From: a virus
Strand: one strand, 5' to 3'
Virus record (IMG/VR): IMGVR_UViG_3300036878_000043
Coordinates: 1-41,370 of that record
DNA length: 41,370 nt
The position numbers were made by a program, and so were the translations under genes. Positions 1 through 41,370 of this stretch are shown here, in pieces. Positions within the stretch are counted from its first letter, which is position 1. The number at the start of each line of letters is the position of its first letter. The notes below the pieces were generated by a model that saw nothing but the letters and a program-made list of their open reading frames with translations, was not told the origin of the DNA and did not search any database.

Positions 1-140
1 TCGCGAGTACGCTGGAGAAGGATGAGGTTTGCCGGGTGTGGTTCAAGACCGCGACCCGCAAAAACCAGATCGTGGCCGTGCTCGAGACCTACTACGGGCA
101 GGCCGACCTCAGCAAGATCCAGATCGTCGTCTATCACTAA
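1..140 (+). CDS. 3' end of an unidentified plus-strand gene (partial)
   Basis: The plus-strand frame starting at base 3 is open from the window edge to a TAA at 138-140 and encodes the last 45 residues of a protein (ends ...KIQIVVYH). The segment has ordinary amino-acid composition and fills the only space left of the minus-strand operon, so I read it as the C-terminus of a gene whose start lies outside the window. It is convergent with the secreted-protein gene at 190-702 and is separated from it by a terminator hairpin. No family is recognisable from so short a piece. The longer open frame beginning at base 22 in another frame runs into the opposite-strand gene and looks like noise. Confidence 0.55.
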   Translation, partial: ASTLEKDEVCRVWFKTATRKNQIVAVLETYYGQADLSKIQIVVYH

Positions 141-166
141 AAGAAAAGCCCCCAGAACGGGGGCTT
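138..166 (-). terminator. Rho-independent terminator of the left minus-strand operon
   Basis: A perfect 8-bp stem (AAGCCCCC / GGGGGCTT) with the 5-nt loop AGAAC lies at 146-166. Read on the minus strand it is followed by TTTTCTTTTA, a good U-rich tail, so it should end transcription coming from the gene at 190-702. On the plus strand the hairpin lacks a U-run, but it also follows the stop of the gene ending at 140, so it may act in both directions. Confidence 0.85.
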
Positions 167-189
167 CGCTTGCTAGGGTGGGCTGGGAC

Positions 190-702
190 TTAGTAGGCGA
201 CGATGACGTACTTTATGAGATCCGACGCTGTGATGGTCAACGCGGCCGACGTGCAGGTGTAGGTCGTATACACACCATTCACCGCGGTCGCCGCGGCGTA
301 GGTACCCACATAGACCGCCGGATGCGTTTCGTCGAGTAAAAAGCAGACGGCGCCATTCGGTGCAGTCGAGCTATTCGTCGCGTTCTTACCGTCATTCAAG
401 CCGTCCGACACAACGAGCGAAGACACCGCACCCGTGAGGATGAGCGTCAGCGTGGTGCAGACAGTCGTGGTGACCTGGCCGGCAGTCGAACCGCCAACCG
501 CAGCACCAATCACGCCCGAGGAACAGGTGCCCGAAGTCGTCGGGACCGGCCCACCAGAAGTGACAAGGCCATTGAGACCATTCGAGTTCGTTTGCTGGCT
601 ATAGCCGGCGGAGTACGAGTTCGGGTTGGTCGTTGCGAGAGCCGAACCGGCGACGGCGATGCCGACGGCGAGAGCGGCCAAATAACGTAGAAAGTTCTTC
701 AT
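190..702 (-). CDS. Secreted cysteine-containing protein of unknown function
   Basis: This is a 170-aa protein with a clear Sec signal peptide: MKNFLR, a hydrophobic stretch at about 8-22, then an SALA cleavage motif near residue 23. The mature part is rich in Thr, Ser, Gly and Ala, has four cysteines that could form two disulfides, and looks like a small beta-rich exported domain. AAGGA lies 7 nt before the ATG. It is the last gene of the left operon, just before the terminator. Its C-terminal half resembles the secreted protein of the lysis region (16887-17354): a Cys followed by an acidic-Thr turn, a second Cys-Thr, then a D-x-(L/I)-x-Y ending, so the two may be distant paralogues. The export signal suggests a role in the host envelope, but I do not recognise a family. 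Confidence 0.8.
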   Translation of the reverse strand: MKNFLRYLAALAVGIAVAGSALATTNPNSYSAGYSQQTNSNGLNGLVTSGGPVPTTSGTCSSGVIGAAVGGSTAGQVTTTVCTTLTLILTGAVSSLVVSDGLNDGKNATNSSTAPNGAVCFLLDETHPAVYVGTYAAATAVNGVYTTYTCTSAALTITASDLIKYVIVAY

Positions 703-760
703 TGCAGTTTCCTTAAGGATTGAGAATTGATAACACAGGTCTCGAGAACCCAGGGGGATT

Positions 761-1018
761 CTATATCGGTCTGGACTTGGCGTCTAGGTCCCCTTCCGCC
801 CGGTTCGCATGACGGCTCCGGACGCGCCAGTTCGACGCTTGGTTGGAACCGCCCGAGGCCAGAGGTTTGCGGTGATCAACGTCGACCCCGTCCCCTTTGT
901 GGACTTTGCCGGCTTTCTCGAGCTGGTAGCGCGCTTTGTTGCGTTCTTCGCGCTTCTTGATCTCGACGGGACGCTCTTGGTTTCGCTCGACGTAGACTGG
1001 GTTGTGACCACCGGACAT
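761..1018 (-). CDS. Small HNH-type endonuclease domain protein
   Basis: An 85-aa protein whose second half carries the phage HNH signature: VDVDHRKPLASGGSN at about 45-59, followed by NWRV and an NR pair. These correspond to the DH core, the PL-x-x-GG-x-N turn and the second Asn/His-like position of small phage HNH proteins. The N-terminal 40 residues are highly charged. A strong GAGGAG lies 7 nt upstream of the ATG. Phage HNH proteins may be homing nucleases or partners of the packaging terminase; here it is far from the terminase genes. The whole gene except its last 23 bases is overlapped by the extended reading frame of the MazZ-like gene in another frame. The HNH assignment is fairly firm, but the biological role is unknown. 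Confidence 0.8.
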   Translation of the reverse strand: MSGGHNPVYVERNQERPVEIKKREERNKARYQLEKAGKVHKGDGVDVDHRKPLASGGSNQASNWRVRSRHANRAEGDLDAKSRPI

Positions 1019-1374
1019 TGCTGCTCTCCTCGATTAACTCTGGGGGGCCGGTTGTCGTTGAACTGCGGTGACCCCATGACATCCAGTATCATAGCAAGAC
1101 ACGCCGCGGCGTGCTTGACGTGATGCACATGGCTGTCTGGAGCGCAATCGTCCAGGTCGATCCGGTCCCACCAGTCGTCCAGGTGCCGCTTGCAGGCGGC
1201 GAAATACACGCTGGCCGAGATCATCTTCTCCCGCCAGTTGTAGGCCCCGTATTTGGCTGCGCCGTTCGCGAAGGCCTCTGCCGCACCGCGCTCGAGCGCC
1301 GGCGGGCAGAGATCGATCGGGGTCTTGAGCGCCCCCATGGCCGTCTTGGGGTTGTTGTCGGGATAGCCGTTCAT
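784..1374 (-). CDS. MazZ-like dATP/dGTP pyrophosphohydrolase (DUF5664 family) with an out-of-place C-terminal extension
   Basis: The first ~115 of 196 residues match the phage dATP/dGTP diphosphohydrolase (MazG-fold) family: GAAKYGAYNWRE, then YFAACKRHLDDWWD, then a H-x-x-H region and ACLAMILD. Such enzymes hydrolyse dNTPs to dNMPs; in 2-aminoadenine phages MazZ acts on dGTP. The usual GED-x-D-style acidic segment reads RIDLDD here, so the common Glu is an Ile, which may alter metal binding. I chose the ATG at 1374 because homology starts there and because it overlaps the stop of the small membrane gene upstream (ATGA). The last ~78 residues are basic, low complexity and lie over the HNH gene in another frame. 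They look like read-through past a lost stop near a C6 run (1042-1047). Confidence 0.75.
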   Translation of the reverse strand: MNGYPDNNPKTAMGALKTPIDLCPPALERGAAEAFANGAAKYGAYNWREKMISASVYFAACKRHLDDWWDRIDLDDCAPDSHVHHVKHAAACLAMILDVMGSPQFNDNRPPRVNRGEQQCPVVTTQSTSSETKSVPSRSRSAKNATKRATSSRKPAKSTKGTGSTLITANLWPRAVPTKRRTGASGAVMRTGRKGT

Positions 1375-1520
1375 TTTGACACCCAATACGTAGCCAAGTC
1401 GACAAGGACAAAACTGGCGAACATGGCCGCCATTGGCCAAGTACCCGTGACAACGTAGGCCGCGGTCACACCGAAATCGAGGGCCGCCTTGATGAGGATG
1501 ATTCCGCTAGCGAAGCCCAC
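1371..1520 (-). CDS. Small two-helix membrane protein (short gene between HD and MazZ-like genes)
   Basis: A 49-aa reading frame fills the gap between the HD gene and the MazZ-like gene. It starts at GTG (1520-1518), preceded at 7 nt by a strong GGAGG (1528-1532), and its TGA overlaps the ATG of the next gene (ATGA). It overlaps the HD stop by 14 nt. The peptide is strongly hydrophobic (starts GFASGIILIKAAL, ends LVDLATYWVSK) and could form two short transmembrane helices around a central GTWP turn. An upstream ATG at 1541 in the same frame is possible but lacks a ribosome binding site. Spacing, Shine-Dalgarno and composition all support a real gene. Its function is unknown; it could be a membrane anchor or an accessory lysis protein. 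Confidence 0.65.
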   Translation of the reverse strand: MGFASGIILIKAALDFGVTAAYVVTGTWPMAAMFASFVLVDLATYWVSK

Positions 1521-2151
1521 GAGTCCGCCTCCGGATATCATGCATACGAGTCATGAAGCGCTCGCGTGCGTTTTCGGGAGACCAGCAAGCCACCATGTAC
1601 GTCGCTTTCTTCGCGGCCAGGATCACTTCGTCCGACATGCCGGTGAAGTTCTCGCCCTTGTTCGGCATCAACTCGCGCGCCTCGAGCAAGAGCGCGATCC
1701 CGTCGGCCTTCATGCAGCCCTCGCTCATGGCTTCCGGTAGCCCATAGTTCTTGCGCAGTGAAATATCTAGCGCTTTGTCGAGTGCCTTGTAGTCCTTGAG
1801 TAGGATCTTGGCGGGGCGCGCGATGTCCGCGAGCACCGACTCCACACCATCATGCAGCAACCCCTCCATCGGATCACCCAACCCCTGGTCTTCCATGATG
1901 CGAGAGACAAGGACCGAGTGCTCGGCGACAGAGTAGAACTTGCGGCAGTGACCGGTGAACCGGCAGATCATGGACAGCGAGTGCGCGATCGCACCGATAT
2001 CCCAGGTGGGGGCATTATAATAAAACCGGCCGCCAGTGATGAGTTCGATCCAGGGCTCCATTTTGTCGTCATCGATGAACTTCTTCGTCTTGAGCGGGGG
2101 CATCTCAATAGCGGGTGCCTGCTCAGTGAATGAGACCTTTACAGCTTTCAT
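1507..2151 (-). CDS. HD-domain nucleotidase (YfbR/DatZ-like)
   Basis: A 214-aa HD-superfamily phosphohydrolase of the phage YfbR-like type. Visible are DIGAIAHSLSMICRF at about 51-65, FYSVAEHSVLVSR at 72-84 with metal-ligand His78, LLHD with His100-Asp101, and the distal Asp150 in KADGIALLLEA. YfbR enzymes dephosphorylate deoxynucleoside monophosphates. The close relative DatZ of 2-aminoadenine phages removes dATP from the pool so that adenine is excluded from phage DNA. GGAG lies 5 nt before the ATG. The MazZ-like gene follows two genes downstream, so the pair looks like a nucleotide-pool module. The HD assignment is firm; the substrate cannot be read from the sequence. Confidence 0.85.
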   Translation of the reverse strand: MKAVKVSFTEQAPAIEMPPLKTKKFIDDDKMEPWIELITGGRFYYNAPTWDIGAIAHSLSMICRFTGHCRKFYSVAEHSVLVSRIMEDQGLGDPMEGLLHDGVESVLADIARPAKILLKDYKALDKALDISLRKNYGLPEAMSEGCMKADGIALLLEARELMPNKGENFTGMSDEVILAAKKATYMVACWSPENARERFMTRMHDIRRRTRGLR

Positions 2152-2170
2152 AGAATCTCCGTTGGTTGAA

Positions 2171-3313
2171 TCAATACGGGATGAAGATCCCGCGGGCGAC
2201 TTCGCCCTTTTCTTTGTGATACGTCATGGAAGTTGCCTGGCGCTTGGAGAGCCAGCCACCGCGCGCCGCATATGCGTCGGACGCCGCTAGTGTGGGGTGC
2301 TGGATCACCTTCATGCCGGGATGCTCCTTCTCCTCGACGTGATGCTTGTGACCCGTATGAACATAGACGAATGGACAAGTTCCCCACTCCTCGCGGAATT
2401 TTGCGGCGAAGATCTGCGGGAGCGCCGTGAGCTTGGCCAGGTGGCCGTGGTAAAAGCCGATCAGGTTCTTACCCCACTTCATCGCCACGTAGGGATTTGG
2501 CGACATGCCGACCGTCACGCGTGGGTTATTGAGGTAGAGTTGCGCGAACATGACGCGCAGCCACACACTTCCCGCGGGATCGTGATTCCCTTCCGCCATG
2601 AATACCTGGACGGTGGCATGCTTCGTGAGTGCGTGCTCGATCACCCGGCGCAGGATCCGCACCGCGACCTCAACCATCTTCTGGTAGCGTGAATCCGCGT
2701 CCAGGATGTGGTGATTGGTGGGGGTCATCGGCTGCAGGGAGTCGAAGTGCAAGAAGTCGCCAAGCTGGTTGATGACGCCAACCGCGGAGGCCGGCGCCGC
2801 GTTGACCATCTGTATAAACGTACCTACAAGACAATTCTCTGCGATCTTCAGATCCCAGTCCTCGCCTGATTCTTTATCCCATGCGAGCATGCCGACATGC
2901 GCGTCGGTTAGAGTATAGAGGGTGAGTAGGTCAGCCTCCATCAGGGTGGGAGCCGGGATATTTGGCAGTGGTGGCAGCACGTCGCACATGGCCTGGAGTG
3001 CCGCGCGGCGCGCTTCCTCAATCAGTTTCTGGTCCGCGTCCGTCTTGATCCACTGCAGCTTGACTTCGCCATCCTTACCTACGAGTGTGGATGTGCCCTT
3101 GAGCTTGTAACCCTCGCCGGCGCTCGCCGGCTCCGCGCCTTGTAGGCGTTGCGTGCCTGCAATGAAGCCGCGCCGCATCGCTGCGTCGTGGCGTGATTGC
3201 AGGGTGGTGCGGGCGATCCCCAGGAAGCGGGCGGCCGCGGCCATTGATCCATGCGTGTTGACCACATCGATCGCTTGCTGGAGAACATCGTCAGGAGTCG
3301 GTATAGATGCCAT
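2171..3313 (-). CDS. Metallophosphoesterase with N-terminal helix-turn-helix
   Basis: A 380-aa two-domain protein. Residues ~8-45 (DDVLQQAIDVVNTHGSMAAA, then RFLGIARTTLQSR) look like a helix-turn-helix of the Fis/resolvase sort. Residues ~130-345 carry the calcineurin-like phosphoesterase motifs in order: TDAHVG (D137, H139), GDFLH (D186), GNHD (243-245), YHGH (288-291) and GHKHH (321-325). Such domains use two metals to cleave phosphodiesters or phosphomonoesters. Several tailed phages carry this fusion at a similar length, and a DNA-related substrate is a reasonable guess. GAGGA lies 6 nt before the ATG. The gene sits 6 nt after the SPFH gene and 19 nt before the HD gene, in one operon. Confidence 0.85.
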   Translation of the reverse strand: MASIPTPDDVLQQAIDVVNTHGSMAAAARFLGIARTTLQSRHDAAMRRGFIAGTQRLQGAEPASAGEGYKLKGTSTLVGKDGEVKLQWIKTDADQKLIEEARRAALQAMCDVLPPLPNIPAPTLMEADLLTLYTLTDAHVGMLAWDKESGEDWDLKIAENCLVGTFIQMVNAAPASAVGVINQLGDFLHFDSLQPMTPTNHHILDADSRYQKMVEVAVRILRRVIEHALTKHATVQVFMAEGNHDPAGSVWLRVMFAQLYLNNPRVTVGMSPNPYVAMKWGKNLIGFYHGHLAKLTALPQIFAAKFREEWGTCPFVYVHTGHKHHVEEKEHPGMKVIQHPTLAASDAYAARGGWLSKRQATSMTYHKEKGEVARGIFIPY

Positions 3314-3319
3314 AGATCC

Positions 3320-3859
3320 TCAGACGCTTTTGTTGTAGGGGTAGTGCTGGGTGCTCAGAATCCGGATGTTCTTCACTAGTGACACTCCGGCAAGCTGAAC
3401 AGAAATAATTTCGACGCCGTACTTCCAGCCCTTATTACGGCAGACCTTCGTGAGCTTGTCCAGTGTCTCACTCTTGCTGAGATCCGCCCAGTTCGAGAGC
3501 GTGAGCTCCTGGCCGATCATACCGAGACAGGCGTCCTTGATGGCGTCCTCGACATCCCAAACCTTCATTAGGGCCGTCTGGATGTCGTGGATCTTGTGCG
3601 TGACGACCACTTCGAAGCCGACCTGTTTGCCGTCTGCTGTGGTCGTCGCAAGCGCGCCCAGGTTGGTCGTGCGGATGGCCGTGCACTCCCACTGGAAGTG
3701 GTCAATGTTCATGGGGAGCCTGAAGAATAGGCCGGGCCCACATACACGGAGAACTTTCCCTAGACGTATGTGGACAGCTGCCTCATTCGGACCGAACACT
3801 GCCCAGAATTTAAAAAGGTCAGCGAACTGAATAAGGAAATCAATCAGCTTATCGAGCAT
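3320..3859 (-). CDS. SPFH/band-7 (stomatin-prohibitin-like) protein
   Basis: A 179-aa protein with a short amphipathic/hydrophobic N-terminus (LIDFLIQFADLFKFWAVF) followed by an SPFH-type core. The core shows the GPGLFFRLP strand-turn typical of stomatins at ~41-49, a beta-rich part (TTADGKQVGFEVVVTHKIHD), then the alpha-helical part with WDVEDAIKDACLGMIG, ending in GVEIISVQLAGVSLVKNI. SPFH proteins assemble as rings on membranes and control protease access, microdomains or membrane integrity. The C-terminal coiled coil of full-length stomatins is missing, so this is close to a bare SPFH domain. It starts directly after the stop of the 51-aa gene. Its presence in a structural/ejection operon is unusual. 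The domain call is fairly confident; the role is unknown. Confidence 0.8.
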   Translation of the reverse strand: MLDKLIDFLIQFADLFKFWAVFGPNEAAVHIRLGKVLRVCGPGLFFRLPMNIDHFQWECTAIRTTNLGALATTTADGKQVGFEVVVTHKIHDIQTALMKVWDVEDAIKDACLGMIGQELTLSNWADLSKSETLDKLTKVCRNKGWKYGVEIISVQLAGVSLVKNIRILSTQHYPYNKSV

Positions 3860-4015
3860 TTACTTCGGCTTGATGGCTGCGTTGGCAATCCGAATCGCCT
3901 TACCCTCATCGCCAGTACGCTTGAGTACCGATGTCGCAATCGCTGCGGCCTTTGTGCCTTTCGCACCAACAGCCTTCTTGTTGTGCTTCTTGAATGTATC
4001 TTTGGTCCAGGGCAT
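3860..4015 (-). CDS. Small basic protein, 51 aa, of a recurrent phage type
   Basis: This short gene lies between the giant protein gene and the SPFH gene. It has a near-ideal AGGAG 6 nt before the ATG at 4015, and its TAA abuts the ATG of the SPFH gene. The peptide starts MPWTKDTFKKHNKK, has a lysine-rich first half, and ends with a helix containing GDEGKAIRIANAAIK. The W-T-x-(D/E)-x-F-x-K-H and DEGKAIRIANA pattern is one I recognise from small phage hypothetical proteins, but no function is known to me. The basic charge could suit nucleic-acid or protein binding. Translation is probably coupled to the SPFH gene. Confidence 0.8.
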   Translation of the reverse strand: MPWTKDTFKKHNKKAVGAKGTKAAAIATSVLKRTGDEGKAIRIANAAIKPK

Positions 4016-4024
4016 TGCAATCTC

Positions 4025-7000
4025 CTATTGAGTGTTGTACATCGAACCGGCGGCAGTGATCTCGGGGACCTGCTTGTTCCGCACCTTGGCGCCATAGATC
4101 TGCAGCTCGCGCTGCTGCTCGGCACGCATAACCTGCGCCCGCCGAAGGTCGGAGTATGCCAGGCGAAAGCCCGGATGCGCTTGATTGAACTGGTTCACCT
4201 TCTGCTGGACATCGCCGCGCGCATTTGGTTCCGCGGAAATGTACTCCTGGATCAAAGATTTTCGCTGGTCCGTCAGGGCGCCCTGCAGGTTGCGCTCCGC
4301 TGTGTTGCGCTCCTGCACCTCGGTGACCGCTTCGGGGCGGAAGCCTAATGACTGCGCGAACAACTGCGGGCCAGTCAGCTTATCCGCGGGGATCAGTGCC
4401 GAGCCGGCATTGTTGACTACGCCCTGCTGGCTCATCGCGCCGGCCTTCACGAGATCACGGATGATGTGCGGCGACATGCCCTGGATCCCGCCGACTGGAT
4501 CACCGCCAAGGAACTTCTTGCCAGCATCCCAGAAATTCTCCCCGACATTCAGCCACGGCCCCCCAAATGTTTCAAGAAGGCTGCCAAGGGTCGAGGCGTC
4601 GGAGTCGGTTCGGAGATGGAATTGATAAGTGGACCCGAGAGCCATTCGCTGAGACAGATCCACGCCGAGAGCACTAGGAAGACCCTTAGAAGCAACTTCG
4701 CCCAGTTCAGTTCCAAAGAGCTCATTCATTACTCCGCGTAGTTCATGATCATAGGTGTCGCCCGAGAGCGCGCTGGCGACGGTGTAGGGCTGGTCCGTGA
4801 GTCCCATCGCAGAGGCTCCCGCCATCAGGGCACCCAATGCCCACTTGATGGGTTGAATGGTCGCACCAACGGCACCGGCCGCCAGAAGGTGCGTAGCGAG
4901 AACGCCCGTAAGCGTCTTAAGTCCGATCGCTCTCTCCGCTGGCGATTTGCCTTTTAGGGCGGCCAAGCCAGAGGAAATCATCGCGCCATATACCTGCTGC
5001 GGGTACTTCATAAATTGAAACATCAGCGGCCGCATGCCGCCGGTGAGGCCATTCGCCTGCGCCATGAACAGGCGCGGCGTGTTGCCATAGGAGTAGTCGT
5101 TGTGCGTGACGTTGATCGCCTCCGAGGCGTGGTCAACTGCCTGCGCTTCCGTCATGCCGTCCCGTAGTCCGAGCTCGCGCGCGGCGATGGCGGTCATTAC
5201 GCGGTTATTCACTTCGATCAAGTGGAGCATGACGCGGCTCGCGTCGAGTACGCGCGCGGAGAGCCCCGTGGATTTACCCTTGGAGATATCCGAGAGCTCG
5301 GTGGCCATCGAGAGGTCGATGAGGTTGTTGTCGCGCAGGTGCTGGATCATGGCCTGGATGGGTTTGGCATCTGCGCCACCGGCCTGGCCGATGTGGTTAA
5401 TCACCTGGTCGGTCACGGTGAAGGACTTCTCCGCCGCTGCGCGGCTAAACAGTGCTTTGATGCCGAGACCCGACTCCGCCGTCTCGCGTACGAGCGGGGA
5501 GGCAATCCTCGCCTGGGCGCGGCCGAGCGCGGCGACTGAATCTGAGAAGCCGTGCCGCGCGCCGAGCCACGGAGCCGACAGTACGTAAGGCTGGGCGCCG
5601 CGGACGAACCAGTGCGACGGCGAGGTGAGCATCATGAACTGCGTAAGACTTGTACCCTTGCGCACAAGATCCGATACCTGGTAAGGGTTCCGGGAGATTT
5701 GGTCTCGCAGTGCCAGCTCTCGAGCAAACTCTCCCATGCGGACAGCTGAGACCTGGGACTCATCACGATGAGTCGACACAGCGCGCTGAACCTCTCCTTG
5801 GGCATTTGCGAGATGGCGTCCATACTTAAGCTGTGACAAGTAATAAGACTGCGAACGGCCATACTGCGTGAAAGATCGATGCTGGTTTTCAATGTTGACG
5901 CCGCGGACGTTGGAGCGCGCGAGCTCTCTCTTTCGGAAAGATGCTTCACCGAGCGAGCGAAGGTAGAAATCTTTAACTGCAATTTGCGCTGCAGGGTTGG
6001 TGTCAAGTTCGCGGAGGATACGGTCAAGCGCACTACCTGTGGCAATGCCGCTCGGCTCTTTATAGAGATCTGCCTTGAGCTGAACAGGGGACGTATTTTC
6101 CTCGCCATATTGCGCTGCCATCTCGCGTTGGTGCTGGTTCGCTTCACTCTTGCTCTCCGCCATCCGGACTTCCTTTTCGACAACGCCCACGCGATAAGTT
6201 CCATCTTCCGTCTTGCGAACGGAAACGGCCAGTGTCGGATCATCCGCGCGCCGCCCCCGCATGTAGGCCTGGGCGGCCTCGGACGTATCGAATTCCTTGG
6301 ACGCGAGTGCACGTTTGGAGGTCACGACATAGTCGCCGTTGCGCATCAACGGGAAGTAGGGGCCCTTGCGGTCGGTGATGTTGCCGATTTTGGCGAGCAT
6401 ATCCTGGGAGGCGCCCGACAACTTATCTCCAAACTCTCGTTGCAAACCCTCCTGGGTGTCGAGGCCTAGCTTCTGGATGGATGCGGCGTCGTACTTGGCA
6501 TCGAAATCCCTGGGTGACATGGCCGCGTCCTCACCTTTGGTGAGCATGGCATGCAGGCCGTTTAGGACGATCTGGTCCGTGCTGGCGCGCTGCTCCGCGG
6601 CGTAATATGCCTTCATCGTCGAGTAGTGCTCCTTCAGGGGAGCAGGCAGCGTTGCAAAATCACTTCGCGCAGCGTCCGCACGGCCAACATTCGCACCCGC
6701 CACGTGGCTGTTGGACTCGTGGCCAGCCGGTAGATCAGCGTGGAATCCATATAACGTAGAGTCGTGCATGATTCGGGATAATTTTGCCGCGTTATCGATG
6801 CCATGGGTGTCCTCCAGATTGGACCACGTATTCGACAATTTGCCGACGTGCTCCATCGACTTCGCGTTGTCCGCGGCCCGCTTGAAATAGGTGTCCCAGT
6901 ATCGCTTGTACGGATTGCCGTTGGGACCCTCGAAATATTTGGAGAATTGTCCGCTCTGCTGGCGCGGGGTCATGGCTGAGAGGCCAAACTGTCCGGCGCC

Positions 7001-10000
7001 GTGGGTCGCATTCTCAGCGAGATTGCGCATGGTCTGCGTATCGATGCCGAGGGATTTTGTAATGCGGTCGATCCCGTTGCCGACGTGCGCGCCCTCGGCG
7101 TCGTGCTCGAGGTTCATCCCGGGGAGGGCCTTCGTGCCGGGGGTGGTGGCATACTGCTTGCCTTTGAAGATATTGCCATGCTCCCGCATGATTGCATCGA
7201 GTGCGCTGAAATGCTTGTCGGTGGACTTGAAGCCGAGGATGTCAGCCACGATGCTCTTGAAGCGGCCCCACACCGTCTCGTTGACGTTCGGTACCTTCAC
7301 GGTGTCGAGGAAAGCCTTGAACTCATCATTGCTGTAAGCCTCGGCGACCATTTCGTGTATGTCATTGGTCCTCGACCCGTAGTGCAGTTGTGCCTCCGCA
7401 CGTTGCTTCACGAGCGAAAGCAAAGCCTCGAGCCGTTGCCGCACCACCGGATTGGCGTCGATCGCACGGCTCGTTGCGACGTGTAGGAGTTCATGTCCAA
7501 GAGTGTGGATGAGCTGGAACTCGGGCGACTGACCCTTGGCGCGTAGGGCCTCGTGCGCATCGCGGTTGATATGGATGTTGGGAGCGTCGGGAGCCCATTT
7601 CGTGGTGCCTAGGACGTGCGGCTTCATGCCCTCGCCGTAGCCGACGAGGCTGTGAGCGTCCGTCACATGCTGCAGCGCGGTGAATAGGCGGTGCACTGGG
7701 GAGCCCTCCGGGAACTGGCGTAATACTTCCCGTATTACAACGCCGGCACGCACGGGGCCGTTCTCGAAGTGGTCCGCGATCGCCTTGGCTGCGCCGGTGA
7801 AGGCGGTTGGCTTCTGCGGATAGCCCAGCGCGCTGCGCAGGTGCTCGAGGTTCTGCTCCTCAGGAGGCGTCTCCGCGCGCGGCGGGTTGAGCGCCTCACC
7901 GGTATAGCCCAGACCCAGCTCCTCGTTGTGCGCTAGGCGCTGCGGGTTGGCGCCGCTCGCGCGCAGGTTTTGCCGTTTGAGCTCAGTATTGTAGGCATCG
8001 ATCAGGTACTGCGCGCGGTCCGCGGGGGACTTGTCGGTCAGGAGCTTGATGTGTGCGTTGAACTGCTTCGCCGCGGCCATGGCCTCAGCGCCCTTCATGC
8101 TGCCGTCGCGTAGCGCACGGCCATACTGCAGGATCTGCCGCATGTAACTGCGCGCCAGCACAGGGTTACCCTCGACGTCCTCACGGCCGACCTTGCCCAG
8201 CTCGGCAATTGCCTTCTCGCCCTTCTTTACCGAGATCGTGATGTCCTTCTTCAACCCTGTCCGCATAGCCTCGCGCGCCTTGCGGTCCTGGGTGTTCATC
8301 TCCATCTCGCGCTGCGACTCGACGGTAGCCATCAAGTTCTCAGGATCGAAGGTCTTGTAGCCAACGATCTTCTTCTGGAACTTGGAGCGCGCGGAGTTCT
8401 TCTGCGACTCGCGCTCGGTCAGCGCACGACGCGGCGAGACCGCCATCTTGTCGGACTTGGCATTGGAGAACCCGCGGGCCTCATAAGAGAGACGCTCGCG
8501 GTTGTAGCGATTGATCAGTTTCTCCATCTCGGAGCGGGTCTTCCCGTACTCGGCGCGTATCTGCTCAGGCGATCGGCCGACTTCTTCCTTGCCGGCGAAA
8601 TGCTGGACAGCCTGGTCAAAATGCGGCTGCAGTTCGTCCCGCGTCATAGTGCGCAAACTCGCGCGTGAGGCCGCGGGCTCAGGCTCCATAGCCGTCGGTT
8701 CTATCCGCTCGAGGGGCCGGACGTATTGTCGTCCAACTGCTCGCTTATTTTCAGCGAACTCTCGGACGCCTTCGGGGGAGACTCGTACGGCCGCCCGAGC
8801 AACTTGTTCAGCTCGGGTCTCGTGGGGGTTGGTCTTGAGGAATGTCGCAATGCGGCGCTCGGCCATATCCAGGCCTGCTTGAGCTTTTGCCACATCTTCC
8901 GCGCTGTGCGCGGTATTACGCATGACTCGCATCCCAGCAAGTTCGTGATCGAGGCCTTCATACTGTCGCTGAGCGACTTCAGAACGAAAGTCAATATCTC
9001 GCGGATCAGGAGCCCCAATACCACGCCATGCCCTACCTGCAACTTCATTGTGAACCCTCTGTGCTTCCGCGGTTATGCGACGCGCCGCTTCCTCACGATC
9101 GATCGCAGGTGACTCATTACCAGTAGCCAAGTCACGTGCAGCAGCAGCACGCGCACGTAAAGCTGTAGCCCGATCTGGGATCGTTTCAGTCGCTCTGGAT
9201 ACTTCACGTGCGGTCCCCTGTTCAGCTTGCGCACGTTGTTGTACCTCATTCTCGCGACCTGTCAAGGCGGCCCGCCGCAAAACTTCGGCAGGCCCCGGCG
9301 CTACGTTCTTTTCACCAGTAGCGTGCTCAATAACTTCCTCAGGCGTGCCCACCTTGTTGTCACGGAGCTGGGTAAGCTCGGTGGCGGCGGCCTGATCTTT
9401 GGCAATGAGGGTTCCGCCTTTTCCATCAAAATTGACCAGAGGTACCGCCGCATCTCCCGCTTGGTCGCGAACGCGGTCCAGTAAACCTGATTGTCGGAGC
9501 GACGCCACAGTATCCCCCGGGAGGAACACGCCAGTACGCGCGCTTTGTGAACTCTGTAGGTCATGCAGCTGGCCCTCGATATCGGTGAAGGGCCGGGCAC
9601 CGGGCGCCTCGGGGTTACCTTGGATCGTAGGGCGGTTTCCCACCGTGGTCAATTGCCCGGGAACGGGCTGGTCACGGAGTAGGTCGGGCTGATTCCAGTC
9701 TTGCGGCGCGGCCGCGCGCTGACGCAACTCATCGGCGACCGTGCGCGGCGGCTCGGCCACCGGCGGCATTTGGGGTCCCCCGCGCGCTCGCGTCCGCAAA
9801 GGGAGGTTAAGCTGTGCGGGCGCTGGAATGGGCGGTGTGGGACCCGGGCGCGGGGGATTCATCTCGCCGCCACGGAGATCCAAATTCCCCTGCGGGCCGT
9901 TCGGTTCCTGCATGCCATTAGGCACCGGCGGGGGCTGCTCGGGCGGCTGGGCACCTTCATAGTGTGCGCGTATCGCCGCGGCGAGGTCTGGTCGGCCAAA

Positions 10001-11401
10001 CATCTCGCTCTGCTGCGGCGGATGCTCGAGTGGTAATTCACCCTGTTGAGGAGCAGGTGGTGGGAAATCGAACCCCATCTGGCCGCCGGCACCGGGCTGC
10101 GGCGCAGCCGGGCGCGGCCCTTGCTCTAGCGGACCGAGCTGCCCTTGTTGGGGCGGCTGTTCCTGGCGCGTACCGTAGTCAAATTCGGCCTGCTGGGGAG
10201 CAGTGACGTGATTCTCGGTCGCCGCACCGGTCGCCTTATTCTCTGGCGTGTTTGCCATCGTCGCATGAAGTTCAGGTGCTGTGCCCAGCTCGGGCGTCTT
10301 CTCGGGGTGCAGCGGACCACTGCGGCCGTGGAACGCGGCAAGTCCCGCGCCCAGGGCACCCTGCGACACGCCGGCCTCGACGCCGGCTCGAGCGGCGCCG
10401 ACGAGATCCGGCGCGCGGCCGCTGTCGTAAACGTGCGCGGCGGTCTCGCTTGCAACATAGTTGGTCGCACCGACACCGGCACCCTGCGCAAACTGATCGG
10501 CGAAGCCCATACCAGCGCGCTTCATAAGGCCGGCACCTGCTTCACCTGTCAGAACGGGTGTTAGGAACCGTCCCGCCAATGTGGCAATCGCACCGGAGAC
10601 CAACCCGCCGACGACCGGCGCGTAGCGCTGGGCCTGCTGGGTGAGCTCCTGTCGCGCGGCCTGCGGATCCATGCCCTTGTCGAGCAACTGCGCGAACATT
10701 GGCGACTGCTGGCGCAGTGTGTTGTCATCACGCGCGCCGATTTCCTGTTCAATGTTGTTCGAAATCGCACCGATCGATAACCCCGTCTGCGTGGCTCCAA
10801 CGTACGCGAGCGCACGGTTGACCATGCCGGCCTTCGCCATAACACCCATCGGGAGTAGCATCGTGAGCGTGGAGGGGGCCGCGTTGGCCATCTGCAGGAC
10901 CAGTGCATGCGTGAAGTCATGGGCACCTCCCTGCCAGATCGTCTGATGCGGGTCAAGCGATGTCCACTGCCGCGCCATGAGGTCAGTATCCTGCGGCGTC
11001 ATGGACGCCTTCCAGTCCTCAGCGGCATTCCCAATGGTCCGGTTGACCTGGCTTAAGCCCTGGGAAATAGCGGAATTAGGGGCGATTTGATTGCCTGCCC
11101 AGGCGCCGAGTCCAGTGACCTGGTGCGCGAGCTCGCCGGCACCACCGACAAGCGCGTGACCTGCGCCGCCGAAAATACCCTCTTTCGGAGGAGCAGTCTT
11201 CCAGGGCGCGTCGGCGAAGAAATTCGTGACAACATGGGGATCTACCGGCGGCGAACCGAGAGCGCCCGGCCGCGGCGCGACGGGGGACTCCTGGAGCATC
11301 TCATTGGCTTGCTGCCGGACGTTCTGGATGGTCTGGGGTTGCAGGCGCTGCGGTTCGTCGACAGGAACGTCGGGGAGCTGCAGCGTTGGATTCAGCGCCA
11401 C
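4025..11401 (-). CDS. Giant internal virion (ejection) protein with zincin-like HELLH motif
   Basis: A 2458-aa protein, by far the largest here. It starts at GTG (11401) after a G-rich ribosome site, 3 nt after the preceding ejection-protein gene. The N-terminus has hydrophobic helical stretches at ~165-290. Residues ~390-560 are Pro/Gln-rich linker. A long charged helical middle follows. At 1303-1307 lies HELLH in a hydrophobic helix (LIHTLGHELLHVA), the signature of zinc metallopeptidases. Near ~2155-2200 there is a long Ala/Leu/Gly-rich hydrophobic region that could cross a membrane. Size and position match the large ejection proteins of podoviruses (T7 gp16 analogues, or the large polyvalent proteins of Bcep22-like phages), which enter the cell with the DNA. 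Whether the HELLH is catalytic, and what it would cut, cannot be told. I saw no lysozyme motif. Confidence 0.8.
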   Translation of the reverse strand: MALNPTLQLPDVPVDEPQRLQPQTIQNVRQQANEMLQESPVAPRPGALGSPPVDPHVVTNFFADAPWKTAPPKEGIFGGAGHALVGGAGELAHQVTGLGAWAGNQIAPNSAISQGLSQVNRTIGNAAEDWKASMTPQDTDLMARQWTSLDPHQTIWQGGAHDFTHALVLQMANAAPSTLTMLLPMGVMAKAGMVNRALAYVGATQTGLSIGAISNNIEQEIGARDDNTLRQQSPMFAQLLDKGMDPQAARQELTQQAQRYAPVVGGLVSGAIATLAGRFLTPVLTGEAGAGLMKRAGMGFADQFAQGAGVGATNYVASETAAHVYDSGRAPDLVGAARAGVEAGVSQGALGAGLAAFHGRSGPLHPEKTPELGTAPELHATMANTPENKATGAATENHVTAPQQAEFDYGTRQEQPPQQGQLGPLEQGPRPAAPQPGAGGQMGFDFPPPAPQQGELPLEHPPQQSEMFGRPDLAAAIRAHYEGAQPPEQPPPVPNGMQEPNGPQGNLDLRGGEMNPPRPGPTPPIPAPAQLNLPLRTRARGGPQMPPVAEPPRTVADELRQRAAAPQDWNQPDLLRDQPVPGQLTTVGNRPTIQGNPEAPGARPFTDIEGQLHDLQSSQSARTGVFLPGDTVASLRQSGLLDRVRDQAGDAAVPLVNFDGKGGTLIAKDQAAATELTQLRDNKVGTPEEVIEHATGEKNVAPGPAEVLRRAALTGRENEVQQRAQAEQGTAREVSRATETIPDRATALRARAAAARDLATGNESPAIDREEAARRITAEAQRVHNEVAGRAWRGIGAPDPRDIDFRSEVAQRQYEGLDHELAGMRVMRNTAHSAEDVAKAQAGLDMAERRIATFLKTNPHETRAEQVARAAVRVSPEGVREFAENKRAVGRQYVRPLERIEPTAMEPEPAASRASLRTMTRDELQPHFDQAVQHFAGKEEVGRSPEQIRAEYGKTRSEMEKLINRYNRERLSYEARGFSNAKSDKMAVSPRRALTERESQKNSARSKFQKKIVGYKTFDPENLMATVESQREMEMNTQDRKAREAMRTGLKKDITISVKKGEKAIAELGKVGREDVEGNPVLARSYMRQILQYGRALRDGSMKGAEAMAAAKQFNAHIKLLTDKSPADRAQYLIDAYNTELKRQNLRASGANPQRLAHNEELGLGYTGEALNPPRAETPPEEQNLEHLRSALGYPQKPTAFTGAAKAIADHFENGPVRAGVVIREVLRQFPEGSPVHRLFTALQHVTDAHSLVGYGEGMKPHVLGTTKWAPDAPNIHINRDAHEALRAKGQSPEFQLIHTLGHELLHVATSRAIDANPVVRQRLEALLSLVKQRAEAQLHYGSRTNDIHEMVAEAYSNDEFKAFLDTVKVPNVNETVWGRFKSIVADILGFKSTDKHFSALDAIMREHGNIFKGKQYATTPGTKALPGMNLEHDAEGAHVGNGIDRITKSLGIDTQTMRNLAENATHGAGQFGLSAMTPRQQSGQFSKYFEGPNGNPYKRYWDTYFKRAADNAKSMEHVGKLSNTWSNLEDTHGIDNAAKLSRIMHDSTLYGFHADLPAGHESNSHVAGANVGRADAARSDFATLPAPLKEHYSTMKAYYAAEQRASTDQIVLNGLHAMLTKGEDAAMSPRDFDAKYDAASIQKLGLDTQEGLQREFGDKLSGASQDMLAKIGNITDRKGPYFPLMRNGDYVVTSKRALASKEFDTSEAAQAYMRGRRADDPTLAVSVRKTEDGTYRVGVVEKEVRMAESKSEANQHQREMAAQYGEENTSPVQLKADLYKEPSGIATGSALDRILRELDTNPAAQIAVKDFYLRSLGEASFRKRELARSNVRGVNIENQHRSFTQYGRSQSYYLSQLKYGRHLANAQGEVQRAVSTHRDESQVSAVRMGEFARELALRDQISRNPYQVSDLVRKGTSLTQFMMLTSPSHWFVRGAQPYVLSAPWLGARHGFSDSVAALGRAQARIASPLVRETAESGLGIKALFSRAAAEKSFTVTDQVINHIGQAGGADAKPIQAMIQHLRDNNLIDLSMATELSDISKGKSTGLSARVLDASRVMLHLIEVNNRVMTAIAARELGLRDGMTEAQAVDHASEAINVTHNDYSYGNTPRLFMAQANGLTGGMRPLMFQFMKYPQQVYGAMISSGLAALKGKSPAERAIGLKTLTGVLATHLLAAGAVGATIQPIKWALGALMAGASAMGLTDQPYTVASALSGDTYDHELRGVMNELFGTELGEVASKGLPSALGVDLSQRMALGSTYQFHLRTDSDASTLGSLLETFGGPWLNVGENFWDAGKKFLGGDPVGGIQGMSPHIIRDLVKAGAMSQQGVVNNAGSALIPADKLTGPQLFAQSLGFRPEAVTEVQERNTAERNLQGALTDQRKSLIQEYISAEPNARGDVQQKVNQFNQAHPGFRLAYSDLRRAQVMRAEQQRELQIYGAKVRNKQVPEITAAGSMYNTQ

Positions 11402-11404
11402 TGG

Positions 11405-13939
11405 TTACCCCCCGCCGAGGGCCCAATACGCACGCATCGGATCATCGTTGCGATTGGGGACCGGGGTGTTCTGTGTCGTGTTCTGGCCGGCCTGCGGGAG
11501 ATGAATGCCCTTCATCCTGAAGTACTCCTCACGCTGCTCCGGAGTGACGCCCGGCGCATATGCTGCTCCGATCTCGCCGATGATCTGATCCTGCAGCGCG
11601 TGATCATGCGTGGGATTCATCTGGAGCTCGAGCTGTGCGGCGGCATCCAAGGCTTGCGGATCCTGGACTCCGTACGACTGGAGTCCTTGCCTGAACTGAT
11701 CCTGCTGAGCCGGATGGAGCCGAGCAAGAGCACTGTCGGCCCGTATCTGCGCGGTGGCAAGTGTCGTCGCATTCTTATCACCATAGTACTGACCCTGCAG
11801 TTGGAGTTTTCCAGCCGTCGCCTGCTCGACCGGTATCTGGCCTTTGGTGAGGTGCGCCGTCTCATTGGCAGAAGCCTGCATTCGAAGCCCTTCGTTGATG
11901 AAGTTCTCCGGGTTCGAGAAGTGAGTCATGATGCCATGCACAGCCTGCTGGTCGAGGCGAACCGCACCGTTCTGCACCGGCTGACCGGTCTGCTCATTAA
12001 CACCGAAACCGACGATATTGCCATCGGAGCCGATGCCGAAATGCATGTCATGCCCGGTCGGGAAATAGTTGTATGCAGTCTTGTAGGCTGCCATGGCACC
12101 CTGCTTGTTGCCAGACGCGTCGAGTGCCGCGCCCTGGCGCATGTAGTCCATGAAATTGTCGTGCTGCATGCCAGTAATGGATGCATTGGCCTCACGCGAG
12201 GCGTTCGGATTACCGTTGGCAGCGAGTTGCAGGGCGGTCGCACGCTCGAGCATCTGCCAGTCCTGGGTAGTCGTGGTGGGGATCTTGGTATGGTCAATCT
12301 GCACCTGGGAGAAGTCAATCTTGTCGGGCGATGGGGGACCCTGCATTTCAGGCTGTGCACCTGCATGCGCCGGCGCAGTGCCGCCGCCAGATACCAGATG
12401 GTCCGCATTCACGGCGTCTACAAGATTCTGACCCCGTTGCTCAGCTCCGGGGACGGGAGCAGGAGGACCCGCAGCAAAGGGATCCTCTTGATAGCCTCCG
12501 CCGCGTAACTTGGCGTTCGCAGCCGTACGATCGGCTTCATATGGCAGTTGCCCAGGAGTTGCGGTGCGCGGCGGCAATACGCCCTCCGCACCAGCAGACG
12601 TAGCCGCGGAAGCCAGGCTACTCTGCGGCGGGCTCTGGCCCTTCCCGGGGGAAGGCGGCGCCTGCGTTCCCGGGGGCGTCATGCCAGCGTACTCGGGCTG
12701 CTGAGCATTCCACTGCGAGAGGTCGCTCATGGCGCTGGGATCTTCATGCGGCGGCAATTTCATGCCGGTGGGCGTCGGGACGGGATCACCGCCATCGGCG
12801 AAGCGCTTGATTGTTTTCCCTAGTCGCCCGCGCTGGCCATCATTGCTGACGTCCTGCTCGAGTGAACGGGGAGCCGGTTTTGGTTCCGGGGCGGCTCCCG
12901 GCTGGAGTTTTGGGAGGGCTGGCATACCCCCATCCTTCCACTTGCTCATTGTCTCAGCGAGCCGCGCGCGTTGGGCCGTCTTGCCGCCGCCCTGCTCCGC
13001 CGCCTTGATCTTGGACTTGGGGATCTTCTCACCTTGGGGCACACCCAAGTCGCGATGGAGCGCGCCGGGCTTCTTGATTGCCTTGCCGATCCACTTCTTA
13101 GGCTTACCTGCTTCGCCGCCGTCCGCATCAGCCTCGATCGCGTGGTACTCGGCCGTGGGCATTCCGGCGGTCACTGCCGTACCGGCGTCCGCTGCACCGC
13201 CATCGGCAAACGATAGGTTTGGATCCTGGTTGCTGGGGCTCGGCTCGGTGTTGCGCGGCGGACCTTCATCCGCACCGCCCGTCGCCGGGGGCTGCGGCAT
13301 GTTGGTCTGCGCGACCTGCTTCTCACCCTGTGTTGGCTTGGCCAGATTGCCCGGCTTCGCCTTACGGGCCTTCAGACCCTTGCGGCCTGGGATCGCGCCA
13401 CCCTCAGCAAAGGAACTACCCTGCGTCTGCGGGAGGGGCATCGGACCGGTCGCACCGGGAGGACCCGCGGTACCATTCGAGGAAGTCGGGCTGGGCCGAC
13501 TCATGGCCACGTTGGAGCCTTGAGGAGTCGTGGATTGCGCGGCGGGGCCCGCGGCATGCGCATTCGGCGGTCCCGACTGTGCGGCAGCGGGATTCGTCTG
13601 ACCCTGCTGGCCACCGAATACCTTCTGATAGGTCTGATGCGCCGTCTGGAGCATGTTGCTGATACGCTCGCGTACGGGATCAAACACACTGCCGGTCTGG
13701 GCCTGGAAGTGCTGAGCCTGCGCGGCGTCGGGGTTCTGCTTATTGTAAAAATCCACGTTCTGATTATAGAGCCCCTGGTTGCCCTGGTTCTGCAACTGCT
13801 GCTTCTGCAGAAGCTGCTGATTCTGCTGGTTCGCCAGATATTTGGCCTGCAGTTCCTGGTCATTATTCAGTCCCTGGATGGCACCCTGCCCAAAGGCCCC
13901 GACGTTGCCGGAATTAAGTTTACCGCTGAAAATGCCCAT
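11405..13939 (-). CDS. Probable internal virion (ejection) protein, 844 aa
   Basis: An 844-aa, low-complexity, Gln/Pro/Gly-rich protein. Residues ~20-80 are a Gln/Asn-rich helical segment and ~110-240 are Pro/Gly-rich. Five (F/D/K)(A)(D/E)GG peptides recur at about 177 (FAEGGAIPGRKG), 244 (FADGGA), 271 (DADGGE), 335 (KDGGM) and 380 (FADGGD). From ~550 the chain is better folded and helical. It starts 20 nt inside the end of the 587-aa gene and ends 3 nt before the giant protein gene, so the three form a translationally coupled block. Position and composition suggest the middle member of a podovirus ejection-protein trio. This is inference from context, since no enzymatic motif is visible. Confidence 0.7.
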   Translation of the reverse strand: MGIFSGKLNSGNVGAFGQGAIQGLNNDQELQAKYLANQQNQQLLQKQQLQNQGNQGLYNQNVDFYNKQNPDAAQAQHFQAQTGSVFDPVRERISNMLQTAHQTYQKVFGGQQGQTNPAAAQSGPPNAHAAGPAAQSTTPQGSNVAMSRPSPTSSNGTAGPPGATGPMPLPQTQGSSFAEGGAIPGRKGLKARKAKPGNLAKPTQGEKQVAQTNMPQPPATGGADEGPPRNTEPSPSNQDPNLSFADGGAADAGTAVTAGMPTAEYHAIEADADGGEAGKPKKWIGKAIKKPGALHRDLGVPQGEKIPKSKIKAAEQGGGKTAQRARLAETMSKWKDGGMPALPKLQPGAAPEPKPAPRSLEQDVSNDGQRGRLGKTIKRFADGGDPVPTPTGMKLPPHEDPSAMSDLSQWNAQQPEYAGMTPPGTQAPPSPGKGQSPPQSSLASAATSAGAEGVLPPRTATPGQLPYEADRTAANAKLRGGGYQEDPFAAGPPAPVPGAEQRGQNLVDAVNADHLVSGGGTAPAHAGAQPEMQGPPSPDKIDFSQVQIDHTKIPTTTTQDWQMLERATALQLAANGNPNASREANASITGMQHDNFMDYMRQGAALDASGNKQGAMAAYKTAYNYFPTGHDMHFGIGSDGNIVGFGVNEQTGQPVQNGAVRLDQQAVHGIMTHFSNPENFINEGLRMQASANETAHLTKGQIPVEQATAGKLQLQGQYYGDKNATTLATAQIRADSALARLHPAQQDQFRQGLQSYGVQDPQALDAAAQLELQMNPTHDHALQDQIIGEIGAAYAPGVTPEQREEYFRMKGIHLPQAGQNTTQNTPVPNRNDDPMRAYWALGGG

Positions 13940-15683
13940 TTTGGCCTCCCATCATCTGTTGCCGCTGTTGCTGCGCCGGTACGTGGTACCGCTGGAGTAG
14001 TTTGTCGAAAAATTCCTTGCCTTTCGCATGGACGACGTCCGCCGGGATGATGTACTCGCCGACCGACACCTTCGCATGAACCTGATCGTCGATGCCAGTA
14101 CCATCACTCATGCCATGTTGGATCATACCAGGACCGGGCGAGCCACCATTGGCAGCTATCCAGGGACCTGGCATATTCATGGTTGGGGGCACGCGCGGCT
14201 GGCCGCCGTCCGCGGCAACCGACATCGGCTGCGGGATACCGATCTGCGGCGGGACACCCTGCGAGCGCTGGACCGCCGGGTTGCCAAAATCTGGACGCTT
14301 GCGTTGCGGGATCGCGCCGCCATTGGCCGCGGCGAGGAGTGCCGGCGCAGCCTCAGCAGCAACTGCCGCAATTTCGGGGGCGGCTGCGGCAAGTGCAGTA
14401 CCAGCGGCATCTGCCGCGGCACCTGTACCCGCGGCCGCGGCGACATCACCGGCGGCGGCACCAGCAGCGGGAGCTGCAGCTGCGGCGGCGTCACCTGCGG
14501 CGGCACCTGCGGCGGGAGCGACGGTGTCACCTGCACCCATAGCACTATCCGCGGCGCCGTTCTGGCTGCCCACGGATGACATAAGATTCTGGATCTCCGG
14601 ATCCTGGTTCACATTCGCCATGGTCTGCGGCAGCATCGAGTTGTCCTGGGCATTCGCGATGTTGCCCCCGATATTCTGACCCTGCCGGTAGCCCAGCATG
14701 GCGGCACTCATCGGGTTCGATTGGCCTCCGCCACCCCCGCCGCCACCGCTTCCGCTTCCGCTACTGGAGGGCGCTTGGTAGCTGGGTCCAATAGCCGGGC
14801 CGCCCGCAGGAAGGGGGACCATTCCCGCACTGCCACCGTTGGCGTACCGGCCGCGGATCGCGCCGCCGTCCGCCGCGCCGACCACCATACCCAGGCCCTG
14901 ACCGGCCATGTTCATGAGCGCGTTGGCATTAGCCTGGTTGGCACCATAGGCCGTCATCTGGTTGCCGAAGGTCTGGTTGGCGATATTCGCCTCCGTTCCG
15001 TAGCCCGTGAGGCCCGTATTCATCATCTGAGAAGGAGCCGAGAGTGCGCCCGAGCTCGTCGAAGTCGTCTGGTTGCCGATACCGGCCACGGTCTGCCCGG
15101 TCGCATTGGCACCGGCGCCGTAGCCCTGACCGACCTGTGAGCCCATCATGTTCTGGCTGAGCGCGTTCGACACGAGGCCCATACCCGTGAGCTGGCGCTG
15201 CTGCCCGGCCTGGTAGCCAGCGTTGCCGACAGCGCCCGCCTGCTGCAGGTTGGCGTTCAAATTGAGTGCGCCCGACTTCATCTGGCTGGGGTCCACGCCA
15301 TAAGAGCCGAGCTGCTGCATGTTGTTCGTGCGCGCGGCGCTGTAGGCCTGCCCAGTCGCCGCGGCAGCGCCCGCCTGCGCGGTATTCATGCCCCCGGCAT
15401 TGCCGTAATTCTGCGCCGTCGTAAGTTGGTTGCCGAGCCCACCGAGCGTCTGCCCGTACATGCCCGCGCCGGCCGCATTGGCCCCGGTGTCTGTACCTAC
15501 CTGTGGGGTAAGTGAACCTTGGAGACCGCTAGCTACAGCGCCATTATTTGCGGCCTGCCCTTGTGCCCAACCGAGCTGCGAGGCGCCAGCCGCCGCACCA
15601 GCCGCACCAATATTGCCCGCCGCACTCTGTTCAGCAGAGGTGTTGGGAGCGATGGGTACGGTGCCGCCGCCGCCGAGGCACAT
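13920..15683 (-). CDS. Probable internal virion (ejection) protein, 587 aa, Gly/Ala/Gln-rich
   Basis: A 587-aa protein of very biased composition. Residues 1-260 are Ala/Gly/Gln/Asn repeats. A Ser/Gly run of eight glycines lies near 313-320, and 388-452 is an alanine-rich helix with near-repeats of PAAGAAAGD. DGG/NGG peptides occur at about 271 (AADGGAIRGR), 281 (YANGG), 452 (AANGGAIPQRKR), 490 (AADGGQ) and 510 (AANGG). The C-terminus has a compact segment, QVHAKVSVGEYIIPADVV at ~534-551 followed by KGKEFFDKL, that I recognise as recurring in phage virion proteins of this kind. The start overlaps the GNAT stop (TAATG). By order it corresponds to the first, smallest ejection protein, but that remains inference. 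Confidence 0.7.
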   Translation of the reverse strand: MCLGGGGTVPIAPNTSAEQSAAGNIGAAGAAAGASQLGWAQGQAANNGAVASGLQGSLTPQVGTDTGANAAGAGMYGQTLGGLGNQLTTAQNYGNAGGMNTAQAGAAAATGQAYSAARTNNMQQLGSYGVDPSQMKSGALNLNANLQQAGAVGNAGYQAGQQRQLTGMGLVSNALSQNMMGSQVGQGYGAGANATGQTVAGIGNQTTSTSSGALSAPSQMMNTGLTGYGTEANIANQTFGNQMTAYGANQANANALMNMAGQGLGMVVGAADGGAIRGRYANGGSAGMVPLPAGGPAIGPSYQAPSSSGSGSGGGGGGGGQSNPMSAAMLGYRQGQNIGGNIANAQDNSMLPQTMANVNQDPEIQNLMSSVGSQNGAADSAMGAGDTVAPAAGAAAGDAAAAAAPAAGAAAGDVAAAAGTGAAADAAGTALAAAAPEIAAVAAEAAPALLAAANGGAIPQRKRPDFGNPAVQRSQGVPPQIGIPQPMSVAADGGQPRVPPTMNMPGPWIAANGGSPGPGMIQHGMSDGTGIDDQVHAKVSVGEYIIPADVVHAKGKEFFDKLLQRYHVPAQQQRQQMMGGQNGHFQR

Positions 15684-16165
15684 TAGAGTGCCTTCGAGTA
15701 GGCGACGCCGAGGGGCTTAAAGCCTTCATCTTCCAGGAGTACACCGACATTGGCTCCGCCGCTGGGCTTCCTAGAAGACATGATGAAATAGTCCACGCCG
15801 AGCTCCTTAAGCCTTTTTTCGCTGTACTTGAGGAGTCGCCGAGCCAATCCTGACCCGCGGTATTCCGGCACGATGTAGTAACCGTCATCGCTCGCGACCA
15901 AACTCGAGTCATGGGCGCTAGGTGTGACGTAGACGATAAGATAAGCTATTAGCTGTTGGGAATCAACCAATCGGGCGCCGAAGCAGACCACACTGCCGGC
16001 CGCCTCGCAGGCGATGAAATGCGGGTAATTGACATTCACCGTGTGGTGCTTGTACGCCGGCTCGGTCTCGAAATAATGGGCAACGCGCAAGGGCCGCAGT
16101 TCTTCAACGCAATCCTTAATAAGGACCGTCTGAATCTCGAAGCTCTTAAGGATTTTCGGAGTCAT
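15683..16165 (-). CDS. GNAT-family N-acetyltransferase
   Basis: A 160-aa GNAT-fold protein. The acetyl-CoA pyrophosphate-binding motif is clear: YIVPEYRGSGLARRLL at ~97-112, with R103-G-S-G-L-A matching the R/Q-x-x-G-x-G/A signature, followed by the helix LKYSEKRLKELG. The N-terminal half supplies the usual beta strands. GNAT enzymes transfer an acetyl group to an amine on a protein or small molecule. Phages often carry one next to virion genes, where acetylation of a host or virion protein is suspected but rarely shown. It overlaps the spanin gene upstream (ATGA) and the 587-aa ejection protein gene downstream (TAATG), so it is tightly coupled to both. The substrate is unknown. Confidence 0.88.
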   Translation of the reverse strand: MTPKILKSFEIQTVLIKDCVEELRPLRVAHYFETEPAYKHHTVNVNYPHFIACEAAGSVVCFGARLVDSQQLIAYLIVYVTPSAHDSSLVASDDGYYIVPEYRGSGLARRLLKYSEKRLKELGVDYFIMSSRKPSGGANVGVLLEDEGFKPLGVAYSKAL

Positions 16166-16665
16166 TTCCCGGTCAACCCGTCGCGGTCCGCCATGCAGGC
16201 GCTCAGTGCGTTTTGATCGTCACGGAGGGATCCGGCAAGATCAAGAGCCACTTGCTCCAAGCTGCTAAGGCTGCGTTCGACTCCGTTATCGCCTGGAGTT
16301 CCCGCTGCTTGAGGCTGGGTTCCACTACCGGCACTTTCCAGTGCGGGGTGGCTACTGCGATAGGCGTCGTAGTCGCGCAGGCGCTGAGCATCAGACTCAT
16401 GCTGAGCAGCGCTAGCTTTGTCGTTTTCATCTGCTTTCTCCGTGATTGCCGCCACGGTCGTGGCGTAGTTAGCTGCGGTTTCGGCGACTTGCTTCGTCGC
16501 GGCGTCGGTCAGGGTCTTACTGGACGCCTGCAACGCAGCGATCTCGTGCGCGGCGCCTTTCGCCTCGATGTGCTTGTATTCATACACGCCGAACAGTAGT
16601 AGGGCTATGATAGCCCCGCCATAGAATAAATCTTTGCCGGGGATCAAAGCTAAAAGAGCGCCCAT
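16162..16665 (-). CDS. Rz-like inner-membrane spanin subunit
   Basis: A 167-aa protein with one N-terminal transmembrane helix at ~13-28 (YGGAIIALLLFGVYEYK) and a long Ala/Glu/Gln-rich helical, coiled-coil-prone periplasmic part to ~105, then a flexible Pro/Gly stretch and a final helix. This is the layout of i-spanins, which join an outer-membrane lipoprotein partner to fuse the two membranes in the last step of lysis. The diagnostic point is that a lipoprotein gene (16203-16430) lies entirely inside it in another frame, as in nested Rz/Rz1 pairs. It follows the holin-like gene with no gap and overlaps the GNAT gene. Sequence similarity among spanins is low, so the call rests on topology and nesting. 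Confidence 0.8.
   Translation of the reverse strand: MGALLALIPGKDLFYGGAIIALLLFGVYEYKHIEAKGAAHEIAALQASSKTLTDAATKQVAETAANYATTVAAITEKADENDKASAAQHESDAQRLRDYDAYRSSHPALESAGSGTQPQAAGTPGDNGVERSLSSLEQVALDLAGSLRDDQNALSACMADRDGLTGK
16203..16430 (-). CDS. Rz1-like outer-membrane lipoprotein spanin, nested in the Rz-like gene
   Basis: A 75-aa protein with a typical lipoprotein signal: MKTTKLALLSMSLMLSAC, lipobox LSAC with Cys18 as the acylation site, and neutral residues (ATTT) after it that favour the outer membrane. The mature part is short with several prolines, as in o-spanins. GGAG lies 7 nt before the ATG at 16430. The whole gene lies inside the i-spanin gene in a different frame, the classical embedded architecture. 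It should pair with the 167-aa protein across the periplasm and act after endolysin has cut the wall. Confidence 0.85.
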   Translation of the reverse strand: MKTTKLALLSMSLMLSACATTTPIAVATPHWKVPVVEPSLKQRELQAITESNAALAAWSKWLLILPDPSVTIKTH

Positions 16666-16887
16666 TTACTTCTCCGAAAAATTCTTTCCTGCGATCACGC
16701 CAGCGCTACCGAGCAGCACCTGCAGGATCCCGTTGGCAAACTCGTTGATGGCGAAGTGATCGTGGAGCAATCCCCACCCGGAGTACCCGAGATAGGAGAA
16801 AAACGCGATGATTGCCATCACCTTCGCGATACAGATGGCCTCGCCGTCAGGCTCGCTGAAGATGTCCTTGATCCACTTCCCGATCAT
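16666..16887 (-). CDS. Putative holin, two transmembrane helices
   Basis: A 73-aa protein starting at the ATG at 16887, which overlaps the TAA of the secreted-protein gene (TAATG). It has an amphipathic start (MIGKWIKDIFSEPDGEA), a transmembrane helix at ~19-41, a short loop with HDH, a second helix at ~50-67 and a charged end (GKNFSEK). Size, two-helix topology and place between the endolysin and the spanins fit a class II holin, which would set lysis timing by permeabilising the inner membrane. Small phage proteins of this pattern are often just called hypothetical membrane proteins. An alternative candidate is the 60-aa membrane protein at 37703-37885. Confidence 0.65.
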   Translation of the reverse strand: MIGKWIKDIFSEPDGEAICIAKVMAIIAFFSYLGYSGWGLLHDHFAINEFANGILQVLLGSAGVIAGKNFSEK

Positions 16888-17354
16888 TACGCATCCCCGA
16901 ACCCAAACATGAGGTAGACGAGTGTGTCCCCGTTCGCCGCAGCACCTGCTACCGTACAAGAAGTAGAGGTAGAGGCCGTCTGCTTGAATGTCGGCAGGTA
17001 GGCCGTCTGCGAGGTGACATCAAATACGGTGCAGGTATAGCCCACAATGCCTGTCCCATCGCCGACTACGGCATCCGTCAGGGTGATGGTGCAGTTACCG
17101 CCGCCGCTCGAGGCGATGATCAACTCGCCGACATTGGTGCCGCCATGCTGGCCGACAGGCGTGGCGAGCGAGCAGCCACTGATGGTGACCGTCTGTGGCG
17201 CAGTGACGTTGTCAGTCCACTGACCGGGAAGTGCATTGACGCCAGTGGCTGGGTTGTAGCCGACATAATGGTTGTTGTTGGCCCAGGTAAGGCTCCCTAC
17301 TGCAAGAAGACCACCGAGGATTCCGCCAAAGATACCCAGTAGAAATCGTTTCAT
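16887..17354 (-). CDS. Secreted cysteine-containing protein in the lysis region
   Basis: A 155-aa protein with a Sec signal peptide: MKRFLL, a Gly/Leu-rich hydrophobic core, and a likely cut after TWA at ~25. The mature part is beta-rich with four cysteines and a Thr/Gly-rich middle. It ends in GDTLVYLMFGFG. The ATG at 17354 lies 1 nt beyond the stop of the 74-aa gene, and the longer open frame upstream of it covers that gene and is not used. Its C-terminal half shows the same spacing of Cys, Asp-x-Thr, Cys-Thr and a D-x-L-x-Y ending as the secreted protein at 190-702. The place among lysis genes suggests a periplasmic or envelope role. I know of no family. Confidence 0.75.
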   Translation of the reverse strand: MKRFLLGIFGGILGGLLAVGSLTWANNNHYVGYNPATGVNALPGQWTDNVTAPQTVTISGCSLATPVGQHGGTNVGELIIASSGGGNCTITLTDAVVGDGTGIVGYTCTVFDVTSQTAYLPTFKQTASTSTSCTVAGAAANGDTLVYLMFGFGDA

Positions 17355-17355
17355 T

Positions 17356-17580
17356 TTAGGCTCCGTAAACGGCGTACACCATATCCGCAACTTCGCGGGA
17401 GGGGCAGCCGGGTAGGCCAACGGAGTATCCAGCGGCAATCACGGCTTTCACCCAGAGGGCAACAGAAGGGTCTTGCCAGGCAATACTGGCGGCGGAGCCG
17501 GAGGTCACGAGTGCGCCGATGAGCGCATCCGCGGTGGAGTAGTCTACGCCGGGGCCGGGGGGGTGTGCATTTGTGGACAT
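17356..17580 (-). CDS. Small conserved-looking protein between endolysin and secreted protein
   Basis: A 74-aa protein preceded by AGGAG 6 nt before the ATG at 17580. It starts MSTNAHPPGPGVDYSTADAL, then forms mildly hydrophobic helices (GALVTSGSAASIAW; LWVKAVIAAGYSVGLPG) and ends REVADMVYAVYGA. It is not hydrophobic enough for a convincing transmembrane segment. A second frame of similar length starts 4 nt earlier but is Arg/Cys-rich with no such signal and is rejected. The gene lies 9 nt after the endolysin stop and 1 nt before the secreted-protein start, so it belongs to the lysis operon. Function unknown. Confidence 0.65.
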   Translation of the reverse strand: MSTNAHPPGPGVDYSTADALIGALVTSGSAASIAWQDPSVALWVKAVIAAGYSVGLPGCPSREVADMVYAVYGA

Positions 17581-17589
17581 TCAAATCTC

Positions 17590-18054
17590 CTAACTGACGT
17601 TTTCGAGCTGTTTCAGGATCGCCTCGGCCCGCGTGGGAGTCTCGCGGTACCAGGAGGTTCCTCGGGCGTCGTCCGCTGCCTCTCGGAAACGGTGTTGTGC
17701 CACTAGTGTGTCAAAAGTCGTGAACTCGCGCAAGTCACCAAGTTGATACGACATCTCCACCAGGAGAGTTTGAACCAAGTCAGGCAGGGACGCAAATGTG
17801 GGAAACCGGATGGAAAGGGCCGCCAAATCGGACGCCAATTTACCCCGCAGGAGCCATCGCGCGCCGGCGCCCGAGAGCGAAACGGTGATGAGCTTATTGT
17901 CGAGGAGGTACTTCCAGTCCATCCCGGAGGGTGGATTGGTCTCGAGGCAGGTCCCCTCGCCGACGGTCCAGCGGCGCTTGGTATCGAGGTAGGGGGCCGC
18001 CTTGTAGCCTTCGTAGGCTGAGGTGTCCGTTGCCGCTTTGTCGAGGTCGGTCAT
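17590..18054 (-). CDS. Endolysin, T4-type lysozyme (GH24 muramidase)
   Basis: A 154-aa protein matching glycoside hydrolase family 24. The T4 lysozyme catalytic triad E11-D20-T26 aligns with E15 (AYEGYK), D24 (PYLDT) and T30 (RRWTVGEG), with the same spacing. The C-terminal half keeps the family helices: LLVEMSYQLGDLREF, then FREAADDARGTSWYRETP and RAEAILKQLE, equivalent to the QMG...SRWY..TP.RA region of T4 lysozyme. It cuts the MurNAc-GlcNAc bond of peptidoglycan. There is no signal peptide or SAR-type N-terminal anchor, so release should need a holin. The ATG overlaps the stop of the upstream 56-aa gene (ATGA). Length is normal for the family. Confidence 0.93.
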   Translation of the reverse strand: MTDLDKAATDTSAYEGYKAAPYLDTKRRWTVGEGTCLETNPPSGMDWKYLLDNKLITVSLSGAGARWLLRGKLASDLAALSIRFPTFASLPDLVQTLLVEMSYQLGDLREFTTFDTLVAQHRFREAADDARGTSWYRETPTRAEAILKQLENVS

Positions 18055-18221
18055 GTTGAATAGCTCGTCTGAACCGTTGATCCGAAAAGAGTTTCCGGCA
18101 GTGGCGCGGGTGGGACCGCCGTTACGCCTGTGCGCTGCGGGATGATCACAACTGCGCTGCCTGCCGTGACGTGCGGCAGTGGCGTCGCGCCGCCAAGGAC
18201 GGCAACGTAAGTAGTGCTCAC
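18051..18221 (-). CDS. Small beta-type protein before the endolysin, GTG start
   Basis: A 56-aa protein. Its GTG start at 18221 overlaps the TGA of the fibre gene (GTGA), and its own TGA overlaps the endolysin ATG (ATGA). A start further upstream would give a longer frame running back inside the fibre gene, but the coupled GTG is more natural. The chain reads MSTTYVAVLGGATPLPHV, then GSAVVIIPQRTGVTAVPPAP, and ends STVQTSYST. It has short beta strands and no cysteine or transmembrane segment. It could be a small virion decoration or a fibre accessory protein given its neighbours, but nothing identifies it. Confidence 0.6.
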   Translation of the reverse strand: MSTTYVAVLGGATPLPHVTAGSAVVIIPQRTGVTAVPPAPLPETLFGSTVQTSYST

Positions 18222-18934
18222 TGGTACACCGCCATCACACTCAAACCCGCTGTGCCGAGCGGCCACGTTTGGGCACCGAAGAAGCCTTGCAGCGATATCA
18301 TCGTGACGGCTTCAGTACCAACCAGTGTCGTACTCACGGTTGTTCCGTTGGCGATATCGGAGACCATAGCGACACCGATGAACGCGCTGTAGTTGAACGC
18401 AGGGTTGAAGTAAAACCCGTTGAAGATGAACACCGTGCTGCTTTCGAGCGTTGACGACAAACCGTAAATCTGCAACGCGGCTGTCGCGTTCTGTGGAATG
18501 GCCGGCCACTGGCACGAGTTCCCCACCGCGAGCGTCGGATACACAACGCTGTTCGCATAGTTCAACGTCTGCTGGTTGCCTTGATCATAATAGACAGTGC
18601 CATAACTTACTGCCGAAGACCCATGCATGTATAGCGACACTGACGTTGCGGTCGGAGCACCCGCCGAATTGTTCGAGCGGTGAATGTAGAACTGTAATAA
18701 GTAAGCGTTCGCGACTGCACCAAACTTCATTGCTACTAGACAGGTCGCTGTCGTCGCGTTGTAGCTATAATAGGACGGGTACGCAGTCACAAGGCTGACT
18801 GGCGCCGAGCCGATGCTGCACACCTGCGTCATCTTCGTAGTTCCTGCGACTCCCGCAATCGTGCCTGCACCGTTCGTGCCTTGACCTAACGTGATCCATA
18901 TGCACGGGTCAGTGACGAGCGAGCCGCCACCCAC
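18218..18934 (-). CDS. Tail fibre/appendage protein, downstream frame after a +1 shift
   Basis: This frame encodes ~238 residues from the first usable start (GTG, 18934). It is open further upstream, and sensible protein (PVIFRIDVGGG) begins about 18 nt earlier, inside the end of the preceding frame. The GTG has no ribosome binding site, so independent initiation is unlikely. With one +1 step near 18953-18957 it joins the frame at 18909-19406 into a single 395-aa protein. The chain is beta-rich, full of Thr/Ser/Asn/Gly, and ends GFFGAQTWPLGTAGLSVMAVYQ, as in small fibre or receptor-binding proteins. It sits between the repeat fibre and the lysis genes. Confidence 0.7.
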   Translation of the reverse strand: MGGGSLVTDPCIWITLGQGTNGAGTIAGVAGTTKMTQVCSIGSAPVSLVTAYPSYYSYNATTATCLVAMKFGAVANAYLLQFYIHRSNNSAGAPTATSVSLYMHGSSAVSYGTVYYDQGNQQTLNYANSVVYPTLAVGNSCQWPAIPQNATAALQIYGLSSTLESSTVFIFNGFYFNPAFNYSAFIGVAMVSDIANGTTVSTTLVGTEAVTMISLQGFFGAQTWPLGTAGLSVMAVYQ

Positions 18935-19406
18935 GTCGATGCGGAAGATGACCGGGGCACGCGACGGTGATCTTTTCGCCTGCGAGGAATGCGCCCGAGA
19001 CCATGACGATCGCGGACAAGTTGCCGCATATGCCGCCTGACTGGGAAACCGAAACGGTCGCGGTCGCGCTTGACGTCGCGCCGGTCGCTGTTTTTAGCGT
19101 ATACGGGCCGCCTGTGTAGCCGGTGCCGCCGCTATTTAGCGCGGTCGTTGCAAGGTTCCCGCCCGCGAGCGCGTCGTTGAATGTGAAGCACATGTACAGT
19201 GCTTGCGGCCCTGTCGAAGCCGGTTGCGTCGCGTTCGTAGTCGCTGTCGCGCCGCTGCCAGTGAGTATTAATTGGCCGGTGTCGTTCGTCTGCGTCAGTC
19301 CGCAAGCAATAAGTTCTCCGAACAGTTCTCCGGTCCATGCTTGGATGCCTGCTGGTGAGCCGAGTGCGGCCTGGGTGATTACTGCGCTGGTTGATAGAGC
19401 CGTCAT
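18909..19406 (-). CDS. Tail fibre/appendage protein, N-terminal frame (frameshifted gene)
   Basis: The ATG at 19406 overlaps the TAA of the repeat-fibre gene (TAATG). An upstream open stretch in the same frame is Arg/His-rich noise. The 165 residues begin MTALSTSAVITQAALGSP and stay sensible until about residue 150 (GEKITVAC). The last ~15 residues (HLPHRRGWRLARH) are typical out-of-frame translation, while the +1 frame resumes with PVIFRIDV. Residues ~82-150, starting after FNDALA, hold a GTGYTGGPYTL / SATATVSVSQSGG module of the kind repeated in many phage fibres. It looks inserted between FNDALA and PVIFRIDV. The gene is either truly frameshifted, programmed, or carries a one-base error in a C4 run. 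Confidence 0.7.
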   Translation of the reverse strand: MTALSTSAVITQAALGSPAGIQAWTGELFGELIACGLTQTNDTGQLILTGSGATATTNATQPASTGPQALYMCFTFNDALAGGNLATTALNSGGTGYTGGPYTLKTATGATSSATATVSVSQSGGICGNLSAIVMVSGAFLAGEKITVACPGHLPHRRGWRLARH

Positions 19407-20695
19407 TAGTACATCCTCAAAATGACCTTCACAGACGTAAAGCCGGTGTTGGCGGTAAGTGTAAGTCGAAGCACATCGTTCTGTCCAAAAGCGGTTGTCC
19501 AGCCGGCGAGCGTCGTTGCGTATGCGGCTCCAATCTGCTTTGACAAGGCTGCGCACGTCACGTTTGCGCCGCCTGTGATATCCGCGGTGGGCGGCATTGT
19601 GATAGCGCCAGCTACGGCCGCGCCGCGCAGGATCGTCACGGTGCAGCTCCCAGTGCCTTGCGTGAGTACGTCCACTTCTCGGAGCGTGCAAGCGAACGGG
19701 ATCAGTATGTCCTGCGGTACGGTGAGCGCTGTCTGCACGGCGCCCGATGACGAGTTCCATCCAGCCGACTCCATATTCTGGACGCCACCCGGCTGGAGCG
19801 CAGTGGCGCCGAGGCCGATATCGGTGACCTGCGTACCCGAGAGGTTGATCGTCGGGACTGTTGCTGTGCCCCCTACTGTGAGATTGGAGCTGGTAATAGA
19901 CGTTACGGCACTTCCGGGCTGGAGCGCAGTGCCGCCGAGACCGATATCGGTGACCTGCGTGCCCGAGAGATTCACTGTTGGGACCGAGGATGTTCCTGCG
20001 ATCGTGAGGGTCGTGCTGCCGATACTAGTTACCGTGCCGCCCGATGTGGTCTGCGCATACCAGCCGAGCGTACCCGAGGCGTTCGTGCCATAGAACATGT
20101 CGCTGCCGGGGTCCGCACTGTCATTCACCAGGCTAACATCCGCGCCGCTAATATGGACAGAGTCGATGCCAATGTAGGCGAGATCCATGGGTTGCGAATA
20201 CCAGCCGAGCGTACCTGACGCGTTGGTGCCGTAGTACATGTCGCTGCCGGGGTCCGCACTGTCATTCACCAAACTGATCTGCGTCCCGCTGACGTCGATC
20301 GAGTCGATGCCGGTATAGAACGCGCCCTCGGACACTGAATACCAGCCGAGCGTACCCGAGGCGTTCGTGCCATAGAACTTGTTGTCACCCGGGTCCGCGC
20401 TGTCGTTCACCAGGGTGAGGTTACCCGCAGTGACGACGAGTGAATCACTCGCGGTGAGTGAGGTGCCCTCCGCCGGGATGTACTGCAGTTGGTCAGTGTT
20501 GATGAGCTTGCATATGCCGAGCCCAATCATATCCGATACGCGTATCCATCCATTCTGATAGTCGCGCGAGTTGCGCAGACCGACGTCCAGGATCTGGTTG
20601 ATGGACTGAACGTTGCCCGCGAGCTGCTGGACGGTCTGACCGACTGTTCCGATGTCCTGGTAGCCGCGACCTCCCGTCAGTGTTATGACACCCAT
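19406..20695 (-). CDS. Tail fibre protein with two sets of internal repeats
   Basis: A 429-aa protein. Residues 1-75 are helical and probably attach to the tail (VGQTVQQLAGNVQSINQIL). Residues 95-213 hold three 47-residue repeats with the core LVNDSADPG and YGTNASGTLGWY. Residues 222-303 hold two 42-residue repeats with the core NLSGTQVTDIGLG and TALQPG. The C-terminal ~110 residues form a separate beta-rich domain with two cysteines (GTGSCTVTILRG, NVTCAALSKQ) that could be the receptor-binding head. The ATG overlaps the stop of the nozzle-like gene (TAATG). The architecture of attachment helix, repeat shaft and terminal head fits a fibre, but no exact family is recognised. Confidence 0.75.
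   Translation of the reverse strand: MGVITLTGGRGYQDIGTVGQTVQQLAGNVQSINQILDVGLRNSRDYQNGWIRVSDMIGLGICKLINTDQLQYIPAEGTSLTASDSLVVTAGNLTLVNDSADPGDNKFYGTNASGTLGWYSVSEGAFYTGIDSIDVSGTQISLVNDSADPGSDMYYGTNASGTLGWYSQPMDLAYIGIDSVHISGADVSLVNDSADPGSDMFYGTNASGTLGWYAQTTSGGTVTSIGSTTLTIAGTSSVPTVNLSGTQVTDIGLGGTALQPGSAVTSITSSNLTVGGTATVPTINLSGTQVTDIGLGATALQPGGVQNMESAGWNSSSGAVQTALTVPQDILIPFACTLREVDVLTQGTGSCTVTILRGAAVAGAITMPPTADITGGANVTCAALSKQIGAAYATTLAGWTTAFGQNDVLRLTLTANTGFTSVKVILRMY
19787..20032 (-). repeat. Two 126-nt repeats in the fibre gene (42 aa each)
   Basis: Residues 222-263 and 264-303 of the fibre protein are near copies: VTSI-x-S, then a VPT-x-NLSGTQVTDIGLG core, then TALQPG. The DNA is also close, with the motif ctggagcgcagt and its flanks repeated near 19795 and 19919. 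The period is 126 nt, so copy-number change would keep the frame. Confidence 0.8.
20057..20413 (-). repeat. Three 141-nt repeats in the fibre gene (47 aa each)
   Basis: The core LVNDSADPG, four to five variable residues, then YGTNASGTLGWY occurs at residues 95-119, 142-166 and 189-213, an exact 47-residue period. The DNA is nearly identical in the cores, with accagccgagcgtacc recurring near 20061, 20202 and 20343. The linkers between cores also share a YIGIDS-type motif. These look like repeated shaft modules that can expand or contract without breaking frame. Confidence 0.88.
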
Positions 20696-22620
20696 TACAC
20701 CGCCACGAGTTCTTTGCCGGTCTCCGCCACCATGACGTTGTACATGTTGGTGTTGCCGAAGAACTCAAACTGCCAGAGGTCATGCTTGAAGCCAGAGGGG
20801 AGCCGGTGAATCTTATCGTCGGAGATGTTCTGGTCAGAGACGATGATGCCGTTGCAGTAGACGCGCATGCGGATGCTGAGGCCTTGGTTATTGAGGATCG
20901 CGAGCGGGTAGAGCGGGCTGCCGCCGAGCGGGAGCCGGTTCTCCGGAAGCGTGTTCCCGGGGACGAGCCCAATATTGTATGGTGACTGGCCGCCGAGCAT
21001 ATTCGCCCCGAGGCAATTCAGCTGGCCCCCGCCGCCATTGATCGGGCCCGGGTCGGTGATGTTGCGGGCGAGATCGTAGGGGCCATAGGTTGCGGTAACC
21101 GCACTGGTTACGTTCGTCGAACCGAAGTCGGCCTTGATCTTGAATGCGCCGAAATTCAGGAACTTCGGGAGCTGCACAACCTTGGAGAGCCAGTGCCAGT
21201 TCAGGCGCTGCGCGCCGACCGGGTCCCACTGGAATGCGACATTGTTGCTGACGAAGTAGGGGTTACCCGTATAGCGATCCGTCTCGACCGCGGTGACCTG
21301 GGAGAAGGCGGTGATGGTCGCCATCTCCGCGTTGCTCTCCGTCGGGTTGATCTGCACGCCATTGAGCGGCGAACTCCACGCGATGTACTGGAGCCCTAAT
21401 TGCGCAGCGATCAGGGTCGTCGGACTGAACGTCGCCCATTCCTCCTTAGTCAGAATAGGCTGCGTTATGGTAATCAAACCACTGACATTGAACATCGCAA
21501 GGCCGTCCACCGTCGGGAAATAGACTCCGCTGACCGTTGAGACAATGCCCCTTCGCGAAAGACAAGGCGTAACACCATCCAGTTTCTGGAGTGTGAACGC
21601 AGCGGGAGTCGAGCCGGAACCGAGGTACAGGGCTGATGTCGTGCATATGATTGCCGTTTGTGACCAGATGGCGATTCCAACTATCTCGAACTCTGTCGAG
21701 AGCGTGTAAGTTGGATTCCACGCCCAGGGGAGATATGGCTCCGTCATGTAGAGCTGCCGCGTTGGACCATCGAAGCCGAGCAGGAAGCCGCCGGGCATCA
21801 GTGCGGCGCCCTCAATCCCCGCAATGGGCGGAAAATTGTCCACGAAAATGAGCGTATTATTCAGCGCGACATTAATATTTAGGGACGTGTCCGAATAGGT
21901 CCCGCTGTCGGCGATCCATGTAGCAATGGGAACCTGCGCCACAAAAAAGAAGGCAGGGTTCGAGGAATTCGGCACCGTGCGATAGATATTCACGTACGCA
22001 ATATTTACTTGCGAGCCCCCAATCCAAGTCGTCGAACCACCGGCCAGGTTCCAACTCGTCGCATTCGAGAACTCCGCTGCTGTCACTGGGTTTGATGGCG
22101 GACCCTCCTCATTGTAGGCGGTGACGAACGTGTACACATACGAGCGAATCTCCTCGACACCGCTGCCGCCGGTTGCAGTGAGCGTCAGACCTGAGCCACC
22201 ACCCGCCGCCGGTTGCGGAACTCCAAGAAGCCAGGGAGCATTCGCGCCGGTGTTTCCCGCGACGATGCGCGCGAGCGTGTTGTACATGGGCGCGAAGGAA
22301 TCAGAGAAAAAATAATATCGGTTGAACTCATCGTTGAGGACCGGGGATCGGATGATATCGGTATTGGGGGATTCGAAGGCCAGCCATGCATCCGCGGTCC
22401 CACCGACAGACTGGGTAACCGATAGAGGGATACGGTACGCGCGGCCGACGGGAAAGCCGAAACCCGAGAGATCCTGATAGATCGACGGGACATGGTATCC
22501 ACGCAGCTCGCCCTCAAGCAACTTGGTGTTCTCAGCGGTCACGGCCGAGCTGTTCGGCAGCAAGCGCGCCGAGACACGAGGCCGGATTCCACCGAAATTT
22601 TCCAGCTTGAAGGCTGTCAC
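20695..22620 (-). CDS. Tail nozzle-like/tail tubular protein B-like structural protein
   Basis: A 641-aa protein beginning MTAFKLENFGGIRPRVSARL, a start typical of large podovirus tail proteins (ENFGG...P..s..LLP, then AVTAENTKLLEGELRG). It is beta-rich throughout, with an Fn3-like stretch at ~180-205 (YVYTFVTAYNEEGPPSNPVT) and later blade-like repeats (GAALMPGGFLLGFDG; ALYLGSGSTPAAFTLQKL). Position after the head-tail adaptors and before the fibres, plus length, suggest the tail tube/nozzle protein. It lies 2 nt after the collar-fibre gene and overlaps the repeat-fibre start (TAATG). The family is recognised by pattern rather than by a catalytic motif. Confidence 0.7.
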   Translation of the reverse strand: MTAFKLENFGGIRPRVSARLLPNSSAVTAENTKLLEGELRGYHVPSIYQDLSGFGFPVGRAYRIPLSVTQSVGGTADAWLAFESPNTDIIRSPVLNDEFNRYYFFSDSFAPMYNTLARIVAGNTGANAPWLLGVPQPAAGGGSGLTLTATGGSGVEEIRSYVYTFVTAYNEEGPPSNPVTAAEFSNATSWNLAGGSTTWIGGSQVNIAYVNIYRTVPNSSNPAFFFVAQVPIATWIADSGTYSDTSLNINVALNNTLIFVDNFPPIAGIEGAALMPGGFLLGFDGPTRQLYMTEPYLPWAWNPTYTLSTEFEIVGIAIWSQTAIICTTSALYLGSGSTPAAFTLQKLDGVTPCLSRRGIVSTVSGVYFPTVDGLAMFNVSGLITITQPILTKEEWATFSPTTLIAAQLGLQYIAWSSPLNGVQINPTESNAEMATITAFSQVTAVETDRYTGNPYFVSNNVAFQWDPVGAQRLNWHWLSKVVQLPKFLNFGAFKIKADFGSTNVTSAVTATYGPYDLARNITDPGPINGGGGQLNCLGANMLGGQSPYNIGLVPGNTLPENRLPLGGSPLYPLAILNNQGLSIRMRVYCNGIIVSDQNISDDKIHRLPSGFKHDLWQFEFFGNTNMYNVMVAETGKELVAV

Positions 22621-22622
22621 GT

Positions 22623-23684
22623 TTAGGTCCCGCAGAACATTATGAAATATAAAGCGTAGAACGGTCCGAGCTCCAACACGTGCGTGTGATCCGGGAGAGC
22701 CATCGCAGTGGGCGCGAATGCGCTACCCACGCCAGTGGGGGTACCGGCGAAAGAAGTGCGGCCACCGCCCGGCATTCCGCCACCTGAGAAGTAGAAAGAG
22801 GGCGAAGGAAATCCCGGAACACCGATCTGGCCGCTGCCGCCAGCGAAGTAGTCGAACGGGTGCGCGTGCGCTGGAAGCTCGGCCGTCGTCAGTGTGTATG
22901 GATTGAGGGTTGGTATGAGCGTCGGTGACTCGACGCCCGTCGTAACGGCAATGTCGCCATTCGCACCGAGGGCATACGTCAGGCCCGCTCCGACAACGAA
23001 CGAACCGCGCAGGTCGGGCGTGAGATTACCATTATAAGAACCGCCGTCACAGACGAACCAGCCTGCGGGCAGGTCGACCGGAGAGGCGTTCCACATCATG
23101 ATCATACCAACCGTGAAAGCATTCGACGGATCACCCAAACACACGATCGGGAGTCCGCCCGCCTGAGCGCGCGAGAGGCCATCCGTCGGGACGGTGATCT
23201 GGTTAGTCGTACCTCCGGTTACACCGCGGAGGGGGGTATTCACGATCTCAACGGCACTCTCGATACTGATGCCAGTGCTGAGTACGCCATTAGTGACAGT
23301 CTGCCCACCCAAGTTCATCGGGCCCGTCAGGACATCACCATCCTTTTCGTAGAGACCCGCCTGTTGCAGTGCAGTGAGTCGGATCTCCACGCGCGCGAGG
23401 TCCGCGGTGAACGAGGATGCGATGCTGCCCTCCTGGCCGCGGCCGCCGGCGGGGAACTGCGCCGAGACGGGGGCTACGGTGAGGAGGTCGGCCGAGCGAC
23501 TGGTGATAGCCACGTACTCGGTGTTGCCGCTCGTGTCCTGGATCGCCACGATGAAATATTCCGTGCCGCTGGGGCTCGGAAACAACGCGCCGAAGCCGGT
23601 CGCGACCTGGATCGTAGTCGCAGTTGCGTTGATCGATCCGGCGAGGACCGCGCTTGCGTCGTTGGTGTATTGTCGATTACCCAT
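22623..23684 (-). CDS. Tail fibre protein with phage tail-collar domain
   Basis: A 353-aa protein. The N-terminal ~75 residues are a compact beta domain (SINATATTIQVATGFGALFP). Residues ~90-110 are a helix. The C-terminal half contains the tail-collar signature: PAGWFVCDGGSYNG at ~206-219, TPDLRGSFVVGAG at ~222-234, and later ELPAHAHPFDYF and LPDHTHVLEL, the His-rich motifs of collar/short-tail-fibre trimers. Such proteins sit at the tail tip and often bind receptors. GGAG lies 7 nt before the ATG. It lies between the LamG/Fn3 appendage and the nozzle-like gene. Confidence 0.85.
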   Translation of the reverse strand: MGNRQYTNDASAVLAGSINATATTIQVATGFGALFPSPSGTEYFIVAIQDTSGNTEYVAITSRSADLLTVAPVSAQFPAGGRGQEGSIASSFTADLARVEIRLTALQQAGLYEKDGDVLTGPMNLGGQTVTNGVLSTGISIESAVEIVNTPLRGVTGGTTNQITVPTDGLSRAQAGGLPIVCLGDPSNAFTVGMIMMWNASPVDLPAGWFVCDGGSYNGNLTPDLRGSFVVGAGLTYALGANGDIAVTTGVESPTLIPTLNPYTLTTAELPAHAHPFDYFAGGSGQIGVPGFPSPSFYFSGGGMPGGGRTSFAGTPTGVGSAFAPTAMALPDHTHVLELGPFYALYFIMFCGT

Positions 23685-23698
23685 CTAATTTCTCCGGT

Positions 23699-26059
23699 TC
23701 ATGGGAACATATCTTCCACAAGGAAATTGATACTGAAAATTTCTTCCAGTGTCTCTGTCTGGATGTTGGTCGTGGTGGTGAACTGAACGGTGTACTCGAT
23801 GCCGTTCTGACCGCCGGAGGCCGTGTAGCCAAATATCAGCTGCGTCACCGGATCGATGACCACGTCGGTGATTACGAGCGGTGTGACGAGCGGGTTCGTC
23901 TGCGCCTGCGGGATGCCCTGGGCATTGATGCCGCTGACGGTCACGGTCTGGAGGAGCTCGCCGGGGACGACGAACTGCGTGAAGTCGACGCCGCGCTGGC
24001 GCACGTCGGTCGGCTCCTGTTTGTAACGGTTGATGATCAAGTTCGTTGCTCCTTCCAGAAAGGGCGTGCGCCCCGGCATGTAAGTGAATTCTACCAGGTT
24101 GAGCTGGCCACCGAAGTAACCACCGTAGATGACCTCATCGAAAATGCAATTCGGGAAGCCGACCACGGCCGCGGCAAAGGTCAGTGAGAGAATGTTCGAC
24201 CCCGGCGAGACCAGCAATGCATTCACGGGGTCATAGGCAAAGACCTCGTAGGTGTAGGTGCCGAGCGTCGCAACCGAGTCGGTGTAGGTCAGGACCGCTC
24301 CCACAGTGGCGAGGAGGGCACCATTCCGATAGATCCGGTAGCCCGAAGCGGGGGTAGCACCCCCGACAAGAATGGACTGCGTCCAGTTCAGCACGCTGAC
24401 GAGCGGGTGGGTTGGGTCGGGAAAGCTGCCGGAAAGGACCGGCGCACTGTACGTGTCGTACTCGAGCGTAATGGTGTTCGACTCAGCCGATTCGTCCGCG
24501 CTGCCGCTCCAGGCCGCCACGTTGTAGGTGTAGATGCCGGGGGCCGGCACGGTATCGGTATAAGTCAGCACCTGCCCGGTGGTGGTGAGCGATGCGCCAT
24601 TACGGTATATATGGTAGGCCGTTGCGTCAACCACGCCACCGCCGGGGGAAAGAGGGCCCGTCGGAGTATAGGGCCCCGAGTAGAGCGCCGCGGTCGAGAT
24701 GCGGATGTTCGACAGGTACACGCTGGCCGGAGTGCCGGGATGCTGACCGAAAATCCATGATGTATCTGTCATGGCGACGCGAGAGACGATATTTCCCGGC
24801 GATCCACTCGCGACGCCATTTATCCAAACCTGCAACACGTTGGAGGTACACGTGAACGCGAATGACACCCACGTAGCGTTTGGGACAGAGTTTACTGCGG
24901 ACTGAGCCGACGAGCCCGAAATAGTGCAGATCAACTTATAGCCGCCCGTGATCTGGTTGCACAGAATCTCGGCCTCATAGTTGTTCGTCCCTATGAGGTT
25001 GCCTTCGGCACCTACCATGCTCGCAGGCATGTAGAGCCAGCCTTCTATCGTGAAGTCTCCCGTGCTCAAGTCGAGCGGGCCGGCGCCCACAAGCGGAACG
25101 CTAACGTACTGGTTGCCGGCGCCGCTCGTGAAATCACCGCTTGTCGTCTCGAAACTCGGTGCCTCAGTGTTTGACTGCGTCGCCGCGTTGTGGTTCGTCA
25201 CCACAAACGCATTCTGGCTCGAGTCCACGAATGTCTGAGACGTGTTCGCGCCGGCCATCAGGAGCAGTAACTGCACCGCGTTGGGGGCCGACGGGAATGG
25301 GCCCACCGCCGGGGTGTAATTCGTGGTGTAGAGCGCCGAGTTGGAAATGCGGATCTCGTCCAGATTGAATGCTCCAGCGTAGGATGTCCCGCTCCCGTAA
25401 CCGAACCGCAAGCCACCTTGGGTGCCTTTAAGCGGCTTAGTCGCAGTGACGGGAATTCCGCCGATGCCATTGATGTAGAAGGTATAGACGCCACTAGCTC
25501 GAACCACCGCGCACTGATACCAGACGCCCTGAGTGAAAATTCCAACAGTCGGTGAAGTGACAGTTAGCTGGGAGTTGTCGTTGTAGTACTGAAGGAATTG
25601 CAGTGCGCCCGCGCCGCTACTAATGTCCCACGCAAAAGCAGTGGGAGTGGGTATCGGAGCATCCCCCATGATGTCGCCGCCCTGACTAGAACCGACATTA
25701 TACCGAATCGAAAACTCAAGGGTGAAGTCGACTCCAGCATTTAGGTCCAGGGGGCCGTCGGCGACGACCGGGCACGACAAATAACCTACGTTAGCGGCAT
25801 CGGTGGCCGCAATAAACAAAGATCCCGTACCGAACTCCGGATTGGAGGTACTGACGGTGACGCCACTCGCCGTCATCACGTTACCGCTACCCGAAGAATC
25901 CGGGAAACTCGTCGAGCCATTCGCTCCGTCGCAATGAAGTAGGAGCGCGGCGCTCACTGACACGCTACCAGTCGACTGGGTCCAGTCGAGGACTCCTTGG
26001 AGCGGCTGCGTGGCGGGCGCGGGAATTGAGCCGGAGAGTGTCGGTATCGAGTACGACAT
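23699..26059 (-). CDS. Large appendage protein with two LamG-like and Fn3-like domains
   Basis: A 786-aa structural protein. Two concanavalin/LamG-type jelly rolls lie at ~37-255 and ~262-468, each starting LLLH-CDGANGS or LLLLMAGANTS and ending NLDEIRISNSALYTTNYTP or LSNIRISTAALYSGPYTP. An Fn3-like domain is at ~539-627 (VLSGSFPDPTHPLVSVLNWT; GYRIYRNG; LTYTD; YTYEVFAYD). A second Fn3 appears split: its first strands are at 6-33 (TLSGSIPAPATQPLQGVLDW) and the rest at 479-533 (AYHIYRNGAS; LTYTD; YTYNVAAW). The last ~150 residues form a separate domain. LamG and Fn3 modules usually bind sugars or surfaces, so it is probably a receptor-binding or host-surface-binding appendage. Confidence 0.8.
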   Translation of the reverse strand: MSYSIPTLSGSIPAPATQPLQGVLDWTQSTGSVSVSAALLLHCDGANGSTSFPDSSGSGNVMTASGVTVSTSNPEFGTGSLFIAATDAANVGYLSCPVVADGPLDLNAGVDFTLEFSIRYNVGSSQGGDIMGDAPIPTPTAFAWDISSGAGALQFLQYYNDNSQLTVTSPTVGIFTQGVWYQCAVVRASGVYTFYINGIGGIPVTATKPLKGTQGGLRFGYGSGTSYAGAFNLDEIRISNSALYTTNYTPAVGPFPSAPNAVQLLLLMAGANTSQTFVDSSQNAFVVTNHNAATQSNTEAPSFETTSGDFTSGAGNQYVSVPLVGAGPLDLSTGDFTIEGWLYMPASMVGAEGNLIGTNNYEAEILCNQITGGYKLICTISGSSAQSAVNSVPNATWVSFAFTCTSNVLQVWINGVASGSPGNIVSRVAMTDTSWIFGQHPGTPASVYLSNIRISTAALYSGPYTPTGPLSPGGGVVDATAYHIYRNGASLTTTGQVLTYTDTVPAPGIYTYNVAAWSGSADESAESNTITLEYDTYSAPVLSGSFPDPTHPLVSVLNWTQSILVGGATPASGYRIYRNGALLATVGAVLTYTDSVATLGTYTYEVFAYDPVNALLVSPGSNILSLTFAAAVVGFPNCIFDEVIYGGYFGGQLNLVEFTYMPGRTPFLEGATNLIINRYKQEPTDVRQRGVDFTQFVVPGELLQTVTVSGINAQGIPQAQTNPLVTPLVITDVVIDPVTQLIFGYTASGGQNGIEYTVQFTTTTNIQTETLEEIFSINFLVEDMFP

Positions 26060-26061
26060 CT

Positions 26062-26475
26062 TTACAGCCTAGCCCAACCGCCATAGGTCAGGTTCGCATA
26101 GATGAAATACTGCAGGCCAGTGAGAACCTGCGGCATACCGGGGATGTCCGGCGTGTCGAGGAACAGAATCAATCTCGACGTCGAGGGGTTCCCGGTGTCC
26201 TCATAGAACAAGATGTATCCCGCGATGCCCGCACCGACCACGCCAAAGCTCGATGTGTCGCCATCGAGGAGTCCGTTGACCCCTGTCTTACCGGCGATGT
26301 AGGCCGTCGTCGCCAGGATCGCAGCGGCGGGGATCCCCGACAGATACGATTGCGTGAAGTCGGGCGTGTAGGCTGACGCGAGGATCGCGGCACGCACATT
26401 GGTGGTCGCCCAATTGAGCGTCGCCTGCGCGAAGCCCTGCCGTGCGAGCGGGTAGATCTGCGATCGAGAGGCCAT
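26062..26475 (-). CDS. Small virion protein of a widespread phage structural family
   Basis: A 137-aa protein from the ATG at 26475, which shares one base with the upstream TAA (TAATG). It follows the pattern of a common phage structural protein family: an N-terminal helix ending in ARQGFAQATLNW, then VRAAILASAYTPDF, YLSGIP, a GVNGLLDGDTSSFGVV segment, a bulge with LFYEDTGNPSTSRLILFLD, and a C-terminal strand pair. In other phages such proteins sit next to tail fibre or adaptor genes and are found in virions, but the exact role is not settled. Upstream in-frame codons overlap the tail-protein gene and look spurious. Confidence 0.72.
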   Translation of the reverse strand: MASRSQIYPLARQGFAQATLNWATTNVRAAILASAYTPDFTQSYLSGIPAAAILATTAYIAGKTGVNGLLDGDTSSFGVVGAGIAGYILFYEDTGNPSTSRLILFLDTPDIPGMPQVLTGLQYFIYANLTYGGWARL

Positions 26476-27185
26476 TACCGCACTCCTCCGCTGAAGTTGC
26501 CATTGCGGCCGTTGCCGAAGTAGGGAAAATGCCAAGAGGCACCACCAGCGAAGCCCTTCTTTGCCTTCCCCGCGTAGACGCCGATGTCCTTGCGGAAGCG
26601 GGTCTCGAAGTAGGCGGCGAGCGTCGGGTTCGAGTACGGCTTGGCCGGCTGGTTCAAAAGACGATATAGCACGCCATTGAGGATGGCTTCATAGAAATCC
26701 GTCACGCAGATTTTCGGCACCTGGGTGACACTCATCTTCGGGCGTAACGCACAGTTGACTACGAGGTTCTGTGGCACGCTGGTGATGTTCGGGATCGGGT
26801 AGACCGCAACGATGTCCGGCCGCGGTAGCCAATACCCTCCAGGGGTATCCGAGAACGGTTGGCCATTCTGTGAAGGCGGCGGGGCTGCAGTTAACGGCTG
26901 AATGGGAGCTCCGTTGACAGCGGCCCAAATTACACCGACCACGTCGGTCGTCGAGTTGAAGGGGGAGAGCATGTAGGTCTGCTGATTGGTCACGAGCGTG
27001 ATGGGACCAATCTCCGCGCGCCACGCCCAGGACTGTTCGAAGAACTCGCGGATAGCGAGGATGAGCTGCCGCTTGAAAACGCTGCGGTGGACGCCAGGGC
27101 ACCACGGAGTGACGTCCTGCAGCCAGATGTTGATGTTGGCCTGTCCCTCGGCGCCGGAGGCTACAACGTCGGCGTAGTTGCTCAT
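26475..27185 (-). CDS. Head-tail connector / tail tubular protein A-like
   Basis: A 236-aa protein starting ATG at 27185, overlapping the upstream stop (ATGA). The first part is helical (DVTPWCPGVHRSVFKRQLIL, then AIREFFEQSWAW). The middle is beta-rich with a substrate-like pocket region (YWLPRPDIVAVYPIPNITSV), followed by a conserved-looking VTDFYEAILNGVLYRLLNQP helix and a Gly/Asn-rich tail. Order (coat, adaptor, this, then tail and fibre genes) and size match the gatekeeper/tail tube protein of podoviruses. The assignment is mostly contextual. Confidence 0.68.
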   Translation of the reverse strand: MSNYADVVASGAEGQANINIWLQDVTPWCPGVHRSVFKRQLILAIREFFEQSWAWRAEIGPITLVTNQQTYMLSPFNSTTDVVGVIWAAVNGAPIQPLTAAPPPSQNGQPFSDTPGGYWLPRPDIVAVYPIPNITSVPQNLVVNCALRPKMSVTQVPKICVTDFYEAILNGVLYRLLNQPAKPYSNPTLAAYFETRFRKDIGVYAGKAKKGFAGGASWHFPYFGNGRNGNFSGGVR

Positions 27186-27607
27186 AGCGAGGTCACCTGT
27201 CCCTTAAAGTAGGTGCGGAAAGCGGTCGAGCGGCTGTCATCGCTGAACTCGTCGTCGATCGCCTCGACGGTGCCAATTACCCAGTTCACGAGCGGATCGT
27301 AGAACATCATGGGCAACTCGAACGTGGTGGTCCAGGTGATGGCTGGGAGCGGGACCGGGGGGAGTGGCGGCACCGGTGGCGGGACCGTCGGGATCGCAAT
27401 ATAGGGGACGTCGAAGTCCGACGTGGTTGGATCCCAGAAATCATAGAAGGCATCGGGCCGAAGACGGTAAAGCTCCTGCAGGCCGCGATTGAAGATATTG
27501 AGGAGCGTCTGATCTGGGTACCGCTGGAGGGTGGGGTCAGTGCTCGTATCCTGGAGAATCTCGCGAGCTTCGGCCAGGAGGTCCTGGTAGGTAAGAATCG
27601 TGCTCAC
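27182..27607 (-). CDS. Head-tail adaptor protein
   Basis: A 141-aa protein with a GTG start at 27607, preceded by GGAG at 6 nt. It has two N-terminal helices (LTYQDLLAEAREILQD; LLNIFNRGLQELYRLRPDAF), a proline-rich loop (PTVPPPVPPLPPVPLP) and C-terminal helices (FYDPLVNWVIGTVEAID; STAFRTYFKGQV). This is the pattern of the phage adaptor family that binds beneath the portal. It follows the major capsid gene after a strong hairpin and overlaps the next connector gene (ATGA). Confidence 0.78.
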   Translation of the reverse strand: MSTILTYQDLLAEAREILQDTSTDPTLQRYPDQTLLNIFNRGLQELYRLRPDAFYDFWDPTTSDFDVPYIAIPTVPPPVPPLPPVPLPAITWTTTFELPMMFYDPLVNWVIGTVEAIDDEFSDDSRSTAFRTYFKGQVTSL

Positions 27608-27627
27608 GTTGCTCTCCGGTGTGGATG

Positions 27628-27654
27628 CCCCTCTGGCGCAATGGGCCAGAGGGG
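27628..27654 (-). terminator. Strong hairpin after the major capsid gene (terminator or attenuator)
   Basis: A perfect 10-bp stem, CCCCTCTGGC / GCCAGAGGGG, with a 7-nt loop lies in the 63-nt gap between the coat stop and the adaptor start. Read on the minus strand it has no U-run after it, so it is not a textbook rho-independent terminator. Partial termination, or protection of the coat mRNA from 3' decay, is the likely effect, because the adaptor gene has no obvious promoter of its own. Confidence 0.6.
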
Positions 27655-27670
27655 ACTTGTCACATCACTC

Positions 27671-28648
27671 TTACGCGTTCAGACCGTTGATGGCCCAGGC
27701 GCGACCCATCGCAACCGCAGTGACGACCTTGAAGCCGTACACCTGCAAGCCACGAACCAGGTTGGAGAACGAACGCTCCGAGCGGATCGTTTCCATCTTG
27801 GTGAACTGGGCAGCGAACGTCAGCGCCGCGGGGACGCCGAAGAAGATCGAGTACGCGGTACCGCTCGTGTCGCCCGTGGGCAACAGGTTGCTGTAGTACA
27901 GCGTGAAACGATCGATCTCACCCAGCCGGCCATTCCGGAGGATCGAGGTCATGTCGCCGGCGATCGACGCATTCCGCAAGTCGGACTGCTTGATCAACGA
28001 CGCCATCCACGACGGAATCACCATCCAACGACCCGACTCCGGGATGTTGGCTTCGTCCAGAACCTGACCCGCTTGGGTGATGAAGTTCAGAACGTAGGTG
28101 TTGGCAGTCGCGGGGTTGCTCGAAACCGTGATCGGCGCGGCAGTCGTGCCGAGGTTGATCGCGGCGGTGATCGCACCGGCAGTCGCTCCGTAGTTCGTGC
28201 TGGCAATGTCGGTCGTGGTGCTGAGGTAGCTCAACACGCTCGTGTCGACGGCGATCTTCATCTGCTCTGCGGCATCCTGCGCCCAGATGTTCATGAGATC
28301 GATGTCCGACTGCACTTCCATCACGTCGTCGAGAGCGACGTTGAAGTACTTGCCGTTGTTGATCTGCAGAACGACCAGGTTGCTGGACGGACGCTGAACC
28401 GAAAGGTCTTGGTCGACCTGGTAGTCAGAAATCACGATCGTCGGACGCGTGCGGATGTTGACCGTGTCGCCGAAGTTCTTGATCTCACCCTCATAGTCGG
28501 TGTTCGAAATCGCGGCCAGCACAGTTGCGGCGTAGAACTTCTCGACCAACTTTCCCGACCAAATCTGCGGGATAAAAATACCGCTATAGGCCGGGTTCGG
28601 GTTTTGGCCAACCCAAGGGGCGGCTGAAACCGGATATACAGTGCTCAT
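27671..28648 (-). CDS. Major capsid protein
   Basis: A 325-aa coat protein of HK97-fold type, judged by composition and order. It starts with a Pro/Ala-rich arm (VYPVSAAPWVGQNPNPAYSG), then helices (WSGKLVEKFYAATVLAAI), and an E-loop-like strand with GDTVNIRTRPTIVISDY followed by VDQDLSVQRPS. The spine helix region is DVMEVQSDIDLMNIWAQDAA. The C-terminal half contains typical A-domain strands (YVLNFITQAGQVLDEANIP; RWMVIPSWMASLIKQSDLRN). AGGAG lies 9 nt before the ATG. The gene follows the scaffold gene and is followed by a hairpin. No separate head protease is visible. Confidence 0.88.
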   Translation of the reverse strand: MSTVYPVSAAPWVGQNPNPAYSGIFIPQIWSGKLVEKFYAATVLAAISNTDYEGEIKNFGDTVNIRTRPTIVISDYQVDQDLSVQRPSSNLVVLQINNGKYFNVALDDVMEVQSDIDLMNIWAQDAAEQMKIAVDTSVLSYLSTTTDIASTNYGATAGAITAAINLGTTAAPITVSSNPATANTYVLNFITQAGQVLDEANIPESGRWMVIPSWMASLIKQSDLRNASIAGDMTSILRNGRLGEIDRFTLYYSNLLPTGDTSGTAYSIFFGVPAALTFAAQFTKMETIRSERSFSNLVRGLQVYGFKVVTAVAMGRAWAINGLNA

Positions 28649-28677
28649 TTTAGGAAACTCCTATCACAAAAATCTTG

Positions 28678-29841
28678 TTACGGACGTAACCGGCCCTGCT
28701 TCTGCGCGTTGAAGATGTCTCGTTCGATCGCCTGCTTGTCGGCCTCTCGGCCTCGGTAAGCGCCCTTTCGAACATCCTCGTAAAACGTCGCGATCTCAGA
28801 CCGGGTGTAGACCCGTTGTTGACCAGACTCGTTAGGAGTGCCTGCCGCTTGCGGACCACCGACTCCGGTGCCCGGCGCTGCCAGGGATGCGAGGCTCACA
28901 TTCGGTGTAGCGGCAGGATTTGTGCCCTGCGCTGCCGGCTGCGGCTGCTGCCCACTGGGAGCTACGGCTGCGTGTTCTTTCGTAAAGCCTGTAAAGAATG
29001 CTGCGACTCGGGTGACGTCGCCGCTTCCGTACGCTTGAGCCAGCATAGCACCGCGTTTGGCCCCTGCATAGGGGTCTTGCGCGTCAAGCCATGCGTGGAA
29101 TTCTGGCGAGTTGTTCACACTCTCCCAACCCTCCGCCAAATCGTCGAGGCCGTTGCACATCCTTTCATGGGCAACTTCCGAAGCCGTCCGAGCCTGGTTT
29201 TCCGCGTTTTGCTGAACGGCCGGAGCTAGGTTCTGGACGGTCTGCGCGACGGGGCGGAACCGTTCTTCGAGGGAGTGAACTTGGGGAGCGACCACTTCTT
29301 GGGCGGCGCGCTTCACAAAATCGTAGAGGTCAGCGCCGAATTCCGTCACCTCTTTAGGTGTTACGAGACTCGGTGCGGGAGCGGGCTGGCCAAGCCGAGG
29401 CGCTTGCGCCTGCTGACCGAGGCCCGCGAGAAGTGCCTGCGTTGATGCCAGCTGATTCTGCATCGCTTGGAGCTGGAAACCCTGCTCCTTGAGCTGCTGC
29501 TGGTAGCGCGGCACTTCGGCGTTGTACTTGCCCTGCAGGACCTTGTAGCGCTGCTCCGCGGCAGGATCTTCCTGTGGCGCGGGAGCCGGCGCTGCGGGCG
29601 CGGGGGCCGCGGCGGCCTGGGGCTGGAACCCAGGGGTACCTAGTCCTGGCACGCCGGGACCGGCGGGCTGGGGCTGGAAACCTTTGGGCATTGGGGGTTG
29701 CGCTTGCGCGACGGGCGGGAGTTGAATGCTGCTTGCCTGAGCATTCATATCCTCGAAAGTCATCGTGCCGGCTCTCGCCTTGGCGGCGAGTTGATTAGCT
29801 AATTCCGCCTGTTGGCGAACTCGATCTGGTAGAGCGGACAT
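28678..29841 (-). CDS. Scaffolding protein
   Basis: A 387-aa protein with a helical N-terminus (RVRQQAELANQLAAKARAG), a Pro/Ala/Gln-rich linker (~45-90), a coiled coil at ~95-140 (VLQGKYNAEVPRYQQQLKEQ), another Pro-rich stretch, and a basic C-terminal helix that ends RDIFNAQKQGRLRP. Highly charged, helical, lacking cysteine-rich or enzymatic motifs, and placed immediately before the coat gene, it fits a podovirus scaffold that binds coat protein through its C-terminal helix and leaves the mature head. It overlaps the end of the 100-aa gene by 47 nt. Confidence 0.8.
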   Translation of the reverse strand: MSALPDRVRQQAELANQLAAKARAGTMTFEDMNAQASSIQLPPVAQAQPPMPKGFQPQPAGPGVPGLGTPGFQPQAAAAPAPAAPAPAPQEDPAAEQRYKVLQGKYNAEVPRYQQQLKEQGFQLQAMQNQLASTQALLAGLGQQAQAPRLGQPAPAPSLVTPKEVTEFGADLYDFVKRAAQEVVAPQVHSLEERFRPVAQTVQNLAPAVQQNAENQARTASEVAHERMCNGLDDLAEGWESVNNSPEFHAWLDAQDPYAGAKRGAMLAQAYGSGDVTRVAAFFTGFTKEHAAVAPSGQQPQPAAQGTNPAATPNVSLASLAAPGTGVGGPQAAGTPNESGQQRVYTRSEIATFYEDVRKGAYRGREADKQAIERDIFNAQKQGRLRP

Positions 29842-30097
29842 GGCCGTCTTCTCCTTGGTTGTGTGATTGTGATGCTTCTACTTTCGACAGGAAACTATCA
29901 GCTTGGCCGACAGCCGCGAGGATGCTCTGCGCTTCCTCTGCTTTGCCTTGCAACGGCCCGATAGCGTCACCTCGGGCCTTCACAAGATTCAGCATGGCTT
30001 CGATGCCGTCTTGATTGATTCCTTCCAAAAATCTCTGGAACGCAGGGTAAGGTCTTAGCTTACATATTGCGTCCGCCAGGTCAACGGTGAGCTTCAC
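29795..30097 (-). CDS. Small helical protein upstream of the scaffold
   Basis: A 100-aa protein whose ATG at 30097 overlaps the stop of the previous gene (ATGA). It is helical and charged: LTVDLADAICKLRPYPAFQR, then INQDGIEAMLNLVKARGD and AEEAQSILAAVGQADSFLS, ending in a Ser/Arg-rich tail. The last 47 nt overlap the scaffold gene in another frame, so the tail may have little constraint. It resembles small phage proteins that precede scaffold genes and might be a scaffold or portal accessory protein. No function is recognised. Confidence 0.65.
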   Translation of the reverse strand: MKLTVDLADAICKLRPYPAFQRFLEGINQDGIEAMLNLVKARGDAIGPLQGKAEEAQSILAAVGQADSFLSKVEASQSHNQGEDGHVRSTRSSSPTGGIS

Positions 30098-30447
30098 TTC
30101 GTGAAACCACCCTTGTTGCCCGAGAACACCTTGTTGCCGCGACCAGCAATATACTTGCCGCCTTCGCCGCCGCCAGTGCCCTTGGACAAATCGATCGGAC
30201 GATCCTTATTGCCCTTGGTGTCACCCAAGAACGGACCGCTCGCGCTGAACGGATGGCTCTCGCCCTTTCCGCCCGGTGAACTGCCAGTCAAGTCAATGTT
30301 CCGATCGGCATTGCCGGCGCCCGGACCATAGAACTTGCTCTTGCCCGGACTCGCCGCGTGGGTGTCCGTTTCCTGCTTCGGAGGAGACTTCAGGTTTTCA
30401 CCCTTGTCTTTTTCCCTCTCGGCGCCAACTACTGCATCTTTCGCCAT
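30094..30447 (-). CDS. Small disordered protein, 117 aa
   Basis: A 117-aa, Gly/Lys/Ser/Asp-rich, almost certainly disordered protein with the phrases KSKFYGPGAGNADRNIDLTG and GDTKGNKDRPIDLSKGTGGG, which look like two imperfect copies of a (N/D)R-x-IDL(T/S) motif. An AGGAG lies a few nt before the ATG at 30447, and the stop overlaps the next ATG. It belongs to the small-gene cluster between portal and scaffold. The two copies of the IDL motif may be docking sites for a folded partner, but that is speculation. Confidence 0.65.
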   Translation of the reverse strand: MAKDAVVGAEREKDKGENLKSPPKQETDTHAASPGKSKFYGPGAGNADRNIDLTGSSPGGKGESHPFSASGPFLGDTKGNKDRPIDLSKGTGGGEGGKYIAGRGNKVFSGNKGGFTK

Positions 30448-30460
30448 TTCGCTCTCCTAG

Positions 30461-30715
30461 TTAAACGATCTTCTTACCGCCCTTCGCTTTCTCGGGCCGA
30501 TCGTTCTCGGTCGAGGACTTCAGGCCCAAATCGGACATCAACTGATCTGCATCCTCAGCGCCATTCTTGGACTTGTCGCTGTGGATCTTCTTCGCTATGG
30601 ACGAAGTACGGCCATAACCCATCTGATTCTTCAGCTTGTCTTCCCAGGTCGGCTCCGGATCGCCGCCGGTAAATTCGTTGACGAGCTTCTTCGCGCCGGT
30701 ATGTTTCTTGATCAT
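30461..30715 (-). CDS. Small basic protein, 84 aa
   Basis: An 84-aa, Lys/Asp/Asn-rich protein (MIKKHTGAKKLVNEF; WEDKLKNQMGYG; SSIAKKIHSDKSKN; ending KAKGGKKIV). Its ATG at 30715 overlaps the stop of the previous gene (ATGA). The MIKKH start is similar to the MLKKH start of the neighbouring 141-aa protein. The high charge suggests a flexible nucleic-acid or virion-interior protein. I do not recognise a family. Confidence 0.65.
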   Translation of the reverse strand: MIKKHTGAKKLVNEFTGGDPEPTWEDKLKNQMGYGRTSSIAKKIHSDKSKNGAEDADQLMSDLGLKSSTENDRPEKAKGGKKIV

Positions 30716-31137
30716 TCCATGCTCCTTTCTTTGGCGTCCATGGCGGCTTTTCTAGCCGCTCCACCAACACCTTCGTAGGGTTCTTCCGTGTTACCAGACG
30801 CGACCGGGTTAGGCTTAGTCATCTTGTCCCACGCATCGGAAGCGGTCTGTCCGACCGCATTGCCATAGTCCGAGAGAGTGCCGCGGACCCCGCCCCCCAT
30901 GATATCGGGCTTCGTATCGCCACCGTCGGCATACTTCGCGCCGCCGTTGCAGAAATTCATGCCATCCATGCCGCCCTGGCCCTCCTGGGGAGCCTGGGTA
31001 CCATCGCCGCCGGCGCCCGGCATCTGCTGCGGAGGCTGTCCCTGGGAGGCCGTCGTTGGTGCACCCTGCGGGTGGAAGTTGTGCTTCGAACCGGTCACGA
31101 CTTTATGTCCGGGACTAAAACTATGTTTCTTCAGCAT
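30712..31137 (-). CDS. Small virion-type protein with DGG motifs, 141 aa
   Basis: A 141-aa protein with MLKKHSFSPGHKVVTGSK at the N-terminus, a Gly/Pro/Gln-rich part, then FCNGGAKYADGGD, which matches the (D/N)GG peptides of the 587-aa and 844-aa ejection proteins, and a helical end (VGGAARKAAMDAKERS). AGGAG lies 6 nt before the ATG at 31137, which is 1 nt from the portal stop. The shared motif hints that this small protein is also packaged or processed with the virion interior, although sequence alone cannot show that. Confidence 0.65.
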   Translation of the reverse strand: MLKKHSFSPGHKVVTGSKHNFHPQGAPTTASQGQPPQQMPGAGGDGTQAPQEGQGGMDGMNFCNGGAKYADGGDTKPDIMGGGVRGTLSDYGNAVGQTASDAWDKMTKPNPVASGNTEEPYEGVGGAARKAAMDAKERSME

Positions 31138-31138
31138 T

Positions 31139-33952
31139 TCAAGCTCCTGGGTTCATTCCCGGCCGCCGCGCAAACGGCTGCTGGGTTCCATTCAACTGCG
31201 CCGTCGTCAGGCTGCCCTTCGGATGCGGCTTCTGGCCTGCGTACAGGCCGCCATGCGACATTCCACTCAAACCGCGCCGCGGCGGTATCGCTGCGCCGGG
31301 CGACTGGTTCTGCTGCGGCGACTGCGGCGGCATGGCCGAAGCCGTGTGCTGCCCCGGCGTTCCGGGCAGTGGCACATCCAGCTGCGCCTGCGCCGCGTAC
31401 AAATTCGCGTGCTCCTGCGCCTCGAGCGTCCGGGCCTGCGCCTGGCTCGCCATCTGTTGCTCGTGAGCCTGCTGCTCGCGCTGCTGTTCCTGCTGCTGCT
31501 GCGCCTGGGCGGCTTCCATCGAGGCGTCGTCGGGGACGATGTTGTCCCAGTCGAGACCGATCGAGTTCGCCACTGCTCCCAACACTTTCGCGCGACCCGC
31601 AACACCGACGATGCCCAAATCTGTCGGATTGGCCGTCATGTTCAGGAACTCGAGTTGCCTCGTGCGATCCTGCTCGCGTTTCACTGCGTAAACAACGCCC
31701 TTCACAACAACCGATTCATCGCCGCGGAATACTCCCGGCATGGTCAGCATAATCGTCTCGTAGAGGTGCTTCAGCATTGGCTCGAAGATGTCGCGATCGA
31801 TCGAAGCAGCTACGTTTTGCAGCGTCTTCGCAGCGTTCGACATGAGCATCGACAAACCAGATGCGGTGCGGCCCGCGCCGCCACCCTGCGACCCACCGGT
31901 CATATACCGCGGTATCGCCGACACATCATCGGCCATTAAGTTCAGGTTTGCAATAAGTCCTTGGATCTCAGTGGCCCGCGAATCGGGCTGATAGAACATG
32001 ATCGGCTGCATGCCGCTCGACGCCATCATCGGGTCGTAGCTGACGTGCCACCGCTTCCAGGGATACATGCTGTCGTCTTCTCCGGGTGCCAGGACAGCAT
32101 CATTGATGACCACCTGGGGGCCGGAGGCAATACCCATATTGTTGACGAGGGAACGATAAGATGCGTTGGCGACAGTCTGTATGTCCTCGAGCAAGTCGGG
32201 AAGTCCGTAGCCATACATAGTTCCTGGGATTTTCTCGAACTGGGAGACATAATACGGAGCCCGCTGAGAGGGCGTCGGATCCAGTTGGGTCTTGATGACA
32301 AATCGGTCGATAAGCCATGCCGTGACCCGATATTCCTGTTCGGGATCAGGTACTTGCGCGGGATCCATACCCCATTCGATCAGTGTCTTTCCCGACACAG
32401 ATCCGTGGTACTCGGCGGTGTCGATGAGGCTGGAGGACGTTCGGGGCCATGCTTCCCGGTTTTCGAGAAGCGCTCTCTCAACGTCAACCACGTCCCACCA
32501 CTCGCGGAAGCCCCGGTCATGAAAGCGATCCAAGCACTGGCTGATGGCATCATCGTTGTAGCCCGGTAAACCCTTGCACGCCAGGAGGTCCGCGCGAGTG
32601 AGCCGCAGGCGCTCGACAAACTCGGCCTCGTGCACGTTGTGGGCGGTCGGCGTCCAGTATAGATCAAACGGCGAAACGCGGCTCCAAAACATCTTGGGGA
32701 CCTGTTTGCGCACCGGGGAGCCATTCACCCACTTGACCTGCGAGCACATCCGCACTGTCGGACCCTTGATGGCCGCGAAGGGGAAAATCGGTAAATCGAT
32801 CAAAAACTCGGCGAAGGCCTCGTAGAAATTGCCGACCGTGAGCAGCTCGTCGAGCTCCTCGGCGGCAGCCTTTGCTTCCTTGACGGCGTTCTTTTTTGCC
32901 GCTTTCTTTGCCGCTTCTCGGAGCTGGTTGACCCGCTCCTCAATCTGGTCCTGAGTCGGCATCTGCGGCATCTGGCCCGGCATGCCGGCGCCCATGGTTT
33001 CTGGTGACAGCGGGCCCGACCAGGGGACCCCGGGCTGCGGCTGCGGCGTGCCCTGCGGGACGGGCGGGGGCTGCGGCGGAGGGGGCGGATTCGGTAACTG
33101 GGCGCCTATTTGGGCGTTTTGGAGCTGCACAGCCTGCTGCTGGGCCTGCGCGAGCATACCGGGGCCCTGCTGGGTGCCGCTGGCGGCCTGCGCCTGCTCG
33201 GCGGCCATGCCGGTCTCGTTGGTCTGTTGGTCGAGGCCTATGACCTTGTTGGCCTGCGCGGTCTGCTGGGCCTGCTGCATTGCGAGCTGCTGCTGTTGCT
33301 GCATCATCTGCGCCTGCATCTGCATTTGCTGCAGCTGCTTCTGGCACATAGCAATCTCGGCAGCGACTAATCCCTGGATCGCCTGCTCAATATCCTCTGG
33401 CACTTCAGGTGTTGGAGTAGGCGAAATATCCCAGGGCCGCTCTGAGCCGAGGTAGATATCGCGCAGGAGAGAAGTTGCGCCGCGGCATTTGCCGGGGACG
33501 ATTCGGGCGAAGACGTCGGACCCGCCGAATGCCTTGATATCGCGCAATCGGGCGGGATCGTATTGACCTTTGTAAGTACGGAGTGCATCGATCAGCCTCT
33601 GGCCAATGCCCATCATATTACGGAAGTTCCGCATCTCATACATACGATAGCGGACGTGTTTGGCGATCTCGAGCACGCTCGGATCATTCTGCCAGTCGGG
33701 GTTCTGCGAAGGTTGATTCGCCAGGGTTTGCTGCTCCTCGCGCGCGGCGACCTGGTCGGGCGACAGCATGCGCGTCATTGCATGGCCGGGGACCGACGGA
33801 ACCTGCTGCGGGAGACCACTCTGGGGGTTCTGGTTCGGCTGTCCCGAACCGCCGCGCGGCATGACCGGTTGATTCCGGATGTCCGCCATGCCCTGACGCG
33901 CCATCGGGTTTACAAGCCGTTGGTTATTGGTCGAGTTTGTGACAGCTACCAT
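31139..33952 (-). CDS. Portal protein
   Basis: A ~937-aa portal. The N-terminus has Pro/Gln-rich linkers and a Gln-rich coil at ~220-260. The conserved core contains LIDLPIFPFAAIKGPTVR, SRVSPFDLYWTPTAHNV, the wing/stem region with YGYGLPDLLEDIQTVANASY and ASGPQVVINDAVLAPGEDD, and the clip-like GRTASGLSMLMSNAAKTL. The C-terminus is a Gln/Ala barrel-like helix (QAQQQQEQQREQQAHEQQMA) and a Pro/Gly tail. Twelve copies form the DNA gate of the head. I prefer the ATG at 33952 (AAGGCG 5 nt upstream). An ATG at 34003 would add 17 residues but lacks a ribosome site and sits on the SD of the divergent gene. Confidence 0.88.
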   Translation of the reverse strand: MVAVTNSTNNQRLVNPMARQGMADIRNQPVMPRGGSGQPNQNPQSGLPQQVPSVPGHAMTRMLSPDQVAAREEQQTLANQPSQNPDWQNDPSVLEIAKHVRYRMYEMRNFRNMMGIGQRLIDALRTYKGQYDPARLRDIKAFGGSDVFARIVPGKCRGATSLLRDIYLGSERPWDISPTPTPEVPEDIEQAIQGLVAAEIAMCQKQLQQMQMQAQMMQQQQQLAMQQAQQTAQANKVIGLDQQTNETGMAAEQAQAASGTQQGPGMLAQAQQQAVQLQNAQIGAQLPNPPPPPQPPPVPQGTPQPQPGVPWSGPLSPETMGAGMPGQMPQMPTQDQIEERVNQLREAAKKAAKKNAVKEAKAAAEELDELLTVGNFYEAFAEFLIDLPIFPFAAIKGPTVRMCSQVKWVNGSPVRKQVPKMFWSRVSPFDLYWTPTAHNVHEAEFVERLRLTRADLLACKGLPGYNDDAISQCLDRFHDRGFREWWDVVDVERALLENREAWPRTSSSLIDTAEYHGSVSGKTLIEWGMDPAQVPDPEQEYRVTAWLIDRFVIKTQLDPTPSQRAPYYVSQFEKIPGTMYGYGLPDLLEDIQTVANASYRSLVNNMGIASGPQVVINDAVLAPGEDDSMYPWKRWHVSYDPMMASSGMQPIMFYQPDSRATEIQGLIANLNLMADDVSAIPRYMTGGSQGGGAGRTASGLSMLMSNAAKTLQNVAASIDRDIFEPMLKHLYETIMLTMPGVFRGDESVVVKGVVYAVKREQDRTRQLEFLNMTANPTDLGIVGVAGRAKVLGAVANSIGLDWDNIVPDDASMEAAQAQQQQEQQREQQAHEQQMASQAQARTLEAQEHANLYAAQAQLDVPLPGTPGQHTASAMPPQSPQQNQSPGAAIPPRRGLSGMSHGGLYAGQKPHPKGSLTTAQLNGTQQPFARRPGMNPGA

Positions 33953-34017
33953 GTGCGCCTTGTGGAGATGCGTGTTACCAGCTACGCTATCCTGACTGAT
34001 CATGTTAGGAAACGCAA
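33953..34017 (+). promoter_or_regulatory. Divergent intergenic region between portal and terminase, with a weak promoter-like pair
   Basis: This 65-nt region must drive the plus-strand terminase pair and may also serve the minus-strand portal. On the plus strand a TTGTGG (33960-33965) and TACGCT (33983-33988) are exactly 17 nt apart but match the sigma-70 boxes only loosely. A clear SD (TAGGA, about 34006-34010) precedes the ATG at 34018. I see no convincing promoter on the minus strand here. Confidence 0.25.
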
Positions 34018-34515
34018 ATGTCTGATGAGGCTGGCAGTGCCAATACCTCGGTAACAGTGCCCGGTACGGGAACCTCCATTGAACTGGGTGACTTGAAGGC
34101 GTCCATTGCGGCCGAGCTCGCAGCCGAGCTCTGTGGCCCGGAGGATATCCGTAAGCGCTATGGACTGACCGTGGCCCAGTGGAACCTCCTCAAGACCAAT
34201 TCCGTGTTTCGCGCGATGCTCAAGGACGCCCTGGTGACCTGGCGCGGATCGCTCGCCGCCGGTGCGCGCATCACGAAGAAGGCTGAGATCATGCTCGAGG
34301 ATACGATGCCCGAGCTCTATGGCCTCGCCCGGAATGTCACCGTTCCCAGTGGTGAGCGCATCAAGGCCATCCAGACTTTGGCCGATCTCGCTGGTCGATC
34401 TGCTAAGACCCAGGCGCCCACGGGCGCGGCCGCGCAGGGATTCACCCTGAATATCCAATTCTCCGACAACAAGTCCAACGTCACGATCGACGGGAAGGCA
34501 ACACCCAGTGAGTGA
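34018..34515 (+). CDS. Terminase small subunit (probable)
   Basis: A 165-aa protein directly before the large terminase. It contains a helix-turn-helix-like part, CGPEDIRKRYGLTVAQWNLL at ~41-60, then SVFRAMLKDALVTWRG, and a second helical part ending in QTLADLAGRSAK. It ends in a flexible beta-like tail (GFTLNIQFSDN). The small subunit recognises the packaging site and feeds DNA to the motor. The sequence family is divergent, so the call rests on position, size and the HTH pattern. The stop overlaps the GTG start of the large subunit by 8 nt, indicating coupled translation. It is transcribed opposite to the portal gene. Confidence 0.75.
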   Translation: MSDEAGSANTSVTVPGTGTSIELGDLKASIAAELAAELCGPEDIRKRYGLTVAQWNLLKTNSVFRAMLKDALVTWRGSLAAGARITKKAEIMLEDTMPELYGLARNVTVPSGERIKAIQTLADLAGRSAKTQAPTGAAAQGFTLNIQFSDNKSNVTIDGKATPSE

Positions 34516-35920
34516 TAAAACCTCGGCCACCTACGTTGTCCCCCCGACGGTTGAGAAGTTCATGAAGGACGACGCTTCCGCGGTGCGCCTGATCATGGGG
34601 CCGTGGGGATCCGGCAAGACGACGGGCTGCATCATGGAACTCGTGCGGCGCGCGACCGAGGAGTATCCGGACCCGCAGGGGACCCGCAAAACCCGCTTCG
34701 TAGTCGTTCGTAACACATCTTCCCAGCTCCGCCAGACGGTCCTCGAGGACATCAAGAAGTGGCTCACGCCTGCGATGACCTACAAAGTCACGGACTCGAC
34801 AGTGCAGCTGCGCTTCGGCCTCCCCGATGGCACGAGAGTTGAGAGTGATTGGCTGCTGATCCCGCTCGACACTCAGGCCGACATTGAGCGATTGCTGTCT
34901 CTCAACATCACGGGTGGATGGATTTCAGAGTTCCGCCAAATCCCCATCCCGATCGTCGAAGCGCTGTACGGACGTTGCGGCCGCTTCCAGCCCCTCGGCG
35001 TTGCGAAAAATAAATGGTACGGCGTGATCGCCGAGTCGAACCCGCCCGACGAAGACTCCGACTGGTATATCCGCATGGAGCTCGAACTGCCGGCAAACTG
35101 GAAAGTCTACAAGCAGCCGGGCGGCCTTGATCCCGGCGCAGAAAATATCCCGAACCTACGCGACAACTACTACGCCGATCTGCGGACGTCGAACACCAAA
35201 GATTGGTCCGACGTGCACATCGACGCGAAGTATGGTAAGTCCCTTTCAGGGCAGGCTGTGTTTCGCTCGTCGTTTCGCCCGGAGTTCCATGTATCGCAGA
35301 GCCGCCTTATACCGGTGTCTGGGTACCCCCTTATGCTCGGCCAGGATTTCGGCCGCACGCCGGCGAGCCTCATCACCCAGGTGGATGTCCGGGGACGCCT
35401 TCTCATACTTGGCGAGCAGACGTCGACCGATATGGGTGTTGAACAGTTCCTTCAGACGCTTCTGAAACCGACTCTGGCCCGGAATTTCCCAGGCTATCCG
35501 GTCTTTATCATAGGGGATCCAGCGGGCCGTCAGAAGGGACAAGTCGGTGAGGAATCCCCGTTTGATGCGCTCAAGCGCCTCGGTTTCAGCTCCTATGCCG
35601 CCCCAACAAACGACATCGAACCACGGTTGCGCGCTGTTGAACAACTCTTTCTGCGCAACGTCGATGGTGGACCAGCCGTCCTCATTGACGGTATAGCATG
35701 TCCCCTTCTCGTACGCGCACTCAAGTTCGAGTACCGCTACCGTCGCAAACAGACGGGAGACCTCGACGATAAGCCGGAGAAGTCGCATCCCGCCTCGGAC
35801 GTTGCGGACTGCCTTCAGTATGCAGCACTTGGCGCGACGGGAAACTACAGTGCCCGGGTTATGGCGGAAGGTAAACCGCGGGCGCGTCGTGCCGCGATGC
35901 CCGTGCGCGCGTGGACGTAG
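34508..35920 (+). CDS. Terminase large subunit
   Basis: A 470-aa packaging motor with a GTG start overlapping the small-subunit stop. The ATPase part has Walker A GPWGSGKTT at 31-39 and a Walker B-like strand with catalytic Glu141 (ITGGWISEF). The nuclease part has an RNase H-like acidic set: D280 (LMLGQDFGRTPA), D337 (FIIGDPAG), and D431/D434 (ASDVADCLQYA). It cuts concatemeric DNA and pumps it through the portal. The gene is isolated on the plus strand with its small subunit. Its stop lies 2 nt from the stop of the convergent glycosyltransferase gene, with no terminator between. Confidence 0.93.
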   Translation: MSDKTSATYVVPPTVEKFMKDDASAVRLIMGPWGSGKTTGCIMELVRRATEEYPDPQGTRKTRFVVVRNTSSQLRQTVLEDIKKWLTPAMTYKVTDSTVQLRFGLPDGTRVESDWLLIPLDTQADIERLLSLNITGGWISEFRQIPIPIVEALYGRCGRFQPLGVAKNKWYGVIAESNPPDEDSDWYIRMELELPANWKVYKQPGGLDPGAENIPNLRDNYYADLRTSNTKDWSDVHIDAKYGKSLSGQAVFRSSFRPEFHVSQSRLIPVSGYPLMLGQDFGRTPASLITQVDVRGRLLILGEQTSTDMGVEQFLQTLLKPTLARNFPGYPVFIIGDPAGRQKGQVGEESPFDALKRLGFSSYAAPTNDIEPRLRAVEQLFLRNVDGGPAVLIDGIACPLLVRALKFEYRYRRKQTGDLDDKPEKSHPASDVADCLQYAALGATGNYSARVMAEGKPRARRAAMPVRAWT

Positions 35921-35922
35921 GC

Positions 35923-36645
35923 CTAAGCGCGGCAATCTTCCCACGGCTTCGGCTTTCCGTTTTTGAACCACACGCCGAGGTGCCCTAAATCATAGGCCCT
36001 ATGGCCAGCGAGCACGAGCGAGTGAACGAGCGGCCGCGCGACCAAGCCCGTGCAGAGGATCACGATTTCATTTTCAGCCGCCACGATTTTCTCGTGTAAA
36101 TTGTCATAGATCTCCCAGGAATTATTTGGCTTCGACAGGACGTCGCACACACTCTCGGGACTTCCTGGCGAATTGAGCATCATCTCGGGCGTGAGCGATC
36201 GGTCGGTGCCGCGGACCAACGTCACCTCTTTGTCAGCCCATAACTGCGTGACCGCGAGCCACCATTCCTCAGTGTGTAGCTGACGGTTGGAGTCGATGCG
36301 CGTAATGGCGGCGTTGCCGTAAACCCTATCGGGTAGCATCCCGATGATTCCTGCGTTCGCTTCGTAGTAGCAATGCCAGCGCTGGTTCGCAAGCTCGCCG
36401 GCGCCCGGCGGCGGGATGATTGCGTTCAGCACGTCGACCGCGGGATGTGATAAGGATTGCGCCAGCATCCATGCCAGCGCAGGGTCCCATTTCTGATATC
36501 TATCGCGCTGCCCGCGCATCACTCCGAAGTCGCCATCACCGTACCTGGCCAGTCCTCGATATTCGCCGGTACACATTGCCTGAAGCGTTTGGTGCGCGGT
36601 CAAAACCTTGGGGTAATGATTGGACGGGGGCAGGGGCTGGTTCAT
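35923..36645 (-). CDS. GT-D-fold glycosyltransferase-like protein (DUF1792-type)
   Basis: A 240-aa protein from the ATG at 36645, which has GGAG 9 nt upstream. Its N-terminus carries GLARYGDGDFGVMRG at ~31-45, the Arg-x-Gly-Asp-Gly-(Glu/Asp) signature of the GT-D family, in which the acidic pair binds the metal-nucleotide sugar. Further motifs are YYEANAGIIG and VILCTGLVARPLVHSLVLAG at about 201-220, resembling the family's C-terminal part. Known GT-D enzymes extend glycan chains on surface proteins. It overlaps the preceding glycosyltransferase gene by 110 nt, and a longer upstream frame is Arg-rich noise. Last gene of the accessory operon. Confidence 0.8.
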   Translation of the reverse strand: MNQPLPPSNHYPKVLTAHQTLQAMCTGEYRGLARYGDGDFGVMRGQRDRYQKWDPALAWMLAQSLSHPAVDVLNAIIPPPGAGELANQRWHCYYEANAGIIGMLPDRVYGNAAITRIDSNRQLHTEEWWLAVTQLWADKEVTLVRGTDRSLTPEMMLNSPGSPESVCDVLSKPNNSWEIYDNLHEKIVAAENEIVILCTGLVARPLVHSLVLAGHRAYDLGHLGVWFKNGKPKPWEDCRA

Positions 36646-37588
36646 GATCAAGTGCTCCGCGTAAAGAATCTTCGGCCGTGCGGGCCGTGAAAAGTTCAAA
36701 CCCTTCCTGCTCGAGCAATGCACGCGCGACAGGATCCTCGACCAGGCGCTTAACAGCGGCCGCCAATTCTTTGTACGGCGCCGCAACGACGCCCGGCAGG
36801 TAGTACGGATCGACGCGTGTGTCCGGATCGATCTGCGTCACGACCGCTTTATGCATCGCCATGGCAAGCCCAATCCGCACGACCTCCAGCACTTTCACCC
36901 TAGGATAGTAGTGCATGTTGAGCACTACCTTGCTGCGCCGGTAAACGTCGTCGCGCTTCTCTGCCTGGCAGTCCTGAGAGGCAAACACCTTCAGCCCCAC
37001 CAGCTGCAGCTCGTTGATGATGACCTTGCGCTGCGGGCTCAGGGACCCCACGAACGCGACGTCATAGTCAAACGGCGGCGCGATCTCGGGCTCGGGCGGC
37101 GTGAACGCGGGGACATATCCGAATGGCACCAGGACCGCATTGATGTTGTACAGCGACTTCAAATATTTGATGTTGTCGGGATGGTATTCCCATACCACGC
37201 AGCGGCGCAGCAGCGACAGGTAGTGAGGACCGAACTGCGGCGAGCCGGCCTGCTCAAAGTTGTAGACGATTGATCCATCCGGGATGGTTGCGTAAGCCGC
37301 GACCGTGCCGATGTTGCCCCCAATGATGATCTGCCGCTCTGCGCCGAGTCGCGCGCGATCCTCAGGTGTTGGCCAGCCCACGTTCGGATTCGGCCGGTCC
37401 TCAGTAAAATATGCTTTGTAGCCCAGCTCGCGCAGGCCGTCGCGCGCCATCAGCGCGCACTCGTGTAGGGACCAGGGATACCCATGATCCCCGAACTTCA
37501 GCACGCGAACCCAGTACTTCGTGCCCGACCGGGCCGCCTGCACTATGCCCCACAGCGCCTCAGCTTCCGAGGTAGGCGTCGATTGCAC
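36536..37588 (-). CDS. Glycosyltransferase, GT1-like (GT-B fold)
   Basis: A 350-aa protein. The C-terminal nucleotide-sugar-binding domain shows VAFVGSLSPQRKVIINELQ at ~172-190, YRRSKVVLNMHYYPRVKVLE at ~220-239, then a GLAMAMHKAVVTQ strand and a VEDPVARALLEQEG helix, the usual order of the GT1-like transferases of LPS and glycoprotein pathways. The N-terminal half has a GDHGYPWSLHECALMARDGL helix-turn typical of the acceptor domain. The donor sugar cannot be read. Its start overlaps the RHH gene by 29 nt, and the ribosome site is weak, so the exact start is uncertain. Its last 36 residues overlap the GT-D gene and are Pro/Arg-rich. Confidence 0.8.
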   Translation of the reverse strand: MQSTPTSEAEALWGIVQAARSGTKYWVRVLKFGDHGYPWSLHECALMARDGLRELGYKAYFTEDRPNPNVGWPTPEDRARLGAERQIIIGGNIGTVAAYATIPDGSIVYNFEQAGSPQFGPHYLSLLRRCVVWEYHPDNIKYLKSLYNINAVLVPFGYVPAFTPPEPEIAPPFDYDVAFVGSLSPQRKVIINELQLVGLKVFASQDCQAEKRDDVYRRSKVVLNMHYYPRVKVLEVVRIGLAMAMHKAVVTQIDPDTRVDPYYLPGVVAAPYKELAAAVKRLVEDPVARALLEQEGFELFTARTAEDSLRGALDHEPAPAPVQSLPQGFDRAPNASGNVYRRISRTGQVR

Positions 37589-37706
37589 GACGCAGGGTCT
37601 CCGAGATCGAGTAACCGCCAGCGGCCGCCAGCTTCTTGAGCCTAGCGTACTGCTGCTTCGTCAGTCGGACGTGGATCCGCTGGCCATTTTCAATCTTCTC
37701 GCTCAT
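37560..37706 (-). CDS. Ribbon-helix-helix (CopG/Arc-type) DNA-binding protein
   Basis: A 48-aa protein. It has the complete RHH pattern: beta strand RIHVRLT, helix A (KQQYARLKKLAAAGG), turn, and helix B SISETLRRAIDAYL. RHH dimers bind operators through the strand. I chose the ATG at 37706 because it overlaps the stop of the membrane-protein gene (ATGA); the longer frame upstream is noise. It is likely a regulator of this operon or a DNA-binding accessory. No operator repeats were found by eye nearby. Confidence 0.8.
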   Translation of the reverse strand: MSEKIENGQRIHVRLTKQQYARLKKLAAAGGYSISETLRRAIDAYLGS

Positions 37707-37885
37707 TTCTTTTTGCGGAAGTAAAGGCTGTAGAGGTGCCAGATCGTGAGCGCAGCAACTACGCAAGAGAGGAAGTAACTGCAGACACGCAGGAGCGCCT
37801 CGAGATTGGTGAACCACGGCGCGGCGGCAAGACTCACTGCTGTGAGTCCGCCAACCGTGCTCACGGGATCGTGCTGCTTCAGCAT
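37703..37885 (-). CDS. Small membrane protein, possible alternative holin
   Basis: A 60-aa protein starting at the ATG at 37885, 4 nt after the stop of the 80-aa gene. It reads MLKQHDPVSTVGGLTAVSLA, then PWFTNLEALL and a strong hydrophobic helix at ~33-56 (CSYFLSCVVAALTIWHLYSL), ending in a lysine-rich KKK. One certain and one possible transmembrane helix could make a small holin or an anchor. There is no strong ribosome site, so coupling to the upstream gene is assumed. A start 36 nt upstream is possible. It overlaps the RHH gene (ATGA). Confidence 0.6.
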   Translation of the reverse strand: MLKQHDPVSTVGGLTAVSLAAAPWFTNLEALLRVCSYFLSCVVAALTIWHLYSLYFRKKK

Positions 37886-37889
37886 GTCT

Positions 37890-38132
37890 TTAGAATAGCT
37901 TGACGAGAATACTGAGCGCATCGGTCTTCACCGCCGTCAAACCCGCCAATCCAATCGTCACGAGATGCGGCCAATTCGTCTTGAGCCACGTAACCTGCTT
38001 GGTCCAGAACGCCGAGGCATTACCCTCGAGCGCGGTAATACGCGCCTTGAGCGCGACAAGATCGGCATCGACGGTCTGACCGAGGGACGGAGCAGCTACG
38101 GGTGCCGGTGGGACAACGACTGTTTCAACCAT
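37890..38132 (-). CDS. Small coiled-coil and membrane-segment protein
   Basis: An 80-aa protein with AGGAG 7 nt before the ATG. It has a Val/Pro/Ala-rich start (VETVVVPPAPVAAPS), a coiled-coil-like part at ~22-40 (DADLVALKARITALEGN) and a hydrophobic C-terminal helix at ~57-79 (HLVTIGLAGLTAVKTDALSI). The layout recalls Rz-like or membrane-anchored accessory proteins, but it is too short for a spanin, and the spanin pair elsewhere is clearer. It probably works with the following 60-aa membrane protein. Confidence 0.6.
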   Translation of the reverse strand: MVETVVVPPAPVAAPSLGQTVDADLVALKARITALEGNASAFWTKQVTWLKTNWPHLVTIGLAGLTAVKTDALSILVKLF

Positions 38133-38177
38133 TTCAATTCTCCTGAGAAAAACTTAGTGAGCCTGGTCCAACGATGA

Positions 38178-38507
38178 TCACAAAACCGTGAATGCCGTCG
38201 GCGGTGATGGAGGAAGCACCTGTACGAATGAAACCACGTTCGAGTCCGCAGATACCGCCGCACCCGATGCCTCGGTTGCAGCCGCGTAGTACGTGACATT
38301 GGGCACCGGCACGAAGCCGACGTCCGAGAACAGAACAGTGACGACACCCGCGACCGCCGCGGCCAGGTTTGCCGCCGGGACCGAATAACCCTGAACCGGA
38401 GGATTCACCGTGTCGACGAGCAGGTTGTACGACAGCGGTGTGCCGGCAGGAATCGCCGAGCCATCCGTATAGGTCGTTGATTCTGTGAACTGAAATTGCG
38501 TGGACAT
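38178..38507 (-). CDS. Small Fn3-like protein
   Basis: A 109-aa, beta-rich, cysteine-free protein with AGGAG before the ATG. It ends with the pattern YYAAATEASGAAVSADSNVV, like the last strands of Fn3 domains, and earlier contains GYSVPAANLAAAVAGVVTVL. It has no signal peptide. It could be a virion decoration (Fn3 and Ig-like proteins decorate phage heads and tails) or an accessory fibre protein, although it lies in the accessory operon away from the structural genes. Confidence 0.65.
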   Translation of the reverse strand: MSTQFQFTESTTYTDGSAIPAGTPLSYNLLVDTVNPPVQGYSVPAANLAAAVAGVVTVLFSDVGFVPVPNVTYYAAATEASGAAVSADSNVVSFVQVLPPSPPTAFTVL

Positions 38508-38557
38508 GTAAATCTCCTGGTTAAGTGTCAGCAGCTTAAGGTATGGGCGACTCTAGA

Positions 38558-39001
38558 TCAAGCTCCAACTGATCCCACGGGGCCGGCCACAGCATCGACT
38601 GCTGCTGGCGCCTGCGAACCCGGCTGGCCCACTCCAATCGCTGCCATAGCGAGAGACTCAGCGTCAGGTCGGGCACGATCTCCGGCTCGTTGTTGCTTCG
38701 CTGTAAGACGTTCGATGGCCTTAAACTGGCAGATCTGGCGAGCTCGCGCAACGCTACCACGGACGCGTAGTCCCGACGATTTAAGGGCGCGGTAATACCC
38801 TTTGCCGCAGGTCCGCGGATTGTATTGGATCGTCCGATTGAAGTACTCATGCTCGACACCCTTATCGTCCATAAAAATCTTGCGGTGATTGTACACCAGC
38901 AAGGTCGACGGGATACCATCCTTGTTGATCATCGGGTCCGGCATGGCCGCTTCTTGCGCGCGGGCGAACCAGCGTAACTTCTTGGCCTGCTTGGCGTTCA
39001 T
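38558..39001 (-). CDS. Phage protein of unknown function, 147 aa
   Basis: A 147-aa protein from the ATG at 39001, which overlaps the previous stop (ATGA). It begins MNAKQAKKLRWFARAQEAA and then has DGIPSTLLVYNHRKIFMDDKG and YNPRTCGKGYYRALKSS, a pattern I recognise from phage hypothetical proteins (a K-x-LR-x-x-AR start and a YNP-x-TCRG-x-Y-x-x-LK motif). The C-terminal third is Ala/Gln/Arg-rich linker. Basic, with a likely nucleic-acid or virion contact, but no known activity. A longer upstream frame overlaps the 94-aa gene and is not used. Confidence 0.7.
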   Translation of the reverse strand: MNAKQAKKLRWFARAQEAAMPDPMINKDGIPSTLLVYNHRKIFMDDKGVEHEYFNRTIQYNPRTCGKGYYRALKSSGLRVRGSVARARQICQFKAIERLTAKQQRAGDRARPDAESLAMAAIGVGQPGSQAPAAVDAVAGPVGSVGA

Positions 39002-39282
39002 AGCTTCGACGCCCCCGCGGAAATCTCCGACAGAAAGTCCGCCGCAAGCGCAACAATCTGCCGGTCGTGCTCTTGCGCGCAGGTGAATTTCAGGACCAGG
39101 TTCCCCGACTCCGGGTTGCGCGTATACCAGCACACCACCGCGGAAACCGCAGGCGGATTTTTTTGCATCAGCTGGTACGCGTCAAAAAGAATATCCGTCG
39201 GCTCCCAGAGCTTGGCATCGTTTGCCTGCTCGGCGCGCTTGTGACGCATATCCCAACCCTCGGGTTTCGGAACAACTTTCAT
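38998..39282 (-). CDS. Small protein of unknown function, 94 aa
   Basis: A 94-aa protein with GAGGAG before the ATG at 39282. It has a basic N-terminus (KVVPKPEGWDMRHKRAEQAN), then LWEPTDILFDAYQLMQKNPP and a beta-hairpin-like section (SAVVCWYTRNPESGNLVLKF), ending in a helix. This looks like a compact alpha/beta domain. Its stop overlaps the next gene (ATGA), so it is co-translated. No family recognised. Confidence 0.65.
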   Translation of the reverse strand: MKVVPKPEGWDMRHKRAEQANDAKLWEPTDILFDAYQLMQKNPPAVSAVVCWYTRNPESGNLVLKFTCAQEHDRQIVALAADFLSEISAGASKL

Positions 39283-39291
39283 CTCAACTCC

Positions 39292-39570
39292 TCAGACGAC
39301 CCAACACTGCGGCCACCACATACTTTGAATATCAAACGGATTGATGCAGAGCGCGGGCGGGTCTATACCGTCTTTGCCGGAGGGCTCGAACCAGGGATCG
39401 ACGGGCTTTGCGGGAGGCTCTGCTGCTTCCGGATATGTGCCTGGATTTGCTCCAGGAGCTCCGGTGGCAACTGGACGGTCCGCTGGGGCTGTGGCGATGC
39501 TATGGGCGACACACCACCCGGCGATGATGCCTGCGAGGATCCAGACGGCGGGGTGATCACGGTTGCGCAT
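39292..39570 (-). CDS. Small membrane-anchored protein overlapping the 132-aa gene
   Basis: A 92-aa protein with a short basic start (MRNRDHP), a hydrophobic segment (AVWILAGIIAGWCVAHSI at ~8-25), a Pro/Ala/Gly-rich extracytoplasmic-type linker and a Trp/Pro/Cys-rich end (INPFDIQSMWWPQCWVV). Purine-rich GAGAGA precedes the ATG. Its first 208 nt lie in a different frame inside the gene at 39363-39761. The Cys in the hydrophobic stretch is preceded by Trp, so it is not a normal lipobox. Both frames have reasonable composition, so I list both, with lower confidence here. Confidence 0.5.
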   Translation of the reverse strand: MRNRDHPAVWILAGIIAGWCVAHSIATAPADRPVATGAPGANPGTYPEAAEPPAKPVDPWFEPSGKDGIDPPALCINPFDIQSMWWPQCWVV

Positions 39571-39761
39571 TCTCTCGTGATCGTAACCCCGAGCGTCAGT
39601 CCAAGCAAGCGGACCGCCGCCATATAGACATACCCGTCCGGAGCCATCACTTTGCGCCGCATCGCATTAATAAACCAAGTACGCGGGTAATTTGGCGAAT
39701 TCTTCACCATCGTCGTCCACGGGGACGCCCAACCGCACATCAAGTCAATCGTAAACTTCAT
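39363..39761 (-). CDS. Small protein with membrane segment and Pro/Gln tail
   Basis: A 132-aa protein from the ATG at 39761, which has AAGGAG 7 nt upstream. The longer upstream frame covers the 57-aa gene. It has a Trp-rich start (MKFTIDLMCGWASPW), a hydrophobic helix at ~43-60 (YVYMAAVRLLGLTLGVTI) and a long Ser/Pro/Gln tail ending in a helix (LPPELLEQIQAHIRKQQ). The last 208 nt are shared with the gene at 39292-39570. The nested arrangement recalls overlapping membrane-protein pairs such as spanins, but there is no lipobox in either. Confidence 0.6.
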   Translation of the reverse strand: MKFTIDLMCGWASPWTTMVKNSPNYPRTWFINAMRRKVMAPDGYVYMAAVRLLGLTLGVTITRECATVITPPSGSSQASSPGGVSPIASPQPQRTVQLPPELLEQIQAHIRKQQSLPQSPSIPGSSPPAKTV

Positions 39762-39931
39762 ATCGAACTCCTTGAGAACTCTGGAAATAAACACCACTGA
39801 CATATATTCGACCGCATGTACTGGTACGGCGGCGCGAGCACCAGCCGCCCGGGGCGGTACTTACTCGGCAGGTATTCCCGCTCGCGCTTTGCTACCCGCT
39901 CGAACTGGTGATACTCAAACTTAAAATTCAT
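39758..39931 (-). CDS. Small protein of unknown function, 57 aa
   Basis: This short gene fills the space between the TOD1-like gene and the 132-aa gene. The ATG at 39931 overlaps the upstream TGA (ATGA), and its own TGA overlaps the next ATG (ATATGA). It encodes MNFKFEYHQFERVAKREREY, LPSKYRPGRLVLAPPYQYMR, then a short tail with two cysteines (SNICQWCLFPEF). Compact, basic and with a CxxC, it could bind a metal with a partner. Tight coupling at both ends supports a real gene. Confidence 0.65.
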   Translation of the reverse strand: MNFKFEYHQFERVAKREREYLPSKYRPGRLVLAPPYQYMRSNICQWCLFPEFSRSSI

Positions 39932-40623
39932 ACCCACCCCGGCACCGGGGCCTCCGATTTACGGCCGCCAAATTCCTGCGGTATCGGCAGGATGGCGTAC
40001 ATCTGCGCGATGAAGTGGAACGAAATCTGATCCTGAACCCCGCATCGTTGGATATGCGACCACCACACATTATTCAATGACTCGATGTCTGGGTGTCGTT
40101 GTGCGCGCACGCTAGTGCAACAGCCGAAGTGCACCGGATTCACCGCCGCCCAGCCGGCGCGCAGCTCCTCGTTCACGTAATTCACGATCCTCTGCCGCTC
40201 CGCCAGGTACCGCCTCTGGAACATCGACTCCACCACCTCGTCCACCACGCCGCGCCCGTGCACGGGGAGCGCCGCAGGGATGGATTTTTCCACCAATTTC
40301 GCGATGATCCGCGGCAGCATCGCAAAGTCCAGCCCCGCGAGCTTGGCATCTCGATACACCAGGAACTCATACTCGCGCAGCACCTCATACTTGTGCGGGA
40401 GCACCTTCACGTGCTTGGCCTGCATGTTGGAGACGGCAGGATCCGAGGACACTTCCTCGTGCGTCTGCACCGCGTGCCACCCCACACTGGTCATCCGATG
40501 CGCGGCCACCGCATTGTTGGTGAAAAAATAATGCGGGTACACGGGGTTCACCCGACTCATGTTGACATTGGCGGTGATGAGCGCATCAGCGCCGTAGAAA
40601 TTTGAGTACACCGCGATTTTCAT
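39928..40623 (-). CDS. TOD1/MUCI70-like glycosyltransferase (DUF616-type)
   Basis: A 231-aa protein from the ATG at 40623, which overlaps the methyltransferase stop (ATGA); the longer upstream frame lies over that gene. The family motifs appear in order: VYSNFYGA at 5-12, KVLPHKY at ~73-79, a D-x-(K/N) acidic position in YRDAK at 90-94 (corresponding to the WIDAN site), a helix-rich middle, Trp187-Trp188, and VQDQISFHF at ~196-204. Members transfer sugars or are glycan-modification enzymes. The assignment is from motif order, not from close identity. Confidence 0.7.
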   Translation of the reverse strand: MKIAVYSNFYGADALITANVNMSRVNPVYPHYFFTNNAVAAHRMTSVGWHAVQTHEEVSSDPAVSNMQAKHVKVLPHKYEVLREYEFLVYRDAKLAGLDFAMLPRIIAKLVEKSIPAALPVHGRGVVDEVVESMFQRRYLAERQRIVNYVNEELRAGWAAVNPVHFGCCTSVRAQRHPDIESLNNVWWSHIQRCGVQDQISFHFIAQMYAILPIPQEFGGRKSEAPVPGWV

Positions 40624-41348
40624 CAGAATGCCGCCATCACGAGTGCGTCGGTAACTTTCCGCTCCGCGTCGATCCGGAACTGGAGGGCGTGCGACAGGAG
40701 CACCTTCTCCGCCTCCCGGTAAAACGCCGGCATGTCGGGCTCGACCTCGAACGGGAGCTCCGCGCGGGCATAAGAGCCGAGACAAATCATCGCAATCTCT
40801 GAGCCATGCACCTTGAAGAACTTGAAGTCGATGCCGACAGCGCGCAGGTGCTCCTGATTGATCTGCAGGGCCTTGTGTATCAGCGTCGAGTCGTGGAACG
40901 CGACGATCGAGTCGGGTTTCACCCGCTTGAGCGCGTGCACGAAGTCACGAAAACAAGCAACGTCGGTGTGCTCGCCGTCGATGAACACCAGATCGTATTG
41001 TACGCCGAGATGTGGACACTGATCGATCGGTCCGTCGAAATTTTGCAGCTTCGTGCAGTCGACGCCATTCTTGCCGAGCTCGTTGAGCATGCTCTGAAGG
41101 GGCATGCCCTTGAAGTCGTACTTGATGCCGCGCTCATCGGGGACGATCTGCTCGCGCAGGTCGACCGACAGAATGTGCATACACTTCGGGTCCCGCAGGA
41201 ACGGAACCAAAGATCCACCCATGAACGAGCCGATCTCGAGGTAGCGGTATCCACTGGGCATCAGATCCCGCAGTTGCAGCAGCACAGCCTTGTCGGAGTC
41301 AGACGTCTGCGACAGGATCGGAAATTCAATCGCAAGTTTTGCTTTCAC
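40623..41348 (-). CDS. Class I SAM-dependent methyltransferase (Methyltransf_24/CmcI-like)
   Basis: A 241-aa protein with a GTG start at 41348 (AAGG 7 nt upstream). It has a Rossmann-type SAM site: YRYLEIGSFMGGSLVPFL (E38-I-G-S), HILSVDL with acidic D63, and YDLVFIDGEHTDVACFRDF with D124-G-E-H, then VAFHDS (H152-D153), which often acts as a metal site in this group. These enzymes methylate small molecules or sugars rather than DNA, which fits the glycosyltransferases that follow. No DNA-methylase catalytic motif (NPPY or PC) is present. Confidence 0.85.
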   Translation of the reverse strand: MKAKLAIEFPILSQTSDSDKAVLLQLRDLMPSGYRYLEIGSFMGGSLVPFLRDPKCMHILSVDLREQIVPDERGIKYDFKGMPLQSMLNELGKNGVDCTKLQNFDGPIDQCPHLGVQYDLVFIDGEHTDVACFRDFVHALKRVKPDSIVAFHDSTLIHKALQINQEHLRAVGIDFKFFKVHGSEIAMICLGSYARAELPFEVEPDMPAFYREAEKVLLSHALQFRIDAERKVTDALVMAAF

Positions 41349-41370
41349 TTCATCACCTTCACGTAATATA
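41345..41370 (-). CDS. 3' end of an upstream gene (partial, tentative)
   Basis: The minus-strand frame that ends at TGA 41347-41345 is open to the window edge and encodes ...YYVKVMK. Its stop would overlap the GTG of the methyltransferase gene (GTGA), the same arrangement used throughout the operon. Only seven complete codons are visible, so this is suggestive only. Confidence 0.35.

Follow-up and report, generated by a model that had tools for sequence, protein, structure and literature searches.

A short family of phage-encoded SPFH proteins that lacks the cage region and recurs beside DNA-ejection and capsid genes

SPFH (Band_7) proteins of the stomatin and QmcA type are about 290–305 aa long, combine the SPFH1 and SPFH2 domains with a coiled coil and a dome, have a NfeD partner gene and are anchored in the membrane by a hairpin or a transmembrane segment. 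The SPFH domains of HflK and HflC are periplasmic, and those of QmcA and YqiK lie on the cytoplasmic side (PMC10434171). SPFH proteins encoded by phages are already known as well. T4-like phages carry an SPFH gene (44RR, Aeh1 and RB43) whose role is unsettled (PMC1524935), the same holds for the SPFH protein of DLP3 (PMC7326821), modulation of HflKC/FtsH with an effect on lysogeny or proteolysis was suggested for the SPFH protein of Bruynoghevirus relatives (PMC8540360), an SPFH lipoprotein of a Vi01-like phage (Sajous1 gp200) was detected by phage proteomics (PMC10892097), and GIB1 is another phage with an SPFH gene (PMC13239085). As the original prediction for the locus studied here had stated, no settled role for a phage-encoded SPFH, stomatin or prohibitin protein was found in the literature searched. 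In the same literature we found no description of the type of protein presented here, a short, cage-less and ejection-linked family that we refer to as mini-SPFH.

We analysed a 41,370-nt stretch of viral DNA (IMG/VR record IMGVR_UViG_3300036878_000043), called the window in the following, in which a mini-SPFH gene is part of a group of genes encoded on one strand:

2171–3313, minus strand: metallophosphoesterase of 380 aa (DNA repair exonuclease-like, phrog_704), downstream of the SPFH gene
3320–3859, minus strand: mini-SPFH (Band_7) protein of 179 aa with an intact frame (Pfam, AlphaFold2, Foldseek)
3359–3373, minus strand: KNIRI, codons 163–167, conserved C-terminal motif located where the coiled coil would otherwise begin, with R166 invariant
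3365–3796, minus strand: Pfam Band_7 match covering SPFH1 and SPFH2, residues 22–165
3815–3856, minus strand: predicted N-terminal amphipathic helix, codons 2–15, without a transmembrane segment
3860–4015, minus strand: basic ORF of 51 aa, whose TAA stop abuts the ATG of the SPFH gene
4025–11401, minus strand: giant protein of 2458 aa, DarB-like/polyvalent-type, upstream in the SPFH operon

The original prediction had placed a stomatin-like SPFH protein of 179 aa behind a small basic gene of 51 aa; both ORFs are present, and the SPFH assignment was confirmed by profile and fold. Band_7 (PF01145) was matched with E = 2.5e-11 and 44.4 bits (Pfam cut-off 23.6), as it was by all 38 aligned mini-SPFH homologues. 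An AlphaFold2 single-chain model, computed with 38 natural homologues, reached a mean pLDDT of 91.8 and a pTM of 0.78 and contains SPFH1 and SPFH2, both complete. When this model was compared with the PDB using Foldseek, human stomatin was the best match (E = 3.5e-13, probability 1.0), followed by HflC, HflK, erlin, prohibitin, QmcA and flotillin, all of which likewise reached a probability of 1.0. The sequence-only profile of the family pointed in the same direction, matching stomatin at 3e-22 and QmcA at 2.5e-19. The NCBIfam equivalogs for HflK (32.5 bits, E = 5.7e-8, cut-off 159.4) and HflC (15.4 bits, cut-off 134.4) stayed below their cut-offs, and the profile of the longer phage SPFH proteins (phrog_200, 'lipoprotein') did not match the window protein, while it matched a member of the second mini-SPFH clade, L034 (E = 3.5e-8). 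In 18 pairs of relatives dN/dS was at most ~0.19, indicating purifying selection; together with the intact frames of the relatives, this rules out a degraded remnant, an outcome that would have spoken against the prediction. Judged by profile and model, the ORF is a genuine SPFH/stomatin-like protein encoded by a virus of bacteria.

At both termini the protein departs from these relatives. The hydropathy scan found neither a transmembrane nor an export or signal segment in the window protein (maximum over 19 residues 1.39, compared with 3.36 for the HflC N-terminus), and its N-terminus is instead predicted to form an amphipathic helix, the likely anchor in place of the hairpin or transmembrane anchor of stomatin and QmcA. 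Across 14 mini-SPFH members, the hydrophobic moment of this helix was 0.50–0.73 (shuffle P 0.001–0.03) and the best 19-residue hydropathy did not exceed 1.9, against 3.4 for HflC. In the alignment of the window's clade D3 is invariant and K4 is kept as K or R. The conserved N-terminus is not an artefact of the search pattern, as nearly all matches of a second scan, whose query lacked residues 1–24, began in a like manner with M[FLI][DE][KRQ]. At the other end, 46 of 48 mini-SPFH sequences carry the motif [KRN]-[NSTA]-x-R-[LIVF] after the last strand, the other two retaining R-L, and family-wide the protein stops 0–20 residues past xR[LIVF]. The window protein ends 13 residues past R166, and its AlphaFold2 model has no helix beyond residue 146. 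It is at the position of this motif that the long CC1 helix starts in cage-forming SPFH proteins; the coiled-coil helices and the C-terminal cap that follow SPFH2 there are absent from the window protein and from the mini-SPFH family. Human stomatin from which the coiled coil has been removed forms no more than monomers or dimers and is still associated with membrane domains (PMC5456319). Because the cage region is missing and coiled-coil-less stomatin behaves in this way, a closed cage is, by analogy, not expected for mini-SPFH, and the suggestion that the protein forms membrane rings guarding proteases does not fit a family that ends right after the SPFH domain. The monotopic membrane mode, a feature of stomatin, is one that we likewise read for mini-SPFH.

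Apart from copies truncated by contig ends, the mini-SPFH proteins examined for length are 167–190 aa long (~175 aa, compared with ~290–305 aa for stomatin and QmcA). The family is widespread, almost entirely uncultured and nearly absent from reference phages. In IMG/VR, a single alignment query gave 169 confirmed relatives, so that at least 169 mini-SPFH loci exist there; a query without the N-terminal 24 residues recovered 25 loci of the window's own clade, and one from the second clade recovered 191 loci overlapping the set of 169. Eight diverse core sequences, when aligned, varied too much for the alignment to serve as a scan query. By tblastn, the window protein had no match in 50,697 phage records (INPHARED). 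Among reference phages, a full-length relative is encoded in MW202733 (Podoviridae ctgrD200, 'prohibitin-like protein', ~180 aa), where the gene follows the terminase gene and the protein is very divergent, with a long branch, and a partial match was found in MT835563. In BFVD, a protein of an uncultured Caudovirales virus named 'HflK' (A0A6J7WFI0, 173 aa) superimposes on the window model with TM 0.86/0.89. Both the MW202733 protein and A0A6J7WFI0 have the size and fold of mini-SPFH, are annotated by name only, without a family description, and are probably members of the family. Bacterial and archaeal genomes gave no match with the window protein as query; with the alignment as query, mini-SPFH was found in two Bacteroidota MAG contigs (L083:370–927 and L084:10001–10558), whose products are identical to each other over the first 75 residues. 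At least one of these genes has chromosome-like neighbours, which points to a mini form that is cellular or was acquired recently. In the phylogenetic tree, the window protein lies within the starred clade of 18 rows together with proteins from ejection contexts; the ejection group clusters with sister lineages, the group located between portal and capsid genes forms one clade, and cellular SPFH proteins fall on one side of a branch with a support of 78, the branches being long. C111 (95%), C140 (100%) and the SPFH2 motif CR..GW.[WYF]G.E are nearly invariant in the window's clade, and the other mini-SPFH clade lacks them.

The longer phage SPFH proteins (phrog_200; 44RR, Aeh1 and RB43; DLP3 and DLP5 with 264 aa; Sajous1 gp200) share with mini-SPFH that they are phage-encoded Band_7 proteins of unsettled role, and some of their kind co-occur with mini-SPFH in one genome. 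In six records (L095, L096, L097, L098, L099 and L100) a second, longer SPFH protein is encoded in addition to mini-SPFH. The six longer proteins (264–414 aa) differ from mini-SPFH in their extended C-terminal part and in an N-terminus that is mostly transmembrane- or lipoprotein-like, and the profile of the mini family gives a poor match or none to their SPFH part. The ORF preceding the longer gene encodes a small (65–126 aa) probable membrane protein in each of the six.

Within the window, the genes for the giant protein, the 51-aa ORF, the SPFH protein and the phosphoesterase are closely packed, the phosphoesterase gene beginning 6 bases past the SPFH stop. The 2458-aa ORF matches a DarB-like antirestriction PHROG (E = 1.7e-30), and none of the ORFs adjoining the SPFH gene matched NfeD. 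The terminase large subunit gene (34508–35920) is on the plus strand, and the other window genes that were checked are on the minus strand. An 85-aa ORF at 761–1018 contains the HNH-like motif DVDHRKPLASGG, is conserved in L113 (89 aa) and had no NCBIfam match.

The original prediction coupled the SPFH protein to the small basic partner in front of it. The 51-aa ORF is indeed basic, its TAA is directly followed by the ATG of the SPFH gene, and an AGGAG site precedes the 51-aa ORF while the SPFH ORF has none at proper spacing, so the stop-start junction makes translational coupling of the two likely. A dedicated partnership did not hold up. The 51-aa ORF had no significant match in Pfam, PHROG or NCBIfam, and other mini-SPFH genes have different neighbours. 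Because one relative of the ORF adjoins a terminase-like gene in L132, a record without Band_7, and another was found in an archaeal virus, it is not a dedicated SPFH partner, and nothing beyond adjacency connects the two.

Placement behind ejection genes, also part of the prediction, turned out to be recurrent in the window's clade. In nine of 22 loci, representing eight distinct lineages, the SPFH gene is located downstream of a gene for a DNA-ejection-type protein of 650–750 aa, which matches phrog_26400 in L161 (E = 5.7e-34, with phrog_4287 upstream of it) and in L148 (E = 1.9e-29) and was assigned by homology cluster in the other loci. On the downstream side of the SPFH gene, all nine except the cut-off L159 encode a giant protein of 1162–1559 aa belonging to one homology cluster. 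In most ejection-context loci a nuclease-like/phosphoesterase gene lies in between; in L114/L152, L157 and L161 this gene adjoins the SPFH gene and is homologous to the phosphoesterase gene of the window. The window shares with L155 a related giant protein upstream of the SPFH gene, and in L155 this relative of the 2458-aa protein is accompanied by an endolysin (phrog_7) and a spanin-like protein (phrog_739). The second clade has its SPFH gene between portal-type and major-head-type genes in 36 loci, an arrangement confirmed with PHROG for L034.

Given the recurrent position behind ejection genes, it is reasonable to suppose that the protein acts at the inner membrane, either around DNA entry or late in infection. 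Our preferred reading, which we advance tentatively as the best supported one, is that mini-SPFH is a late-made monotopic protein of the inner membrane, located at its cytoplasmic leaflet, that serves as a scaffold at the contact between the membrane and the machinery for ejection or assembly. The protein would be synthesised late, alongside ejection and virion proteins, and would dock on the inner membrane from the cytoplasmic side as a monomer, a dimer or a shallow assembly. Once docked, it might provide a small membrane-binding scaffold at the meeting point of the phage machinery and the membrane, and would act in this way and not as a protease-guarding cage. The fold, the family, the missing cage region, the amphipathic anchor, the selection and the recurrent ejection/virion placement were established computationally, from sequence and predicted structure, and the oligomeric state and the side of the membrane are what we infer. 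Gene position is no proof of function: the lysis-gene or tail-fibre neighbours (the latter in L149, L150, L153, L154 and L160) found in other lineages count against a role in ejection or assembly. We know of no virion proteomics for any member of the family.

Mini-SPFH could also act on host proteins. It might join the cytoplasm-facing SPFH proteins of the host (QmcA, YqiK/flotillin and stomatin types), cap or break their cage and thereby alter membrane domains or envelope quality control. The protein is close to stomatin and QmcA in sequence and fold, and Band_7 proteins were matched in all 14 control genomes. Its topology would match that of QmcA and YqiK (PMC10434171), and by analogy it has kept the SPFH1/2 fold from which the inter-subunit contacts of erlin/prohibitin cages arise (PMC12624060) while missing the coiled-coil wall. 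A dominant-negative protein, however, has no obvious need to be encoded in a virion or ejection operon, and such a decoy might also disturb the longer SPFH protein that six of the phage records encode themselves. We consider this alternative unlikely, though one to be taken seriously. Rather unlikely, too, is a role in genome entry itself, in which mini-SPFH, phage-specific and possibly even injected, would work with the DNA-ejection proteins and, as a cage-less scaffold, prepare or seal the patch of inner membrane around the DNA channel.

The gene is optional in the window's own lineage. Fourteen of 16 records, gathered mainly via the neighbouring phosphoesterase, have no Band_7 gene, several of these records being fragments, and in L113, which is close by synteny, the slot that holds the 51-aa ORF and the SPFH gene in the window holds a gene for a 90-aa protein instead; for these reasons the SPFH gene counts as accessory there. 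The search of TerL relatives for SPFH covered seven contigs, six of them short. The 90-aa product of L113 (3557–3829), flanked by the related giant protein on one side and the phosphoesterase on the other, is a probable membrane protein, and a homologue of it sits after the phosphoesterase in L116. This patchy presence, and the different small membrane protein in the same slot, would suit a gene for superinfection exclusion or another optional fitness trait (a moron) that occupies a permissive position after the ejection genes. However, eight lineages keep the gene between the same ejection-type genes and 36 loci keep it between those for portal and capsid, which is steadier than is usual for such slots, and we regard a moron as improbable.

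Lysis-type neighbours raise a further alternative, in which mini-SPFH at the inner membrane would modulate the action of holin or spanin and so help to time or localise lysis. SPFH genes lie beside endolysin/spanin genes in L001, L146, L155 and L012, with endolysin and holin/spanin-like neighbours for L001/L143, L146 and L155 and a phrog_894 endolysin nearby in L012. In the window itself, however, the lysis-type genes (lysozyme-like, 17590–18054; i-spanin-like, 16162–16665) are ~12 kb away from the SPFH gene, and in both clades the SPFH gene is flanked by virion genes at most loci, so that a lysis accessory appears more doubtful still. A GNAT acetyltransferase gene (15683–16165, Pfam E = 2.6e-8) separates the spanin-like gene from those encoding virion proteins. 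The proposed competition with HflKC/FtsH, affecting lysogeny or the proteolysis of phage proteins, has in its favour the weak, below-cut-off HflK match, but it is very improbable and was rejected as a general role, as mini-SPFH has no transmembrane or signal segment and no coiled coil and is predicted not to be periplasmic, unlike HflK/C (PMC10434171), and as neither FtsH nor NfeD genes occur in 32 phage records with mini-SPFH, fragments included, and integrases in only two of 33.

To our knowledge, phages have been known to encode SPFH proteins for about 20 years, yet no role has been assigned to these. Mini-SPFH is small, intact and tied by position to ejection and capsid genes, and since it is stripped down to the SPFH core, it offers a minimal case for studying the action of an isolated SPFH domain at a membrane. 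It also allows one to ask if genome entry involves control of the inner membrane by the phage, and it may be relevant to the evolution of SPFH cages and to ways of poisoning them.
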